Shown: positions 1 through 64,000, counted from the first letter of the stretch. The stretch is 64,000 nt of DNA from Candidatus Endomicrobium procryptotermitis (GCA_031279415.1 JAITIP010000036.1:1-64000), one strand, 5' to 3'. The notes: generated from the sequence alone by a model not told the origin. Program-made: numbers and translations.

Positions 1-94
1 ATTTCATTATCTTTTCCCATCTTTGTGCTTCCTCTTCAATCTTTTATATCTTTACGACCAATTAAAACACGGTTTATAACATAAAATCTCTTTC

Positions 95-307
95 TTAAAT
101 CCTTATTTGATTTTTCAAATATGGTATTTTAAAAATAGAAAACTCGCTTTTGCAGTTATTGCAATGGCAAACTTTTGGTCGCGTTTGCTGATGATATACG
201 TCTCCGCATTTAGGGCAAACTATCCTATTTTTATATCTAATTTCGATAAAATAGTTAATAACGGATAATTCATTTGGAAACTTTTTGTTAAATTCTAAAT
301 AGCTCAT
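95..307 (-). pseudogene. Transposase N-terminal stub, IS1595-like zinc ribbon
   Basis: A 70-residue reading frame starts at ATG 305-307. It begins like IS1595-type transposases (a Phe-Pro-Asn segment, then an aromatic/Arg-Tyr run) and carries a zinc ribbon: C-P-K-C-G about 20 residues before C-H-C-N-N-C. The family continues with a DDE-type catalytic domain of more than 200 residues; here the frame stops right after the ribbon and the next 90 bases toward the window edge contain stops. It is therefore a dead fragment that cannot transpose. No terminal inverted repeats or target duplication can be seen. Assignment to IS1595 rather than another ribbon-bearing family is a pattern judgement. Confidence 0.55.
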
Positions 308-382
308 ATAGTATAGCCCATTTTTAGATCGGTTATACTATTGTTATTCTAAAAAATGAGAAGATGTCAAGTGATAATTCTA

Positions 383-1405
383 TTATTTTTTGATATTAAG
401 TGCTTTTAATAAATTGTTTATTATCCGATAGTGGTCGCTGAAAAATTTATTTTGAAACTCGTCCAATTCGGACAAAGGCAGCCATAACACATTGCCTGCA
501 TCATCTGAACTTTCAATTTTTGGTAAATTTTCTAAATTTAAATTGAAAACATGCGCATGAGTTATAAATCTGCCTCTCAAATCTCTGAACGGGTCATCAA
601 ATACTTTTGTCAAAGATATTGAATTTTTGAGCGTAGAAATATCAACGACAATTTGAGTTTCTTCTTTTAATTCTCTTACAGCACAATCTGCCAGAGATTC
701 ACGCTGTTCGAGAAAACCGCCTGGTAAAGCGTACAAATTTTTACCGGGGTTATTTTTTCTTTGTATCAAAAGAATATTTTTTTTACAAAGCACAAGAGCG
801 TCGGCTGTTACAAACACGGGCGCAAACGGCGATGCCGCCCACATTTTTTTGTAATCTTTAATATAAAAGAATTCTCCTTTTAAATTTTCATAAATATCTC
901 TATTGCTTATTATCCAGTCGTTCAGCCATAGACACACTTCATCTGGAGTGCCATCTAAATCGTTTCCACAAAATAATTTTTCTCTTATTTGTGTGGCTGA
1001 CAATCCTCTATCATATAAATGTGATATTTCAATAAATTCCCATTGTGGAAAATAATCCAAATAATAACCCGTTTCGTCTTTTTTATATCCGATGATGCCT
1101 ATTTTACTGTTTTGTACAGTATTGCCCTCAACTATTTTTTGTACTTCCGACAACCACCATGAAAATTCATAATTGCTGTTTTGCAGCGGGGCAAAACAAA
1201 TTCTGTTCGTATTTATTTGCCTAACGGATTTCAGCATTTCAATACGTTCATCTTCGGTCCATGGGTCATGTGTATTCCTGGCATTTTTTGCCGAGCCAAC
1301 TATAACTATGACTTTTTTAGCCGATTCCAGCGCCTTTTTTATGATCTTTATATGGGACAAAGTCAGCGGCTGAAATCTACCTATATAAACGATAGCATCT
1401 AACAT
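383..1405 (-). CDS. nadM: Bifunctional NMN adenylyltransferase / Nudix hydrolase
   Basis: This 340-residue protein joins two domains. Residues 1-170 are a nucleotidyltransferase of the archaeal-type NadM family: G9-R-F-Q-P, the S17-H18 of the HxGH-like site, and the C-terminal L-S-A-T-Q-I-R signature at 135-141. It should make NAD+ from NMN and ATP. Residues 195-340 are a Nudix domain with the box at 230-252 (G...E236...R244-E-L-K-E-E). The glycine usual near the end of the box is Gln251. Family knowledge (slr0787-type fusions) suggests the Nudix half hydrolyses ADP-ribose and related compounds. nadE lies upstream on the same strand, so this is an NAD-synthesis neighbourhood. No other start is needed: ATG 1403-1405. 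Confidence 0.9.
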   Translation of the reverse strand: MLDAIVYIGRFQPLTLSHIKIIKKALESAKKVIVIVGSAKNARNTHDPWTEDERIEMLKSVRQINTNRICFAPLQNSNYEFSWWLSEVQKIVEGNTVQNSKIGIIGYKKDETGYYLDYFPQWEFIEISHLYDRGLSATQIREKLFCGNDLDGTPDEVCLWLNDWIISNRDIYENLKGEFFYIKDYKKMWAASPFAPVFVTADALVLCKKNILLIQRKNNPGKNLYALPGGFLEQRESLADCAVRELKEETQIVVDISTLKNSISLTKVFDDPFRDLRGRFITHAHVFNLNLENLPKIESSDDAGNVLWLPLSELDEFQNKFFSDHYRIINNLLKALNIKK

Positions 1406-1500
1406 AAAAGCTCCTCAATTTTTAAAATTATACTTTATAATATATTTCAAATAACCTTCGCCTTTACACATTATTTTACCTGAATTATTACTTATTTTTA

Positions 1501-1539
1501 CCGCAGCTTTCCGCTGGCTTCTTATATGTCAAGCTGCGG
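1501..1539 (-). terminator. Hairpin upstream of nadM, possible terminator
   Basis: A 9-bp perfect inverted repeat (CCGCAGCTT at 1501-1509 and its complement at 1531-1539) lies between nadM and the small frame downstream of nadE. On the minus strand it is followed by an A/T-rich stretch but not a clean U-run, so terminator function is uncertain. Confidence 0.35.
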
Positions 1540-1553
1540 AAATTCGACATCGT

Positions 1554-1739
1554 TTACAAGGGATGCGGCTGTGCCAAAAACCACTGCTGCTTTATCTTTA
1601 ATTTAAAATAATCATGAAGTTTGAAAGGTTCGTTTAATTTTAAGGCATTTGAAAATATTGTTCTTTTGGTAAGAGGATTTATTATATCTTCTCCCGCTTT
1701 ATATGGAATCCCAACTGATTGTGTCAAACAGTTTTGCAC
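1554..1739 (-). other. Unrecognised 61-codon open frame after nadE
   Basis: This open stretch could start at a GTG at 1737-1739, 30 bases after the nadE stop, on the same strand. It has no convincing ribosome-binding site and resembles no family I recognise. It may be the tail of a decayed gene that once sat between nadE and nadM, or chance. The opposite strand is also open here (1621-1809), which weakens the case for either. Confidence 0.2.
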
Positions 1740-1769
1740 AGTACAAATCGAAATTTTTATAAAACTTTT

Positions 1770-3581
1770 TCAATTATTCTTTAAGATTTCTTCTTTGAGT
1801 TTTTTATAAAGTTTTGTGAATTCATATTTATATTGACTTTCTCTGTAATCCGCTCCGAATGCGGATTTTGATAAAACCAAAATGGGTGGCGCTTGAATGC
1901 GCTTAAAAACGTTCGTGTATAGTTTTCCAAAAAACCATTCTATATGTTCGATAAAATTTTTTGAATCATCCATTCCGTATTTGGCAAATAGTTCTTTTTC
2001 TTTCTTACTGATATAGAGCCGCAGTATTTTTTCTGGAGAAGAACTTTTATAAGTCATGACTTTTTCTATCAGCCAATCGTCAAGCCCCCATATCATAGGA
2101 TCAATTTGCCTTTCCTTGAGTTCAGCCGACGGAGCTATCTTATTTTCATCGAATTTCAGATTTTTGTTTGGAATTAATTCCTGTGGTATGATATTTCCGT
2201 AAGCCTTATTAATCATGCGCGACATTTCCCATATTTCAACTTTTGTTAAATCCGCCAAAGGACACCATGCGCCTGCCAAGTCACCGTAAAGCGTTCCATA
2301 GCCCAAAGCCAGCTCGATTTTATTTGTATTATTTATCAAAACGCCATTCCCGAGTTCTGAAGTTTTTGCAAGCAGTATCAGCGTTCTTATGCGCGCCTGA
2401 AGATTCTCTTCTGTAATAGTTTTATCGTAATTAAGAGCTTGTTTATATTCGGATAAAATGTCATTTATGGAAATTATTTCATACTTAATTCTGAGATTTT
2501 GAGCCAGTTTTTCTGCGGTGGTTTTTGTAATTTCTTTATTGAATTTCGAAGGCATATTATAACCGTGAATTCTGTCCTCTTTTATTGCCAGCCTGCACAG
2601 CGCGGCATTCAACGATGAATCTATTCCGCCGGACAAACCGAACACATATTGAGGTTTGTTTAATATTTCGTCCATAGATTTGTAAGCTTCCTGCAAAGCT
2701 AAAAATTTCTGTTCTATTGCGGACACAACGCGTTCAGCTTTAATAAAATCTTTAGATACAACATGAACGACGTTTCTTTCTTGGTTAAAATCGGTCAGCA
2801 GCAGTCCTTCTTCGTAAGGTTTTAAACTTTGTTGCGTAATGCAGCCATTTTTATCATAAATTCTTGAATCGCCGTCAAAAATAACTATAGATTTGCCATT
2901 ATTTTGCATCCCGACGCAATTGATATAATAGAATGGAACAAAATCTGTTCCAAGTTCTTGTTTTAGCTCTTTTATCCTATTATTTCTAGCGGTTGACTTG
3001 TTTACCGAGAAAGGCGAAGCAGAAATGTTTATAATCAGTTCCGCGCCTTTATCTATAAGTATTTTTGTTGGATTAATTTCGTAATCTTTATACCATAACT
3101 CTTCGCAGACTTCCAGTCCAACGGTTGAACCATTTTTAAGTTTATACGGTTTTAATATATTGACAACGTAAGCGTCGCTGTAAAAATATCTGGCATCATC
3201 GAACATTCTGTATGTAGGCAACAGATGTTTTGTATGAATACCGGCAACTTCTCCTTTATCAATCAAATAAGCCGCATTATATTTTCTTGTCCTTCCGTCA
3301 TGATTTAACAAATTATCTATTTTATAAATATTTCCGTAAACTATTGAAATGTCAAATTCCTTAGATAAAGCCCGTATTTTTTCATTATAATTCATCAGCT
3401 CGCTGCAAAAATTGTCGTCGTTCCAGCGATCGCTCATAAGATAGCCGGACAAGCACATTTCAGGAAATGCTACAAGATAAACCCCTTTTTCTTTTGCAAG
3501 CCGCAACGTATTCGCTATTTTTTGATAATTTTTTTCTATTTGTCCCAATTTAACATTGATTTGTGCCAATGCTATCTTCAT
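1770..3581 (-). CDS. nadE: Glutamine-dependent NAD+ synthase
   Basis: This 603-residue enzyme amidates nicotinate adenine dinucleotide to NAD+, using ammonia from glutamine. Residues 1-275 form a nitrilase-type glutaminase with the expected triad Glu41 (in F-P-E-M), Lys118 and Cys159 (in L-E-V-C-E-E). Residues 285-600 form the synthetase, with the ATP pyrophosphatase P-loop S-G-G-I-D-S-S at 317-323 and the conserved region around L-Y-G-D-L-A-G. Length is normal for the glutaminase-fused form. Its ATG overlaps the stop codon of an open fragment upstream (ATGA). Together with nadM downstream, this gives the last two steps of NAD synthesis. Function is confident. Confidence 0.95.
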   Translation of the reverse strand: MKIALAQINVKLGQIEKNYQKIANTLRLAKEKGVYLVAFPEMCLSGYLMSDRWNDDNFCSELMNYNEKIRALSKEFDISIVYGNIYKIDNLLNHDGRTRKYNAAYLIDKGEVAGIHTKHLLPTYRMFDDARYFYSDAYVVNILKPYKLKNGSTVGLEVCEELWYKDYEINPTKILIDKGAELIINISASPFSVNKSTARNNRIKELKQELGTDFVPFYYINCVGMQNNGKSIVIFDGDSRIYDKNGCITQQSLKPYEEGLLLTDFNQERNVVHVVSKDFIKAERVVSAIEQKFLALQEAYKSMDEILNKPQYVFGLSGGIDSSLNAALCRLAIKEDRIHGYNMPSKFNKEITKTTAEKLAQNLRIKYEIISINDILSEYKQALNYDKTITEENLQARIRTLILLAKTSELGNGVLINNTNKIELALGYGTLYGDLAGAWCPLADLTKVEIWEMSRMINKAYGNIIPQELIPNKNLKFDENKIAPSAELKERQIDPMIWGLDDWLIEKVMTYKSSSPEKILRLYISKKEKELFAKYGMDDSKNFIEHIEWFFGKLYTNVFKRIQAPPILVLSKSAFGADYRESQYKYEFTKLYKKLKEEILKNN

Positions 3582-3700
3582 GTTATGTTTATACCTTTCT
3601 TTTTAAATATCTTTATTATTTCGGCTTTTTTGTCGTTTTCAAGAAAAGCCAAAGAACTGGTAAACTCTTTATTGATTCCTTTTAGCAGAATATAATTAAT
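3578..3700 (-). pseudogene. C-terminal gene fragment upstream of nadE
   Basis: An open frame of 40 codons follows the flavodoxin stop directly, in the same frame, and ends in a TGA that overlaps the nadE start. It has no ATG, GTG or good TTG start with a ribosome site. It reads ...N-K-E-F-T-S-S-L-A-F-L-E-N-D-K-K-A-E-I-I-K-I-F-K. The four-base stop/start overlap is what a translationally coupled upstream gene would leave behind after its 5' part was deleted. Family not recognised. Confidence 0.3.
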
Positions 3701-4309
3701 TTATAATCCGTTAAGCCATACGGATATTTTATTGTCCACATCTTTATCGTATTTCTTAGATAAATTATTGAATTTTTGATATTGCAATATTATTGCATTT
3801 TTGGCTTTAGACGCGAAATCTTTCTCAAACTTTCCCGCATTGCTGCCTTGAGTTGAAAATGGAACTACTCTTTTGCCTTTAAAGTCTGTCTGTTCTAAAA
3901 AAGATAACACAGGGTAGCAAACGGTATAAGCCCACACCGGCGAACCTACAAAAATATAATCATAAGACTCAAAATCTGGCGGCGGTCCGTCTAATTCAGG
4001 CAGCTGTTTAGAACATTTTATTAAAGAAGTGTAAAAAATGGAAAATCGTGAAATTTTTTCTTTAAGCTTTATTTCATAAATATCGGCGCTTGTTTTAGCT
4101 TTTATTCTTTCTGCAATATCACGAGTATGTCCGCTTAGAGAATAATAAACAACCAAAACTTTTCCCAAATTTTTTGTTTGGGAGACTGCATTTTTGTATT
4201 GAGCCATTTCTTTTGCGTTTTTAAAATGTACCAAACACAAATGAAGAGCTGCAGATGACAAACTTCCTCCGATAATAAAAACTACAATGTAAAAAATATA
4301 GCGCGTCAT
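3701..4309 (-). CDS. Membrane-anchored flavodoxin-like protein
   Basis: This 202-residue protein has one N-terminal hydrophobic segment (about residues 4-24) followed by a flavodoxin fold. The strand V-L-V-V-Y-Y leads into the FMN phosphate loop S57-L-S-G-H-T-R63, and the second flavin loop region is near S-P-V-W-A-Y-T. It belongs to the larger flavodoxin-like group (NADPH-FMN/flavodoxin_4-type) rather than short-chain flavodoxins. The leader could be an uncleaved anchor or a signal peptide; no lipobox Cys is evident. A redox role is inferred from the fold only, and partner enzymes are not nearby. Confidence 0.75.
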   Translation of the reverse strand: MTRYIFYIVVFIIGGSLSSAALHLCLVHFKNAKEMAQYKNAVSQTKNLGKVLVVYYSLSGHTRDIAERIKAKTSADIYEIKLKEKISRFSIFYTSLIKCSKQLPELDGPPPDFESYDYIFVGSPVWAYTVCYPVLSFLEQTDFKGKRVVPFSTQGSNAGKFEKDFASKAKNAIILQYQKFNNLSKKYDKDVDNKISVWLNGL

Positions 4310-4622
4310 AAAATCTCCTTTTGCATCTAATCGGTCAAACGGCTAGATAAAGACTCGCTGTCGAACTGTTAAATTTCTAAATTGTTTTTCCTCAACGCTG
4401 GGCGCATTTGCAAGAAACTTTTAATGCCTTCAAAATATCTTTGGCTGCCGCTTCACTAGTTTCTATATATAATATAAAATTAAGAGTATTTAGAGAATGT
4501 CAGTGTATGGGATCAAAGGCAGGAACTGACCTCTCTTGAACATGCGTCTATGTATCCAAACTTCTGCACGTCGCTGTTAATTTGCTATAATCTTCAAACT
4601 TAAAAATAAATGAGGATTTTTA
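4310..4622. other. Intergenic region with a possible gene tail
   Basis: These 313 bases separate two divergent genes. On the minus strand, 4392-4470 is open and reads E-T-S-E-A-A-A-K-D-I-L-K-A-L-K before a TGA. It looks protein-like (helical, Lys/Ala-rich) but has no start, so it could be the tail of a lost gene. The rest should hold the promoter of the plus-strand gene; T-G-A-G-G at about 4611 is its ribosome site. Nothing else is seen. Confidence 0.3.
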
Positions 4623-7544
4623 ATGTTTTTCTATGCAGATTTGCATATACATTCAAAATATTCACGAGCAACAAGCAAAAGTTGTAATTTGGAAGAGATT
4701 GCCGCATGGGCTCAAAAGAAAGGGCTAAGCCTCATATCAACGGGTGATTTCACGCATCCCGCATGGTTTAACGAAATAAAAGAAAAGCTTGTTCCCGTTG
4801 GCGGCGGCGTTTTCAAACTGAGAGACGACATAGAACGACAAGTTCTAAAAAATAATCAAAGCGTGAGATTTTTGTTATCTGTTGAAATCTCAACCATATA
4901 TAAAAAAGATGAAAAAACAAGAAAAGTCCATCATGTAGTATTTGTTCCCGATTTTAAAACCGTAGAAAATGTAAGACAAAAACTTTCCGCAGTGGGAAAT
5001 ATAGTTTCAGACGGACGACCAATACTTGGGCTTGATTCTAGAAATCTCCTTGAAATAGTTCTTGAGTCCGGAGAAGGTTCGTATATAGTTCCAGCGCATA
5101 TATGGACTCCGTGGTTTTCTGTATTAGGCTCGCGGTCAGGTTTTGATTCCATAAAAGATTGTTATGGAGACCTTGCAGATTATATATTCGCCGTAGAAAC
5201 AGGATTGTCATCTGACCCGAAAATGAATTGGCGGGTTTCATTTCTCGATAAATACAGACTGGTATCCAATTCCGACGCTCATTCTCCTTCAAAACTTGCA
5301 CGCGAAGCCACGGTTTTTGATACTGATCCCAACTATTTCGCTGTAAGTAAAGCACTGCAAACCGGCAAAGGTTATGTCGGTACCGTAGAATTCTTTCCTG
5401 AAGAAGGAAAATACCATGAAGACGGGCATAGAAAATGTAATATTTGCCTGAGTCCTGAAGAAACGGTAAAACTTAAAAACATCTGTCCCGTATGCGGCAA
5501 ACCTCTGACCATAGGAGTTATGCATAGAGTTAATGAATTATCCGACCGCAAGGGTAAAGATTTGATAATTCCAAAAACCGCGGGAAAGGCGTTTAGCCTT
5601 GTGCCTTTAGAGGAAATTCTTTCAGAAATTATGCAAGCCGGGGTATCCAGCAAGTTGGTAAGTAATGCGTATGAAAACTTAATAAAAAAATTAGGCGCGG
5701 AATTGCCTATACTAAGAGATATTCCTATAGTGGAAATATCAAAACATCATTCTTCACTTCTCGGGGAAGCTATATCTAGGCTAAGAGAGGGCAAAGTTAT
5801 AAAACAAGCAGGCTTTGACGGCGAATACGGAATAATAAAGTTATTTGAGCAGGAAGAACTGGAAAGCGCTAATCTGATGTTTGATATGGCAATTCCTGTA
5901 AAGCCGATTAAAAAAGAGGAAAAAACTTTCCGTACGCATAAACAAGATATACCAAAACAGAATTATCAAAATCAAAATCATAATATCCATGCCATACCAA
6001 AAAATATAATTCTTTTGGATCTTGACGAGTATCAGCTATCCGTAGTAAAAAATTCCAGAAAACAGCTTTTAATAATTGCAGGTCCTGGCTCTGGAAAAAC
6101 TACTGTATTGACAAAACGCATAGCTTTTGCAATTTCAGAAAACAATATTTCTCCTAAAAACTGTCTTGCCATAACTTTTACACGCAGAGCAGCAAATGAA
6201 ATGCTTGAAAGATTTAGTTTAATGCTTCCCGAAAATTGCTCAAATATCAATATTCATACTTTTCATTCTTTGTGTTTTTCAATTTTAAAGGAAAATGCCG
6301 CAGAAGCAGGATTAAGCGCTGATTTCAAAGCGGCAAGTAAAGAAGAAATAAATTTGTCCAAATCAGATAATGTGCTTAGCTTTGACGATTTGATAATTTT
6401 GACGTTAAAACTTCTGGCTGATAATTTAGATATCGCTAAATCATACCAGAACCGTTTCAAGTATATTTCGGTGGACGAATATCAGGATATTGATGAAAAT
6501 CAGTATAAGTTAATCAGATTATTAGCTAATCAGGACGCAAACTTATGCGCAATAGGCGATCCCAATCAGGCAATCTACGGCTTCAGAGGAGGTGATTCAA
6601 AGTATTTCAACAACTTTACACAAGATTATCCTAACGCAGATATAATTAACTTAAAAAATAACTATCGCTCTACCGGGACTATCGTCAACGCTTCAAATCA
6701 AATAGTTAATTCATATGACATAACTGCAAAATACGATAAACCTCATGAAAAAATTACCATACACACAGCACCTACGGAAAAATCTGAAGCCGAATTTGTT
6801 GTAAGCTCTATAGAAAGTCTAATCGGCGGGCATAGTTTCTTTTCAATTGATACAGACAGATCTGCGGGAGAAGAAAGTAATTTTTCGTTCTCGGATTTTG
6901 CCGTATTATACCGCAGTTCTTCGCAGTTAGAACCTCTGCTTGAAGCGTTTAAAAGATCGGGCATGCCTTATGTAAAATTATCCGACGATTTGCTGTGTAA
7001 TAAAAAAGAGGTTATAAAACTGTTAAGCCTGCTGACAGATGTTGAACCTGTTATCGAACAGCTTAACAGGCTTAATAAAGAATTCTTAGAGCAAATAGAT
7101 GAAAATATTTTGCACTACTTTGTAAAACTTGCGCAAACTCATAGAATAAAAAAAGAATTTATCCATGAAGTGTCTATGCTGTCGGAAATAGATACTCTTG
7201 ATAAAAGAGCAGACAGAATTTCATTATTGACATTGCATTCTTCAAAAGGACTAGAATTCAAATGCGTTTTTATAGTCGGCCTTGAACAAGGCATTATTCC
7301 TTTTTACCGCGCTAAAAAAGAATACGAAATAGAAGAAGAAAAGCGTTTATTATATGTAGGTATGACAAGAGCTGAGAAAAGATTATTCTTGACGCGCTGC
7401 GTCAAAAGAAAATGGTTTGGAACCTATAAAAAATTACTTCCGTCGCCATTCTTAGAAAAAATAGAAAGCGATCTGTTAAAATTCAGCAGACTGGAAAAAG
7501 TCCTTCACGCAAAAAAACAATCCTGTCAGCTTGATTTATTTTAA
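4623..7544 (+). CDS. Endonuclease Q-like PHP nuclease fused to UvrD-type helicase
   Basis: This 973-residue fusion has three parts. Residues 1-240 are a PHP phosphoesterase domain (D6-L-H-I-H10-S-K-Y-S start, later S-N-S-D-A-H). Residues 265-295 are a zinc finger (C272-x2-C275, C288-x2-C291) followed by G-V-M-H-R-V-N-E-L, the arrangement of the EndoQ/TIGR00375 family. Residues 465-973 are a superfamily 1 helicase: Q motif, Walker A G487-P-G-S-G-K-T493, motif Ia T-F-T-R-R-A-A, Walker B D618-E-Y-Q-D, G-D-P-N-Q-A-I-Y, L-H-S-S-K-G-L-E-F and Y-V-G-M-T-R. EndoQ cuts 5' of deaminated bases and abasic sites. The helicase looks minimal: the 1B and 2B insert regions are clearly shorter than in UvrD/PcrA. 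The ribosome site GAGG precedes ATG 4623. Inferred role: opening and processing DNA at deaminated bases. Confidence 0.85.
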   Translation: MFFYADLHIHSKYSRATSKSCNLEEIAAWAQKKGLSLISTGDFTHPAWFNEIKEKLVPVGGGVFKLRDDIERQVLKNNQSVRFLLSVEISTIYKKDEKTRKVHHVVFVPDFKTVENVRQKLSAVGNIVSDGRPILGLDSRNLLEIVLESGEGSYIVPAHIWTPWFSVLGSRSGFDSIKDCYGDLADYIFAVETGLSSDPKMNWRVSFLDKYRLVSNSDAHSPSKLAREATVFDTDPNYFAVSKALQTGKGYVGTVEFFPEEGKYHEDGHRKCNICLSPEETVKLKNICPVCGKPLTIGVMHRVNELSDRKGKDLIIPKTAGKAFSLVPLEEILSEIMQAGVSSKLVSNAYENLIKKLGAELPILRDIPIVEISKHHSSLLGEAISRLREGKVIKQAGFDGEYGIIKLFEQEELESANLMFDMAIPVKPIKKEEKTFRTHKQDIPKQNYQNQNHNIHAIPKNIILLDLDEYQLSVVKNSRKQLLIIAGPGSGKTTVLTKRIAFAISENNISPKNCLAITFTRRAANEMLERFSLMLPENCSNINIHTFHSLCFSILKENAAEAGLSADFKAASKEEINLSKSDNVLSFDDLIILTLKLLADNLDIAKSYQNRFKYISVDEYQDIDENQYKLIRLLANQDANLCAIGDPNQAIYGFRGGDSKYFNNFTQDYPNADIINLKNNYRSTGTIVNASNQIVNSYDITAKYDKPHEKITIHTAPTEKSEAEFVVSSIESLIGGHSFFSIDTDRSAGEESNFSFSDFAVLYRSSSQLEPLLEAFKRSGMPYVKLSDDLLCNKKEVIKLLSLLTDVEPVIEQLNRLNKEFLEQIDENILHYFVKLAQTHRIKKEFIHEVSMLSEIDTLDKRADRISLLTLHSSKGLEFKCVFIVGLEQGIIPFYRAKKEYEIEEEKRLLYVGMTRAEKRLFLTRCVKRKWFGTYKKLLPSPFLEKIESDLLKFSRLEKVLHAKKQSCQLDLF

Positions 7545-7577
7545 GGTATGACGACTCGCGGTGAAAAGGAAAATGCA

Positions 7578-7820
7578 ATGGCAAATGACCTGCAAAAAAA
7601 TATTGATAAAATTCATACGACGGAAATGGGCAGAGAACGAATAAAACAAAACCTTGTCTTGAAAGCGGATATCAATGCCGTTGATTGGTGCAAACAAAAA
7701 ATCACTCAATCAAACGATATAGTCAGAACAGGTAAAAATTGGTATGTGAGTACAATTGACTGCGTAATAACAGTTAATGTTTATAGTTATACGATAATTA
7801 CGGCTCATAAGAGAAAATAA
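7578..7820 (+). CDS. DUF3781 family small protein
   Basis: This 80-residue protein is of unknown function. The conserved features I recognise from DUF3781 are M-G-x-E-R-I-K-x-N-L, a D-x-x-x-W-C-K-x-K-I segment, G-K-N-W-Y-V and a C-terminal I-T-V-N-x-x-S-Y-T-I-I-T-A-H-K. I choose ATG 7578 because AAAAGGA lies about 8 bases upstream. An in-frame ATG at 7548 would start only 4 bases after the helicase stop and lacks a site. It may be cotranscribed with the EndoQ-helicase gene. No catalytic residues can be proposed. Confidence 0.75.
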   Translation: MANDLQKNIDKIHTTEMGRERIKQNLVLKADINAVDWCKQKITQSNDIVRTGKNWYVSTIDCVITVNVYSYTIITAHKRK

Positions 7821-7932
7821 AATGCTGTACAGAAAGCGCTAAACATCCAAAACGCTATGCATAATTGAGACAAAATGTAATATTGAAAGAAAATATTAAC
7901 AATGATATAATTGTGTTTCTTAAATAAAAACT

Positions 7933-8020
7933 GGAGAGGTGGCCGAGCTGGTTTAAGGCGGCAGTCTCGAAAACTGCTATACGGGAAACCGTATCGGGGG
8001 TTCGAATCCCCCCTTCTCCG
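7933..8020 (+). tRNA. tRNA-Ser (anticodon CGA)
   Basis: An 88-nt class II tRNA. The acceptor GGAGAGG pairs with CTTCTCC (one G-T), and the discriminator is G8020. The anticodon loop C-T-CGA-A-A is closed by GCAGT/ACTGC. A long variable arm (TACGGGAAACCGTA) and the T-loop GGTTCGAATCC are present. CCA is not encoded. It reads UCG codons. Confidence 0.95.
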
Positions 8021-8180
8021 TTCTTGGCTTTTGTATGTCATCGTGGACTTGAAAACTACAATATTTTTTCTCATAACAGCCTTTTAAATGACTGTGTCTT
8101 ATTGCTAGAAACTGTGTTGTATATTTCTGAATTTGCAAAAAGCCTTCAGAACTCTGATTTTACGACTTTTTTAACTTTAT

Positions 8181-8309
8181 TTATTTTGCCTCTTCACTCA
8201 AATAATGTGTTATCGCTTTTATCATCAGCATAGTTTGAAGCTCAATGAATACTTTTTTCTTCTTATTTACAACCCGCTGAACATTATCATTGGCTTTTGT
8301 TTTTTTCAT
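8181..8309 (-). CDS. Possible small Lys-rich protein, 42 aa
   Basis: A short reading frame starts at ATG 8307-8309 with a good ribosome site (AAGGA, about 6 bases upstream). It reads M-K-K-T-K-A-N-D-N-V-Q and ends ...I-K-A-I-T-H-Y-L-S-E-E-A-K. It is strongly basic at the start and amphipathic at the end. I recognise no family. The stretch downstream (8021-8180) holds only broken frames, so this could also be the surviving 5' end of a longer decayed gene. It is reported mainly because the ribosome site is strong. Confidence 0.35.
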   Translation of the reverse strand: MKKTKANDNVQRVVNKKKKVFIELQTMLMIKAITHYLSEEAK

Positions 8310-8541
8310 GTTTTTTCCTTTTTGAATTTTTTATTATATCATTTATAAATTTAAGAAAATTAAGTAAAGAGCCGAGCAGCTTGAATTTGACAGACTATTA
8401 GAATTATTGTTTAATTGTATATCTAAATATTAAACGATTAACAGCCGGAACAAAGGCATGGAACTCTAATAATTCATTGTAGTTTTTATATATGAGTTTT
8501 CCGAACTTAGTTCACTTTGCTGGGATACGGACATAAATAAA
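8310..8541. promoter_or_regulatory. glmU upstream region with candidate sigma-70 promoter
   Basis: TTGACA at 8387-8392 and TTTAAT at 8410-8415 are separated by 17 bases and point toward glmU, giving a leader of about 120 nt. The rest of the region is AT-rich and holds no gene I can support. Confidence 0.4.
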
Positions 8542-9891
8542 ATGAGAGATTTTGCCGCCGTAATTCTTGCCGCCGGCGCAGGAACAAGAATGAAATCGTC
8601 GCTGCCTAAAGTTATGCATAAGCTTTCGGGCAAACCTTTAATAAATTGGGTTATAGACGCAGTTGAAGCTTTAAAGCCGGATAAAATCGTAGTGATTTTT
8701 GGACATAAATCCGAAATAGTGCAGGAAAACTTTAAAAATAAAAAAGTAACGATAGCGTATCAAGAACAACAGCTTGGTTCGGCGCATGCTCTTATGCAGG
8801 CTCAAAAAGCGCTTAGATATTATAAAGGCGACCTTTTAGTAATATGCGGCGATGTTCCTCTTGTTAAAGTTTCTGAGTTGTCTTCTCTTATCAAATATAA
8901 TAAAAAAAATAAATCTTCGGTTACAGTGTTGGCGGCAAGAGTCGATAATCCTTGCGGTTATGGCAGGATTGTTAAAAATGGAGACGCTCTTGAAAAAATA
9001 GTAGAAGAAAAAGATGCAGATGAATGCGAAAAACTTATAAATGAAGTTAACAGCGGCATATACTGTTTTGACAATAATGTTTGGAAAGCACTTTCTAAAG
9101 TAAAGCCTGACAACGCAAAAAAAGAGTATTATTTGACCGATACTGTTGAAATACTTAAAAAACTCGGCAAAAAAACCATGTTCATCACTGCGAAAAATGC
9201 TTCCGAACTTAGAGGCATAAATAACCGGCGTGAATTGCAGGAAGCAGAAAACGCTTTGCAAAGAGTTAAAATTGACGAGCTTTTTAAAAAAGGCATTACA
9301 ATTATTGACGTAAATAATATATATGTTTCTTATGACGCAGAAATCGGTCAGGATACGGTAATATACCCGGGCGTTTTTATTGACGTCGGAGTAAAAATCG
9401 GAAAAAACTGTATTATACAGGGTTCAAGCTATATAAAAAATTCGTCTATTGCTGATAATGTCTCAATTTTGTCTTCATATATTAACGGCTCAAAAATAGG
9501 AAATGGCTCGAAAATAGGTCCGTTTTCACATATAAGATCGGAGTCGATTTTAAAAGACGGCGTAAAAATCGGCAATTTCAGTGAAACGAAAAAAGCAGTA
9601 ATATCAAAAAATTCTAAAGTCAACCATCTTTCTTATATAGGCGACGCCGAAGTGGGCGAAAATGTAAATATAGGAGCCGGCACGATAACCTGCAATTACG
9701 ACGGCAAAAATAAGCATAGAACTGTTATTGGTTCAGGTTCTTTTGTCGGTTCAAACGTGAATTTTGTTGCTCCAGTAAAAATAGGCAAAGATGCTTTGAT
9801 TGCGGCAGGGTCGACTATAACAAACGATATTCCTTCGGGAAGACTTGCCATAGCAAGAGCCCGTCAGGAATTGAAATATAGAAAAAAATAA
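8542..9891 (+). CDS. glmU: Bifunctional UDP-GlcNAc pyrophosphorylase / GlcN-1-P acetyltransferase
   Basis: This 449-residue enzyme carries out the last two steps to UDP-GlcNAc, the precursor for peptidoglycan and lipid A. Residues 1-230 are the uridylyltransferase, with the signature L9-A-A-G-A-G-T-R16-M-K-S-S-L-P-K23. From about 250 onward are left-handed beta-helix hexapeptide repeats ending with N-H-L-S-Y-I-G-D and G-A-G-T-I-T-C-N-Y-D-G-K-N-K, the acetyl-CoA/GlcN-1-P site. Length matches the E. coli enzyme. prs follows after 10 bases, a glmU-prs-rplY-pth order common in many bacteria. Confidence 0.97.
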   Translation: MRDFAAVILAAGAGTRMKSSLPKVMHKLSGKPLINWVIDAVEALKPDKIVVIFGHKSEIVQENFKNKKVTIAYQEQQLGSAHALMQAQKALRYYKGDLLVICGDVPLVKVSELSSLIKYNKKNKSSVTVLAARVDNPCGYGRIVKNGDALEKIVEEKDADECEKLINEVNSGIYCFDNNVWKALSKVKPDNAKKEYYLTDTVEILKKLGKKTMFITAKNASELRGINNRRELQEAENALQRVKIDELFKKGITIIDVNNIYVSYDAEIGQDTVIYPGVFIDVGVKIGKNCIIQGSSYIKNSSIADNVSILSSYINGSKIGNGSKIGPFSHIRSESILKDGVKIGNFSETKKAVISKNSKVNHLSYIGDAEVGENVNIGAGTITCNYDGKNKHRTVIGSGSFVGSNVNFVAPVKIGKDALIAAGSTITNDIPSGRLAIARARQELKYRKK

Positions 9892-9901
9892 AGAGGCCTC
9901 T

Positions 9902-10834
9902 ATGAAGCTTAAGATTATTTCAGGAAATGCTAATGTTGAACTTTCCAAACAGATCGTTCAAAAGCTAGGCGTTGAACTGGGTGAGGCCAAAGTAGGACAT
10001 TTTAGTGATGGCGAAATACAGGTTAAAATAGTGGATAATGTCAGAGGCGCTGACTGTTATATAATCCAGCCTACGTGTTCGCCAGTAAACGAAAATCTGA
10101 TGGAGCTTCTCATTATTGCCGACGCTTTAAAAAGAGCTTCTGCAAGAAGAATTACAGCGGTTATACCTTATTACGGTTACGGCAGGCAGGACAGAAAAGC
10201 CGAACCCAGAGTGCCGATAACAGCAAGACTTGTGGCAAATCTTCTTGCAACGTCGGGAATTACAAGAGTGCTTACGATGGATTTGCATGCAGGACAGATT
10301 CAAGGATTTTTTGATATTCCCGTAGATCATCTGTATGGAACACCGGTAATTCTGAGTTATTTTCAGGAAAAAAATTTTACTGATGCTGTTATCGTTTCTC
10401 CAGACGCGGGAGGAGTGGAAAGAGCAAGATCTTTCGCAAAACATTTTAACGCCGATTTGGCAATCGTAGATAAAAGAAGGCCTCGACCGAATGAAGCTGC
10501 TATTATGAATATTATTGGCGAAGTGAAAGGAAAAACTTGTATAATATTAGATGATTTGGTTGATACCGCAGGCACGCTTACAAAAGTAGCCGAAGCAATA
10601 AAATCAAAAGGTGCGGCAAGAGTTTTTGCTACAGCTTCTCATGGAGTTTTGTCTGGAAATGCAAAACAAAAAATTCAGGATTCATTCATAGAAGAGCTTG
10701 TAATAACAGATTCTATTCCATTGTCGCAGGATGGCCCTGTAGAAAAAATAGTCGTTCTAAGCATTGCCTCTATTCTTGCCGAAGCGATTATGAGAATTTC
10801 AAATGACGAGTCGATAAGCGCTTTATTCGTATAA
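9902..10834 (+). CDS. prs: Ribose-phosphate pyrophosphokinase
   Basis: This 310-residue PRPP synthase makes PRPP from ribose-5-phosphate and ATP for purine, pyrimidine, NAD and His/Trp synthesis. The sequence shows the N-terminal F-S-D-G-E, P-Y-Y-G-Y-G-R-Q-D-R-K, the flexible-loop D-K-R-R-P and the PRPP-binding D-D-L-V-D-T-A-G-T. Length is typical of the class I enzyme. It starts 10 bases after glmU and precedes rplY. Confidence 0.97.
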   Translation: MKLKIISGNANVELSKQIVQKLGVELGEAKVGHFSDGEIQVKIVDNVRGADCYIIQPTCSPVNENLMELLIIADALKRASARRITAVIPYYGYGRQDRKAEPRVPITARLVANLLATSGITRVLTMDLHAGQIQGFFDIPVDHLYGTPVILSYFQEKNFTDAVIVSPDAGGVERARSFAKHFNADLAIVDKRRPRPNEAAIMNIIGEVKGKTCIILDDLVDTAGTLTKVAEAIKSKGAARVFATASHGVLSGNAKQKIQDSFIEELVITDSIPLSQDGPVEKIVVLSIASILAEAIMRISNDESISALFV

Positions 10835-10905
10835 TTGTTTTTGATTTCTTTTAGATGAAATCAATATTCAAATATAATTACAGCATACAAAACGGAGGAA
10901 GGGAA

Positions 10906-11571
10906 ATGAAGGAAGTGATTTTAAATGCAGAAACAAGAGAAATCGGTTCAAAAAGCAGTTTGGAAAGTTTTAGAAAACAGGGAAAAATTCCTGGAGTTCT
11001 TTACGGAAAAGATATAAAACCAGCTTCTATAGCAGTTGACTCAAAAGCTTTTCTATCAATAATAGAAGCCAACGGCGCAAACGTTATCATAAATCTTAAA
11101 ATGAAAAATGGAAATCAGCCGGCTCTCGTAAAAGAATTGCAGAGAAATGTTTTGACACAGTCACCTATGCATATTGATTTTCAGGCTATTTCTCTTAAAG
11201 AACAGATTGAAGTTATGGTTCCTATACATATTGAAGGCATTGCAGACGGAGTTAAAAATTTCGGCGGATTAATGGAATTTATGACTAGAGAAGTTAAAGT
11301 TTCGTGTTTGCCGACAAATATCCCACAGAAAATCAGCGTTGACGTTACGCCTTTGGGTTTGGGACAAGGGGTAACGCTTGCGGATTTGCCTAAACTTGAC
11401 GGAATCGAATATTTACAGGAACCCTCAACATTGATAGTGCATGTTGTTTCAGTGAGCGCGGCTGAAGAAACGCCTGCGGCAGAAGTCGGAACGGAAGCGG
11501 CTCAGCCAGAAGTTATTTCAAAAGGAAAGAAAGATAAAGAAGGCGAAGGCGCTTCTGGAGAAAAAAAATAA
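10906..11571 (+). CDS. rplY: 50S ribosomal protein bL25, CTC-type
   Basis: This 221-residue 5S rRNA-binding protein has the N-terminal L25 domain (about residues 1-95, with G-K-I-P-G-V-L-Y-G-K) and the CTC-type C-terminal domain (about 100-190), ending in a charged Glu/Lys-rich tail. ATG 10906 is chosen because GGAGG lies at 10894-10898; an in-frame ATG at 10855 has no site and would add 17 atypical residues. It sits between prs and pth, the usual place for this gene. Confidence 0.93.
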   Translation: MKEVILNAETREIGSKSSLESFRKQGKIPGVLYGKDIKPASIAVDSKAFLSIIEANGANVIINLKMKNGNQPALVKELQRNVLTQSPMHIDFQAISLKEQIEVMVPIHIEGIADGVKNFGGLMEFMTREVKVSCLPTNIPQKISVDVTPLGLGQGVTLADLPKLDGIEYLQEPSTLIVHVVSVSAAEETPAAEVGTEAAQPEVISKGKKDKEGEGASGEKK

Positions 11572-11574
11572 AAA

Positions 11575-12150
11575 ATGTCCGACATTAAATTGTTTGCCGG
11601 GCTCGGCAATCCCGGAGACAAATATAAAAATACCCGTCATAATTTCGGTTTTATGGCTTTAGACGCTATAGCTCATGCAAAACGTCTGGAGTTCAAAAAT
11701 AGGGAAAATATGGCGGATATTTCTTTTTATGACAGCACCAACTGGAAAATAATTCTTTTAAAACCTATGACTTTTATGAATCTTTCTGGACATCCGATTT
11801 CTGCAGCGGCAAAATATTACAAAATACTGCCTGAAGAAATATTTGTTTTTTATGATGATTTTTCCATACCACTGGGAGAGTTCAGGCTCAGGCTCTCAGG
11901 TGCTTCCGGAGGGCATAATGGAATAAATTCAATAATAAGCCATCTTCACACCGACAAATTTCCGAGAATGAAGCTTGGCATAGGGCATTTGCCTGAATTT
12001 GTCAAAATTCCGGATTTTGTTTTGTCAAAATTTTATGAAGAGGATAAAGAAAAAATAGAAGCCGTAACCTCAAAAGCCATCGAATTGTTTGACGAAATAA
12101 TACAATCTGGCTTAGAAAAAGCAATTTCAAAAATTTCCAATATAAAATGA
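11575..12150 (+). CDS. pth: Peptidyl-tRNA hydrolase
   Basis: This 191-residue enzyme releases peptides from peptidyl-tRNA that has dropped off the ribosome. It carries G-L-G-N-P-G-x-x-Y, the catalytic His22 in N-T-R-H-N-F-G, the M-N-L-S-G segment, Y-D-D-F and the G-A-S-G-G-H-N-G loop. Length is normal. The start lies 3 bases after the rplY stop, and its stop overlaps the next gene's ATG (ATGA), implying translational coupling. Confidence 0.96.
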   Translation: MSDIKLFAGLGNPGDKYKNTRHNFGFMALDAIAHAKRLEFKNRENMADISFYDSTNWKIILLKPMTFMNLSGHPISAAAKYYKILPEEIFVFYDDFSIPLGEFRLRLSGASGGHNGINSIISHLHTDKFPRMKLGIGHLPEFVKIPDFVLSKFYEEDKEKIEAVTSKAIELFDEIIQSGLEKAISKISNIK

Positions 12151-12746
12151 TTATAACGGTTAAAAAAAATCAAGATGAAATATTAAAAAGCATTGAAAAC
12201 TTTCATACGTTTTTCATTGTCGGTTGCGGCAGTTGTGCGGCAAAATGTTCTACAGGTGATGAAAAAGCAGTAGCCGAAATGAAAGATTTCTTGGAAAATA
12301 ACGGCAAAGAGGTTTTGGGAAGTTTTATATTGGACAGCGCATGCGATATGAGACTTGCGAAACGGGATTTGTCAAAAGATAAAATTTTCAGGGCGGCGCA
12401 AGCCGTTGTAATGCTTTCATGTGGTGCCGGAAGCCAGTCAGTAGAAAAAGTCAGCGAAAAAAACATAATCCCCGCCTTAGAATCAAAATATGTCGGAAGT
12501 ACAGAAAGAATAGGTGTTTACCATCGATTTTGCAGCGTATGCGGAAGCTGTATTTTAGCCGAAACAGAAAGCATCTGTCCGCGCACAAGGTGCGTCAAAA
12601 GTTTGGTAAACGGTCCGTGCGGAGGCTTCATTGACGGAAAATGTGAAACAGACCAAACAAAAGACTGCGCTTGGGTTCTTATATTTGAAAAACTAAAAAA
12701 ATCTGGCAAACTCCAAAAATTTTTAAACGATTACATAAAACCATGA
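12147..12746 (+). CDS. MTHFR C-terminal-domain (MthfrC/MetV-like) cysteine-rich protein
   Basis: This 199-residue protein matches the family of standalone methylenetetrahydrofolate reductase C-terminal proteins (PF12225-like, called MetV in acetogens). It shows G-C-G-S-C-A-A-x-C near residue 30, a second cluster C-S-V-C-G-S-C, C-P-R-T-R-C-V-K, and the signature N-G-P-C-G-G-F-I-D-G-K-C-E followed by C-A-W. In acetogens MetV pairs with MetF and uses Fe-S clusters. No metF lies beside it here, so its partner must be elsewhere or it works differently. Its coupling to pth is by ATGA overlap only and gives no functional hint. Family call is good, role is inferred. Confidence 0.8.
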   Translation: MIITVKKNQDEILKSIENFHTFFIVGCGSCAAKCSTGDEKAVAEMKDFLENNGKEVLGSFILDSACDMRLAKRDLSKDKIFRAAQAVVMLSCGAGSQSVEKVSEKNIIPALESKYVGSTERIGVYHRFCSVCGSCILAETESICPRTRCVKSLVNGPCGGFIDGKCETDQTKDCAWVLIFEKLKKSGKLQKFLNDYIKP

Positions 12747-12842
12747 AACAATTTCTAATCCACATATTTTAAAAAAATCATTGAGGGTTATATGGTTTCT
12801 CGTTACCGTTCACATCTAGATATGAATATGAGAAAATAAATC

Positions 12843-15152
12843 ATGAAAAAAATAATTATAACAATAAGCGCAATTTTAATAGTTTTTATCATTGTATTTA
12901 TAATGATTCCTTTTTTATTAAAAGCCGCATTTCCCCCGGAAAAAATTAAAACTGTTATGGAAGCTTATACAAAATCCGAATTCGACAGAGAAATAAATTT
13001 TGATAAGATTACTTTTATAAGAACGGGTATGCAGCTGCACAATTTTACTTTATCGAAAAAAGGTGGTTTTGACAAAGGCGTTTTCATTAAAACAAAAAAA
13101 TTGTCGTTTAAAGTTAAACTGCTGCCTTTACTAATAAAAAACATATCACTATACCGCATTGAAGCCGGTGAATTGTTTATGGATATTATAAAAAAAGATG
13201 GAATGTACAATGTTTCTAACGAAGACATTATAAAAAAATTTGTTTTTGACGGTTTAAAAAATGGCAAAAATAAAAAGATTAAATTTGCCATCTCAGAAAT
13301 AAACATAACAAAATCGCAGATCCAGTATTTTAGTAAAGACAAAAATATTATATATACAATTTCAGACTTATCTGCCGTTTCAAAAAATGTGCATCTTTCA
13401 GTTCCGTTTGAAACAAAACTTAAATTTATTCTTTCCTATAATAAAGAAACCGAAAGGATTGAAGTGCCATTTGAAGCTCTGTTAATTGCAGATTTGCAAA
13501 ATATGAATCCATTAAACGCTTCCATAGAAATAAAATCTCTTGATTTTCATTATAACGATACGAAATTTAATGTAAAAGCTAAAGCAGAAAATTTTTTTAT
13601 GCCTAATGTAAGCTTTTCGGCCGAAGCCGATACTTTTACACAAAACACATTGAAAGATATTGCTGCGGCATGCATGCCTTTTAAATTTAATAAAGTTAAA
13701 ATCAATTCCGAATTCAAAGTCGATTTTATCAATAAGGCAATTATTTTTAAAAGTTTGGACTTAACTTCCGGCAATTCCGTTGTAAAATCAAGTGGCAGTG
13801 TAGGTTTTGGACAAAAAAATAAAAGCATTGATTTTAAACAAACGCTAAGTTTTAATATCGGAGAAATTCTTGGAAATTTTGAAAAATGGTTTACCAAATT
13901 TTCAGTAAATGGAACCGTTAATGCAGCGACAGTTTTTAAAAATAACACCGTAACAGCGCAGGCTTGGAGCAATGACATTTCTGTAAATTTTGAAAAAACA
14001 GGCATATCAGCAAGCAGCGCTGCGGTAAAGTCCGCTTTTAAAGTTGACTTTCTTTATGGAAAAATCAATTTTTCAAATCTGGACTTTTCTATTTTAAACT
14101 TTATTGTAAACTCAAACGGCATTTATGACTTCAAAAAGAATAACTATGAGTTTTTTATAAATTCATCATTTGGCATAAGCGATCTTTCTTTATTGTTTGG
14201 CAGATATATAAAAGATTATTCTCCGCAAGGGAAGGCCGATATTTCTTTCAAGTTTTCCAATTCAGGAATTAAAGGCAGCGCCGTTTTGAAAGATGCCGCA
14301 GTAAAATATCTTTCGGTTTTTGACATTGACAAATTAAATGGGACTATCGTTTTTAATTCGATTAATGATATAAAAACAAATAATATGACAGGGAAGCTTA
14401 ATGGTGAGAAATTTACGCTTTTGGCTTCATATTTCAAAGATTTGCAAAATATAATGCTTTCGCTGAACTTTAAAGCAAATAAATTTTATTTTCCATCCTT
14501 TCCCCCAAAAAAAGAAGCAGATAAAAACATTTTAGAAGGTAAAGTTCCAGCTGAAAATCGCGGCTTGCCTTATATTTTGCATTTAAAAATGTCCACTCAT
14601 GCCAATTTTGCGGAAATCTCTCATATAAAAACGAAATCCGTTAATATCAATGCCGATTTAAAAAATATTACGCATAGATATGATCGTATAAAAGGTTACC
14701 TTTCGGTTAACGCTGACAATGTCGTTATTGAAAATATTGAAGAATTTGCAAATAAAAATACTTTTGCAAAATCGGTCATATATCCTTTAAATGAGGTACG
14801 TGAAGCGGCGGCAAATATCGGAATTAATATATTTGGCAAAAAAGAAATGCCTGAAGGAAAAAAAAGGACAAATTTTTTAAAATTTGATAAAGTTGAAAGC
14901 AAAAGCTTATTTAATCCCGGTTTTATACATATGGAAAAATTGAAACTGTCTTCAGCGGGTTCATATGTTAATGCGGCGGGCGGCATAGGTTTGCAGTCGC
15001 ATTTTTTAAATATGCGGCTTATCGTAGGTGCGGTTACAGGAGAATCTTTTGTTATAAAACTGGATGGCACATTAGATAAACCAAAAACTCGTGTCGATTT
15101 AGCAGGAAGCATTTTTACAGTTATTGATGCTATTCAAAAAGCTGTTAAATAG
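12843..15152 (+). CDS. AsmA-like envelope protein
   Basis: This 769-residue protein has one N-terminal membrane anchor (about residues 5-28) and a long beta-rich region, consistent with the AsmA/TamB/YhdP-like group that bridges inner and outer membranes. Typical signs are the early F-D-K-I-T-F-I-R-T-G-M-Q-L-H-N-F-T-L-S pattern, repeated alternating polar/apolar strands, and a C-terminal segment ending in G-T-L-D-K-P-K-T-R, common in this superfamily. Such proteins are thought to move phospholipids to the outer membrane. It begins 96 bases after the MthfrC gene and is followed by terminators. The AsmA assignment is by architecture, not by a diagnostic motif. Confidence 0.75.
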   Translation: MKKIIITISAILIVFIIVFIMIPFLLKAAFPPEKIKTVMEAYTKSEFDREINFDKITFIRTGMQLHNFTLSKKGGFDKGVFIKTKKLSFKVKLLPLLIKNISLYRIEAGELFMDIIKKDGMYNVSNEDIIKKFVFDGLKNGKNKKIKFAISEINITKSQIQYFSKDKNIIYTISDLSAVSKNVHLSVPFETKLKFILSYNKETERIEVPFEALLIADLQNMNPLNASIEIKSLDFHYNDTKFNVKAKAENFFMPNVSFSAEADTFTQNTLKDIAAACMPFKFNKVKINSEFKVDFINKAIIFKSLDLTSGNSVVKSSGSVGFGQKNKSIDFKQTLSFNIGEILGNFEKWFTKFSVNGTVNAATVFKNNTVTAQAWSNDISVNFEKTGISASSAAVKSAFKVDFLYGKINFSNLDFSILNFIVNSNGIYDFKKNNYEFFINSSFGISDLSLLFGRYIKDYSPQGKADISFKFSNSGIKGSAVLKDAAVKYLSVFDIDKLNGTIVFNSINDIKTNNMTGKLNGEKFTLLASYFKDLQNIMLSLNFKANKFYFPSFPPKKEADKNILEGKVPAENRGLPYILHLKMSTHANFAEISHIKTKSVNINADLKNITHRYDRIKGYLSVNADNVVIENIEEFANKNTFAKSVIYPLNEVREAAANIGINIFGKKEMPEGKKRTNFLKFDKVESKSLFNPGFIHMEKLKLSSAGSYVNAAGGIGLQSHFLNMRLIVGAVTGESFVIKLDGTLDKPKTRVDLAGSIFTVIDAIQKAVK

Positions 15153-15157
15153 AAGCG

Positions 15158-15199
15158 CGGGAATTGTAAAGCTGAGTTTCTCCCGTTTTGATTTTTTTA
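15158..15199 (+). terminator. Intrinsic terminator after the AsmA-like gene
   Basis: A short CGGGA/TCCCG stem with a loop of about 20 nt is followed by TTTTGATTTTTTT, just 6 bases past the stop codon. Confidence 0.55.
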
Positions 15200-15305
15200 A
15201 AAGATACTGCTTTTAAAATTGTTTATCAAATACAAGGAAACATCATATAAATTTTTGTTTTTATTGTGCTGCAACAGCGAAGTCCTTATGAATTAAATGC
15301 ACTTT

Positions 15306-15364
15306 AATTCCCAAAAAACGGCTGTAGAGGCATATTTTGCCATTACAGCCGTTTTTTGGGAATT
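15306..15364. terminator. Perfect 21-bp bidirectional terminator
   Basis: Arms at 15306-15326 and 15344-15364 are exact inverted repeats with a 17-nt loop. Each arm contains a GGCTGTA core flanked by a run of six A or T, so an RNA from either strand ends in a stem with an A/U-rich base. It sits between the convergent AsmA-like and porB genes, the expected place for a shared terminator. Confidence 0.75.
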
Positions 15365-15397
15365 ATTTTTTGTGTGACGTTTTTGAAAACTATTTTT

Positions 15398-16333
15398 TTA
15401 TGCTTTGCTGAAAATCTCAACTTTTTTCTGCAAAAGTTCCCATTTTGCGTCAACTTCTTTTTGTATCTGTTCGAGTATCGGCGCATTTTCAGGCTTAAAA
15501 AGATGTTTGAATCTTCCCTGAGGTTTCAAAAATTCCGTAATGGGTTTCTTCTCTTTGGGTTTTACATTTATTTTATAAATTCCGTTTTCAACTTCGTACG
15601 AAGGCCATATACACGTTTCGACTGCAAGCCTGTTAAGCGTCATAGTATCTTCCGGCTTATATGCCCAGCCCAGCCGGCAAGGCGTTAGCACGTTTATAAA
15701 TGACGGACCATTCGCCGCTAAAGCTTTTTGTACTTTTGTAACATAATCATTCCAGTTGCCGACATAAGCCTGAGCCGCGTAAGGAATACCATGTGCCGCC
15801 ATAATTTCCGTAAGATCTTTTCTGTTCTGCTCTTTTCCTTGATGAACTTTTCCTGACGGAGCAGTCGTTGTATGAGCTCCTCTCGGCGTCGCACCTGATC
15901 TCTGGATACCTGTGTTCATGTACGCTTCGTTATTGTAACACACATAAAGTATTTTGTGGCCGCGTTCCATAGCGCCTGACAACGATTGAATTCCTATATC
16001 GTATGTTCCGCCATCGCCGCCAAAAGCTATAAATCTTATATCTTCGGTTACTTTGCCTTGTTTTTTTAAAGATCTGTAAGCCGCTTCTATTCCCGAACAG
16101 GTTGCCGCCGAATTTTCAAAAGCGCTGTGAAAAAATGAACTTTTCCAAGCAGTATAAGGGAAAATTGTCGTTGAAACTTCCAAACAGCCTGTAGCGCTTG
16201 TAACCACAACTGGCGTATTACCTGCGGCAAGAAGTGTTTGCCTTGCAACAATGCCGGCCCCGCAGCCGGCACAAAGGCGGTGTCCGCCGGTTACGCGTTC
16301 AGGATTTTTACTCAATTCTTTAATATTTGCCAT
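15398..16333 (-). CDS. porB: Pyruvate:ferredoxin oxidoreductase, beta subunit
   Basis: This 311-residue thiamine-diphosphate-binding subunit belongs to a four-subunit PFOR, which oxidises pyruvate to acetyl-CoA and CO2 while reducing ferredoxin. It shows the cysteines G-H-R-L-C-A-G-C-G-A near residue 20 for the [4Fe-4S] cluster, the TPP/Mg motif F-G-G-D-G-G-T followed by N-N-E-A-Y-M-N-T-G, and a Q-R-S-G-A-T-P segment. Last gene of the porC-porD-porA-porB operon, 47 bases after porA. Oxygen-sensitive central metabolism is consistent with the class III ribonucleotide reductase seen elsewhere in the window. Confidence 0.94.
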   Translation of the reverse strand: MANIKELSKNPERVTGGHRLCAGCGAGIVARQTLLAAGNTPVVVTSATGCLEVSTTIFPYTAWKSSFFHSAFENSAATCSGIEAAYRSLKKQGKVTEDIRFIAFGGDGGTYDIGIQSLSGAMERGHKILYVCYNNEAYMNTGIQRSGATPRGAHTTTAPSGKVHQGKEQNRKDLTEIMAAHGIPYAAQAYVGNWNDYVTKVQKALAANGPSFINVLTPCRLGWAYKPEDTMTLNRLAVETCIWPSYEVENGIYKINVKPKEKKPITEFLKPQGRFKHLFKPENAPILEQIQKEVDAKWELLQKKVEIFSKA

Positions 16334-16380
16334 TTTTTATATCCCCCGGGAGCCAAGCTCCTTCATTTTAAATTATTAAC

Positions 16381-17583
16381 TTAAAATCTTACATTAACAT
16401 ATTCGATTCCGGTAAAAGCTTTCTCGGCACCGGAAGCTATTTTGCCTAGTTTGTCATAAATTGCGGCAATATGTTCCGTATTGATTTCTCTTCCGCCAAG
16501 ACCATATACGTAGTTAATCGCTTTAGGCCCTGTAATGCCGGCCGCATATAAAGCGGAAACAACATCGGAATAAACCGGAGCGTATGTTCCCGAACATGAG
16601 TCCGACCTGTCCATAACTGCAATCGCTTTAACGTTCGCCAAATCTTTTACTATGGTTTCCGCAGGGAAAGGTCTGAAAACTCTTATTTTTATAAGGCCTG
16701 CTTTTATTCCTTTTTCTCTGAGTTCTTTTATAACAACTTTTGCCGTTCCAGCCGTTGAACCGATAACGACTACGGCAATTTCGGCGTCGTCCATCATAAA
16801 CTTTTCATATAAATCGTATTTTCTGCCGAAAGTATTTTCAAAATCTTTTGCGACTTCCAAAACAATATCTTTGGCGTCTCTCATGGCCTGCGCAAGCTGC
16901 CATCTGTGCTCAAAATAGTAATCTTGAAGGTCGATTGAACCGAGCGTATAAGGCCTTTTTGTATCTAGAAGGTACCTATCGGGCTTATATTCTCCAATAA
17001 AATTTTTTACGTCTTCGTCAGGATAAGTTTCGACTACTTCCATACAATGCGAAATAATAAAACCGTCGGTCGTGACCAAAACGGGCAATTTTGCTTTTTC
17101 TGCAATTTTTGTAGCCTGAATCATATTATCATAAGCTTCCTGAGAATTTTCCGAGTATATTTGTATCCATCCCGCATCTCTTGCGCCCATGGTGTCCGAT
17201 TGGTCACCATGAATATTAATAGGAGCGGATATTGCTCTGTTGACTTCCGCCATAACTATCGGAAGTCTTAAACCCGAAGCTATATAAAGCATTTCCCACA
17301 TAAGAGAAAGTCCCTGTGACGAAGTGCCGGTCATGGCTCTTGCTCCGGCTGCGGAAGCGGCAATAGTGGCGGACATTGCAGAATGTTCGCTTTCAACCGC
17401 GACATACTCGCTTTTTACTATGCCGTCAGCGACAAACTGCGAAAAAATTTGAACGATTTCCGTTGCGGGAGTGATAGGATAAGCCGCTACCACATCCGGC
17501 TCTATCTGGCGCATTGCTTCGGCCATAACTTCGTTGCCGGTTTTTGCAACAAGCCTGCCTTTAGGATATACTGTCTTTATCAT
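16381..17583 (-). CDS. porA: Pyruvate:ferredoxin oxidoreductase, alpha subunit
   Basis: This 400-residue alpha subunit has the TPP pyrophosphate-side domain: the N-terminal G-N-E-V-M-A-E-A-M region, Y-P-I-T-P-A-T-E, the V-E-S-E-H-S-A-M active-site segment and T-S-S-Q-G-L-S-L-M. The C-terminal half is the transketolase-C-like domain (V-I-G-S-T-A-G-T). A ribosome site AAGGGG precedes ATG 17583, 18 bases after porD. Pyruvate is the likely substrate, but 2-oxoacid relatives share this layout. Confidence 0.93.
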   Translation of the reverse strand: MIKTVYPKGRLVAKTGNEVMAEAMRQIEPDVVAAYPITPATEIVQIFSQFVADGIVKSEYVAVESEHSAMSATIAASAAGARAMTGTSSQGLSLMWEMLYIASGLRLPIVMAEVNRAISAPINIHGDQSDTMGARDAGWIQIYSENSQEAYDNMIQATKIAEKAKLPVLVTTDGFIISHCMEVVETYPDEDVKNFIGEYKPDRYLLDTKRPYTLGSIDLQDYYFEHRWQLAQAMRDAKDIVLEVAKDFENTFGRKYDLYEKFMMDDAEIAVVVIGSTAGTAKVVIKELREKGIKAGLIKIRVFRPFPAETIVKDLANVKAIAVMDRSDSCSGTYAPVYSDVVSALYAAGITGPKAINYVYGLGGREINTEHIAAIYDKLGKIASGAEKAFTGIEYVNVRF

Positions 17584-17601
17584 TTCATTAACCCCTTTAT
17601 T

Positions 17602-17919
17602 TTATTTCTTTTCTTCTTCCATCGTAATGGCTTTAATTTTTACAGGACATTCTTTAGCACAGATTCCACAGCCTTTGCAATGGTCATAATCTATACCAGT
17701 AATGACGGTTATCTTTTTTTCGTCCGGAGCAATTTTAACGGAAGAATCGGGGCAGGATATCCAGCATGCCAGACAATGAATACATTTATCCTTATTCCAC
17801 ACAGGTCTTTCAGAACGCCAGTCACCAGTTATAAAATTTTGAGCTGTACCAGCTTCGACTATATCACCTATAGGAAGCTCTGACGCCGATAATTTTATTT
17901 TACAATTGTTATTTTCCAC
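17602..17919 (-). CDS. porD: Pyruvate:ferredoxin oxidoreductase, delta subunit (ferredoxin-like)
   Basis: This 105-residue protein has two [4Fe-4S] motifs, C-I-H-C-L-A-C-W-I-S-C-P and C-K-G-C-G-I-C-A-K-E-C-P. The first motif has a Trp where small residues are usual. The N-terminal part contains T-G-D-W-R-S-E-R-P-V-W, typical of the PorD/VorD subunit. It passes electrons from the TPP site to external ferredoxin. It lies between porC (27 bases) and porA (18 bases). Confidence 0.94.
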   Translation of the reverse strand: MENNNCKIKLSASELPIGDIVEAGTAQNFITGDWRSERPVWNKDKCIHCLACWISCPDSSVKIAPDEKKITVITGIDYDHCKGCGICAKECPVKIKAITMEEEKK

Positions 17920-17946
17920 TTTATTTCCCCTCCGTATATTTTTAAA

Positions 17947-18528
17947 CTATGCGCTTTTTACTTCGTCATAAGCTCTTTTTATCGACGCAAGATTTCCTTC
18001 GATAACTTCTGGTTTATGACGGAACTTAGCGGTAAGCTTCTTTTTTGTATCTTCAAGAACGCTGTCGATATCCAAATTTCCTATAACTTTTACCAAAGCG
18101 CCGAGCATAGGGGTGTTCGGAATATTTTTGCCTATGGTTTCAAGAGCTATATGGCTTGCGTTGACAACATAAACCTGTGATTTGTCAACGACGAGCAATT
18201 TGGCTATTTCTTCGACGCCGAAAGTCGTGTTTACTATCACTTTGCCGGTTTTTCCAATTCCATCGGTAACATCGACACAGTCCATAAGGGACGGATCTAA
18301 AATTACTACGTATTGAGGATTTGTTATTCCAGAGTGTATCGTTATTGCATCTTCGCTTATTCTGTTAAAAGATTGCACCGGCGCCCCCATTCTTTCCGGT
18401 CCATATTCAGGAAATGCCTGAATATATTTGCCTGTTGCCAAAACTGCTTCGGCAAATAAAAGAGCGGCTGTTTTTGCTCCCTGACCACCGCGTCCATGCC
18501 AACGAACTTCAATCATTTTTGCTGACAT
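17947..18528 (-). CDS. porC: Pyruvate:ferredoxin oxidoreductase, gamma subunit
   Basis: This 193-residue gamma subunit has the family's N-terminal R-W-H-G-R-G-G-Q-G-A-K-T-A and the central F-P-E-Y-G-P-E-R-M-G-A-P-V motif, which binds CoA-related parts in this domain. First gene of the por operon: its upstream gap of 115 bases, AT-rich with no gene, should contain the operon promoter. The spacing inside the operon (27, 18, 47 bases) supports one transcript. Confidence 0.94.
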   Translation of the reverse strand: MSAKMIEVRWHGRGGQGAKTAALLFAEAVLATGKYIQAFPEYGPERMGAPVQSFNRISEDAITIHSGITNPQYVVILDPSLMDCVDVTDGIGKTGKVIVNTTFGVEEIAKLLVVDKSQVYVVNASHIALETIGKNIPNTPMLGALVKVIGNLDIDSVLEDTKKKLTAKFRHKPEVIEGNLASIKRAYDEVKSA

Positions 18529-18643
18529 TTTTTACTCCTTATTTTAGTATATATTTTAATTAAAAAAGTCTGATTTTTCAATCAAAATATTATTTAAATA
18601 CTAATAATTAAAAATGTATTTTACCATTTATAAAAAATAGTTA

Positions 18644-19240
18644 TTACATTTCTTTTCTTCCGGAAATTGCGCGGGAAATGGTAAGTTCGTCAGCGTATTC
18701 AATATCACCGCCAACAGGTAAACCGTAGCCGAGCCTCGTAACTGTAATTCCCATAGGTTTAATAATTTCGGCAAGATATAATGCGGTGGTTTCGCCTTTT
18801 GAATCCGTATCCGTCGCAAGTATTACTTCGCTAATATTATCACTTTTTAATCTTTTTAGCAAATTATCAACTCTTATATCATCATGACCTACAGCGTCAA
18901 GCGGAGAAAGAGCACCGCCAAGCACAAAATATAACCCTTTATAATCTTTAGCTTTACTTACGGCTATTAAATCTTGCGGAGTTTCAACCACGCATATTAT
19001 ATTGCGTTCTCTTGCTGGATCTGAACATATCGGACACGGATCGCTTTCGCTGAGATTGAAACAACTGCTGCAATATTTTATTGTTTTCCTTGCTTTGAGT
19101 ATGGAATCAACCAACCTATCAATTTCGGTCTGAGGCATTTTCAGTATATGGTAGCTTAGCCGTTCCGCCATCTTAGGACCTATGCCAGGCAGTCTTTTTA
19201 TTATTTCCACCATTCTTTCTATAGGCTGAGGTCTGTTCAT
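18644..19240 (-). CDS. recR: Recombination protein RecR
   Basis: This 198-residue protein works with RecF and RecO to load RecA on gaps. It shows the helix-hairpin-helix L-P-G-I-G-P-K-M-A, a zinc finger (C57, C60, C69, C72) and a Toprim domain (V-V-E-T-P-Q-D, later A-T-D-T-D-S-K-G-E). Length is typical. ATG 19238-19240 lies directly after the TAA of the ybaB remnant, so its ribosome site (GGCGGA region) lies inside the dead gene's tail. This may explain why that tail is still readable. Confidence 0.96.
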   Translation of the reverse strand: MNRPQPIERMVEIIKRLPGIGPKMAERLSYHILKMPQTEIDRLVDSILKARKTIKYCSSCFNLSESDPCPICSDPARERNIICVVETPQDLIAVSKAKDYKGLYFVLGGALSPLDAVGHDDIRVDNLLKRLKSDNISEVILATDTDSKGETTALYLAEIIKPMGITVTRLGYGLPVGGDIEYADELTISRAISGRKEM

Positions 19241-19419
19241 TTAAAATCCGCCGAGTCCTTTGAGAATTCCTTTTGTAACGCTTTTGACACTTTTTTAACT
19301 ATTCTTTTGCTTTCATCTTTTATTTGTTCTTTCATGGATTCCTTAAACTCTTTATAAAATACGAGACTTTTACGCTTTTCACACAGTCTTTTGCCATTTC
19401 TCAATTTTCAGATTCCACA
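19241..19419 (-). pseudogene. ybaB: Collapsed ybaB (nucleoid-associated protein) remnant
   Basis: Between dnaX and recR, where ybaB/ebfC is usually found, only 179 bases remain of a gene normally about 310-330 bases long. The 3' end still reads V-T-K-G-I-L-K-G-L-G-G-F-stop in frame, close to the usual YbaB tail. Just upstream, M-K-E-Q-I-K-D-E-S-K-R is open in another frame, so there is at least one frameshift. The N-terminal two thirds are absent. The identification rests on position plus the tail. Confidence 0.65.
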
Positions 19420-21066
19420 CTACACTTTCCTCACTTTGCCGCCAAACTTTTTGGCTATTTCCTGAATATTTTTTGGGACTGCGGTTTTAGCACTTTCCTT
19501 GAAATCCTCTTCAACTTTATAAGCGGCAACATTCGGCTCAGACTCTTCTTTAATCACAATTTCTTCTCTATCCTGTTTTTCTTTGATTTTAACGTCTTCT
19601 ATCACTATTTTTATGGCAATATTTTCCCCTGTTTTTCTCTGGTAAAGTTTTGTAATTTGTTCCTGAAATTCAAAAACTCCTTCATAGTCAAATTTATTCG
19701 TTACGGTTATTTGCACCGATTTGGGTGAAGTTATTTTTACAAGCGTTTTAAGAAGAGATTGTGATGTTAAAGGATGTTTTCTTGTAATTTCTGTAACTAT
19801 TTCTTTCCAGACGCTTATCAAATCATCATCGATTCCTATATTGTCAACTTCCGAGATTATACTATTATCCGAGCTTTTGCCGTCAACTGTCGATGAGGAA
19901 ATGTCGTTAGAATCTGCAACATAATAATTGCCGCTTTTAAAATTTTTTTCCAAATCAGCAATTCTGTTTATAAGTTCTCCGACATTATAATAAGGTTCCG
20001 ACATTTTTAAAAGGTACATTTCAAGCAAAATTCTGGGTTGGTCATGCCAGCGCATTTCTTCCAAAACTTTCGAAAGCAGGTTGTTCATTCTCACGTGACG
20101 CGAAACTGTAAAAAGAGTTTTCTGCATTTCGAAAAGTTTTTTATCTTCGCTTGAAATCTCCGCTATTTCCGGATTTATAGAATATATCATAACCTGTCTT
20201 AAATGGTCGCGCAGATCTCTGGCAAACTGTAAAATATTGTATCCCTGCTCTGAAATTTCTTTAACTGTTTTTAATATTGCAAGAATATCACCTTTGGCAA
20301 GATTTTCCGTAACCGAAGCAATTATTTCTTTCGGCAGCAGCCCAAGCAGTTCTCTTATATAATCTCCACTTATTTTTCCGCCGCTTGAAGAAACGGACTG
20401 GTCAAGCAGGCTTAGCGCATCTCTCATAGAACCACCGGATGCGCTTACTATTATATTTAAAGCTTCGTCGTCTATTTCAAAACTTTCTTTTGTGCTGATG
20501 CTTTTAATAGTGTTGGCTATATCTTTAGCGGATATAAATTTAAAGCGGTATCTCTGGCATCTTGAAAGTATCGTGACAGGAATTTTATGCTGTTCGGTTG
20601 TGGCGAGAATAAAAAGTACGTGCGGCGGTGGTTCTTCAAGAGTTTTAAGAAGAGCGTTAAAAGCCTGTACGGTTATCTGATGAGCTTCATCTATTATGTA
20701 AATTTTATATTTGGAACTTGCGGCCGAAAACTTTACGTTTTCCCTAAGCGCTCTTATCTCATCTATACCGTTATTTGAAGCTCCGTCGATTTCCATTACA
20801 TCTACACTGGAACTTTTGCCTATTTCGATACAGTTTTCACATACTCCGCATGGGTCGCTCGTCGGACCATTTTTACAGTTTAAAGCTTTGGCAAGAATCC
20901 TTGCCATAGTTGTTTTACCACAGCCTCTTGGACCGGAAAAAAGATAAGCGTGTGCTATTCTGTTTTCTAAAATCGCATTTTTGAGTGTTACAGATATATG
21001 ATTTTGTCCAATAACTTCATCAAAGTTTTGAGGACGAAACTTTCTGGCTAATACTAGATATGACAT
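19420..21066 (-). CDS. dnaX: DNA polymerase III subunit gamma/tau
   Basis: This 548-residue clamp-loader ATPase starts at M-S-Y-L-V-L-A-R-K-F-R-P. It shows the Walker A G45-P-R-G-C-G-K-T52, the zinc-binding cysteines C64, C73, C76 and C79, D-E-A-H and the sensor region S-R-C-Q-R-Y. The region after about residue 370 is the tau-like, low-conservation tail. I choose ATG 21064-21066 because TGAGG lies just upstream and homologous sequence begins there; the open frame continues upstream through a tRNA gene, which cannot be coding. No obvious slippery A-run for a gamma product was confirmed. Confidence 0.95.
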   Translation of the reverse strand: MSYLVLARKFRPQNFDEVIGQNHISVTLKNAILENRIAHAYLFSGPRGCGKTTMARILAKALNCKNGPTSDPCGVCENCIEIGKSSSVDVMEIDGASNNGIDEIRALRENVKFSAASSKYKIYIIDEAHQITVQAFNALLKTLEEPPPHVLFILATTEQHKIPVTILSRCQRYRFKFISAKDIANTIKSISTKESFEIDDEALNIIVSASGGSMRDALSLLDQSVSSSGGKISGDYIRELLGLLPKEIIASVTENLAKGDILAILKTVKEISEQGYNILQFARDLRDHLRQVMIYSINPEIAEISSEDKKLFEMQKTLFTVSRHVRMNNLLSKVLEEMRWHDQPRILLEMYLLKMSEPYYNVGELINRIADLEKNFKSGNYYVADSNDISSSTVDGKSSDNSIISEVDNIGIDDDLISVWKEIVTEITRKHPLTSQSLLKTLVKITSPKSVQITVTNKFDYEGVFEFQEQITKLYQRKTGENIAIKIVIEDVKIKEKQDREEIVIKEESEPNVAAYKVEEDFKESAKTAVPKNIQEIAKKFGGKVRKV

Positions 21067-21147
21067 AAAAACCTCAAAAGCACCAGATTTTGCAGGAAAA
21101 CCCGTTTTTCTGTAAATACTGCGTGCCAAACACCGTTTTTTGAATTT

Positions 21148-21221
21148 TGGTGGAGCCAGCGGGAATTGAACCCGCATCTCATCGTTGCGAACGATGCGTT
21201 CTCCCGTTTAACTATGACCCC
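21148..21221 (-). tRNA. tRNA-Ala (anticodon CGC)
   Basis: A 74-nt tRNA including an encoded CCA (complement of 21148-21150). The anticodon loop TTCGCAA is closed by CATCG/CGATG. The acceptor GGGGTCA pairs with TGGCTCC, including the G3-U70 wobble that identifies alanine tRNAs. The T arm GCGGGTTCAATTCCCGC is intact. It reads GCG codons. It lies 82 bases upstream of dnaX on the same strand. Confidence 0.93.
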
Positions 21222-21403
21222 ATGTTACTCAGAAGAAGAATTTTATTATAGCAAATTATTTGTAATTTATTGCAATTGAGGTTAATATGTCCCTTTTTTA
21301 GATATAATGAAAGAGGGAATAGCTATTTTGACCTTAACATATTATTTGAGTTGGTGTCGTTATTTTTATACAATAATAAATTATTATTTGCTGTAAAGGA
21401 AAT

Positions 21404-21892
21404 ATGATGTTTATCGGATTCGGTTATGATGTTCATAGATTTAAAAAGGGAAGAAAACTGATACTCGGCGGAGTAGAAATCGTAAATTCGAAAGGTCTTG
21501 ATGGTCATAGCGATGCAGATGTTTTGCTTCATGCTTTAATGGACGCTCTTTTAGGAGCCGCCGGGCTTAACGATATAGGCCATTTTTTCCCGAATACCAA
21601 CTCAAAATACAAAGGCATCTCCAGTCTCAAACTTTTAGAAACGGTTTATAAAGAATTAAAGAAACGAAACTTTAAAATAAACAACATTGATATAACCGCA
21701 ATAGCGGAATCTCCAAAAATCTATCCTTATATTGAGCAAATAAAAAACAATATTTCAAAAACTGTTAAACTTAACAAGTCGCGGATAGCAATAAAAGCCA
21801 CTACTAATGAAAAAATGGGGTTTATCGGCAGAGGTGAAGGAATAGCAGTAATGGCAGCGGCATCAGTCAAAAAAAAGAAATATGGCGATTAA
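21404..21892 (+). CDS. ispF: 2-C-methyl-D-erythritol 2,4-cyclodiphosphate synthase
   Basis: This 162-residue MEP-pathway enzyme cyclises CDP-ME-2-phosphate for isoprenoid synthesis. The metal ligands are visible in G-Y-D-V-H-R (D9, H11) and the conserved [10 protein letters not shown] segment; the C-terminal part has [15 protein letters not shown]. Two adjacent ATGs (21404 and 21407) are possible; AAAGGA lies close upstream. Its end overlaps cysS by 11 bases, as in many genomes where ispF and cysS are neighbours. Confidence 0.95.
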
Positions 21893-23273
21893 ATTTTACA
21901 ATACGCTTACGAATGCAAAAGAAGAATTTATACCGCAAAATGAAAATTTTGTTACGATGTATGTTTGCGGAGTTACGCCTTATGACGAAGTTCATCTCGG
22001 ACATGCAAGAGCATACGTGACTTTTGATATTATAAAAAGGCATCTGCAAAAAAGAAAATACAAAGTCAGACATGTTCAGAATTTTACAGATATTGATGAT
22101 AAAATAATAAAAAGAGCTGCCGAAAAAGGCATTTCCCCATCCGCTTTGGCACAAATATATATTGACGATTATTTTGTCCAAACCGGAAAACTTAACATAC
22201 TTAAAGCAAATTTTTATCCGCGCGTCACAGAAATGATTCCCGAAATAATAAATTTTATACAAAAACTTATAGATAAAGGTTTTGCATATATTGTCGATGG
22301 CGATATCTATTATTCTGTGAACAAATTCAAAGGTTACGGAAAGCTTTCAAAAAGAAATCTTGAAGATTTGAAAGCGGGCGTCAGAGTGGACATCTGTGAC
22401 AAAAAAAGTTCTGTTTTTGATTTTGCTCTCTGGAAAAAAACAAAAGATGGAAAACAGCAGGAGGCTTCATGGGACAGCCCTTGGGGTAAAGGAAGACCGG
22501 GCTGGCATATCGAATGCTCGGTAATGTCTTCAAAAATTCTTGGAGATACCATAGACATACACGGCGGCGGGCAAGACTTAATTTTTCCACATCATGAGAA
22601 TGAAATCGCGCAAAGCGAAGCATGCACAGGACAGCAGTTTGTAAAATATTGGATTCACAACGGTTTTGTAACGGTAAATAAAGAAAAAATGTCGAAATCT
22701 TTAGGCAATTTTTTTTCGCTAAAAGACATTTTTACAAAATATGATCCACGCGTTGTGCGTTATTATCTGCTCACACAGCATTATAAAAGTCCTCTTGATT
22801 TTTCGGATTCAGGACTTGAGTCGGCAAAAAATGCTTTGCAGGGGCTTGACGATGCATACTTAAGGCTTGCTGTAGAAACGGCTGAAAAAGTACAGACTAA
22901 GGATTCCGACCTTGTTGAGCTGGAAAACAATTTCTTAGATTCTCTTGATGATGATTTTAACTCTGAAAAGGCACTCTCATATCTTCACAAATTAAAAAAT
23001 ATGCTTTTAAAAGAACTTTTCAGCGCGGATAAAATAAGACTTTGGCAGTTTAGAGCGCTTTTTGAAGAATTCGTGAAAGTTTCTCTAGGCATTTCACTGC
23101 CAAAAATACAAAATAACGATGAAAGCCTACAGATTCTTTTAACTGTAAGAAACAAAGCCAGAAAAGCAAAAAACTGGGCTGAAGCGGACAAGTTGAGAAA
23201 AGAAATCGACGAAAAAGGTTATAAAATTATAGACAATCAAGATGGGACTTCAATACTGACAAAAAAAATATAA
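21882..23273 (+). CDS. cysS: Cysteinyl-tRNA synthetase
   Basis: This 463-residue class I synthetase shows the N-terminal zinc Cys in Y-V-C-G-V-T-P-Y-D, the HIGH-like V-H-L-G-H-A-R, zinc-site W-H-I-E-C-S and H-H-E-N-E, and the ATP-binding K-M-S-K-S-L-G-N near residue 268. The C-terminal DALR-like region ends at [11 protein letters not shown]. Length is normal. It overlaps ispF and lies 8 bases before rlmB, so ispF-cysS-rlmB form an operon. Confidence 0.97.
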
Positions 23274-23281
23274 GGCTGAAA

Positions 23282-24058
23282 ATGGCTCGAAAAAAATTTT
23301 TATCGCAATATCATAAAAATAAAGAAGAAAAAGTTTTAGATAATATAATATGCGGAAGAAATTCTGTTTTGGAATTGCTTAAAGCAGGAAAAAGAACAGT
23401 AAACAAAATATTGTTGGCGCAGACGGCAAGAGGAACAGCGATAACAGAGATTATTACTCTTGCGAAAAATAAAGGCATTGCGATTCACAATGTTCCTCCG
23501 GAAAAACTTGATAAATACTCAGAAAATTCACAAGGAGTTGCGGCGGAAGTTTCTGCGCTGCAATATATTGAAATCAAAGAGCTTATATCCAAAACAAAAC
23601 AAAGCAAATACCCGCTTTTAGTTTTGCTTGACTGTATTGAAGACCCGCATAATCTCGGAGCAATAATAAGAAACTGCGTTGCTTTTGGCGCGGACGGCGT
23701 TATAATTCCTAAATGGCGGGCGGCAGGCGTAAATGAAACTGTATCGAGATCTTCTGCAGGAGCTATTGAGCATATACCTGTTTCAAGAGTTACAAATGCC
23801 AATCAGGCCGTTGATTTATTAAAAGAAAATGGTTTCTGGATAGCGGGAGCTGAAAATGGAGGACAAAGTTTGGAAGAAACAAATCTTTATTTTCCTCTAG
23901 TATTAATAATAGGCAGCGAAGGTTTTGGACTTCACAGCCTTACAAAACAAAAATGCGACTTTTTAATCTCTATACCTCAGACAAATACTATTTCTTCATT
24001 AAACGCCTCATGCGCCACGGCCGTAATTTTATACGAATTGTCCAAAAGAAGAATTTAA
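23282..24058 (+). CDS. rlmB: 23S rRNA (guanosine-2'-O)-methyltransferase, RlmB/TrmH type
   Basis: This 258-residue SPOUT methyltransferase has an N-terminal substrate-binding domain (about 15-90: I-I-C-G-R-N-S-V-L-E-L-L) and the knotted catalytic domain with L-L-D-C-I-E-D-P-H-N-L-G-A-I-I-R, the S-A-G-A-I-E-H-I-P segment and the C-terminal I-G-S-E-G-F-G-L and I-S-S-L-N-A-S-C-A motifs. RlmB modifies G2251 in 23S rRNA. The cysS neighbour is the common context for this group. Other TrmH-family substrates cannot be excluded. Confidence 0.9.
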   Translation: MARKKFLSQYHKNKEEKVLDNIICGRNSVLELLKAGKRTVNKILLAQTARGTAITEIITLAKNKGIAIHNVPPEKLDKYSENSQGVAAEVSALQYIEIKELISKTKQSKYPLLVLLDCIEDPHNLGAIIRNCVAFGADGVIIPKWRAAGVNETVSRSSAGAIEHIPVSRVTNANQAVDLLKENGFWIAGAENGGQSLEETNLYFPLVLIIGSEGFGLHSLTKQKCDFLISIPQTNTISSLNASCATAVILYELSKRRI

Positions 24059-24140
24059 AAAATAAACCTGATATCTATAATAAAACGGCTATTAAAATAG
24101 CGGCTGCAAGTTTTTTTAACAAAAAAGTTAAATAGGGAGC

Positions 24141-26384
24141 TTAACTTTTATTTAAATCGGTTTTATCAAAATCGACTATATAAACGTCTTTATAACGCAG
24201 TAAATTATAGTAATAATGTTTAGCAACAAGCTCTGCTTCATTAATATGCTCCAACACCTTATTGGTTTCCCTTTTATCGAGTTTTACGTTGATATTGAAA
24301 CCGTAATATGGTAAAACACCTGTTCCTCCTCCACACATCCATCTTCCACATAAAGTGTATATAAGCGGATAAGCTTTACCGATATTATCAATTTTTTTCT
24401 GATATTTTATTGGTCCGTTAAAAATTATAAAAATTTCTCTATCATCATGCACAACATCCATTAAAGAATTAGCAATCAATCTGTTATATTTTTCAAGATA
24501 ACTCAAAGCATTGCTATAGGAATAAGATAAACCGAAAGAATAAAATAACGGGATAATCGATAGAAAAATAAAAATATAACGTAAAATCCCATTATAAAAA
24601 GTTAAAACAAAAAATATAATTACAAATAAAAAAATAGCAAACGGAAAAAAGTGTCTGGGATCCATTGTAAAAGTTTGCACTGCGTTTACTCCAAACAAAG
24701 CTGTAAACAGTATAATAAACGGAGAAACAACAAGAATAACTTTGCATATGCGACTCTCCCATGACCTCAACAGCAAAGTTTTTTTAGAAAAAGTATTAAC
24801 GGCAAAAACTATCACTGCGATACAAAAAGCAATAAATAACAAACATAATATTATCAAGGTAAAATCATTATACGGCTTCCATTTTGACAGTGAGTTTCCT
24901 ATGTCTTTAATCCTACCAAATAGAGAAATAAATAAATTTGAAGAATGAACAATATCTTTATTTACAAAACGGCTGCTGTTATAAATAGTAAAATACCATA
25001 AAGTTACTGCTGAAATAAAAGAGCAAATGCGGGTTAAAAAAAGTTTCAGTGCGGTTTTAGGATTTTCTTTATTTTTTATAATTATTATAATTTCGGTAAA
25101 AATAAGAATAAATATTGCACCAATTGAGGTCTGATATGTCAAAAGACAGCAAAAAGTAAAGATAAACGTTGAAATGATTACTAAAAGAATACTTTTATTT
25201 GGAGTAAGAAAAATCCACAGACAAAAGATTAGTGAAAATAACATCGGAAGAACATCAAATTGAAAGCTTAACGGCTGAAGCAAAAACGGAGATGAAAATA
25301 AATATATTACTGCAAAAATGGACACTAAATTGTTTTGCGAATTAAATTTTTTAGCAAGCAAATATGCGCTTGCGCATAAAATAAATGAGCTTATTATAAG
25401 TCCCCATGGCGCAAAAACAGCTAATTTTCCATTAACGGAAAACATTTTATATAGAATACCAGACAGAAAACGGCTGTCGCCATTCCAATAATGTGGTACA
25501 ACTGTTCTGGCATAATCGTCCATATAAGGAACATTGGCAATGATTATCGGCAAAATATATAAAAATACCATGATGCAGCAAATTACAAAACCGCGGTCAA
25601 ATAAGTTGTCTGAAAAATATGCTTTAATGTTTTCAAAATAAACCGTTGATTTTGTATTCTTCCCTTCTATAATTTTGCTGAGACTTTCATAATGAAGACT
25701 GCACAATCCAAATATTAAAGCAATAAAAACCATACTAAGTAAAATTGTTGAAACATTCTGCCAAAAATAAGATTTCTCATAAAAAATATATTTTAGATTA
25801 AAATTATCTATCCTGCCGTCAAAAATTCTTTCATTTTTAATATTTGTTCCGGATTTTATCTCAGAAAACTCAATTTTTCCGTCAATTTTCACATGAATAT
25901 TTTCTTTTCCGTTAAGAATGCTGATTACGTCTCCTTCTTTTGAAATTCTTATTTCCAAGCGGTTAGGTTTATTTATTTCCAGCGGTATTTTTTCATTTAA
26001 AAAATTTATGCTGTATTTCCTATTTTTATCTTTGTAATCAACCGCTGCTTTGCCGTTGGCATTAATATCAATAATAATGCCTTCCTTTGAACCCATATCA
26101 AAAAGCGTCTGCCAATTGCTGAAAGAATATGCATAAAAATCCATAGACAGTTCAATAGAATAAACCAAACCGTTCAAATTAGAATATTTAAATTCAAAAG
26201 GTTTTTGTTTCTTTTCATCTAAAGATTGGCTGTCATAGCCTGACGCCGAGATAACTTCTTGTCCGACTTGTATATATCTGCTAAATTTATTGTCAGCCAA
26301 ATAAAAAAGAATAAGCGTAATAACCAACAAACTTATAAGTCCTGACGTTGTTTTAAATAAAAAATTAAATATTTTTTTTATCAT
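24141..26384 (-). CDS. GtrII-like membrane glucosyltransferase with lumenal beta-sandwich domain
   Basis: This 747-residue multi-pass protein has a first membrane segment near residues 10-30, then about 170 residues that look like a LamG/concanavalin-type beta sandwich (strands around N-G-L-V-Y-S-I-E-L-S, Q-T-L-F-D-M-G, I-N-K-P-N-R-L-E-I-R), then 10 or more membrane helices. The first large loop holds N-V-P-Y-M-D-D-Y-A-R-T, the acidic pair expected in GtrII-like (PF14264) and other GT-C transferases, followed by D-S-R-F-L-S-G. GtrII-type enzymes use lipid-linked glucose made by GtrB to decorate cell-surface polysaccharide. The gtrB gene is immediately upstream (54 bases). No gtrA-like flippase gene is adjacent. 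The substrate is not known. Confidence 0.7.
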   Translation of the reverse strand: MIKKIFNFLFKTTSGLISLLVITLILFYLADNKFSRYIQVGQEVISASGYDSQSLDEKKQKPFEFKYSNLNGLVYSIELSMDFYAYSFSNWQTLFDMGSKEGIIIDINANGKAAVDYKDKNRKYSINFLNEKIPLEINKPNRLEIRISKEGDVISILNGKENIHVKIDGKIEFSEIKSGTNIKNERIFDGRIDNFNLKYIFYEKSYFWQNVSTILLSMVFIALIFGLCSLHYESLSKIIEGKNTKSTVYFENIKAYFSDNLFDRGFVICCIMVFLYILPIIIANVPYMDDYARTVVPHYWNGDSRFLSGILYKMFSVNGKLAVFAPWGLIISSFILCASAYLLAKKFNSQNNLVSIFAVIYLFSSPFLLQPLSFQFDVLPMLFSLIFCLWIFLTPNKSILLVIISTFIFTFCCLLTYQTSIGAIFILIFTEIIIIIKNKENPKTALKLFLTRICSFISAVTLWYFTIYNSSRFVNKDIVHSSNLFISLFGRIKDIGNSLSKWKPYNDFTLIILCLLFIAFCIAVIVFAVNTFSKKTLLLRSWESRICKVILVVSPFIILFTALFGVNAVQTFTMDPRHFFPFAIFLFVIIFFVLTFYNGILRYIFIFLSIIPLFYSFGLSYSYSNALSYLEKYNRLIANSLMDVVHDDREIFIIFNGPIKYQKKIDNIGKAYPLIYTLCGRWMCGGGTGVLPYYGFNINVKLDKRETNKVLEHINEAELVAKHYYYNLLRYKDVYIVDFDKTDLNKS

Positions 26385-26438
26385 TATGTTATCTCCATAT
26401 ATATTTCTTTTATTGTATTTGATTGAAATAAGGGATTT

Positions 26439-27374
26439 CTAAAAGTTTATTTTTTCGCTGACTATATACAATGGTCTGTTTCTTGTCTCTTCCAAAATTC
26501 TTCCCAAATATTCACCTATTACTCCCAAACATATTAGCTGCACACCACCGAAAAATAAAACAGCTATAAATATTGAAGCATATCCCGGCATATCTACACC
26601 GTGAATAATTGTTCTCAAAACTATGTATCCGCCGTAAAGAAAAGAAATAAAAGCGATTATTAAACCTAGATATGTCCAGATCCTTAGAGGTAAAGTTGAT
26701 GAAGAACTGATACCGTCCAGCGCAAAATTCCACAATTTCCAATAATTAAATTTTGTTTTCCCAGCAATGCGTTTTTGTCTTGCATATTCTATTCCGGCAG
26801 ACTTATATCCCGGCCAGTTAAAAATATATTTCATAAACAGTTTTTTATCGTGAATCTGCTTAATACCTTCTATTACCTTTCTGTCGATAAGCCTGAAATC
26901 TCCCGTATTTTTATGTATCGGACTATCGGATATTTTATTGACTAATTTATAAAAGTAATTTGCCGTCATTCTTTTAAGAAATGTATCGGATTGCCTGTCA
27001 CGGCGCACACCGTAAACATTATCGTAACCTTCTTTCCATTTGTTTATAAATTCAATAATCAGCTCTACAGGATCTTGTAAATCAACATCGATAATAACTG
27101 CAGCTTTTCCACAGCAGGATTCAAGCGCGGCATACATCGCTTTTTCTTTTCCGAAATTCCTTGAAAAAGAAATTATCTTAACTCTTTTATCTTTTTGCGC
27201 AAACTCTTTTAAAATCTGTAAAGTATCATCTTTACTGCCATCGTTTACACAAATAATTTCAAAACCGTATTCTTTGATATTATTCAAAACTTTAAAGATT
27301 TCGGTAAAAAATACGGCTATAGCTTCCTGTTCATTATACATTGGAACTATTATTGATAAATTTTCAGAAATCAT
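26439..27374 (-). CDS. GtrB-like polyprenyl-phosphate glycosyltransferase
   Basis: This 311-residue GT2 enzyme has the nucleotide-sugar domain first (I-I-V-P-M-Y-N-E-Q, V-N-D-G-S-K-D-D-T, F-S-R-N-F-G-K-E, D-V-D-L-Q-D-P) and two C-terminal membrane helices (about 230-255 and 265-290), ending in I-G-E-Y-L-G-R-I-L-E-E-T. This is the GtrB/DPM1-like form, which loads a sugar on a polyprenyl phosphate at the inner membrane. It is the first gene of a two-gene unit with the GtrII-like transferase. Confidence 0.88.
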   Translation of the reverse strand: MISENLSIIVPMYNEQEAIAVFFTEIFKVLNNIKEYGFEIICVNDGSKDDTLQILKEFAQKDKRVKIISFSRNFGKEKAMYAALESCCGKAAVIIDVDLQDPVELIIEFINKWKEGYDNVYGVRRDRQSDTFLKRMTANYFYKLVNKISDSPIHKNTGDFRLIDRKVIEGIKQIHDKKLFMKYIFNWPGYKSAGIEYARQKRIAGKTKFNYWKLWNFALDGISSSSTLPLRIWTYLGLIIAFISFLYGGYIVLRTIIHGVDMPGYASIFIAVLFFGGVQLICLGVIGEYLGRILEETRNRPLYIVSEKINF

Positions 27375-27555
27375 ATTTTCTATCTTTAATTTTTTGTGAA
27401 CCTTTTTATCATATAAAAGGAATTTATATTATCTAAAATAATTATAATAAATATTATTTACAACTCAAAACTTAATGGAATCCCTATAGGAAAAAATATT
27501 GGAGGCATAAAAAGCCTGAAAAACCGAATATTTAAAAGTGTTTTTGGCAAGTAAT

Positions 27556-27627
27556 TGGCGGCGGGTGGAATTGAACCACCGGCCAAAGGCTTATGAGTCC
27601 TCTGCTCTACCCCTGAGCTACGCCGCC
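27556..27627 (-). tRNA. tRNA with CAU anticodon (elongator tRNA-Met likely)
   Basis: A 72-nt tRNA with acceptor GGCGGCG/CGCCGCC, D arm GCTC/GAGC, anticodon loop CTCATAA and T arm GGTGGTTCAATTCCACC. The first bases (G1-C72 paired) exclude initiator tRNA. The lower anticodon stem contains an A-G mismatch next to the loop. CAU could also be the lysidine-modified tRNA-Ile; the body looks more like elongator Met, but this is not certain. CCA is not encoded. Confidence 0.85.
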
Positions 27628-27755
27628 TGTAAATAAGTTTTAAGATTCTATTATTTTTTCCTTTGAAAGTCAATTTTTCATCAATTATAGATAATAAGTG
27701 AAGTCTGGCAGTACCCAGTTTCTAAATTTTTTTTTAAACTGTTAAGTTTCATGAT

Positions 27756-28472
27756 TTATAAAAGATGTTCCAGAAGGAAAACTATAAGCACTCCGATGAA
27801 AAGCATAGAAGGGGCAAGCCTGTTTTTACATTTATGTGTTTCTGGTATTAAATCTGAAGCGGCAATAAAAATGAAAGAACCAGAAGCTGTGCCCAGCAAA
27901 GCTCCCAGCACCGCAGGCGATATGCTTTTAAATAAAATTATTCCCAAAAATGTTCCTATAGGCGTAAATGCCGCTGTAAGAAATGAAAAAGTTAAAATTT
28001 TCTTTTTTGAAGCACCGCTGTGAAGTAAAATTCCCGAAATCGTGATTCCGTCAGGAAGTTTATGTAAAAGCACGGCAAACGTTGTCAAAATTCCAAGTCC
28101 GGCGCCGGCTTCAAAGCCTACGGCTATAATGAGTCCGTCAAGAAGAGAATGAAAAGAAAGTCCTATTACGGAAGTTATTCCAATATTTGAATGCGTTTTG
28201 CAGTCTTGATCATCATGGCATGGATGAAAAAGTATTACAAACTGCAAAAAAAACATTATCAAAAAACCAAGAAGTGTAAAAAGCAGCGCGTTCACATCTA
28301 TTTCTATTGCTTCGGGAATTAAATGCGTGAAAGCGATTGTCAGCATTATGCCAGCGGCAAAATTGATTATTAATATTGAATTTTTTTCAGACCACTTATG
28401 AAATTTTAAAACTAAAAAAGCGCCAAGCATTGCGGCGCAAGCAGCCAACAAAGAAGAAATTATCTCTTTCAT
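27756..28472 (-). CDS. ZIP family divalent metal transporter
   Basis: This 238-residue inner-membrane protein has about eight helices. Helix IV/V carries the metal-site pattern S-F-H-S-L-L-D-G-L and H-K-L-P-D-G-I-T, with an earlier F-T-H-L-I-P-E-A in helix II, as in ZupT-like ZIP carriers. A short His/Asp-rich loop (H-P-C-H-D-D-Q-D-C) near residue 105-115 could bind metal. Family members import Zn2+ or Fe2+; the exact ion cannot be read from sequence. It stands alone after a tRNA gene. Confidence 0.88.
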   Translation of the reverse strand: MKEIISSLLAACAAMLGAFLVLKFHKWSEKNSILIINFAAGIMLTIAFTHLIPEAIEIDVNALLFTLLGFLIMFFLQFVILFHPCHDDQDCKTHSNIGITSVIGLSFHSLLDGLIIAVGFEAGAGLGILTTFAVLLHKLPDGITISGILLHSGASKKKILTFSFLTAAFTPIGTFLGIILFKSISPAVLGALLGTASGSFIFIAASDLIPETHKCKNRLAPSMLFIGVLIVFLLEHLL

Positions 28473-28864
28473 GTTTTTCTCCGTTTATAAATATAGAAAA
28501 TATTATAATAAAAAAGACCGCTGTTTAAAAGTTTAGAGTGGCTTCCACAAGTTCAACATGCTAATGCAGCAGTGTTATGGTAAAGGAGATATATCCCTAT
28601 TTAGATTAAAGAATTTCCTATTTGAAAACAGACGGCTGTTAAAAATTAAAGATCTGTGAAGCCTTAAATAATTATAATCAAATTGTTTTTGTTTAACAAA
28701 TTTTCACAAGCCGTCAAAATTGTTAGAAAGTTCATTGTTATCACCCCTTTTTTATTATATTTAAGAAAGTGACCTTTCTATTTTGACCTTAACGAGAAAA
28801 TTGATTTAATATTACTATTTTGATAGAATTATATTTTAATTAGTTCAAAAATTGAAAAGCAGAG
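28473..28864. promoter_or_regulatory. Divergent intergenic region with candidate argF promoter
   Basis: No gene is seen in these 392 bases. Toward argF, TTGACC at 28783-28788 is followed 18 bases later by TAATAT. The 16-mer CTATTTTGACCTTAAC at 28778-28793, which contains this -35 element, is identical to 21323-21338 upstream of ispF. A purine-rich gap near 28500 separates the ZIP gene's start. Confidence 0.4.
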
Positions 28865-29800
28865 ATGATTATCATGGCAAAAAAAGACATTCTTTCAATT
28901 TATGATTTATCTGATAAAGAGATAAAACTGCTGCTAGATAAAGCGTTTGAACTTAAAAGCAAGAAAAAGCATCTTACGGATTTAACCGGAAAAACTTTAG
29001 GTCTTATTTTTGAAAAACCTTCTACAAGAACAATGGTTTCTTTCGCGGCCGCGATGGTACAGCTTGGCGGCTTTCCCATTTTTCTTAACGCACAAAACTT
29101 ACAGCGAAAAAGGGGAGAATCCATCCATGATACTTCTTTAGTGCTTTCAGGATATCTTAACGGCATTATGATAAGGGCCTTCAAACATTCCGATGTTGAA
29201 GAGTTTGCAAAATATTCTTCTATTCCCGTCATAAACGGTTTGACTGATTTTGAGCATCCGTGCCAGATTTTAGCTGATATAATGACTATAATGGAGCTTA
29301 ATAAAATAAAAACAGTTGAAGGACTTAAAAAAATTAAAATAGTTTTTATCGGAGACAGCAACAATGTGGCAAATTCAATGCTTGCGGTTTCCGCGGTTTT
29401 AGGACTTGATTTTACTCTAGTGTGCCCGAAAGAATATGCTCCTGAAAAGGTTTTGCTAAACAAAGCTTTGGAATATACCATAAAAACTGGCGCGGAAATA
29501 AAAATTTCAAGTGATATAAATGCCGCTAAAAACGCCGACGTGCTTTATACGGATGTCTGGATTTCTATGGGAGCAGAAGCCGAGGAAAAGAAAAGAAGAA
29601 AGGCTTTCGCCTCGTATCAGATAAATGCCGAACTTCTAAAAAAGGCTTCTTCGAAATGCATAGTTTTGCATTGTCTACCCGCCGTAAGAGGAGAAGAAAT
29701 TACGGCGGAAATTATGAATAAATATGAGAACAGCATTTTTACTCAGGCTGAAAACAGGATGCATATGCAAAAAGCCGTATTGCTTCATTTATTAAAGTGA
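28865..29800 (+). CDS. argF: Ornithine carbamoyltransferase
   Basis: This 311-residue enzyme forms citrulline from ornithine and carbamoyl phosphate. It shows the carbamoyl-phosphate loop E-K-P-S-T-R-T (followed by M-V-S-F, where R-V-S-F is usual), the H-P-C-Q-I-L-A-D segment, D-V-W-I-S-M-G in the ornithine-binding SMG loop and H-C-L-P-A-V-R-G-E-E (usual form H-C-L-P-A-H-R). Both substitutions are near the active site but spare the catalytic Cys and Arg. Starts at 28865 or 28874 are both possible. No other arginine gene is in the window. It may serve biosynthesis or arginine breakdown. Confidence 0.93.
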   Translation: MIIMAKKDILSIYDLSDKEIKLLLDKAFELKSKKKHLTDLTGKTLGLIFEKPSTRTMVSFAAAMVQLGGFPIFLNAQNLQRKRGESIHDTSLVLSGYLNGIMIRAFKHSDVEEFAKYSSIPVINGLTDFEHPCQILADIMTIMELNKIKTVEGLKKIKIVFIGDSNNVANSMLAVSAVLGLDFTLVCPKEYAPEKVLLNKALEYTIKTGAEIKISSDINAAKNADVLYTDVWISMGAEAEEKKRRKAFASYQINAELLKKASSKCIVLHCLPAVRGEEITAEIMNKYENSIFTQAENRMHMQKAVLLHLLK

Positions 29801-29914
29801 CAAAAGATTTTCCCGCTTGCAAAAATTTTAAATAAGGAACACATTAAATATATCAAGGCAAATAAAAGCTCTGCTTTGCCGTACGGTTTTATGCCTGCAA
29901 TTCCTTTTCATAGC

Positions 29915-30259
29915 ATGAAAAAATCAAAATATATTATTGTTTTTGTAACTGTTCCGGACAAAACAACAGCGGGCAATATCGTAAAAAACGTTTTAAAGAA
30001 AAAACTTGCCGCTTGCGTAAACATAATAAAAAATACGGAATCTTTTTACTGGTGGAAAGGTAAAATAGAACATTCCAAAGAAATTCTTCTCATAATGAAA
30101 ACGGTCAAATCGAAGTTTACCATTTTAGAAAAACATATAAAAGACATCCATCCTTACGAAGTGCCCGAAATAATTTCTTCGGAAATATCCGATGCAAACA
30201 AAGATTATCTTGATTGGATAGAAAACAATGCAGGACAAGATAGCATTATATTGGAATAA
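29915..30259 (+). CDS. cutA: CutA-like protein
   Basis: This 114-residue protein of the CutA trimer family shows V-F-V-T-V-P-D-K-T-T-A, L-A-A-C-V-N-I-I, the Y-W-W-K-G-K-I-E strand and H-P-Y-E-V-P-E-I. CutA is linked to divalent-metal tolerance in E. coli, but its general role (a PII-like fold) is unsettled. I use ATG 29915, where homology starts. Upstream, an in-frame TTG at 29876 would add 13 atypical residues and neither has a strong ribosome site. Its end overlaps the next gene by 32 bases. Confidence 0.88.
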   Translation: MKKSKYIIVFVTVPDKTTAGNIVKNVLKKKLAACVNIIKNTESFYWWKGKIEHSKEILLIMKTVKSKFTILEKHIKDIHPYEVPEIISSEISDANKDYLDWIENNAGQDSIILE

Positions 30260-31220
30260 ACAAGGCGGTAAAGTTTTTTGTGAGCTGTGTCCTCACGAAT
30301 GTATTCTTGTGCATGGGAAGTTCGGCATATGCAATGCACGACAAAATATTAAAAACGTCCTCATTTCAAAATCTTACGGAGTGATTTCTACGATAAATAT
30401 CGATCCTATTGAAAAAAAGCCGCTGTATCATTTTTATCCGGGAAGCACAACATTGTCTTTCGGAAGTTTTGGCTGTAATCTGAAATGCGGTTTTTGCCAA
30501 AATTACGTAATTGCCCGCGCAAAACCATCGGAAAATATTAAGTTGTCTCCGGAAGACGCCATATATTTTGCCGTAGAAAAAAATGCAAAACTTTTATCAT
30601 ATACTTACAATGAACCTTTAACAAATTATGAATGGGTTCTTGAACTGGCCAAACTTGCCGCAAGAAAGAACATGCACAATATTTTAGTGACAAATGGCTA
30701 TATAAAAGAAGCACCTCTTGAAAAGCTGGCTGATTATATTGCTGCTGCGAATATAGATTTAAAAGCGTATGATGACGGTTTTTACAACAGACATTGCAGT
30801 GGCACGCTTAGTCAGGTTTTAAAATCAATCGAGATTTTATATAAATTAAAAGTACATATAGAAATAACAAACCTTGTTATAGATGCCGAAAACAGTGATA
30901 GACAACATTTTCTGCAGATGCTTAACTTTATCTCAAGTTTAAGCGATGAGATACCACTTCATCTGTCAAGGTATTTTCCGAACAATAATTTTGTGCTGCC
31001 GCAAACGAGAAAAGAAACTTTAATTAATTTGTATAAAATTGCAAAAAACAAACTTAAACATGTTTATATAGGTAATTATGATGATTGCAAATATGGTTCC
31101 ACATACTGTAAAAATTGTGGTTTTTGCATTATTGAAAGAAACGGATATAATATTAAAATAAATTGTAAAAATCCGGCCTTTTGTCCACAATGTATGACAA
31201 GAACTAATATAATAATATGA
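30228..31220 (+). CDS. AmmeMemoRadiSam-type radical SAM enzyme (AmrS-like)
   Basis: This 330-residue radical SAM protein is related to pyruvate formate-lyase activators. It has an N-terminal cysteine group (C18, C21, C25, C35), the cluster motif C83-N-L-K-C87-G-F-C90, Y-N-E-P-L-T and the I-D-L-K-A-Y segment, then a C-terminal Cys-rich tail (C-K-N-C-G-F-C, C-P-Q-C). It matches the AmrS family found with AMMECR1 and Memo homologues. Neither partner is encoded next to it here. The reaction is not known. It overlaps cutA by 32 bases and maf by 4, so these are cotranslated. Confidence 0.82.
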   Translation: MQDKIALYWNKQGGKVFCELCPHECILVHGKFGICNARQNIKNVLISKSYGVISTINIDPIEKKPLYHFYPGSTTLSFGSFGCNLKCGFCQNYVIARAKPSENIKLSPEDAIYFAVEKNAKLLSYTYNEPLTNYEWVLELAKLAARKNMHNILVTNGYIKEAPLEKLADYIAAANIDLKAYDDGFYNRHCSGTLSQVLKSIEILYKLKVHIEITNLVIDAENSDRQHFLQMLNFISSLSDEIPLHLSRYFPNNNFVLPQTRKETLINLYKIAKNKLKHVYIGNYDDCKYGSTYCKNCGFCIIERNGYNIKINCKNPAFCPQCMTRTNIII

Positions 31221-31792
31221 AAAAACAAATAATATTGGCATCTGCATCTGCAAGAAGAATCTCTTTACTGAAAGAGTGGGGATTAATTTTTGAGGTTATT
31301 CCCAGCACAATAAACGAAGACACAAAATTTGTAAGACCTTCTTATATAGTAAGAGATATTTCATATAGAAAAGGCAGCGACATAGCTTCTAAACAAAACG
31401 GCGGTTTAATTCTTGCCGCAGATACAATAGTGGTTTTAAATGGAAAAATTATTGGAAAACCAAAAGATGAAAAAGAATCCGAGACGATTATAAGGCAGTT
31501 AAACGGCAGCCTGCATAAAGTTTATACAGGAGTAACTATAATAGACAATACAACAAAAAAGAAATCTGTGTTTTACGATTGTGCTATCGTAAAAATGAAA
31601 AAGCTGCCTGAAAACAAACTCAGATATCTTTTTGGAAAACATATGGATAAGGCAGGAGCATATGCTGTTCAAGATAAAAATGATGATTTTGTAGAAAAAA
31701 TATATGGCGATTATTATACGGTAGTTGGTCTTCCATATGAAAAACTTTTCAAAAAATTACTTCAATTCGGCATTAAACTCAAATCTGTTTAA
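31217..31792 (+). CDS. maf: Maf-like nucleotide pyrophosphatase
   Basis: This 191-residue protein of the Maf/YhdE family hydrolyses dTTP, UTP or modified nucleotides to monophosphates. It shows the N-terminal L-A-S-A-S-A-R-R-I-S-L-L, the central A-A-D-T-I-V-V-L and G-K-P-K-D metal/substrate motifs, and K-A-G-A-Y-A-V-Q-D. Overlap of four bases with the radical SAM gene (ATGA). Its 3' end overlaps by 14 bases with the converging SurA-N-like gene, a compact convergent junction with no room for a separate terminator. Confidence 0.92.
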   Translation: MKKQIILASASARRISLLKEWGLIFEVIPSTINEDTKFVRPSYIVRDISYRKGSDIASKQNGGLILAADTIVVLNGKIIGKPKDEKESETIIRQLNGSLHKVYTGVTIIDNTTKKKSVFYDCAIVKMKKLPENKLRYLFGKHMDKAGAYAVQDKNDDFVEKIYGDYYTVVGLPYEKLFKKLLQFGIKLKSV

Positions 31793-32456
31793 AAATAGAA
31801 TCGTTAGTTACTATTTTTGAATGACTTATAATGAAAAAATACCATTCGCTTAATATCATATTCACTTTATTGTGCATAAACTCTTCTCTTGTCATTTTAA
31901 TGCCGTCAGCCTCAGCTGCTTCGTATTCTGAATCGCTTACTTTTATTGCAGATGCCAAAAGTAATTTTAATTTTTCCGCTGCAATTCGTTTCTTTCTCAT
32001 CGTCTCATAATCTTTAGGAGACATTTTTATCGAATTAAGAAATGAATAATAAATATTTGCGTCAAACTGATTCTGAGTATTTCTAAACATCGCAGAACTT
32101 TGTATGTCATTTTTCAGCTCCGCATCTGATACTATTATTTTATAGCCAAGAGATTGCTGGTAAAACAGTTCATCTTGTACTATTGCCTGCATTGTTTTGA
32201 TTTTTATTTGTTCAAGCTGCTCCGGCAGCGTTGCAGCGGATTGGTTTTCAGCATTTCTGTACATGTCTACGGAAGCCGTATATATCGAAGAAAAAAACTT
32301 TAATGTAACTTTTGTGCCGTTTATATTAACGGCCGTATCAAAATCTTTTGTCGGTCCAAAAAAATATACGCCGAAACCCATAAAAGTACCACCGATAAAG
32401 GCCACAATAGTTATGATAAAAATTTTACGCATATGTTTTCTTAAAAAATTCATCAT
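31779..32456 (-). CDS. SurA/PpiD N-terminal-like periplasmic protein without PPIase domain
   Basis: This 225-residue protein has one membrane segment (about 12-35) and a helical chaperone-like part: V-N-I-N-G-T-K-V-T near residue 43 and the pattern A-I-V-Q-D-E-L-F-Y-Q-Q-S-L-G followed by V-S-D-A-E-L, both typical of SurA_N/PpiD proteins. The parvulin domain that normally follows is absent. It overlaps the bactofilin gene by 4 bases, so it is coupled to that shape module. A role as a tethered chaperone for envelope proteins is inferred. Confidence 0.72.
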   Translation of the reverse strand: MMNFLRKHMRKIFIITIVAFIGGTFMGFGVYFFGPTKDFDTAVNINGTKVTLKFFSSIYTASVDMYRNAENQSAATLPEQLEQIKIKTMQAIVQDELFYQQSLGYKIIVSDAELKNDIQSSAMFRNTQNQFDANIYYSFLNSIKMSPKDYETMRKKRIAAEKLKLLLASAIKVSDSEYEAAEADGIKMTREEFMHNKVNMILSEWYFFIISHSKIVTNDSIFKQI

Positions 32457-32836
32457 TTTGTTTCTTCTCCGCTTTTGTCGTTGTCATCGGATTTAAACAT
32501 TTGGCTTTTTCCTTCAAAAAAAGCGCCTTCTGCTATTGTCAGGATATTTGTCGAAATATCACCCAGCATTTTTGCTTTTGGAAGAATTTCTATTCCTTCA
32601 GGCGCCTTTATATTTCCTTTAACCGTTCCTCCTACCATAACTATTTCCGCGTTTATATTACCTTCAATCAAAGCTTCCGCACCCACTAAAACACCTGCCG
32701 TAGTTTCGATATTTCCCACAATTTTTCCATCGATCCTTATGGTGCGGTCGGTTTTAATATTTCCTTCAAATACAGCATTTGCACCCACAAGCGTTTCTAC
32801 GCTGTCAAGCAAACTTTTTGAGTTTTTTTTCGTCAT
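32453..32836 (-). CDS. Bactofilin
   Basis: This 127-residue cytoskeletal protein of the bactofilin (DUF583) family has a central right-handed beta-helix core from about residue 15 to 110, with repeated G-x-I/V-x-G-N-I-x units (G-K-I-V-G-N-I-E, G-T-V-K-G-N-I-K), flanked by short polar tails. Bactofilins polymerise at the membrane and position cell-wall enzymes. It overlaps the M23 peptidase gene by 32 bases, a pairing known from shape modules such as Helicobacter CcmA with Csd peptidases. Confidence 0.93.
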   Translation of the reverse strand: MTKKNSKSLLDSVETLVGANAVFEGNIKTDRTIRIDGKIVGNIETTAGVLVGAEALIEGNINAEIVMVGGTVKGNIKAPEGIEILPKAKMLGDISTNILTIAEGAFFEGKSQMFKSDDNDKSGEETK

Positions 32837-33818
32837 ACCTGTTCCTTTCCGATTGAGTATAAAAATAGTCTGATAAATATGAGACTGGATTTACCGGCTT
32901 TCCTTTATAATGCACTTCATAATGTACATGAGACCCTGTTGCCGACCCCGTGCTTCCCATTTTTGCAATAACATCGCCCCTGCGCACATATTGTCCGGAT
33001 TTAACTAACAGCTTAGCATTATGAGCATAAGCCGTTCTATAATTGTATCCGTGATCAATAACGGTTATATATCCATAACCAGACTGCCAGCCTGCAAAAA
33101 TAACTTTGCCATTTGCTGTAACACATACAGGAGTGTTTTTTTCATTCGCTATATCAATCCCGGAATGGAAATCTTTTGTTTTAAAAAAAGGATTGAATCT
33201 GAAACCAAAAGGGGAAGAAATTTTACCTTCAGCTGGCCATCCCCTAGGGATAGCCATAAACAGCGACTTTTGATAATTTATATGAGACATTATTTCGCTA
33301 TAGCTGCTTTGAATATAATTGTATTGTTGATTTATCTTATAAGTTTGCTCCGTAAGAAATTTGTAATCTATTTGATTTATCCTGCCAGAAAGAATCACCG
33401 ACAAAGCATTTGCCTGCGCCGCTGACGGCCCGCCCTCTCCAAGATTCTGCGGTATATCTTCTTCTATAATTGACTTTTTAGAATTTAGAGAAAGAAGCGA
33501 ACGAATTTTGTCATCATTATTTTGAACTCTTTCAATAAGGTTTTTTGTTTTTTCAAGCTGATTGGCAAAAAACAAAAGCCTCATCTGCATGATTTTTTTG
33601 TCGGCCTTTGTTTTGATGTAATCTATATGCTGACTGACAAGATATCCCGACCAAAGCGTAAGAGATGTCCATGATATCATAAAAATACCAAAAAATAACA
33701 CAGATATACTTAATTTCAACGGTCTTATTTTGCCATGAGGAATAAGCATAATTGTTATTTTTCTTTTTAATTCTTTTCGTATTTTTGAAAAAATTTGCAT
33801 ATTGGAAAATGGTATCAT
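32805..33818 (-). CDS. Membrane-anchored M23 peptidoglycan endopeptidase
   Basis: This 337-residue protein has an N-terminal anchor (about residues 35-60), a coiled-coil-prone stretch (70-170), then an M23/LytM domain. The zinc and catalytic residues are visible: H218-S-G-I-D222, A-Y-A-H and H-V-H-Y-E near residue 298. It should cut peptide crosslinks in peptidoglycan. The start could be ATG 33818 or the second Met six codons later; neither changes the domains. Overlap with bactofilin suggests one shape-control operon: M23 - bactofilin - SurA-N-like. Confidence 0.92.
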   Translation of the reverse strand: MIPFSNMQIFSKIRKELKRKITIMLIPHGKIRPLKLSISVLFFGIFMISWTSLTLWSGYLVSQHIDYIKTKADKKIMQMRLLFFANQLEKTKNLIERVQNNDDKIRSLLSLNSKKSIIEEDIPQNLGEGGPSAAQANALSVILSGRINQIDYKFLTEQTYKINQQYNYIQSSYSEIMSHINYQKSLFMAIPRGWPAEGKISSPFGFRFNPFFKTKDFHSGIDIANEKNTPVCVTANGKVIFAGWQSGYGYITVIDHGYNYRTAYAHNAKLLVKSGQYVRRGDVIAKMGSTGSATGSHVHYEVHYKGKPVNPVSYLSDYFYTQSERNRYDEKKLKKFA

Positions 33819-33917
33819 TAAAAAAAATTGCTGTCAAGATGATTTTTGTCAACTCTCAAAAAGAATCATAAAACGATTAAAACTAAAAAAATCTTTTCAA
33901 TATTTTATTAAAATGGA

Positions 33918-33955
33918 TTGACAAAAATTTATTATAAATGTTATATTAATCTAAC
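33918..33955 (+). promoter_or_regulatory. Promoter of the 1276-aa gene, shared 20-nt core
   Basis: TTGACA at 33918-33923 is followed after 18 bases by TATATT (33942-33947), or after 17 by TTATAT. The 20-mer AAATGTTATATTAATCTAAC at 33936-33955 recurs exactly on the minus strand at 39950-39969 in front of the porin. It gives a leader of about 115-120 nt. Confidence 0.65.
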
Positions 33956-34075
33956 TAATCTTAAAATATGATGCCTTTTTTCAAAAATGAAATAAAAAAG
34001 AGAAAAAAGTGATATTTTTTAAGATATTTAATTTTATATTAAACTAAATAATTTAAATGAGGCTAATAAATATTT

Positions 34076-37000
34076 ATGATTACAAAAAAATATGTAAGAA
34101 AACTTGTTTTATTTAGTGTTTTAAATTCATTTTTGCTAACTTTTGTTTTTTGTGATTTTGTATATGCAAAAAATGTAAAGAAGCTTGACAACATTGAAAA
34201 AATGGTTGAAAATTCAATGTTAATTGACAGCAGTTATTATGACAGTAATACTCTTATTATTCATATCCTAGATTCCCATAGCGATTATGAAGCGCAAAGA
34301 AAAATATCGGACATAATAGATTTTTACGATAAAAAAAAGCAAATAGAAAAAATATTTGTTGAAGGTGCTCCTTTGGGAAAAGTAAATTTGAATTTATTTA
34401 AAAGTATTGATGAAAATCTTAAAAAAAGTATTTTGGACAAAATGCTTTCTGAAGCGCAGATAGGAGCATGTGAGTATTATGCCTCTTATAATAATAGAGA
34501 CATTCTTTTTGGTATGGAGGACAATGATTTATATAATAAAAACCTGAGACTTATACAAAATATGTTATCGTTATACAAAGAGAGTGAAGCTTTTTTTAAA
34601 AATATTTCTGAAAAAATTGAAGTGTTAAAAAAAATTCATATGTCTGGTTCTTTTTTTGATATTGATAAGGCAATTGAAGAAGAAAATATAAATTCATATT
34701 CAAAAATAAAGGCATTTTTAAAAAAGGACGACAGTTTTGACGAAACTTTATATAAAGATTTTTTTACTTATTTATATTCAAAAGAACAAAGAGAAAAAAT
34801 CGATTATAAGTCCGCCATTAAAGAAATATCCTCTTTAAACAAGTATTTAAACTCAAAAATGTCTTACGGTAAATATATGAGAGTCAGCGATTTAATTTCC
34901 AATTCCGATGATAAAAACTCCTTAGCCGAAGCTTATAAAATAATAACTAAAAACGCTCCTGATGCCGAAAAATTTTTTCCACTAATAATGGAGATTTTCA
35001 GAATAAATTATGTCAACCTTAATTTGAATCCTTATGACGTTTACTTACAAAAACAATCGTTAAAGAAGCACATTGTCGAACGATTTGCTTCCAAAGAAGA
35101 AAAAGATATTATGTATCTTGCAGACATGGTCGAATCGCTAAAACAGATATATTCGCTCGGCATAACAAGAACAGATTTGCTTAATTTTATAAATACTAGA
35201 AACAATATCAAAGAAATAAGCGCAAAATACATGAATATAGCTGAAAGCAATACTCTTGTATATTTAGCGGAAAATAAAATTACCGACCTTATATATTTTA
35301 ATAATCTTCAAAGAGATTTGATTTTTTTCAATGCAGTTAAAGATGCAATAAATTCTGAGAAAAGCGGAAAAATAGGAAGCGCCGGCATATCAGGTATAAA
35401 TGATTTTTCTAATGTTTTTGTAGTTGTTACAGGCGGGTTTCATTTGGAATTTACGGATTTTTTAAGAAAAAATAAAATATCATATTTAAGTATAGCCCCC
35501 AAAATCGAAAAAAAATCCGATAGAACGCAGTATTTAGATGCGATTAATTTTCCGGGAAGAATCGGCAGCAAAAATATTACCTTTGAGCATTCTGCCTTTG
35601 CTCCGCCTCTTTTAAATGCCGTAACTAGTAATGAGAATGAACCTTTGAAAGGGAAAATAATAAAAAATATAATACAGGCTTGGGTTTCGACCGCACAAGA
35701 ATCGGGAGTATCTAAAGAAGATGTTTATGCGGATATGCTCGATTGGCTCATAAAAAATGGAATAAGCGAGAGCGATATAAAAAATATAGAAGAACTTTCT
35801 TTTCTGGCGGCAATGCTGCAAGAGCAAAGGATAAAGGCAGAAGAAAAAAATGTCGAAAAACAAGAACCGCAGACAAAAGCTCCCAACATAAGCGAAACAA
35901 ATGCCAAGCCTGAAAAAAAATCGATTTTTACAAAAATAAAAGGAAATCTTAAAGCTAAATTTCTCAGATGGAATTTTCCTGAGATTGCCGCAGCTAATGC
36001 TGTTTTTAAATCCGCGAAATCATATCAGGAGTTAGTGAATATAATCAGAAATCTTAAAAAAGTGAATACCATTGAATTTGATATAAAGCGCGAAGGATCA
36101 GACTTTTATATTGAATGCAGCAAAGGTTTTAAGGTTTCAATAGATGAAGCGCTTAATATAGTTGAGAAATTCGCAAAAAAGAAAAGTAAAACCAATATTA
36201 TATTAAACTTTGATAAAAGCATTGACAGTGACTCCGGCAGGATTCTCGGATTTACGCTTAAAATAAAGAATAAATTCATAATAATCAGCAGTAATAAAGA
36301 GTTTGCAGCTTCTGTCGATTCAGCCGTATACAAAAATGTAAGCATGGTTTACAAGATGCCTTCTGGTCTAAGCGCAGAGGATGCTCTTGAAGAAATAGAA
36401 AATATCACGGCAGCGGGTATTTTTGGATTGCATATCGATAAAAGTATTTTTGATTCGGTAGGTGTATACCTGTTTTCCATAAAACATCACGGCAAATATC
36501 TTGATCTGTATATTCAGGACGGAAAGGTCGATGAGCAATACAGTGATTTTATATTTGAGGGCAGAGGCAAAACTATTCTGATATCTTCTGAACCCGCAAC
36601 ACATCTGGAACAAAAGAAAAGATCTCTGGCAGCACACAGAAATATTTCAGCAGCACTTTTTATACATCTTGTTGTAGGTTTTGAATTTTTTGCTTCTTTC
36701 AGGAATGTGTATATTACTAAAGAACTAGGGTATGAAGCGTCATATTTAAGCATTATATTGGGATTATGTGCTTTACTTGCTGTTATGGGATCTCTTATAT
36801 CAAATTATCTAAGCAATTTATTCGGAAAGCGAAATGTTCTTATGGGCAACCTGTTTTTACATTGTGCGGGCGATGCTCTTTTACTTTTTGCGGGTGGGTC
36901 TCCTATATTACTCGGTTTTGCGTTGGGTGTTCCTGCCATGGCTGCTGCAGGAATAGGTGCTCTTTTTATACCATTTTTATATTCTTCACTTAAAACTATA

Positions 37001-37906
37001 GGAAAAGAAGATAATTTTGAATCGGTTTATGGGAAAATAAGGAGCAAATTTTGGATAGGATTTGCGATTTCAGTACTTTTGGGTAGTTTGCTTGCAGAAG
37101 TTGTAACTATGACTTTTGTAATTGCTATGTCAAGTATTTTAATAACATTTTTGAGTATTTATTCACTTATAATGACAAAATCCATTGCAGACAATAGGCA
37201 GGAAGAGAAAACTAAAGAAGAGAAACAGTTTTCTAATTTAAAAGAAAGTAAAAAGATATGGAATGCCGTCAAAACCGTGCTTACAACAAAAAATCTGAAT
37301 ACTATGGTTATAATCAACTTTATAATTGACAGTGGATTATTTGTTTTTCTTGATTTAGGTATGCAGCTTATGCTCCACAATGAGGGTAACGGTTTGAGAA
37401 CACTAGCTATTGGCATTGTAGTTTTTTCTGCAAGCTTAATGCAAAGCGTGGCAAGCAAGTTTGTCAGTAAAGTTTCATCATTTGTAAATAATTATTCTAG
37501 AAGAATAGTATATTTTACTTCTCTAACGGCACTTGTGGCTGGTTTCTTAGTATTTCATAATTTCTTTTTCTTAATAGCGTTTTATCTGCTTGCAAGTTTC
37601 TGGCAGGGCACATCATCCGTAGTTGAACCTGCTAAAGTAGAAAAAACATTATCTGATAATATCAGCCCCTACTGGTTTTCTGCAAAAATAGTTATAAATA
37701 GCGTGCTTGCCGCAGTGGTTGAATTAATTATTGCTTTATTGCTGTTTAACAACTTCGCCTATGCTACAATATTAATGCTTATGATGGCGGCAATAACGGT
37801 GTTTTCTGCAATTTTAAGCTCCTCATTTAGTAAACGGAAAAATCAAAAAGACTTTAACGAACTTCCTAATATTATGCTTACAAACAGAATGCTAAGCGCT
37901 GCATAG
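34076..37906 (+). CDS. Exported multi-domain protein with ChaN/TraB-like N-terminus and MFS C-terminus
   Basis: This 1276-residue protein is of unknown role. Residues 8-30 are a signal or anchor. Residues 55-490 look like a ChaN/TraB/EreA-type domain: I-L-D-S-H-S-D-Y-E-A-Q near 62, I-F-V-E-G near 96, F-G-M-E-D near 152 and V-V-T-G-G-F-H-L-E near 451, i.e. spaced His/Glu sites. Residues 500-630 are a charged linker. Residues 640-850 hold a mixed alpha/beta region that faintly recalls GDPD-like barrels (I-E-F-D-I-K near 665), uncertain. From about 852 to 1255 there are 12 membrane helices of a major-facilitator type. A 58-base AT-rich leader separates its promoter core from further repeats. No close neighbour hints at function. 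Confidence 0.6.
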   Translation: MITKKYVRKLVLFSVLNSFLLTFVFCDFVYAKNVKKLDNIEKMVENSMLIDSSYYDSNTLIIHILDSHSDYEAQRKISDIIDFYDKKKQIEKIFVEGAPLGKVNLNLFKSIDENLKKSILDKMLSEAQIGACEYYASYNNRDILFGMEDNDLYNKNLRLIQNMLSLYKESEAFFKNISEKIEVLKKIHMSGSFFDIDKAIEEENINSYSKIKAFLKKDDSFDETLYKDFFTYLYSKEQREKIDYKSAIKEISSLNKYLNSKMSYGKYMRVSDLISNSDDKNSLAEAYKIITKNAPDAEKFFPLIMEIFRINYVNLNLNPYDVYLQKQSLKKHIVERFASKEEKDIMYLADMVESLKQIYSLGITRTDLLNFINTRNNIKEISAKYMNIAESNTLVYLAENKITDLIYFNNLQRDLIFFNAVKDAINSEKSGKIGSAGISGINDFSNVFVVVTGGFHLEFTDFLRKNKISYLSIAPKIEKKSDRTQYLDAINFPGRIGSKNITFEHSAFAPPLLNAVTSNENEPLKGKIIKNIIQAWVSTAQESGVSKEDVYADMLDWLIKNGISESDIKNIEELSFLAAMLQEQRIKAEEKNVEKQEPQTKAPNISETNAKPEKKSIFTKIKGNLKAKFLRWNFPEIAAANAVFKSAKSYQELVNIIRNLKKVNTIEFDIKREGSDFYIECSKGFKVSIDEALNIVEKFAKKKSKTNIILNFDKSIDSDSGRILGFTLKIKNKFIIISSNKEFAASVDSAVYKNVSMVYKMPSGLSAEDALEEIENITAAGIFGLHIDKSIFDSVGVYLFSIKHHGKYLDLYIQDGKVDEQYSDFIFEGRGKTILISSEPATHLEQKKRSLAAHRNISAALFIHLVVGFEFFASFRNVYITKELGYEASYLSIILGLCALLAVMGSLISNYLSNLFGKRNVLMGNLFLHCAGDALLLFAGGSPILLGFALGVPAMAAAGIGALFIPFLYSSLKTIGKEDNFESVYGKIRSKFWIGFAISVLLGSLLAEVVTMTFVIAMSSILITFLSIYSLIMTKSIADNRQEEKTKEEKQFSNLKESKKIWNAVKTVLTTKNLNTMVIINFIIDSGLFVFLDLGMQLMLHNEGNGLRTLAIGIVVFSASLMQSVASKFVSKVSSFVNNYSRRIVYFTSLTALVAGFLVFHNFFFLIAFYLLASFWQGTSSVVEPAKVEKTLSDNISPYWFSAKIVINSVLAAVVELIIALLLFNNFAYATILMLMMAAITVFSAILSSSFSKRKNQKDFNELPNIMLTNRMLSAA

Positions 37907-38377
37907 AATATGCGATTATTGAAAAATATCAACCGCCGCTTTATTATTTTATTCCAACAGTTTCTTAAAAACTAAAATCTCCAAATTAATGCTGCCTCTC
38001 AAAAATACAATAATATCTTCCCCATAAAACTTTCAAGTTACCCGAATATGCAAAACTTTTTGCTAGTGACAAAAACCGGTGTCGTATTGGATATGAAGAA
38101 AGCTCAGTCACAACTGTACATTCTTATGGGGTTTTAAAAGAAACTGCCTATTGTGGTATTTAAGCTTTTTTTTGATGATCCCGGCAATTTATCAAAGCCG
38201 CGGCATAAAGATTAGCAGAAGTTTGGCAAAGGCAAAGAACTGCCTTTTCAAATTCCTATCAAGATTGAGTGAGAGACTTACCAAGCCATTCCTCATTATT
38301 GCTCAGCTTTAGCTTTCACTACTGACGGTCCACAGTTTTACCTTTTGTTGCCACAGATTACAGACTGTTAAATCAAA
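37907..38377. other. Decayed coding sequence, family not recognised
   Basis: No intact gene is seen. On the plus strand, 38035-38160 is open and reads P-E-Y-A-K-L-F-A-S-D-K-N-R, then E-E-S-S-V-T-T-V-H-S-Y-G-V-L-K-E-T-A. After a stop, another frame continues with R-S-L-A-K-A-K-N and then L-T-K-P-F-L-I-I-A-Q-L. The switching of open frames with protein-like composition points to a pseudogene with frameshifts. Confidence 0.45.
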
Positions 38378-38420
38378 AAAGGAAGGAACTTTTCAGGGGT
38401 AGAGAAAAGCTCCTTCCTTT
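38378..38420 (-). terminator. Porin terminator
   Basis: A 17-bp near-perfect stem (AAAGGAAGGA.. with ..TCCTTCCTTT, one mismatch) encloses a 9-nt loop. Read on the minus strand it is followed by TTTTTTGATTT. It lies about 77 bases after the porin stop codon. Confidence 0.8.
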
Positions 38421-38431
38421 GTTTTACTGAT

Positions 38432-38450
38432 GGGACAAAAGTCCCTTTTT
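38432..38450 (+). terminator. Short intrinsic terminator on the plus strand
   Basis: GGGAC-AAAA-GTCCC-TTTTT, a compact hairpin with a U-run. It would stop transcripts arriving from the 34.1-kb gene or the decayed frame downstream of it. Confidence 0.7.
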
Positions 38451-38496
38451 ATATATACGGGGGGACGTATATTCTGTTTTATACTTCCTTTAAAAC

Positions 38497-39645
38497 TTAA
38501 AAACCTATCTGCGTTCTTATGCCGAATGTAAAAATGTCATCTTCTGTAATATTTCCGCCTGCGGGTTTTATGACATATTGTAAAATAGGCGTTAAGGCGA
38601 TGTTTTCAGTAAGCGCAAGTTTATAATAGAGTTCAGCTTGTGTTTCGGCATCTTCTTTACGATTGTTTATACTTGCATAATCTTTTGAAATCAAATTTTG
38701 GCCTACGGCTATTCCAACTGCGTCATCGTTTCTCTGCCAAAGCGAACCATTAAATCCGGCTCCAAAACTCCATGTATGAGAAAGAGGATTGTCATCATCA
38801 GCTATTTTAGGATTTTTATAACCATATCTGGCAAACAATGCTATGGATTCCGTTATCTGTTGATCCACGCTTAAAGCAAAACCAAAAACACTTTCATCTC
38901 TGGAGTCTACATTGCTTAACCAATATGTCAAACGATAATTCCCGGTTTCTCCGACTTTAAATCCCGCTTCAACAATGTTAAAACCTGCGGTATCTATATT
39001 GTTAAACTCTATTGAATCCTGATTAAAATAAGCATAAGTTAAACTCAAAAACTCGACCGGAGAATAAGAAACGCTCAAACCTAAAGAATAGTCAGGGAAA
39101 AGTATAGTGGAATTATTGACAAACATTGAGGTTAAGAACTGTTCGGTCTCATCGTTGGCAACTTCGTTTCCGTCAAAATATCCGGTAGGATCTAATCTTC
39201 CGAAAGTTATTGTCAACTTATTATCGAACAAAGCCTGTTCATACCAAAATTCCGCTATTGAAAAAATACTTAAAGTTGTGCCTGCATCTCCATTTAAAGG
39301 ACTGTATAGCGACAGTTTATCATTTAATCCTTCCCCTATTGCGCCTTCAAGATGTAAGAAAGCCGTTCCTCCATTAGAAAACTCTTTGCTGAACTCCAAA
39401 TCCACACTCAAAGAACCGTCAATTCTCCCTTTATCCGAACCATCATTTGCTTTTGAAACGCCCTGCAAAACAAATGTGGCGCCAGCATTAGTTTGAATTC
39501 CTAAAGCGTCAGAGACACTACCACTTTTTAATTTTGCTACGTCTTCTTTAAGAAGAGCTAACTCTTCTTCAACTGTCAAGGCAAAAGCGTTGCTTCCAAA
39601 AAATAAACATACTGCCATTGCTACTGCTGCGATACTTCTCTTCAT
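38497..39645 (-). CDS. Outer-membrane porin, OprB/carbohydrate-porin like
   Basis: This 382-residue beta-barrel protein has a cleavable signal peptide (M-K-R-S-I-A-A-V-A-M... cut after A-F-A). A short coiled segment follows (V-E-E-E-L-A-L-L-K-E-D-V-A-K-L-K). Strands alternate to a C-terminal Phe (T-Q-I-G-F), the outer-membrane insertion signal. The G-R-L-D-P-T-G-Y-F region resembles OprB-type carbohydrate-selective porins. ATG 39643-39645 is chosen because AGGAGG lies 7 bases upstream; a TTG two codons earlier is not. Its leader is about 300 nt and its promoter core is shared with the 34.1-kb gene. Confidence 0.82.
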   Translation of the reverse strand: MKRSIAAVAMAVCLFFGSNAFALTVEEELALLKEDVAKLKSGSVSDALGIQTNAGATFVLQGVSKANDGSDKGRIDGSLSVDLEFSKEFSNGGTAFLHLEGAIGEGLNDKLSLYSPLNGDAGTTLSIFSIAEFWYEQALFDNKLTITFGRLDPTGYFDGNEVANDETEQFLTSMFVNNSTILFPDYSLGLSVSYSPVEFLSLTYAYFNQDSIEFNNIDTAGFNIVEAGFKVGETGNYRLTYWLSNVDSRDESVFGFALSVDQQITESIALFARYGYKNPKIADDDNPLSHTWSFGAGFNGSLWQRNDDAVGIAVGQNLISKDYASINNRKEDAETQAELYYKLALTENIALTPILQYVIKPAGGNITEDDIFTFGIRTQIGF

Positions 39646-39949
39646 TATCAAACCCTCCTATGTGTATTATTTTTAGACTATCAATTAATTGTACAAAATA
39701 AATATCTATTTTGTTAACTCGACTACATTTATTTAAAAAGCTATAAATTTAATGAGAATTAAATTTAGATAATAAAGTCTTCTTAAAAATTATTATAGTT
39801 TAAACTAACTCTTTTAAATAATTAAAAATAAATCTCCAGCAAAGAGTTAAAATCATAACTTATTTTTTCAAAACAATATTTTATTGATTAAACTTTTTAT
39901 CTTTTTTTGATAAAACATTCTCTCAAAAACAATATGAAAAGAGCAGTTT

Positions 39950-39986
39950 GTTAGATTAATATAACATTTTATTTTTTTAATGTCAA
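39950..39986 (-). promoter_or_regulatory. Porin promoter, shared 20-nt core
   Basis: On the minus strand, TTGACA (complement of 39981-39986), a 17-base spacer and TATATT are followed by AATCTAAC. The 20-mer from the spacer end through this element (39950-39969) is identical to 33936-33955 in front of the 1276-aa gene. The transcript would carry a 300-nt AT-rich leader with no gene visible in it. Confidence 0.7.
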
Positions 39987-40408
39987 TACCTAATTTTTAC
40001 TTGTGTCAACACAAAAATAAAAAGATACTGAAAAGAAAAAGATTGTTCCCTGTTGTCGGTAATCCTGCTGAACATGCTTCTAGTGGATATGTGCTTGGTA
40101 TTTCTATCAGAAGTCAACAAGTAATATATCAATATTGTGAAAAAGAAAAAGATGAAAGTATCAAAAAAGCTTTAAAAATTAAAAAAATAAAAAGGATGAA
40201 TTTGCCCATGCTATTGGTAAAATATCGACCATCTGGAACGTATATCGCAAGCATTGAAAGAAAAGGGAGTTAAAGCGAAAAGCGTTTTTATAATATCTAT
40301 TCAAAAGACGACCCTGTTTTATACCATCAATATCAATTTGATATGGATAGCAAATATTCCAAAAAAACGTTTAAAGAACTTTTAGATTTTCTTCAGGCAG
40401 ATGATTAA
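39980..40408 (+). pseudogene. Frame-broken gene remnant, family unknown
   Basis: Several open pieces in different frames read like one protein. The first starts at ATG 39980 and gives 97 codons, including N-P-A-E-H-A-S-S-G-Y-V-L-G-I-S. Near 40200 the better frame shifts to D-E-F-A-H-A-I-G-K-I-S-T-I-W-N-V-Y. The end (to TAA 40406-40408) reads D-P-V-L-Y-H-Q-Y-Q-F-D-M then Y-S-K-K-T-F-K-E-L-L-D-F-L-Q. A diverged copy of this end is at 57728-57815. I do not recognise the family. Confidence 0.55.
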
Positions 40409-40553
40409 TTTTAACTTTCAATGACAATTTTCAACAATTCAAAAATTGTAAAAGCATACATTTATACAGAATAAAAATCTTTACTTATCAGCAGATTGAT
40501 TAGATGTAGTATTTTTTAAAGGGCATAAAGTATATATCAAGTTAGGGAAAAAA

Positions 40554-42671
40554 CTAAAATCCTTCTTCTTCGATTGTAAGATCAATCCTTTTTGAATCTG
40601 GAATAATCTGATCATAATATTGTTTTGGGGCCGTGCCTTTTATAAAAGCTTCCAAAAATGCGCCTGGCGTTTTGCTAAGCGCTAAAAGTCCAGTTTGCGG
40701 ATCTATTAAAGCCCAGTCTATATTGTCCGGTTGGCTGAAATCGACTATAGGTTTTCCCTCAAGAGCTTCTTTCATAAATTTTGTCCAAATCGGACATGCT
40801 AAATTTCCTCCGGTAACTCTGTCGCCTAAAGATATGGTTCTGTCGTCATATCCTACCCACACCCCAGCTGCAAGCTGCGGAGTGTAACCTATAAACCAAA
40901 CGTCGCTGCCTTCGTTTGTAGTTCCTGTTTTTCCTGCGCAGGGTCTGTTAAGATATTTTGCATACCAGCCGCTGCCCCTTTCGACAACGGATTTTAGCAT
41001 GTTTGTCATAACAAAACATATTTGCGGAGGTAAAATTTCTTTTTGTTTGGGAAGATTTTGCTCTAAAATTCTTCCGTCTTTATCAGTTATTTTTGTGATA
41101 ACATAAGGAGTCGTTTTAACGCCTCCGGAGGCGAATGTGGAATAAGCCGAAACCATTTCCTGTAAAGTTACGTCGCTTGAACCCAGCGCCAAAGCAAAAG
41201 AATTTGAAAGTGGAGTGCTGATACCGAGCTTTTTTGCCGACTGTATCACTTTTCTCGGTGTAATCTGCATTATTGTCTCTATGGCGCATGTGTTTATGGA
41301 TAAAGCTAGAGCCGTTCTCAAAGAAACAGGACCTCTGTATTTGCCGCCGTAATTTACTGGTGTCCATATTTTTTGAGTGTCAATTAAGTCCTCTTCCGAA
41401 ATTTCTTCTGCAATGCTTTCAAGGGTTTTTATATCTCTTGAAACCAAATCCCAATTGGCGCCGTTGTAAACAAACACCATTTGTTCATCGTTAAGAAGTG
41501 TTGCGGTGGTAAGTCCAGCTTCTATTGCGGCAAGGTAAACGAAAGGTTTAAAAGCCGAGCCGGGCTGACGTTTTGCTTGAATTGCCCTGTTAAACTGCGT
41601 TTCTTTAAAACTTCTGCCACCAACCATTGCTCTGATTGCTCCTGTTTTTATGTCCATTGCTATCAACGCGCCCTGTACTTTTACTGGTTCTTTTCCTGCA
41701 TTTTCAAAAACTTTGGCTTTTTCTGCATCAAATTTTTCAAGTTCATTTTCCAAAGCTTTTTCTGCCGCCGTTTGTACAGCTATATCAAGAGTCGTATATA
41801 TCGAAAGTCCAGCTTTAAACAAAACATTTGTTCCGTATTTAGGTTCAAGCATTATTCTTAGAAATTCTACAAAATAATGCCCTGATTCCTCTTTGAGCCT
41901 ATCTTCTTTTATCGGAAGAGGCACTTCAAGAGCTTCCTGTTCCTGTTGTGGAGTTATATATCCGAGCTGTCTCATTTTTGCCAGTACAAGATTTCTTCTT
42001 ATTAAAGAAGCTTCTGCTTTTTTGAAAGGATTATAATAGTTAGGCGATTTTGGTATTGCCGCAAGAGTTGCGCATTCGGCAAGATTTAAATCTTCGACGT
42101 TTTTATTGAAGTAAACTTTTGCAGCCGACTGCGCCCCATAAGCGCCGCTGCCGAAATAAATTTGATTTATATAAAACTGTAAAATTTCATCTTTTGAATA
42201 ATCTTTTTCAAGCTGTATGGTAAGCAAGAGTTCTTTGATTTTGCGCTTTAAAGTTTTTTCTGGAGTTAAAAATATTGTTTTTGCAAGCTGCTGAGTTATA
42301 GTGGAACCGCCTTCAGCAACTTTTCTTCTCAGCACTATTCTCGAAAAAGCGCGAATAATTCCTTTTGCCGATACGCCCCAATGCTGAAAAAAGGCATTGT
42401 CTTCTATAGAGATAAAGGCATTTTGCAAATCTATTGGAATTTCATTGATCGGTACCAACATTCTTCTTTCCGTAAAAAGTTCAGCTATCAAATTATCATC
42501 TTTATCATAGATCTTTGTAGATAGATTAGGAGTGTAATTTTCCAACTGGCTTATGGAAGGCAAGTCTTCGGTCATTTTTTCTAAAATTTTACCACTGACA
42601 ATAATACATAATGGAACTGCCGTGAGAAAAAAATAAAAAATTATTTTTAAAAAAGTATTTTTAAAATTCAT
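40554..42671 (-). CDS. Penicillin-binding protein 1A (transglycosylase/transpeptidase)
   Basis: This 705-residue class A PBP polymerises and crosslinks peptidoglycan. After one membrane anchor (about 8-30) comes the GT51 domain with the catalytic S-I-E90-D-N-A-F-F-Q-H and G-G-S-T-I-T-Q-Q-L-A-K. The transpeptidase domain has S372-A-F-K375, S-I-N and K581-T-G-T. No OB-fold insertion of E. coli length is evident between them. It stands as a single gene: upstream 42672-42825 is intergenic, downstream is the pseudogene zone. Confidence 0.96.
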   Translation of the reverse strand: MNFKNTFLKIIFYFFLTAVPLCIIVSGKILEKMTEDLPSISQLENYTPNLSTKIYDKDDNLIAELFTERRMLVPINEIPIDLQNAFISIEDNAFFQHWGVSAKGIIRAFSRIVLRRKVAEGGSTITQQLAKTIFLTPEKTLKRKIKELLLTIQLEKDYSKDEILQFYINQIYFGSGAYGAQSAAKVYFNKNVEDLNLAECATLAAIPKSPNYYNPFKKAEASLIRRNLVLAKMRQLGYITPQQEQEALEVPLPIKEDRLKEESGHYFVEFLRIMLEPKYGTNVLFKAGLSIYTTLDIAVQTAAEKALENELEKFDAEKAKVFENAGKEPVKVQGALIAMDIKTGAIRAMVGGRSFKETQFNRAIQAKRQPGSAFKPFVYLAAIEAGLTTATLLNDEQMVFVYNGANWDLVSRDIKTLESIAEEISEEDLIDTQKIWTPVNYGGKYRGPVSLRTALALSINTCAIETIMQITPRKVIQSAKKLGISTPLSNSFALALGSSDVTLQEMVSAYSTFASGGVKTTPYVITKITDKDGRILEQNLPKQKEILPPQICFVMTNMLKSVVERGSGWYAKYLNRPCAGKTGTTNEGSDVWFIGYTPQLAAGVWVGYDDRTISLGDRVTGGNLACPIWTKFMKEALEGKPIVDFSQPDNIDWALIDPQTGLLALSKTPGAFLEAFIKGTAPKQYYDQIIPDSKRIDLTIEEEGF

Positions 42672-42825
42672 TTAGCACTCCGCTTTTCACATATATAAAA
42701 GTGATTATATTTTAAATTAAACACTGTGTCAAAATATAGACGGTGGATTTCAATAAAAATACTGCAAAAAAAACATAATAAGGCTATAATATGTAAACAC
42801 TTTTTGATTGAAGCATGGAGGTTTT

Positions 42826-43344
42826 ATGCCAAGGTTGTCGCAATACATTTTTATACATCAAAATGAACAACCAGTGCTTACTATAGAAGCAAGAACTTCA
42901 CTTAAAGACCTGCGAAAAGTTGTTTCAGTAAACAGACTGAAAATTGCCGAATATCTTTCAAAAAAGAATGTGGCTTTTACAGATATTCCTTTTGTTGCAT
43001 ACCATAATTCCGATATTAATAATCTTGAAATAGAAATATGTTTTCCTATAAATAAGCATATTTCAGGAAAAGGAGATATAAAGTTTTCCATAATTCCCGA
43101 AGGGGAAATCGTTTTTTGCTTAATTCAGGGAGGTCATCTTGAAAGAAAGCATTTATATGAAGAGATGGCTCAATGGTTTGCTGACAATAAGCTTAAACAT
43201 GGAAGTAGTACATATGAATATTTTTATCCATCTGAAGACACTTCCGATGATAAAACTCTGGTAAAGATTGCTATTGGCGTGATAAACGGACCTTATTCGC
43301 AGAAGAAATTAAAATGGATAGAGGATTTTAAAAAATTCCGATAG
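42826..43344 (+). CDS. GyrI-like/effector-binding domain protein
   Basis: This 172-residue protein begins M-P-R-L-S-Q-Y-I-F, the start chosen because GGAGG lies six bases upstream (an in-frame TTG 18 bases earlier is not needed). The middle and end look like a SOUL/GyrI-like small-molecule-binding domain: I-E-I-C-F-P-I-N-K near 70, G-H-L-E-R-K-H-L-Y-E-E near 100, and Y-E-Y-F-Y-P near 130. The family binds drugs or haem-like ligands; the ligand is unknown. No DNA-binding domain is attached. It is not obviously in an operon. Confidence 0.65.
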   Translation: MPRLSQYIFIHQNEQPVLTIEARTSLKDLRKVVSVNRLKIAEYLSKKNVAFTDIPFVAYHNSDINNLEIEICFPINKHISGKGDIKFSIIPEGEIVFCLIQGGHLERKHLYEEMAQWFADNKLKHGSSTYEYFYPSEDTSDDKTLVKIAIGVINGPYSQKKLKWIEDFKKFR

Positions 43345-43353
43345 AAAATTGAT

Positions 43354-43548
43354 TCATCTGTGCCACTGAGATTTCGTCAATAATATTTTGAATTTCTCTT
43401 TTTGTGCGCTGTATGCGTCTTCGTCTATAAGGTTTTGTCTTAATTTATACTTGTATTGTGCGTCGGGAAAATATTTGTCGTTAAATTGTTTTAGTTTTTC
43501 TATTAAAGTATTTTTAAAATTTAGAACTAAGGTAACAGCGCTTGTCAG
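43354..43548 (-). pseudogene. C-terminal gene fragment, family unknown
   Basis: A 64-codon open frame on the minus strand ends in TGA (43354-43356). It has no start codon: the frame is stopped at 43549-43551. It reads L-N-F-K-N-T-L-I-E-K-L-K-Q-F-N-D-K-Y-F-P then R-Q-N-L-I-D-E-D-A-Y, with amphipathic helices and normal composition, and ends S-Q-W-H-R. It looks like the tail of a deleted gene. I do not recognise the family. Confidence 0.45.
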
Positions 43549-43612
43549 TCATCTCATTTCGTTATTGCAAGGGCAGTCCTTATTTGTTATAATTCTTAAA
43601 ATATTTCAAAAT

Positions 43613-43704
43613 GGAAGGGTCGCATAGCTGGTCTAGTGCGGTGGTTTGCTAAACCGCTGTACGGATGAAAGTCCGTACCGAGGGTTCGAATCCCTCCCCT
43701 TCCG
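43613..43704 (+). tRNA. tRNA-Ser (anticodon GCU)
   Basis: A 92-nt class II tRNA with acceptor GGAAGGG/CCCTTCC and discriminator G43704. The anticodon loop TTGCTAA is closed by GCGGT/ACCGC. The long variable arm TACGGATGAAAGTCCGTA and T arm GGGTTCGAATCCC are intact. It reads AGC/AGU codons. CCA is not encoded. Confidence 0.95.
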
Positions 43705-43734
43705 CATCCCAGTTTTTTCTGTTTTAAATATTTC

Positions 43735-43765
43735 CCAACGTGAAAAACTCACGTTGGTGTTTTTT
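43735..43765 (+). terminator. Terminator after tRNA-Ser(GCU)
   Basis: Nine perfect base pairs (CCAACGTGA/TCACGTTGG) with a 5-nt AAAAC loop, followed by TGTTTTTTTATT. Strong classical rho-independent structure. Confidence 0.85.
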
Positions 43766-43901
43766 TATTTCCCGAACTGAGCGAGTGCAAAAAAACCATA
43801 TATTTTCAGCCAAAACCAAGTCAGACATTCTCTGTTTGCATAGAATATGATATCCTAGTCTTCTGCCTTTCCATTATTCTCGGCCTTCGGTTCCCTGTTT
43901 C

Positions 43902-46163
43902 TCAGTTTTTGTCTCTGATAATTTTTACCGCTTCCACCATGTTTTTTAATGCTGGTTTTACTTCTTCCCATTTTCTTGTTTTTAGTCCACAGTCCGGATT
44001 TATCCAGAGACGTTGGACAGGTATGATTTCTTTTAACTTTCTTATTTGATCTGCAAATTCTTCAACCTGCGGAATTCTAGGCGAATGGATATCGTAAACG
44101 CCGGGTCCTATTTCATTTTTGTATCCAACCTGCTTAAATGCATTTAATAATTCATTTCCGCTTCTTGTCGTTTCTATCGTTAAAACATCTGCATCCATCG
44201 CTTCTATTGTTTTTACTATTTCATTGAACTCGCTGTAACACATATGCGTGTGTATCTGCGTTTCTTTTTTTGCAGTACTTACGGCCAGCTTGAAATTTTC
44301 AACTGCCCATTTTTCATATTCAGCTATGTTTTCTTTTCGTATCGGATAGCCTTCTTTAAATGCAGCTTCATCAACTTGAATTATTTTTATTCCTGCCTGC
44401 TGCAAATCGTTTATTTCATCACTTAATGCCAACGCTATTTGTTTTGACACTTCATTTCTTGGCTTGTCGTCTCTTACAAAAGACCAGTTTAAAATCGTAA
44501 CAGGCCCTGTTAGCATGCCTTTCATCGCTTTTTTTGTTTTGCTTTGCGCATACGTTATCCATTTTACCGTCATCGGCTGCGGCCGAGAAATATCTCCGTA
44601 AATGATAGGCGGTTTTACACATCTTGAACCGTAACTTTGTACCCATGCATTTGTCGTAAAATGAAAACCTTTAAGCATTTCTCCGAAATACTCCACCATA
44701 TCGTTTCTTTCAGGTTCGCCATGCACTAAAACGTCTAAACCCGTTTCATCCTGAAAAGCTACACAGTTATCAATATATTTTTTTATTCCTGACTCGTATT
44801 CTTCAAGACAAATATTTCCTTTCTTATATTCTTTTCTGATACTACGTATGTCGTCTGTTTGCGGATAACTGCCAATGGTTGTTGTCGGAAGAAGCGGAAG
44901 GTTTAAATTTTTCTTTTGCAGCGGGTTTCTTTCTTTGAAATTTCCCCCGCGTTCAAACTTTTGAATATTTTTAACACGTGTTTGAACGGAAATATCATTA
45001 ATTTTACAAGAAGTTTTCTTTTCTTCTATCGCAGCGCGGCTTTGTGCAAGAAAAATTTCTTCCTGTTCGGATAAAGAATCTTTGTGAAACAGTTTTGCAA
45101 TAAGCACTGTTTCTTTTACTTTTTCGTAAGCAAAACTCAGCCAGCGTTTTATATCGCTGTCAGGCTCGTTTTCCAGTGCATACGGAACATGAAGAAGGGA
45201 GCAGCTTGTAGAGATGATAATATCCTGATGAGGCACGTTTTCGGCAATTTTATCTAACAATTTTACACTTTTGTCTATATCGTTAATCCAAACATTTCTA
45301 CCGTCAACAACTCCCGCTATAAGTTTTTTTGAATTTAATTTCTTTAATGCTTGCAAATTCTTTTTGCCATAGACAAAATCAAGCGCCACAGCCCATATTC
45401 CCGTCTCTGTAAGAATTTCAACCGCTTCAGTAGAATGTTCAAAATATGAAGTCACTATGATTTTAATTTTATCACTGACGCATGAAAGCGAAGTGTATGC
45501 GGTTTTTAAAAGTGTTAATTCAAGATTTGTAGTATCTTTTACTAAAAGGGGCTCTTCAAATTGAACATATACTATATCATCAAGCTTTGAAATTTCAGAC
45601 AGCAGTTCTTTATATATGGAAAGAATTTTATCGAAATATGCATTATATACGTTTCCTTCTTTATTTTTTGACAATCCTAAAAACGTTACGGGTCCTATAA
45701 TATTTATTTTAGGTGTTACAGCAGCCTTTTTCGCTTCTTTATATTCCGATATGATTTTTAAAGCGTTGAGCATGGGTTTCATATTGCCATTTAATTCTGG
45801 AACGATATAATGGTAATTTGTATTAAACCATTTAGTCATTTCAAGGGCAGTTGCTTTATCGTTTCCACGCGCCATGGCAAAATAACGATCAAGGTCGTTT
45901 TCAATAACCTTAAATCTTTCTGATACCGCGTTTAACATTACGGCGGTGTCAAGCATATTGTCATATAAACTAAAATCGTTTACGCTGATAAGATCAATTC
46001 CGCAGTTTTTTTGGTAAAGCAGGCTTTTTTGGCGTATTTGTGAGGCGGTTTTATGCAGCTGTTCGGCCTTAATTGCTCCTGACCAATAACTTTCTAAAGC
46101 TTTTTTTAATTCTCTTTTTTCACCAATTCTCGGAAAACCAGTGATGAGTGTCTTAATTGACAT
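43902..46163 (-). CDS. metE: Cobalamin-independent methionine synthase
   Basis: This 753-residue enzyme transfers methyl from 5-methyl-THF (polyglutamate) to homocysteine without B12. The C-terminal half carries the zinc-site residues in H-M-C-Y-S-E-F (His and Cys) and N-P-D-C-G-L-K-T-R-K-W (Cys), with a Q-V-D-E-A-A-F-K-E-G substrate segment. Length is typical. I choose ATG 46161-46163 because AGGAG lies 6 bases upstream; 27 bases of upstream frame without a site are excluded. A short cobalamin riboswitch ends about 40 bases before the start, so it should be off when B12 is plentiful. The methyl donor route may involve the MthfrC gene at 12.1 kb. Confidence 0.95.
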   Translation of the reverse strand: MSIKTLITGFPRIGEKRELKKALESYWSGAIKAEQLHKTASQIRQKSLLYQKNCGIDLISVNDFSLYDNMLDTAVMLNAVSERFKVIENDLDRYFAMARGNDKATALEMTKWFNTNYHYIVPELNGNMKPMLNALKIISEYKEAKKAAVTPKINIIGPVTFLGLSKNKEGNVYNAYFDKILSIYKELLSEISKLDDIVYVQFEEPLLVKDTTNLELTLLKTAYTSLSCVSDKIKIIVTSYFEHSTEAVEILTETGIWAVALDFVYGKKNLQALKKLNSKKLIAGVVDGRNVWINDIDKSVKLLDKIAENVPHQDIIISTSCSLLHVPYALENEPDSDIKRWLSFAYEKVKETVLIAKLFHKDSLSEQEEIFLAQSRAAIEEKKTSCKINDISVQTRVKNIQKFERGGNFKERNPLQKKNLNLPLLPTTTIGSYPQTDDIRSIRKEYKKGNICLEEYESGIKKYIDNCVAFQDETGLDVLVHGEPERNDMVEYFGEMLKGFHFTTNAWVQSYGSRCVKPPIIYGDISRPQPMTVKWITYAQSKTKKAMKGMLTGPVTILNWSFVRDDKPRNEVSKQIALALSDEINDLQQAGIKIIQVDEAAFKEGYPIRKENIAEYEKWAVENFKLAVSTAKKETQIHTHMCYSEFNEIVKTIEAMDADVLTIETTRSGNELLNAFKQVGYKNEIGPGVYDIHSPRIPQVEEFADQIRKLKEIIPVQRLWINPDCGLKTRKWEEVKPALKNMVEAVKIIRDKN

Positions 46164-46202
46164 AATTTTCTCCTTTTGTTTGCGCGACAAAATTTATTGA
46201 TT

Positions 46203-46303
46203 GTTATCATGGCATTCGGACTTAGAGCTTATCGTTAAGATTTCTCCATACCGCAGCGCGACTGTGCCTGATTTTCACAGGACTTCCCCATTTTAGCGAT
46301 AAC
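46203..46303 (-). promoter_or_regulatory. Short cobalamin riboswitch upstream of metE
   Basis: On the minus strand the closing stem GTTATC/GATAAC (46298-46303, 46203-46208) encloses GGGGAAGTCC, GTGAAAATC, the CGCTGC core and the B12-box-like TAAGTCCGAATGCC (46211-46224). The compact size resembles the class II (methyl/hydroxocobalamin-type) riboswitches. It ends directly before the metE ribosome site, which suggests translational control. Confidence 0.75.
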
Positions 46304-46348
46304 ATAAAAAAACTTTTTCCTCCCTAAGATGAAAATTACCCCTTATTT

Positions 46349-46954
46349 TTATACATTAAAAGAGCTTAGCGTTTTTTTGTCCCGCTTTATGTGCGGCTGG
46401 ACTATGTGTCGCGATGGAAAAACAAGCTCTTCTATTATTTGTAAGTCCAATTTGCATAAAAGTTCTTCGTCAAAAGTAGTTCTGAAAAGATGAGGAACTT
46501 TTGAGTTTTTTATTATGAATATTGAATTTTCGATTTTTTTTATATCACCTTTATAGAAAAGATTATATTTTTCCAAAGGAGATTTGATGTCCATAGCTAT
46601 AAAATTTATCAGATTTTCTTTTATGAGTTCTTCTAAAATCTGCGGATTTGTGCCATTTGTGTCCAGTTTTACAGCATATCTATAACTTTTAATCTTTCTT
46701 ATGAAATCTTTTAAATCTTTTTGAACTGTGGGCTCACCGCCTGTTATTACAACAGCTTGCAGCAAACGCTGTCTTTTTTCTAAAAATGAGAAAATCTCAG
46801 CTACATTTAAAACTTGTTCAAACATGTCCTTATATACAAGCTGCGGATTGTGACAATAAGGGCAAAACATATTGCAGCCTTGCGTAAAAATTATCGCTGC
46901 TGTTTTTTCAGGATACTCTATTAAAGATAATTTTTGAAGGCCGCCTATATTCAT
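46349..46954 (-). CDS. nrdG: Anaerobic ribonucleotide reductase activating enzyme
   Basis: This 201-residue radical SAM enzyme (start ATG 46952-46954; GAAGGA lies upstream) makes the glycyl radical on NrdD. The cluster motif is C27-N-M-F-C31-P-Y-C34-H-N, following S-L-I-E-Y-P-E-K-T-A in the N-terminal strand. V-I-T-G-G-E-P-T-V and K-L-D-T-N-G-T-N-P are the other SAM-contact segments. It is of the longer NrdG type (also called the anaerobic RNR activator from thermophiles and anaerobes). It follows nrdD and the 59-aa glycyl-radical gene on the same strand. Confidence 0.9.
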   Translation of the reverse strand: MNIGGLQKLSLIEYPEKTAAIIFTQGCNMFCPYCHNPQLVYKDMFEQVLNVAEIFSFLEKRQRLLQAVVITGGEPTVQKDLKDFIRKIKSYRYAVKLDTNGTNPQILEELIKENLINFIAMDIKSPLEKYNLFYKGDIKKIENSIFIIKNSKVPHLFRTTFDEELLCKLDLQIIEELVFPSRHIVQPHIKRDKKTLSSFNV

Positions 46955-47068
46955 TGAAATTTTTTCCTTCTGCCAAAAACATATAAATTTTTGCCGCTCA
47001 GACAATATTTTGTTTGAGCGGCAAAGTAAAAATCTGCCTGCTCCATCAGTATCTAGGCAAAATATGAG

Positions 47069-47248
47069 TTACTTGCAAGGGCAGTAATGTTTGCGGATTT
47101 TAAATTCTTCTTTTTTACCTTCGTTCCACAAAGTTACTGGTCGTAAATATCCTACAACTCTTGAGTAAACTTCGCATTTTGTGCCTTCAATGTTTGCTTT
47201 TTGCGTTTTCAGTTCTGAAAGCTTTTGTGTAATTTCATTTTTTGTCAT
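47069..47248 (-). CDS. Separate glycyl-radical peptide of anaerobic ribonucleotide reductase
   Basis: This 59-residue gene is too short for automatic calling but has a near-perfect ribosome site (GGAGGCGGC right before ATG 47248). It reads M-T-K-N-E-I-T-Q-K-L and then Y-S-R-V-V-G-Y-L-R-P-V near residue 30, the C-terminal glycyl-radical loop of NrdD, followed by W-N-E-G-K-K-E-E-F. In other NrdD proteins this segment comes right after the zinc finger, but the 683-aa NrdD here ends before it. Gly34 or so would carry the radical. Two cysteines (C-P-C) lie at its end. It lies 21 bases after nrdD and 115 bases before nrdG. Confidence 0.8.
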   Translation of the reverse strand: MTKNEITQKLSELKTQKANIEGTKCEVYSRVVGYLRPVTLWNEGKKEEFKIRKHYCPCK

Positions 47249-47269
47249 GCCGCCTCCTTTTTATTGTTA

Positions 47270-49321
47270 TCAGCTGTTAACTATTAACTGCTGTTCCAAC
47301 ATTTCTATTTGTTTGTTTATGGCCTCTATTCTTTCCTGTTTGCACTTCGGACATTGTGCATGTTCGCCTTCAAGGTATCCGCATACAGGACATACACTAA
47401 AAGTCGGCGTTATGGAAAAATACGGCAAACTATAATTTTCACAGACAGTTTTTATGAATTCTTTTAAGCTGCCCGTATCTTTTATTCTTTCGCCCATAAA
47501 TATATGGATAACCGTTCCTCCTGTATATTTTGTCTGCATTGAATCCTGTAAATCCAGATTTTCAAAAATATCATCTGTATAATTTACTGGAAGCTGACTG
47601 GAATTTGTGTAAAATGGCGTGCTTCCGTTCTCGTTTGCGGAAATTATTTCTGGATATTTCTGTTTATCAATCTTTGCAAGTCTATAAGACGTGCCTTCTG
47701 CGGGAGTAGCTTCAAGATTATAATTGTTTCCAGTTTCCTGCTGGTATATGATTAGTGTATCTCTTATGAAATCCAAAACTTTTTCGCCGAAAGCTTTGCC
47801 TTTTGGACTCCCAACGCCCTGACCGAAAAGGTTTAGACATGCCTCATTCAAACCGACAATTCCAATAGTTGAAAAATGGTTTTTCCAATATTCCCCAAAA
47901 CGTTCTTTTACGCTTCTTAGATAAAAACTCATATAAGGGTAAAGGCTTCCGGATGTAAATTTTTCAAGAACTTTTCTTTTTATCTCAAGACTTTCTTTGG
48001 CGATGTCCATGTTCTTTTTTAATATTTCAATAAAATCGGTTTCGTTCTTGGCAAGATAACCTATCCTTGGCAAGTTTATCGTAACAACGCCAATCGAACC
48101 CGTAAGAGGGGCAGCTCCGAATAACCCGCCCCCGCGTTTTTGCAATTCACGGTTGTCTATGCGCAGACGGCAACACATGCTTCTTGCATCTTCTGGTTTC
48201 ATGTCAGAATTTATGAAATTTGCAAAATAAGGTATGCCATATTTTGCAGTGATATCCCACAATGCGCTTATGTTTTTATTGTTCCAATCGAACTCTTTTG
48301 TAATATTATAAGTAGGTATTGGAAATGTGAAAACTCTTCCCTTAGCATCGCCGTCAAGCATGAGTTCCAAGAAAGCCTGATTTAACATGTCCATCTCTTT
48401 TTGAAATTCGCCGTAAGTCTTGTCCATACGATTGCCGCCTATTATCGCGGGTTCACTCTTATAGTACGGTGCTACGGTCAAATCCATAGTCAAATTCGTA
48501 AAAGGTGTTTGAAATCCTACCCTTGTGGGAACGTTTACGTTAAACAAAAATTCTTGTAAAGCCTGTTTTATTTCGTTGTAAGACAATTTGTCATAATAAA
48601 TGAAAGGTGCAAGCAAAGTGTCAAAATTTGAAAAAGCCTGCGCTCCTGCACTTTCTCCCTGAAGGGTATAGAAAAAATTTACTATCTGCCCTAAAGCCGT
48701 ACGGAAATGTTTTGCCGGCTTTGCCTCAGCTTTGCCTAAAGCGCCTTTAAAGCCGCTGAGAAGCAAATCCTGTAAATCCCAGCCAACGCAATATGCACCA
48801 AGAAGACCCAAATCATGAAGATGCAAATCTCCTCCACTGTGCGCTTTGCGGACGCTTTCGGGATAAATTTTGTTCAGCCAGTAAACTTTGCTGACTTCAG
48901 AAGAAATATAGTTGTTTAGCCCTTGCAACGAATACGACATATTGCTGTTTTCATTTACCTGCCAATCTATCTTTTTGAGATACTGTTCCACAAGGTCAAC
49001 GTTGAAAGCAGATGTTATTTCTCTTATTTTATTGTGTTGGTCGCGATAAAGAATATATGCTTTTGCAGTTTTTTTATAAACCGAAGAAAGTAAAACCTCT
49101 TCTACTATATCCTGAATTTCTTCAACCGTAGGTTTTCTGTCTTCTATTGTGTCCTGCAAAAGAGATAATGCTTTAAGCGTAAGTTTGTCTGCAACATCTG
49201 CACCAAACTCGCCTGTTGCCTGTCCTGCTTTTGCTATGGCTGCCGCTATTTTTTTAGGGTTAAACGGTTCTATCATGGCATTTCTTTTTACTATTGCACT
49301 AAAAAACTCTGCATTTTCCAT
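47270..49321 (-). CDS. nrdD: Anaerobic ribonucleoside-triphosphate reductase, large part
   Basis: This 683-residue class III enzyme reduces NTPs to dNTPs without oxygen. It has an ATP-cone at the N-terminus (V-K-R-N-A-M-I-E-P-F-N-P-K-K-I), the barrel with N-F-Y-T-L-Q-G-E-S-A-G-A-Q-A-F-S and C-C-R-L-R-I-D-N-R-E-L, and a C-terminal zinc finger C-P-V-C-G...C-P-K-C near residue 650-665. The glycyl-radical loop is missing from this chain and is encoded by the next gene. Upstream are a terminator and a large cobalamin riboswitch, so it should be shut off when B12 lets a class II enzyme work. Confidence 0.95.
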   Translation of the reverse strand: MENAEFFSAIVKRNAMIEPFNPKKIAAAIAKAGQATGEFGADVADKLTLKALSLLQDTIEDRKPTVEEIQDIVEEVLLSSVYKKTAKAYILYRDQHNKIREITSAFNVDLVEQYLKKIDWQVNENSNMSYSLQGLNNYISSEVSKVYWLNKIYPESVRKAHSGGDLHLHDLGLLGAYCVGWDLQDLLLSGFKGALGKAEAKPAKHFRTALGQIVNFFYTLQGESAGAQAFSNFDTLLAPFIYYDKLSYNEIKQALQEFLFNVNVPTRVGFQTPFTNLTMDLTVAPYYKSEPAIIGGNRMDKTYGEFQKEMDMLNQAFLELMLDGDAKGRVFTFPIPTYNITKEFDWNNKNISALWDITAKYGIPYFANFINSDMKPEDARSMCCRLRIDNRELQKRGGGLFGAAPLTGSIGVVTINLPRIGYLAKNETDFIEILKKNMDIAKESLEIKRKVLEKFTSGSLYPYMSFYLRSVKERFGEYWKNHFSTIGIVGLNEACLNLFGQGVGSPKGKAFGEKVLDFIRDTLIIYQQETGNNYNLEATPAEGTSYRLAKIDKQKYPEIISANENGSTPFYTNSSQLPVNYTDDIFENLDLQDSMQTKYTGGTVIHIFMGERIKDTGSLKEFIKTVCENYSLPYFSITPTFSVCPVCGYLEGEHAQCPKCKQERIEAINKQIEMLEQQLIVNS

Positions 49322-49339
49322 TATTTTCTCCTATAGAAC

Positions 49340-49372
49340 AAAAAACTCATTCCTTATATATTAAAGAATGAG
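49340..49372 (-). terminator. Riboswitch-linked terminator before nrdD
   Basis: On the minus strand, CTCATTCTT/AAGGAATGAG forms a stem of about 9 bp with an AU-rich loop and is followed by TTTTTT (complement of 49340-49345), only 18 bases before the nrdD start. Its place just after the riboswitch fits transcription attenuation. Confidence 0.7.
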
Positions 49373-49463
49373 GCTGTACCCTGGTTTCATGACCTCAAAT
49401 AACAAATTAAGCTACTGTCCGCGGCAACTTAATATTATTTGCCTGTTTTCAGGCAGCTTTTTT

Positions 49464-49643
49464 GGCAGGTCTTCTGGCTTGGGAATAATAAATGCCGTAC
49501 AAAACTCAAACATTTAATCTACTTGCCGCGCCTTCCCACCCACAACCGAATTGGGCAGTGGCTAAATCTGCGGCTTTTGTTTTCCCCTTACAGCATCGGG
49601 AATGCTTCCGATTTTCACGGAATTTCCTATTAGGTTACGCAAT
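49464..49643 (-). promoter_or_regulatory. Cobalamin riboswitch upstream of nrdD
   Basis: On the minus strand it reads TAGGAAATTCCGTGAAAATC, GATGCTGTAA, CCACTGCC, TGGGAAGG and the B12 box AAGCCAGAAGACCTGCC (49464-49480), in the order of the large adenosylcobalamin riboswitches. A GCCTG/CAGGC hairpin at 49441-49454 lies just downstream. It is separated from nrdD by the terminator at 49340-49372. Confidence 0.92.
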
Positions 49644-49899
49644 AAAACCCTGCGAAACACCAAAAAAGCAAAAATCTATATATTGTGTTTTAAAATCTAG
49701 ATGACACAACTAATGCTATATTATTAAAATAAAAATGTCAATTACTTGTAATATCACACAAGCACTTTGAGCGACCTTCTGTGCGCCATCTTGTAAAATT
49801 TACTGCAATATGCATTTGATATTTTTCATGTTTTTGGTGGCAGTCAAGTTTCTATTTATTGATTTCTAATTAAATTTTTGATAAAAAACACTAAGTGAA

Positions 49900-52800
49900 A
49901 TGAGTGTAACGTTTTTGTCAGGTATTTCGGGATCTGCTAAAGCCCATTTTTTGTTTAAATGCTTATCTGAAAGGTATGTCCAAAATTCGGATTTGCGCGC
50001 TTTTTTATTTGTCAAAGACGATGAACTTGACTCTTTTTACGATGATTTGAACGTTTTTTTCCAAAAAGATTATAAAGAATTTCCCATCATACTCTTTCCT
50101 TCCGATGATGCTCAGCAGAGAACTTTTGCCATTGATAAAATACAAAATCTTAAGAGTTTCATTATATGTGCCGGAGACATATCATATAACCTTCCTGTTG
50201 CCGCTCCCGGAGATGACAGAGGAATAGTTTTTAAACATGGACAGAAACATAAATTTGAGGAATTGATTTGTTCGATTGTCAGTTTAGGCTATACAAGAAC
50301 GAGTTTTGTCGAAGACCGTTTGCAATTTTCCATAAGAGGTGACATAATAGACATTTGGCCTGCGGCAAATATCTACCCCGTCAGAATTCTTTTTGAATAC
50401 GATACTATTGAGGCTTTAAGAATTTTTGACCCAGCAAGCCAGCTTTCAAATACTTTTATCGACAAAATAAAAGTATTGCCGCTCAATCTGCAAAATGATA
50501 CCGCTTTAATTAAAGATTATTTTGACGATAAATCCATGCTTTATTTCGATTACACAGTGGAAAAGGAAGAGGAGTTGGTTTCTAAAAAATATGAACTTTT
50601 TGTAAATGCACCATTAAATAAAAAATCCGAATATCAAGGTTATAAAAGTTTTACTGGTTTTCATGGAGACATAAAATTTTTCATAAATTCGCTTGAAAAT
50701 TTTGCACGTAACAGCGTAAACATAAAGATATACTGCGCTAATGATGGAGAAAGGGAAAGAATTCATGACCTTTTTTATGAAAACGGCTGGAAATACGAAG
50801 TGCCTGAATTTTTGTATGGAAATTTGTCACAGGGATTTTATCTTGAAAAAGAAAACTTTGCATGCCTGTCCAGCCGCGAAATGTTATATAAAAAGAAACC
50901 CATAAGTTTTCCGAAAGTTCAGGGAGGAAGGAGACTTGAAGGAATATGGGAAATTTCTGCTGGAGATTATGTCGTGCACGAAAAATATGGTATTGGCCGC
51001 TATATCGGGTTGAAAACGATTTCACGCGAAGATAAAACGTCGGAATATCTGTGCATAGAGTACAGAAAAGGCGACAAACTTTACGTTCCTCCCGAAGAAA
51101 TTAAAACCGTAAAAAAATATATAGGCGTCGAAGGTGTAAAACCGAAACTTTATTCTATGGATACGGGTGCATGGGAAAGAATAAAGTCGCGCGCCAGGGA
51201 AGCGGCGGCAGAGTTCGCAAAAGAGCTTTTGAAACTTTACACGGAAAGAAGCAAAGTTAAAAGGCAGCCTTTAAGCCGCGAAACAACTTGGGAGAAAGAA
51301 TTGGAAGACGCTTTTCCATATGAAGAAACTCCTGACCAGCTTAAAGCCATCGAAGATGTAAAAAGTGATTTTTTAAAACCTTATCCAATGGAAAGACTGA
51401 TATGCGGTGATGTCGGTTATGGTAAAACTGAGATTGCCGTAAGAGCGACATTCAAAATCGTGCAGGATGGCATGCAGGCGGCAGTTCTTGTACCTACTAC
51501 GGTTTTGGCGCAGCAGCATTTCAACACTTTCTATAACAGGCTTTCTCCTTTCCCGACAAAAATTGTGGTGTTAAGCCGCTTTCAGAGCAAAGCGCAGCAG
51601 AAAAAAACTGTCGAAGAAATTGCTCAGGGAAGAGTCGATATAGTTATCGGTACGCACAGACTTCTTCAAAAAGACATTAAATTTAAAAATCTCGGAATGC
51701 TGATTGTCGATGAAGAGCATAGATTTGGAGTAAAACAAAAAGAAAAGATAAAATCTATAAAGAAAAATATAGATATGCTGATGTTGAGCGCCACACCTAT
51801 CCCACGCACATTGTCTTCCTCGCTTTCAGGGTTCAGGGATTTGTCGCTTATTGAAACGCCTCCTTTTGGAAGGCTTCCGATAGAAACTTCTCTTTCGGAA
51901 TATGACGAAAATATGATAAAAACGATAATCGGCGCCGAACTTTCAAGAAACGGGCAGGTTTTTTATGTTTACAATAAAGTTGAAACGATTCTTGCTAAAG
52001 CTTCAGAGATTAAAAGACTTGTCCCAGACATCAAACTCGGAGTTATACACGGACAGATGAAGACTGCGGATATCGAAGAAATAATGTGGAGATTTACAAA
52101 TGCCGAGCTTGACGTTTTGCTTGCGACGACTATTATTGAGTCCGGTTTGGACATTCCTTCAGTAAACACGATGATAGTCGAAGAAGCTGAAAATTTCGGT
52201 TTGTCCCAGCTTTACCAACTGCGCGGCAGAATTGGCAGAGATAAAAGAAAAGCATATTGCTATCTTTTTTATAAAGACAAACATTTAAGCGATGAAGCGG
52301 TTAAAAGGCTTGAAGCGATGAAAGAGTTCAGCGAACTAGGGTCAGGCTTCAGGCTTGCACTTAAAGATCTGGAAATAAGAGGTGCAGGCGGGATACTCAG
52401 TGCTAATCAGCATGGATTTGTCAGGGATATAGGCTACGATATGTTTGCAAAGCTCCTTGAAGAAGAAGGCAAAAAAATAAAAGGCAAAACAGTTGAACGA
52501 GAAAAAGATCTCGTATGTGAAATAGATTTACAAATTTCAGCTTTGATACCCGACATTTATATAGAAAATGACGATATAAGAATTTTATTTTACAGAAAAC
52601 TTTCCAATGCAAAGAAAGCCGAAGACATAGAAAATGTTAAAAACGAACTGACAGACCGTTTCGGGAAGATTCCACAGGAAACACAGAAACTTTTTGAAAT
52701 CGCGCGCATAAGGCTCAAAGCGGAAAAATTGAAAATTGAAAGAATATCGGAAGACAATAAATATATATATGTGTTATTTTCACAAAACGCTGATTTTTCT

Positions 52801-52965
52801 AATGCAGATATTAAAAAATTTATAAACGATTATTCGGATATGATTGAATTTATAATGGGGAAACATTATGCGTTTAAATTGAAAAAAGAAAAAATAAATG
52901 GCACTATTGTAGACTTTATAAAAACTTTTCTTCAAAAATTGGAGGTATTGTATATAAAAGTCTAA
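49900..52965 (+). CDS. mfd: Transcription-repair coupling factor
   Basis: This 1021-residue translocase removes RNA polymerase stalled at DNA damage and recruits UvrA. In order: a shortened UvrB-like region (residues 1-230), the RNA polymerase interaction domain (near G-D-Y-V-V-H-E-K-Y-G-I-G-R, 350-430), RecG-like motor with Walker A G-D-V-G-Y-G-K-T near 505, D-E-E-H-R-F-G, the R-E-C-G-type motif VI Q-L-R-G-R-I-G-R, and the C-terminal TRCF domain. It is about 130 residues shorter than the E. coli protein, mostly in the N-terminal region. Start at ATG 49900; no strong ribosome site is visible. Confidence 0.95.
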   Translation: MSVTFLSGISGSAKAHFLFKCLSERYVQNSDLRAFLFVKDDELDSFYDDLNVFFQKDYKEFPIILFPSDDAQQRTFAIDKIQNLKSFIICAGDISYNLPVAAPGDDRGIVFKHGQKHKFEELICSIVSLGYTRTSFVEDRLQFSIRGDIIDIWPAANIYPVRILFEYDTIEALRIFDPASQLSNTFIDKIKVLPLNLQNDTALIKDYFDDKSMLYFDYTVEKEEELVSKKYELFVNAPLNKKSEYQGYKSFTGFHGDIKFFINSLENFARNSVNIKIYCANDGERERIHDLFYENGWKYEVPEFLYGNLSQGFYLEKENFACLSSREMLYKKKPISFPKVQGGRRLEGIWEISAGDYVVHEKYGIGRYIGLKTISREDKTSEYLCIEYRKGDKLYVPPEEIKTVKKYIGVEGVKPKLYSMDTGAWERIKSRAREAAAEFAKELLKLYTERSKVKRQPLSRETTWEKELEDAFPYEETPDQLKAIEDVKSDFLKPYPMERLICGDVGYGKTEIAVRATFKIVQDGMQAAVLVPTTVLAQQHFNTFYNRLSPFPTKIVVLSRFQSKAQQKKTVEEIAQGRVDIVIGTHRLLQKDIKFKNLGMLIVDEEHRFGVKQKEKIKSIKKNIDMLMLSATPIPRTLSSSLSGFRDLSLIETPPFGRLPIETSLSEYDENMIKTIIGAELSRNGQVFYVYNKVETILAKASEIKRLVPDIKLGVIHGQMKTADIEEIMWRFTNAELDVLLATTIIESGLDIPSVNTMIVEEAENFGLSQLYQLRGRIGRDKRKAYCYLFYKDKHLSDEAVKRLEAMKEFSELGSGFRLALKDLEIRGAGGILSANQHGFVRDIGYDMFAKLLEEEGKKIKGKTVEREKDLVCEIDLQISALIPDIYIENDDIRILFYRKLSNAKKAEDIENVKNELTDRFGKIPQETQKLFEIARIRLKAEKLKIERISEDNKYIYVLFSQNADFSNADIKKFINDYSDMIEFIMGKHYAFKLKKEKINGTIVDFIKTFLQKLEVLYIKV

Positions 52966-53057
52966 TGGGGCAATAGAAAAAACACTTATATATTATAAAT
53001 TTTATTATAACTGATTTTTAATGCCGCCGCAGGAGAGCATTTGCCAAAAATGGTTAA

Positions 53058-54730
<1,673 letters not shown>

Positions 54731-54942
54731 ACAGTCCGCAAGCGGCTAATATGGATTAAGAACATATCTGTCCACAAAAAATATTTTTCTCCCGTATGTC
54801 AACAACTCACACGAAGCTGCAGTGCTGACAGTCGGCATATTAAAATATTACTTTGCATTTCTGGATTGCCGCCCCCAATATACCGTTATCCAGCTTTCCC
54901 ACTTCTGCATTTTTACTAAAATTCTTTTTTTAAAGGATTAAA

Positions 54943-55872
54943 ATGATTGAAAATTTAATAGCGTTTTTTTTAATTATGGGCAGCGGTATTTTTTTTCAAT
55001 GGAAAAAACCCGGAAACATAAATCCAGATTTGGCAAGACACACAATCAATACTATCGTTATAAGATTTTTTCTGCCAACTTTATGTTTCAGAGTTATCGC
55101 CACTGCCGACATGGACATCAATACTATTCTTTTGCCTGTTTCGGCAATTCTTACAATATCGCTTTCGCTTATTTTTTCTTTTATCGTTTTTGGAATCATA
55201 GAGAAATTCATATCTTTAAATAAAAAGGATAAAATTGTTTTGATACTTGCGGCGACTTTTGGAAACGTTACATTTTTAGGACTTCCACTTTTAACCGGAC
55301 TTTACGGCAGCGGCGTTTCGCAATATGTTTTTTTATATGATTTAATGGCGACCATGCCGTTGTTATGGTTTGTAGGTGCTTCGCTTGCTTGTTCTTATGG
55401 AAAAGGACAAAAACTTTCAATTAAAGACAGCGTGAAAATACTTGCACAGCTTCCGCCGATATGGGCATTAATATTGGGTTTTGTGGTAAATTTTTGCGGG
55501 ATAACTCTTCCCGGTTTTTTACTTAAAACTTTAGAACTCATGTCGATGCCCATAGTGTCCCTTATGATTTTCAGCGTTGGGCTTGCACTTACTATTCCAA
55601 AAATAAAAGAAACCGTAATAGTTCTTCCTGCGGTTGTCATAAAATTGTGTATTTCTCCACTGATTGCTTATTCTGCGGCCATGATTTTGGGAATGAAAAA
55701 TCTGGCTTTCAAATCAACGACTATGGAAGCCGCAATGCCTACAATGGTTTTAACTTTAGTTATAGCTTCGCAGTATAAACTTAGTCACAAACTTGCTGCA
55801 CTTGCTATAGTGCTGACAACAGCAGCAGGATTTATAACAATGCCGATAATATCTCTTTTACTGGAGAAATAA
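54943..55872 (+). CDS. AEC family (auxin efflux carrier-like) transporter
   Basis: This 309-residue inner-membrane protein has about ten helices of the bile/AEC fold, including the Q-W-K-K-P-G-N-I-N loop, the N-V-T-F-L-G-L-P-L segment of the first repeat and M-E-A-A-M-P-T-M-V-L of the second. Bacterial members (MleP, MdcF) carry malate, malonate or similar acids, but the substrate cannot be told here. It starts with ATG 54943, AAAGGA upstream. It stands alone. Confidence 0.85.
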   Translation: MIENLIAFFLIMGSGIFFQWKKPGNINPDLARHTINTIVIRFFLPTLCFRVIATADMDINTILLPVSAILTISLSLIFSFIVFGIIEKFISLNKKDKIVLILAATFGNVTFLGLPLLTGLYGSGVSQYVFLYDLMATMPLLWFVGASLACSYGKGQKLSIKDSVKILAQLPPIWALILGFVVNFCGITLPGFLLKTLELMSMPIVSLMIFSVGLALTIPKIKETVIVLPAVVIKLCISPLIAYSAAMILGMKNLAFKSTTMEAAMPTMVLTLVIASQYKLSHKLAALAIVLTTAAGFITMPIISLLLEK

Positions 55873-55991
55873 TAATTTTATGCACAGCAAACTGGTGCAA
55901 TATAAGTTGAAAAGAGTTTTTTCAACTCGGATTTCCGCTTTTGCGGGACAAACTTATAATGTTTGTAAATTAAAAATATAAAAGAGGATTT

Positions 55992-57659
55992 GTGTTTTTA
56001 CCTACCACAAAAGAAGAAATGAACCGAATCGGCTGGGATAAGGCCGACATAATTTTAGTGTCCGGAGATACTTATATAGACAGCCCTTTTATAGGTACTG
56101 CCGTTATTGGAAATTATCTTGTTTCCAAAGGGCTTAGAGTTGCGATTATTGCACAGCCAGACATTAATAATAATGATATTGCCCGTCTCGGAGAACCAGC
56201 TCTTTATTGGGGTGTATCGGCTGGCGCAATGGATTCTTTCATTTCAAATTATACGGCTCTTAACAAGTTCAGAAACGATGACGATTTAACACCTGGAGGC
56301 ATAAATAATAAGCGTCCTGACAGAGCATGCATGGCATATACAAACCTTATAAGGAAACATTTTAAAAATACAAAACCTATAGTTCTCGGCGGAGTTGAAG
56401 CAAGCCTTAGGAGAATTGTCCATTATGATTTTAAAGACAATGCTTTGAGGCGGTCAATACTATTTGACGCAAAAGCCGATATAATTTCATACGGTATGGG
56501 TGAAAAGTCCAATCTTGAGCTCGCCAGAGCTTTAAGAGATGGAGAAGAATGGAGAGATATAAAAGGGCTATGTTATATTTCAAAAGAAAAAAAAGAAGAT
56601 TCTTTAGAGCTTCCGTCATTTGAAGAATGCAGAGATAATAAAGACAAATTTTTTGAAATGTTTTCAACTTTTTATAAAAATTCTTGCAACAGAAATGAAA
56701 AAACAATATCGCAAAAACACGGCGGCAGATACATCATACACAATGGCAGTCAGTCAGTTCTTACGACGGAAGAGTTGGATGCTGTATATGATTTAGATTA
56801 TACAAGAGAAGTTCACCCTTTCTATGCTAAAATGGGAAAAGTAAAAGCTCAGGAGACCATAAAATTTTCAATAACAACGCACAGAGGCTGTATCGGAGAA
56901 TGCAATTTTTGTTCTATAGCAGTGCATCAGGGAAAAGAAGTGGTATCAAGAAGCGAAGAATCGGTTGTTAAAGAAGCCGAAAAAATAACTAAACTTAAAG
57001 ATTTTAAAGGTTATATCACAGATTTAGGCGGACCGACAGCAAATATGTTTGCCATAAAATGTTCGTTAAACTCAAATGCGGGAAGATGCGAAAGTAAACG
57101 CTGCTTATTTCCGTCACAATGTGCAAATCTCATTTACGGACACAATAAACAAATGCTGCTGCTGAAAAAAGTGAGCATGCTTGAAGGAGTAAAAAAGGTT
57201 TTTGTTTCTTCAGGAATAAGATATGACATTATATGCGGCGATGCAGAAAACGGTCAAGATTATCTTGACCGTATCACGGAAAATCATATATCGGGACAGA
57301 TGAAGATAGCTCCAGAACATTGTGATGATAAGATTTTATCTCTCATGGGCAAACCTTCGTCAAATAAACTTAAATACTTTATCGAAATGTTTAAAAGAAG
57401 TAACAGTAAAAATCTGTTTCTCACATACTATTTTATTGCAGCATATCCAGGCTGCGGTGAAAAAGAAATGATATATCTTCAAAATTATATAGGAAAAAAT
57501 TTAAAAATTCATCCGCAGCAAGTACAAATATTTACCCCGGCACCTTCAACGAATGCGGCAATGATGTACTATTGTGAAAAGGATTTATCTGGCGGCAAGG
57601 TTTTTGTCGAAAAAGACAGAAACGGCAAGCAGCGGCAAAAGAGAATTATCTGCGGATAG
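55992..57659 (+). CDS. YgiQ-type radical SAM protein
   Basis: This 555-residue protein begins with a GTG (AGAGGA 5-6 bases upstream). It has the YgiQ N-terminal domain (I-L-V-S-G-D-T-Y-I-D, Y-L-V-S-K-G-L-R-V, then P-I-V-L-G-G-V-E-A-S-L-R-R), then the radical SAM cluster in R-G-C-I-G-E-C-N-F-C and the TIM-barrel elements. It ends earlier than the 700-residue E. coli protein, lacking much of the C-terminal tail. Function is unknown. Two more cysteine groups (C-E-S-K-R-C-L-F-P-S-Q-C) lie near residue 370. Confidence 0.9.
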   Translation: MFLPTTKEEMNRIGWDKADIILVSGDTYIDSPFIGTAVIGNYLVSKGLRVAIIAQPDINNNDIARLGEPALYWGVSAGAMDSFISNYTALNKFRNDDDLTPGGINNKRPDRACMAYTNLIRKHFKNTKPIVLGGVEASLRRIVHYDFKDNALRRSILFDAKADIISYGMGEKSNLELARALRDGEEWRDIKGLCYISKEKKEDSLELPSFEECRDNKDKFFEMFSTFYKNSCNRNEKTISQKHGGRYIIHNGSQSVLTTEELDAVYDLDYTREVHPFYAKMGKVKAQETIKFSITTHRGCIGECNFCSIAVHQGKEVVSRSEESVVKEAEKITKLKDFKGYITDLGGPTANMFAIKCSLNSNAGRCESKRCLFPSQCANLIYGHNKQMLLLKKVSMLEGVKKVFVSSGIRYDIICGDAENGQDYLDRITENHISGQMKIAPEHCDDKILSLMGKPSSNKLKYFIEMFKRSNSKNLFLTYYFIAAYPGCGEKEMIYLQNYIGKNLKIHPQQVQIFTPAPSTNAAMMYYCEKDLSGGKVFVEKDRNGKQRQKRIICG

Positions 57660-58194
57660 TTTTTGGAAGCTGGGTCTCCTGGCTTCGTCGCTTTGGTGAC
57701 CATTTAGACTATAGCATTTTTACAAGTCTCTGTGTCTCAATATCAATTCAAGATGGACGATGAATATTCCAAAAAACTTTTAAAGAACTTTTAAATTTTC
57801 TTTAAACAGCCGATTAAATTCAACTACAATAAAACATAATAATTACCGCCGCTTTATTGTTTCATATTGTAAGGGCTGCACAAAAATATTTTGGTTTCTG
57901 CCAGTGGTCAAAGGGGCAGTAGACACAAAAGTTTGGTAATATTTCTTGAAAAATATATGATAACGTCAATGAACGGTGCATATTTTGGAAATAATGCAAT
58001 TTCTATAGGCCAACGCCGTTATTTGGACTCAAAAACAAAATTGTTAAATTTTATTTAAGAATAGTAATAGCATTGAAGTTCTTATTACAAATTACTAATT
58101 TACTATAATAAGATTATGTTAAAACCCTGGTCAATTACTACCACTGTCCGCAAAACTGACCATAGCTATAAAGGAATTTTATATATTTATGGAG
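57660..58194 (+). pseudogene. Gene-poor stretch with remnant related to the 40-kb pseudogene
   Basis: At 57728-57815 the plus strand reads S-Q-Y-Q-F-K-M-D-D-E-Y-S-K-K in one frame and then T-F-K-E-L-L-N-F-L in the next, closely matching the end of the pseudogene at 40.3-40.4 kb. The rest, to 58194, is AT-rich with broken frames and no feature I can support. The two copies suggest a family of paralogous genes now dead. Confidence 0.5.
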
Positions 58195-58341
58195 TTATTT
58201 TTCTTGTTTGCCATTACAGCCGCAATCGCATTTGTTTTTATCTTCCGTTTTACAGCAGTCAGTGCCGCCTTTTTTGAAATGTCGTATCAAAAAAAATACT
58301 GCGACCACCACAATTACAAGAATAATTATATTTTGCAGCAT
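58195..58341 (-). CDS. FeoB-associated Cys-rich membrane protein
   Basis: A 48-residue gene starts at ATG 58339-58341 directly after GGAGGCAGC. It has an N-terminal membrane helix (I-I-I-L-V-I-V-V-V-A-V-F-F) followed by K-K-G-G, then C-C, C-D-C-G-C in the tail. This is the FeoB-associated family (PF12669-like), which appears at the end of many feo operons. It lies about 50 bases downstream of feoB. The cysteines may bind Fe2+ or an Fe-S cluster; the role is not proven. Confidence 0.85.
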   Translation of the reverse strand: MLQNIIILVIVVVAVFFLIRHFKKGGTDCCKTEDKNKCDCGCNGKQEK

Positions 58342-58391
58342 GCTGCCTCCTCAAAGACAAAAGTAAAAAGACTTCTTTTTTCTATTTACAG

Positions 58392-60482
58392 CTAAACTCC
58401 TATTTTTAAAAGAGTACCTATCTGAAAAACTAAAAACGCCGCAAGCCATGCAGCGATGGTATTGCCTATTACCAAAAGTGCAAGCCATTTATAATTTGAA
58501 CCGGTTTCTTTGAAAAATACGATGACAGCTGTGATGCACGGAATGTATATAAGGCAGAATATCAAAAATACGATGCCTTTAAGCGGCGACCAGCCTTCAT
58601 CAGATGCAAGTTTTTCTTTCAAAGGTTCGGCTTCTTCGGGGTCAACTTCTCCGAGAGAATATATCGTGCCCAATGTGCTTACAACCACTTCTTTTGCTGC
58701 AAGTCCGGCAACTAAAGCTATCGCTCTGCTTCCGTCCATGCCAATAGGTTTTACTATAGGTTCCAAAGCGCTGCCGAGTCTTCCTAAAAAACTTTGTTCC
58801 ATTTGACTAGCTGCCACTTCTTCTTGCGGCAAATCTGGATTTTCACTAGCCGTAGGATAAGTAAATCCTGCCCATATCAAAATTGATATAAATACGATGA
58901 TAGTGCCGGCTTTTTTAATATAAAGCCAGCCTCTTTCCCACATTTTAAGCAATAGTCCCCTGATGGTAGGCATATGATATGGGGGAAGTTCCATGACAAA
59001 ATGAGCGGGTTCACCTTTAAGTACGGTTTTGCTTAATATCTTCGCTGCTATAAGAGCAATGCAGACACTTAACACATAAAATATAAACATGATGTTTGCC
59101 TGTTGACTTTCGGCAAAAAATGCCGCTATAAAAAGTGAAAATACCGGCAATTTCGCGCCGCATATCATAAATGAAACTGTAAACATTGTTATAAATCTGT
59201 CGCGTTTTGAATCAAGCGTTCTGGTTGCCATGAAACCAGGAACCGCACAGCCGTTTGTTGAAATCATCATCGGCAAGAACGATTTTCCGTGCAACCCAAA
59301 TTTGCTCATAATTCTGTCCATTACGAAAGCCGCTCTTGCCATATAACCCGTATCTTCGAAAAAGGCGATTGCAAAAAACATGAACAGAACAAGAGGAAAA
59401 AAACCTAAAACTCCACCAACTCCTCCTATCATTCCATCTACCACTAAAGATTGAATGTTTCCTTCGGGAATTATGGCAGCAGCCATTCTACCACTCCATT
59501 CAAAAAAAGTTTCAAACCAGCCGACAACAGGGTAGGAAACTGTGAAAGTAAATTTGAAAATCAAATACATTACAAGTGCAAAAATCGGAAGGCCGAGAAA
59601 CCTGTTTAAAACAAATTTATCTATAACTGCCGTGACGTCCTTTTTATTTGACGTCAGCTCTTTGATCACTGTTTTTACTACGGAATTTGTGAAACCGTAA
59701 CGATACTCGGCAATTTTGGTTTCTACGGTTTCTCCGAAATGTTCTTCGATATGTTTTCTGCTTTTTTCATTTTGCGCAAGTATTGCCGCAGCATTTTTTG
59801 ATACTAAAACTTTTTTAACCGCGGCTGAATCATTATCCAAAAGTTTTATTGAAAGCCAGTTTTTAGGAAGTTTTGAGAGTTCTTCATCTTTTAAAATCAG
59901 TGCTTCAAGATTATCTGTTTCGGTTTTTATGTCGTCGCCGTAATCGACTTTTGCTTTTTTCTGCGATGCAAAATCGCCGTTTTCATGATTTTCGATAATT
60001 TTGTCAAGCAGATTATTTATACCGGTTTTTTTATTTCCTATAGTTGAAACGACAGGTACTCCCAAAAGCGAGGAAAGTTCTTTTTCATCGGCTTTAAACC
60101 CTTTGCTTTCCAAAATATCAATCATGTTTAAAACCAAAAGAACTGGCGTGTCAAGTTCCGCAAGCTGCGTGAAAAGATAAAGGTTCCTGTCCATGTTCGA
60201 AGCATCAACTATGTGGACTACGACATCCGGTTTATCTTTGATAACAAAATCTCTTGCGACTACTTCGTCTTCAGAATAAGCAGAAAGGCTGTAGGTTCCA
60301 GGCAAATCTACAAACGTTATTTCATAATCTTTATATTTTTTTATTCCTTCTTTTTTCTCTACGGTTACACCCGGATAATTTCCGACATGTTGGTTTGAAC
60401 CGGTTAAAGCGTTAAAAATAGTACTTTTTCCACAGTTTGGGTTTCCCGCAAGTGCGACAATAATTTTTTTTCTATTACTCAT
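58392..60482 (-). CDS. feoB: Ferrous iron transporter FeoB
   Basis: This 696-residue inner-membrane Fe2+ permease has an N-terminal G domain (G1 G-N-P-N-C-G-K-S-T at 14-22, D-L-P-G-T-Y-S-L near 61, N-M-I-D near 120) and a helical bundle with two nucleoside-recognition/FeoB core halves. The conserved M-I-S-T-N-G-C-A-V-P-G segment with its Cys is present. Length is about normal though the C-terminal cytosolic tail is short. It is preceded by feoA (20 bases) and followed by the Cys-rich partner. Confidence 0.96.
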   Translation of the reverse strand: MSNRKKIIVALAGNPNCGKSTIFNALTGSNQHVGNYPGVTVEKKEGIKKYKDYEITFVDLPGTYSLSAYSEDEVVARDFVIKDKPDVVVHIVDASNMDRNLYLFTQLAELDTPVLLVLNMIDILESKGFKADEKELSSLLGVPVVSTIGNKKTGINNLLDKIIENHENGDFASQKKAKVDYGDDIKTETDNLEALILKDEELSKLPKNWLSIKLLDNDSAAVKKVLVSKNAAAILAQNEKSRKHIEEHFGETVETKIAEYRYGFTNSVVKTVIKELTSNKKDVTAVIDKFVLNRFLGLPIFALVMYLIFKFTFTVSYPVVGWFETFFEWSGRMAAAIIPEGNIQSLVVDGMIGGVGGVLGFFPLVLFMFFAIAFFEDTGYMARAAFVMDRIMSKFGLHGKSFLPMMISTNGCAVPGFMATRTLDSKRDRFITMFTVSFMICGAKLPVFSLFIAAFFAESQQANIMFIFYVLSVCIALIAAKILSKTVLKGEPAHFVMELPPYHMPTIRGLLLKMWERGWLYIKKAGTIIVFISILIWAGFTYPTASENPDLPQEEVAASQMEQSFLGRLGSALEPIVKPIGMDGSRAIALVAGLAAKEVVVSTLGTIYSLGEVDPEEAEPLKEKLASDEGWSPLKGIVFLIFCLIYIPCITAVIVFFKETGSNYKWLALLVIGNTIAAWLAAFLVFQIGTLLKIGV

Positions 60483-60502
60483 ATCTTTTCCTTAAAAAAG
60501 TA

Positions 60503-60742
60503 TTATATTTCAACTTCTATTGCATCGGCTTCTTCTTTTCTAAGACTTAAAGAATAGCTTTTCACAATAACTTCCACAGGATCCCCCAGAGGTGCAAGTT
60601 TTTTCACCTTTATTGTGCAGCCCGCCACGCAGCCCATATCCAAAAGTCTCTTTTTTAAAACGGTCCCGCTTTTAGAAGAAATGCTTTTAATTTTTCCTTC
60701 TTGCCCTACCTTTAAAACACTTAACTTCTTTACTTCTCCCAT
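60503..60742 (-). CDS. feoA: FeoA-like protein
   Basis: This 79-residue SH3-like protein assists FeoB. It shows L-S-V-L-K-V-G-Q-E-G-K-I, L-L-D-M-G-C-V-A-G and L-G-D-P-V-E-V-I-V-K-S-Y-S-L-S-L-R. The start is ATG 60740-60742; upstream in frame is only a poly-Gly stretch. In place of a normal Shine-Dalgarno a G10 tract (60750-60759) lies 7 bases upstream of the start. Its stop lies 20 bases before feoB. Confidence 0.92.
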   Translation of the reverse strand: MGEVKKLSVLKVGQEGKIKSISSKSGTVLKKRLLDMGCVAGCTIKVKKLAPLGDPVEVIVKSYSLSLRKEEADAIEVEI

Positions 60743-60953
60743 GTAAAATCCCCCCCCCCAGTTATATATTAACACGTTATGCTTTTCTTAACTTTATCTA
60801 ATTTCAACGGTATTAAAAAAAACAGATAACTAATAAAATAATAAAAATTTTTCTTATCAAACCGACTGTTATCGGAAAAATATTTTATCAAATAAGTATA
60901 AAATCTGTTAAAAAATTTGTGTATTTTTACTTTTTGAAAGATAAAGCAGCTGT
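60743..60953. other. Region between two feoA genes with a G10 tract
   Basis: The only striking element is the run of ten C on the plus strand (60750-60759), read as G10 in the transcript. No gene can be supported in the rest; the open frame on the minus strand (60769-60957) is of AT-rich composition without a start site. Confidence 0.5.
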
Positions 60954-61322
60954 TCATGTAGAAATATTATTTTTTATTTCTTCTTTTATAAAGATATTGT
61001 CTGCTATTTTGTTACTTAAGGCAAGTTTTGAGCCTTTAACTTCTACCATAATACTTCCTCTTGAACTACCCGAAACGATTTTTATGCTGCTGCCCGGAGT
61101 AAAACCCATTTCGGAAAGCCTACGAGCCAATTTTTCATCACAGCAGGCAGAAACAAATTTACAGCTTCCCCTTTTTATGCAACTTAATTTATTTAGGCCT
61201 TTACATATCGCACTGTTTGTATTGCGATTGTATATTTTTTTATTTGACATCGCTGGCTTACGATGCCAATAATCATAAAAACAATATTTTAAACGATTTT
61301 TAAAACTGTTAAAAATGCGCAT
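60954..61322 (-). CDS. Second FeoA-like protein with N-terminal extension
   Basis: This 122-residue protein has its FeoA/SH3-like core in residues 45-115: L-A-R-R-L-S-E-M-G-F-T-P-G-S-S-I-K-I and G-S-K-L-A-L-S-N-K-I-A. The first 40 residues are basic with several aromatic and Tyr residues (Y-C-F-Y-D-Y-W-H) and have no counterpart in normal FeoA. ATG 61320-61322 is preceded by AGGAG, so the extension is likely translated; a Met at 61250 has no site. It follows a DtxR-type regulator and precedes feoA-feoB. It is a paralogue, perhaps a regulator of FeoB. Confidence 0.8.
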   Translation of the reverse strand: MRIFNSFKNRLKYCFYDYWHRKPAMSNKKIYNRNTNSAICKGLNKLSCIKRGSCKFVSACCDEKLARRLSEMGFTPGSSIKIVSGSSRGSIMVEVKGSKLALSNKIADNIFIKEEIKNNIST

Positions 61323-61341
61323 TTAGTAACATCTCCTAATT

Positions 61342-61360
61342 TTAGGCTGAGCTAATATAA
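61342..61360 (-). promoter_or_regulatory. Candidate DtxR-type operator upstream of the feo genes
   Basis: TTAGGCTGAGCTAATATAA (61342-61360) agrees at about 13 of 19 positions with the DtxR/IdeR consensus TTAGGTTAGCCTAACCTAA. It lies 20-38 bases upstream of the second FeoA-like start, between that gene and the gene of a DtxR-type protein. Only one site is seen. Confidence 0.4.
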
Positions 61361-61502
61361 TTGCTTTAAAAAAAACCCTTTCGGGCAATTTAAATCCATA
61401 ATAATCTTATATAATGTTTTCTTTAACGCTACCTTTTTAATACTTTCTGCGTAACTCTCCGAATGTAAAATCGAGTAAAATTTACGTAATATTTCTAAAA
61501 AA

Positions 61503-61967
61503 TTACTCTTTTCTTTCAAGATAATCCTGAAGATTCATCATATCTTTAGGAGTAGTAAGAAAATGTTTTTTCAAAAGTTTATATAATCTTTCAAGCCTAT
61601 GTATAGTATCCGAACTTACTGAATGCTCTATTTCGCAAGCTTCTTTAACGGCCAATCCACTTTCAACAAAGAGCAAGTCGCGCAAGAACATATATAAAAT
61701 ATCGTGTTTTCGTTGGACTTCTTTGGCGATATTGTCGCCTTGTTCGGTCAAATCCACGTATCCATATCTTTCATGTATTACAAGACCGTTTTCGGCCAAA
61801 AAATTTATTGCGACATTAACACTTGAACTTTTAACATTGAGAGATTTTGCTATATCTCCAATTCTTGCATATTTTTTTTCTTTTTTTAAAGCGGCAATAG
61901 TTTCCAGATAATTTTCCAATGCTGCGCTAAGATTATTTAAAGAATCGCTTCTCTTAAATTTTACCAC
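61503..61967 (-). CDS. DtxR/MntR family metal-dependent regulator
   Basis: This 154-residue protein has a winged helix (residues 10-75: A-A-L-E-N-Y-L-E-T-I, I-G-D-I-A-K-S-L-N-V-K-S-S-S-V-N-V, Y-V-D-L-T-E-Q-G) and a dimerisation/metal domain with E-A-C-E-I-E-H-S-V. The metal-binding C-E-x-E-H pattern is typical of DtxR/MntR. The start is GTG 61965-61967 with GGAGAA upstream. No SH3-like third domain is fused; interestingly free FeoA (SH3-like) domains follow. It probably represses the feo operon when metal is present. Confidence 0.9.
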   Translation of the reverse strand: MVKFKRSDSLNNLSAALENYLETIAALKKEKKYARIGDIAKSLNVKSSSVNVAINFLAENGLVIHERYGYVDLTEQGDNIAKEVQRKHDILYMFLRDLLFVESGLAVKEACEIEHSVSSDTIHRLERLYKLLKKHFLTTPKDMMNLQDYLERKE

Positions 61968-62002
61968 GCGTTCTCCTTCTTTATACGAATTTTTTGTGTA
62001 TT

Positions 62003-62031
62003 ATTATATGGCTTTACATAATGTTTGTCAA
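62003..62031 (-). promoter_or_regulatory. Consensus sigma-70 promoter of the dtxR-feo region
   Basis: On the minus strand, TTGACA (complement of 62026-62031) and TATAAT (complement of 62003-62008) are separated by exactly 17 bases, both hexamers matching the full consensus. The leader to the regulator's GTG is about 30 nt. Confidence 0.85.
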
Positions 62032-62172
62032 GTGCAATCTCACGCATTTTGCTTTATGTATTAAGATGCGTACACTTGAAAATTTGATTATAAATAAGTA
62101 TCATATTTAAGAAATCTTCAGTTGTTATTAGTTTTATTTGTAAGTGTTTTTAAACAGAAATGGAGAAAATAG

Positions 62173-62829
62173 GTGAAAAAGATAATGCTTTTATTGTTTG
62201 TGACAGTTTTTTCTTTGGCTGTCCATGCCGAAATTACCAGAAAAGTTACAGCTACCCATTACTACGAAGGTAACCCGAAAAAAGAAATGACATTTTACAA
62301 TGATAACGGTACGGAGGTAGCAAAAGAATTTTACCATATAGATGGCAGGGTTATGGGTGTTAAAGGCAGTGTTCCGGATGGAGAAGTTTATGAATATTAT
62401 ACAAACGGTGAAGTTAAAAGCGAGGCAAATTATAAATCCAATCTACTTTATGAAGAAAAAGAGTTCTATCCCGATGGAATAAGTAAATCTCATACGATTA
62501 ATAATTGGTCTGGAAGGAATCTAATAGAATCGATTTATGTAATGTATTATCCCAACGGGAAAAAACAACAGGAAATGAAAATGGACAGTAATGGCGACGG
62601 AGTCAGCATGCTGTATTATGAAACCGGAGAATTGTTTGAAAGGTCGGAACTTAAAGACGCTTATAGAGAAGGTGCGGTTACGCAATATTATAAAAATGGT
62701 CAGGTTATGCTTATGGGATTCATGAAAGAAGATATGCTTGATGGTCCTGCAAAAGAATATAATTCTAAAGGACAGCTAATAAAAAAAGTCGTTTATAAAG
62801 AAGGTAAAGAAGTACAAAATGAGCAGTAA
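62173..62829 (+). CDS. Exported YwqK-like repeat protein
   Basis: This 218-residue secreted protein has a signal peptide (K-K-I-M-L-L-L-F-V-T-V-F-S-L-A-V-H-A) and four or more repeats of about 22 residues in the YwqK/MORN-2 style: Y-Y-x-N-G-x-x-K-x-E/M (Y-Y-T-N-G-E-V-K-S-E, Y-Y-P-N-G-K-K-Q-Q-E, Y-Y-E-T-G-E-L-F-E-R, Y-Y-K-N-G-Q-V-M-L-M). In databases such proteins are often labelled antitoxins, but here the signal sequence indicates the envelope. GTG 62173 is the start (GGAGA upstream). A partial gene starts 13 bases later. Confidence 0.8.
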   Translation: MKKIMLLLFVTVFSLAVHAEITRKVTATHYYEGNPKKEMTFYNDNGTEVAKEFYHIDGRVMGVKGSVPDGEVYEYYTNGEVKSEANYKSNLLYEEKEFYPDGISKSHTINNWSGRNLIESIYVMYYPNGKKQQEMKMDSNGDGVSMLYYETGELFERSELKDAYREGAVTQYYKNGQVMLMGFMKEDMLDGPAKEYNSKGQLIKKVVYKEGKEVQNEQ

Positions 62830-62842
62830 TAAGAGGATTAAT

Positions 62843-64000
62843 ATGAATAAATTATTCTATTCTTTACTTATTTTGTCAGTATGTTTTACCGTTTCATATG
62901 CTGACTATTTTTATCTTAAATCCGGCAAAGTTATAAACGGAAAGATTATTTCTGAAGCAGATGATTCGGTAACGGTTTCTGTTACAGGTACAGGGGTAAA
63001 ACGTAAAATAATGCTTTATGAAATAGAAGAAATTACAAAAAAACCGCGTCCGCTTCCTGCCGTTACCACAAAAGCCGCTGCAGCGGTAATCGCGGAAAAA
63101 GCTAAAACACAGTTTACCAGTGATTTGAAACAAGACAATTCCGAAGGTGAAACCTATGTCAAAGATAATAAGTCCGGTGTGCTTGTTTATAATGTGCAGG
63201 AAGCCGTAATAGAAAAACCGAAAACAGCTTCTTCTTCTGATAATGAATTTGACGCTGCTTTATTTTTGTTGGGCGACAGCAGTACAATTAAAACTTCATC
63301 ATCTAGTGAAAGTAAAACAACGACAACTGCAAAAAAAGGAGAAAGTAAACCGGAAGTACAAAAAAGAGTAAAAGAAAAGCCCGCGGCGATTCGGACCGAT
63401 GACGAGAATTTTGACGCTGCTTTATTTCTGTTAGGCGACAGCAGTACAATTAAAACTTCATCATCTGTTGCGTCAAATAATAAAAGCAAAACAATGACAA
63501 CTGCAGCTGCAAAAAAAAGAGAAAGTAAACCGAAGGTACAAAAAAGAGTAAAAGAAAAGCCCGCGGCAATTCGGTCCAATGATGAAGAATTTGACGCCGC
63601 TTTATTTCTGCTTTCATCTTCACCTCAACCACCTGCGTCTGTCACTCCTACTCCACAAGAAAAAAAAGAAAAAGTGCCAACTGATGATTATTATGATGCT
63701 GCGTTATTTTTGCTTGGGGAACAGTCTGCAGGTAAGCCTGCTGAGCCGGAAACTACAACTTTTAAATATAAAGAACCCAAAGAAGAAAAAAGATTATTGC
63801 CAAAACCAGAAAGCGAGACTTTTCTTGCGCTTGCCTTTGATTTAAAAGGCATTAATATTTTCTCAGGAGAAGTTAAAAACAGCGGAGTTAAAAACGATGC
63901 ACATCTGACGGAAAATGTGGATTATGGCATAAGCTTATCTGCGGAACAGTACGGATATGTAAGCAGATTTGCAGCGGTAGGTTTAGGGTTAGGTTTTCAG
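62843..64000 (+). CDS. Partial: exported protein with F-D-A-A-L-F-L-L repeats
   Basis: A reading frame starts at ATG 62843 (AAGAGGA upstream) and stays open to the window edge: 386 residues, no stop. After a signal peptide (cut near V-S-Y-A-D) is a small beta-rich region (Y-L-K-S-G-K-V-I-N-G-K-I-I). Then a long low-complexity linker carries F/Y-D-A-A-L-F-L-L at residues 136, 190, 250 and 284. The first two are followed by G-D-S-S-T-I-K-T-S-S-S. From about 325 it becomes strand-rich (G-I-N-I-F-S-G-E-V-K, L-S-A-E-Q-Y-G-Y-V-S-R), suggesting an outer-membrane domain. Shares the operon with the YwqK-like gene. Family not recognised. Confidence 0.65.
   Translation, partial: MNKLFYSLLILSVCFTVSYADYFYLKSGKVINGKIISEADDSVTVSVTGTGVKRKIMLYEIEEITKKPRPLPAVTTKAAAAVIAEKAKTQFTSDLKQDNSEGETYVKDNKSGVLVYNVQEAVIEKPKTASSSDNEFDAALFLLGDSSTIKTSSSSESKTTTTAKKGESKPEVQKRVKEKPAAIRTDDENFDAALFLLGDSSTIKTSSSVASNNKSKTMTTAAAKKRESKPKVQKRVKEKPAAIRSNDEEFDAALFLLSSSPQPPASVTPTPQEKKEKVPTDDYYDAALFLLGEQSAGKPAEPETTTFKYKEPKEEKRLLPKPESETFLALAFDLKGINIFSGEVKNSGVKNDAHLTENVDYGISLSAEQYGYVSRFAAVGLGLGFQ

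Follow-up and report, generated by a model that had tools for sequence, protein, structure and literature searches.

Giant proteins are known from this part of the tree, and few of their parts are recognisable, so what unites them cannot be said. Elusimicrobiota are counted among the phyla rich in huge proteins (PMC11573180, PMC12057145). The giant open reading frames (ORFs) of Omnitrophota are described as having few annotated domains (Seymour 2023, PMC10066038). The proteins treated here are likewise very long, with many transmembrane (TM) segments and few known domains (PMC10066038; PMC11573180; PMC12057145). They share an N-terminal head and a C-terminal tail, which do not figure in the available descriptions of the other giants. 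No published account of a shared head or tail was found in the open literature, which is the only literature covered, so its absence is not proven. The literature also yielded nothing specific on the giants of Endomicrobia.

The closest described relatives of the head are the proteins of the TIKI/TraB/ChaN/Ere superfamily (Pfam PF04187 Cofac_haem_bdg and relatives). These have in common with the head a [D/E]-x-H motif, a glutamate 28 residues further on, a late histidine after a core strand and, going by the predicted model of the head, probably an alpha/beta core. Known active members of the superfamily are marked by a 2His/2Glu set, to which the first Glu belongs (PMC6254334). His-Glu pairs at the same spacing of 28 are found in Bcr135 (H85/E113) and RRSP (H3902/E3930), and PMT lacks the whole 2His/2Glu set, yet is filed in the TIKI/ChaN superfamily (PMC6254334). 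The head departs from these proteins in that the first Glu is replaced by Asp, a helical insertion of ~280 residues is present, and the domain caps much larger proteins.

The window analysed here is a stretch of 64,000 nucleotides from Candidatus Endomicrobium procryptotermitis. Judged from its sequence, the 1276-aa gene codes for one of the shorter members, with a transporter as its body, of a family of membrane-associated head proteins in Elusimicrobiota that consists mostly of giants and reaches up to ~12,700 residues. The protein runs from a signal peptide through a TIKI/ChaN-superfamily head, a helical linker, a degenerate GDPD-like barrel and a 12-TM MFS carrier to the tail TNRMLSAA, and this architecture is well supported (Table 1). 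The initial annotation had reported the ORF, which is exactly as it gave it, and a set of spaced motifs in its N-terminal half, which are present; the motifs are DSHSDYEAQ (D66-x-H68...Q74), VEGA (E96), and GGFH (H456). The gene is neither a chance ORF nor an assembly join, since it has paralogues in its own genome, a full-length relative with 42% identity in another species, and a fusion of head and MFS carrier that recurs. Neither of its neighbours, an M23 peptidase gene (divergent) and an OprB-type porin gene (convergent), hints at an operon. Scanning for promoters and terminators gave no signal above chance, and a plasmid search found none. Elsewhere in the window are a gene for cobalamin-independent methionine synthase (43902-46190, minus strand) and a cobalamin riboswitch (49447-49679, minus strand) ahead of a 683-aa ORF (47270-49321, minus strand).

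Table 1. Features of the 1276-aa gene and its product, in window coordinates, with the evidence for each.
Feature	Position	Strand	Evidence
ORF, 1276 aa, ATG start, intact	34076-37906	+	longest ORF of the window
Signal-peptide-like N-terminus, residues 1-31 (MITKKYVRKLVLFSVLNSFLLTFVFCDFVYA)	34076..34168	+	hydrophobic core 10-28 after KK/RK; A31; [small]-x-A c-region
TIKI/ChaN-superfamily head (putative), residues 45-490	34208..35545	+	57-member alignment A2; AF2 pLDDT 87.4, alpha/beta core; phylum relatives match PF04187
D66-x-H68 motif of head (predicted active site)	34271..34279	+	[DE]xH...Q in 118/118 readable heads
E96 of head, 28 residues beyond H68	34361..34363	+	spacing 28 in 112/118
Large helical insertion of head, residues ~150-426	34523..35353	+	AF2 secondary structure
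H456 of GGFH, at end of core strand	35441..35443	+	GG[FY]H in 118/118
Helical linker, residues ~509-592, SAFAPPLLN motif ahead	35600..35851	+	alignment and AF2 of middle part
Charged linker, residues ~593-640, probably disordered	35852..35995	+	pLDDT below 50
Degenerate GDPD/PLC-like barrel, residues ~640-838	35993..36589	+	hhalign to GDPD; Foldseek on low-confidence model; catalytic His absent
MFS carrier, residues ~855-1250, 12 TM	36638..37825	+	PF07690 E=2.1e-18; hydropathy, positive-inside; alignment A4
C-terminal family tail TNRMLSAA, residues 1269-1276	37880..37903	+	28/33 complete head-bearing ORFs vs 4/1307 other ORFs of the same loci; 10 unrelated bodies

The head is placed through its relatives. 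The window head has no significant match in Pfam, NCBIfam, PDB sequences or PDB folds; a Pfam search with the 1276-aa protein gives no match to PF04187 (ChaN/Tiki), and direct hhalign comparison of the head with ChaN proteins is not significant (2-3%). Heads from sister classes of the same phylum belong to the same family (hhalign E=6.7e-50), and 6 of 7 of them match PF04187 with E-values from 8e-7 to 1.4e-3, one scoring above the gathering threshold (29.6 against 27.7). Across the 57 aligned heads the D, H, Q, E, N, R and GGH positions do not vary, and the His-to-Glu distance typical of the family is also seen in ChaN proteins of the phylum (28-29). Since the sister-class intermediates reach PF04187 and the motif spacing agrees, we place the head, as a putative distant branch, in the TIKI/ChaN superfamily, Asp standing where the first Glu would be. 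This first position of the catalytic set is Asp in 116 of the 118 readable heads and Glu in the other 2. Assignment to ChaN proper (PF04187) was set aside, the protein itself giving no match to that profile. The AF2 model has six strands with flanking helices and carries the conserved residues on the strands. A ChaN/TraB-like domain had been called here by the initial annotation, and the D-x-H...E...GGFH series, near-invariant among the 118 heads, together with the relatives that reach PF04187, argues in its favour. Foldseek of the head model against the PDB lists EreC and the Ere-like structures 2rad and 3b55 among the best matches, none of which is significant (no E below 0.1).

The middle of the protein, in which a faint resemblance to GDPD folds had been noticed, does align with this family. 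By hhalign, residues ~640-838 match GDPD (81%, E=1.2e-5) with the catalytic E-x-D motif in register, whereas the control comparisons of head with GDPD and of middle with ChaN give nothing. The AF2 model of the barrel is weak (pLDDT 58.7, from two sequences), and its top Foldseek matches are PI-PLC and GDPD. A putative barrel-like beta/alpha pattern, the E-x-D register and these best structural matches link this part to the GDPD (PF03009)/PLC-like phosphodiesterases. Unlike them, the barrel lacks the histidines of the HRG and HD motifs and keeps E-x-D alone, which is itself absent or altered in orthologues. With neither histidine motif left and with orthologues lacking E-x-D, the barrel is considered degenerate, and no enzyme is expected. 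It is restricted to close relatives.

The C-terminal transporter called in the initial annotation is confirmed as an MFS carrier, which scores 66.8 bits with PF07690 (cut-off 33.4). All 12 TM segments are seen in an orthologue; a simple hydropathy scan misses one in the window protein. The MFS invariant residues are kept across distant members (alignment A4), and the positive-inside count gives a topology with both ends inside (N-in/C-in). With DHA1-like efflux carriers (Bcr/CflA, Tet) the MFS part shares 12 TM, the Pfam MFS_1 match and a remnant of motif A. It differs from them in falling below every NCBIfam subfamily cut-off and in being joined to an N-terminal part of 850 residues and to the family tail. 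The weak NCBIfam matches are mainly to efflux families, and no importer family was matched.

A search for the same fusion in related genomes, as had been proposed, found head and MFS carrier sharing a single frame in 11 genomes from 7 genera; halves that are never fused elsewhere, which would have told against the initial annotation, are thus not what was seen. The head tree requires at least 3 changes of the MFS label on supported branches, and the head of one fusion (L214) comes from a quite different clade, so head and MFS must have been joined on more than one occasion. In one rumen species (L210), a protein made of signal peptide, MFS and tail lacks the head. In this and other rumen relatives (L205, L206, L207, L210), a gene resembling an anaerobic ribonucleotide reductase, as judged by eye from sequence, is found close to the MFS member.

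Most head-bearing proteins are of another kind. A search of its own genome with the 1276-aa protein finds 11 other places, all matching within residues ~5-565 and several of them in very long frames (10,988, 3,159, 2,885, 2,570 and 2,095 aa). The profile of 57 heads finds 16 matches there. With the same profile, the head is found in 47 of 76 genomes of the class, mostly in large ORFs, with frames up to 12,656 aa; most of the larger Endomicrobia genomes (~1.8-3.4 Mb) have ~5-23 head proteins each. Many of the related contigs are from termite gut and rumen. The head also occurs in sister classes of Elusimicrobiota. Across the family the bodies are mostly unrelated. The head is mostly missing from genus g8 (~0.5-1.4 Mb) and from one single-contig genome (G014), and the family may have been lost with genome reduction.

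The bodies behind the heads are varied, and many open with a further membrane module. A TM hairpin followed by HExxH comes after the head in 35 of 120 members, against 11 of 362 background windows. In another class of giants, membrane-protease motifs of the CPBP-like EExxFR type lie ~150-400 residues past the head, as in L011, L060, L115, L084, L078, L104 and others, and L060 has an Rce1-like module (E=5.7e-4). This 2,935-aa giant (L060:10001-21461) also contains an LMWPc domain (low-molecular-weight phosphotyrosine phosphatase, E=4.7e-14) behind the Rce1-like module. PPDK, SecA-DEAD-like, LMWPc and UDPGP domains are found deeper in the giant bodies, and most of their length is without a recognised domain. 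On contig C13 of the same genome as the window, L009:5028-20000 and L010:1-17940 form a single open frame of ~10,970 aa; this giant has a head, a TM hairpin with HExxH, a SecA-DEAD-like stretch, ~36 hydrophobic segments and an ILSAA tail. Contigs of this genome break within identical stretches of different giant paralogues (ends of L012, L014, L015 and L016), and broken giant ends share the same last 20 residues in pairs. These breaks suggest repeats in common or an exchange of sequence in the recent past. L019 (C33:8219-8710), a piece of a head interrupted by a TGA, is apparently a decaying copy.

The second common element is at the other end of the proteins. The pattern [ILVMTYF][KRNSHQ]x[ILVM]Lx[ASC][ASG]-COOH was written after the first tails were seen, and TNRMLSAA of the 1276-aa protein fits it. 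The four fitting ORFs without a head (Table 1) include at least two cut-off ends of long ORFs and one head-less MFS protein. Of the members added after the pattern was set, two conform to it, C17 (11,892 aa) and L214, and L204 departs from it. The strict pattern does not extend to the giants of sister classes, some of which have SSA, ESA or QQA at their ends. By their last 400 residues, the 35 proteins with the tail form 10 groups unrelated to one another; the tail therefore does not depend on the body that it follows. That the tail is part of a homologous C-terminal domain was hence rejected. Candidate tmRNA tags of relatives in the class end in LAA or IAA in another register, and for this reason the tail was also rejected as a tmRNA tag.

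Several roles can be proposed for such an arrangement. Sec would export the head, which is predicted to be a hydrolase of the peptidase or esterase type, as in TIKI/Ere proteins, and which would act near the membrane and do the work that all members have in common. The body, in this protein an efflux-type MFS carrier, would be a swappable effector, and the GDPD-like barrel a spacer or ligand-binding part. The class adds an eight-residue tail to family members whatever their body, and LSAA may be a recognition signal for one shared partner treating all members alike, for which a C-terminal (PDZ) protease or a sorting or assembly factor is a candidate. Taken together, an exported hydrolase head, a swappable body and a recognition tail have somewhat less than an even chance of being right. 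Export of the head is the step on which the evidence divides. A31 is nearly invariant across 11 paralogues of the same genome, a [small]-x-A c-region is present at 96 of 108 N-termini of the family, and 76 of the 108 are more positive on the N-flank than on the C-flank. The positive-inside count of the MFS part is 28 to 3 in favour of N-in/C-in, with KKR...R directly before TM1, and the first TM cluster of the body is N-in in 57, N-out in 18 and tied in 8 of 83 members by a crude scan with a consistent trend. The signal-peptide-like N-termini conflict with a charge pattern that places the preceding chain in the cytoplasm. Were the N-terminal segment an anchor, the head would stay unexported, with head, barrel and tail cytoplasmic and the MFS carrier N-in/C-in; the charge counts agree with this, as do the normally cytosolic folds of several giant bodies (PPDK, SecA-DEAD-like, UDPGP, LMWPc). 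It is nevertheless unlikely, given that the N-termini resemble cleavable signal peptides in their flank charges and in a near-invariant Ala at the expected site. Similarly improbable is that the tail acts as a degradation or trimming signal like ssrA or Prc/Tsp sites, through which one protease clears or matures the giants. [L]-x-A-A-COOH resembles the ssrA tag and the sites of tail-specific protease (Prc/Tsp), the chain nearly always finishes in A, S, C, G or V with L at -4, the candidate tmRNA tags of the class end alike in LAA or IAA, and the body ahead makes no difference. The aliphatic residue of ssrA, however, is at -3, whereas that of the family tail is at -4, preceded by a conserved K/R at -7, and it would be strange for every member of a large family to carry a permanent degron unless this were regulated.

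The joining of head and carrier admits further explanations. The initial annotation envisaged one machine for a host-derived compound (ester, haem or lipid), with processing by the head and import of the product by the carrier fused to it. TIKI/Ere members are indeed esterases, peptidases or haem binders, and the covalent join has been made more than once across the genera that carry it. This role is nonetheless highly improbable: the head usually sits on non-transporter bodies, the barrel has lost its active site including the GDPD catalytic His, the MFS part is closer to efflux families than to importers (all weakly), the L210 species does without the head, and the neighbouring genes point to no uptake pathway. 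Alternatively, recombination between paralogues could glue head, tail and any body into mosaics without joint function, the head being a membrane-targeting scaffold and the MFS carrier working alone or decaying. The occurrence of MFS parts on different head lineages, the degenerate barrel, the head-less MFS protein and the contigs that stop within the same stretch in different paralogues, which points to repeats in common, are all consistent with such mosaics. Set against them are the site residues of the head, strictly conserved at ~23% identity and needless for a pure scaffold, and the MFS invariant residues kept among distant members, so that a pure mosaic is rather doubtful. A wider form of the proposal with exported head and recognition tail is that Endomicrobia have a handling system for giant proteins, in which the TIKI-fold head and the eight-residue tag bracket dozens of unrelated bodies, and one shared tag-reading machinery exports, matures or clears them all. 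This is a tentative suggestion, one we would sooner doubt than rely on. Its bodies would comprise, with the same reserve, transporters, membrane-protease-like modules and polyenzyme mosaics of up to ~12,700 residues.

The initial annotation is accordingly supported in part: its domain calls hold, and the class-wide family of giants with head and tail lay outside its view. A common head with a conserved putative active site and a C-terminal tag give the giants of Endomicrobia a family definition and a handle by which members can be found. At 1276 aa and with its simple layout, the MFS-bodied protein lends itself to expression and so offers a convenient way into the family.
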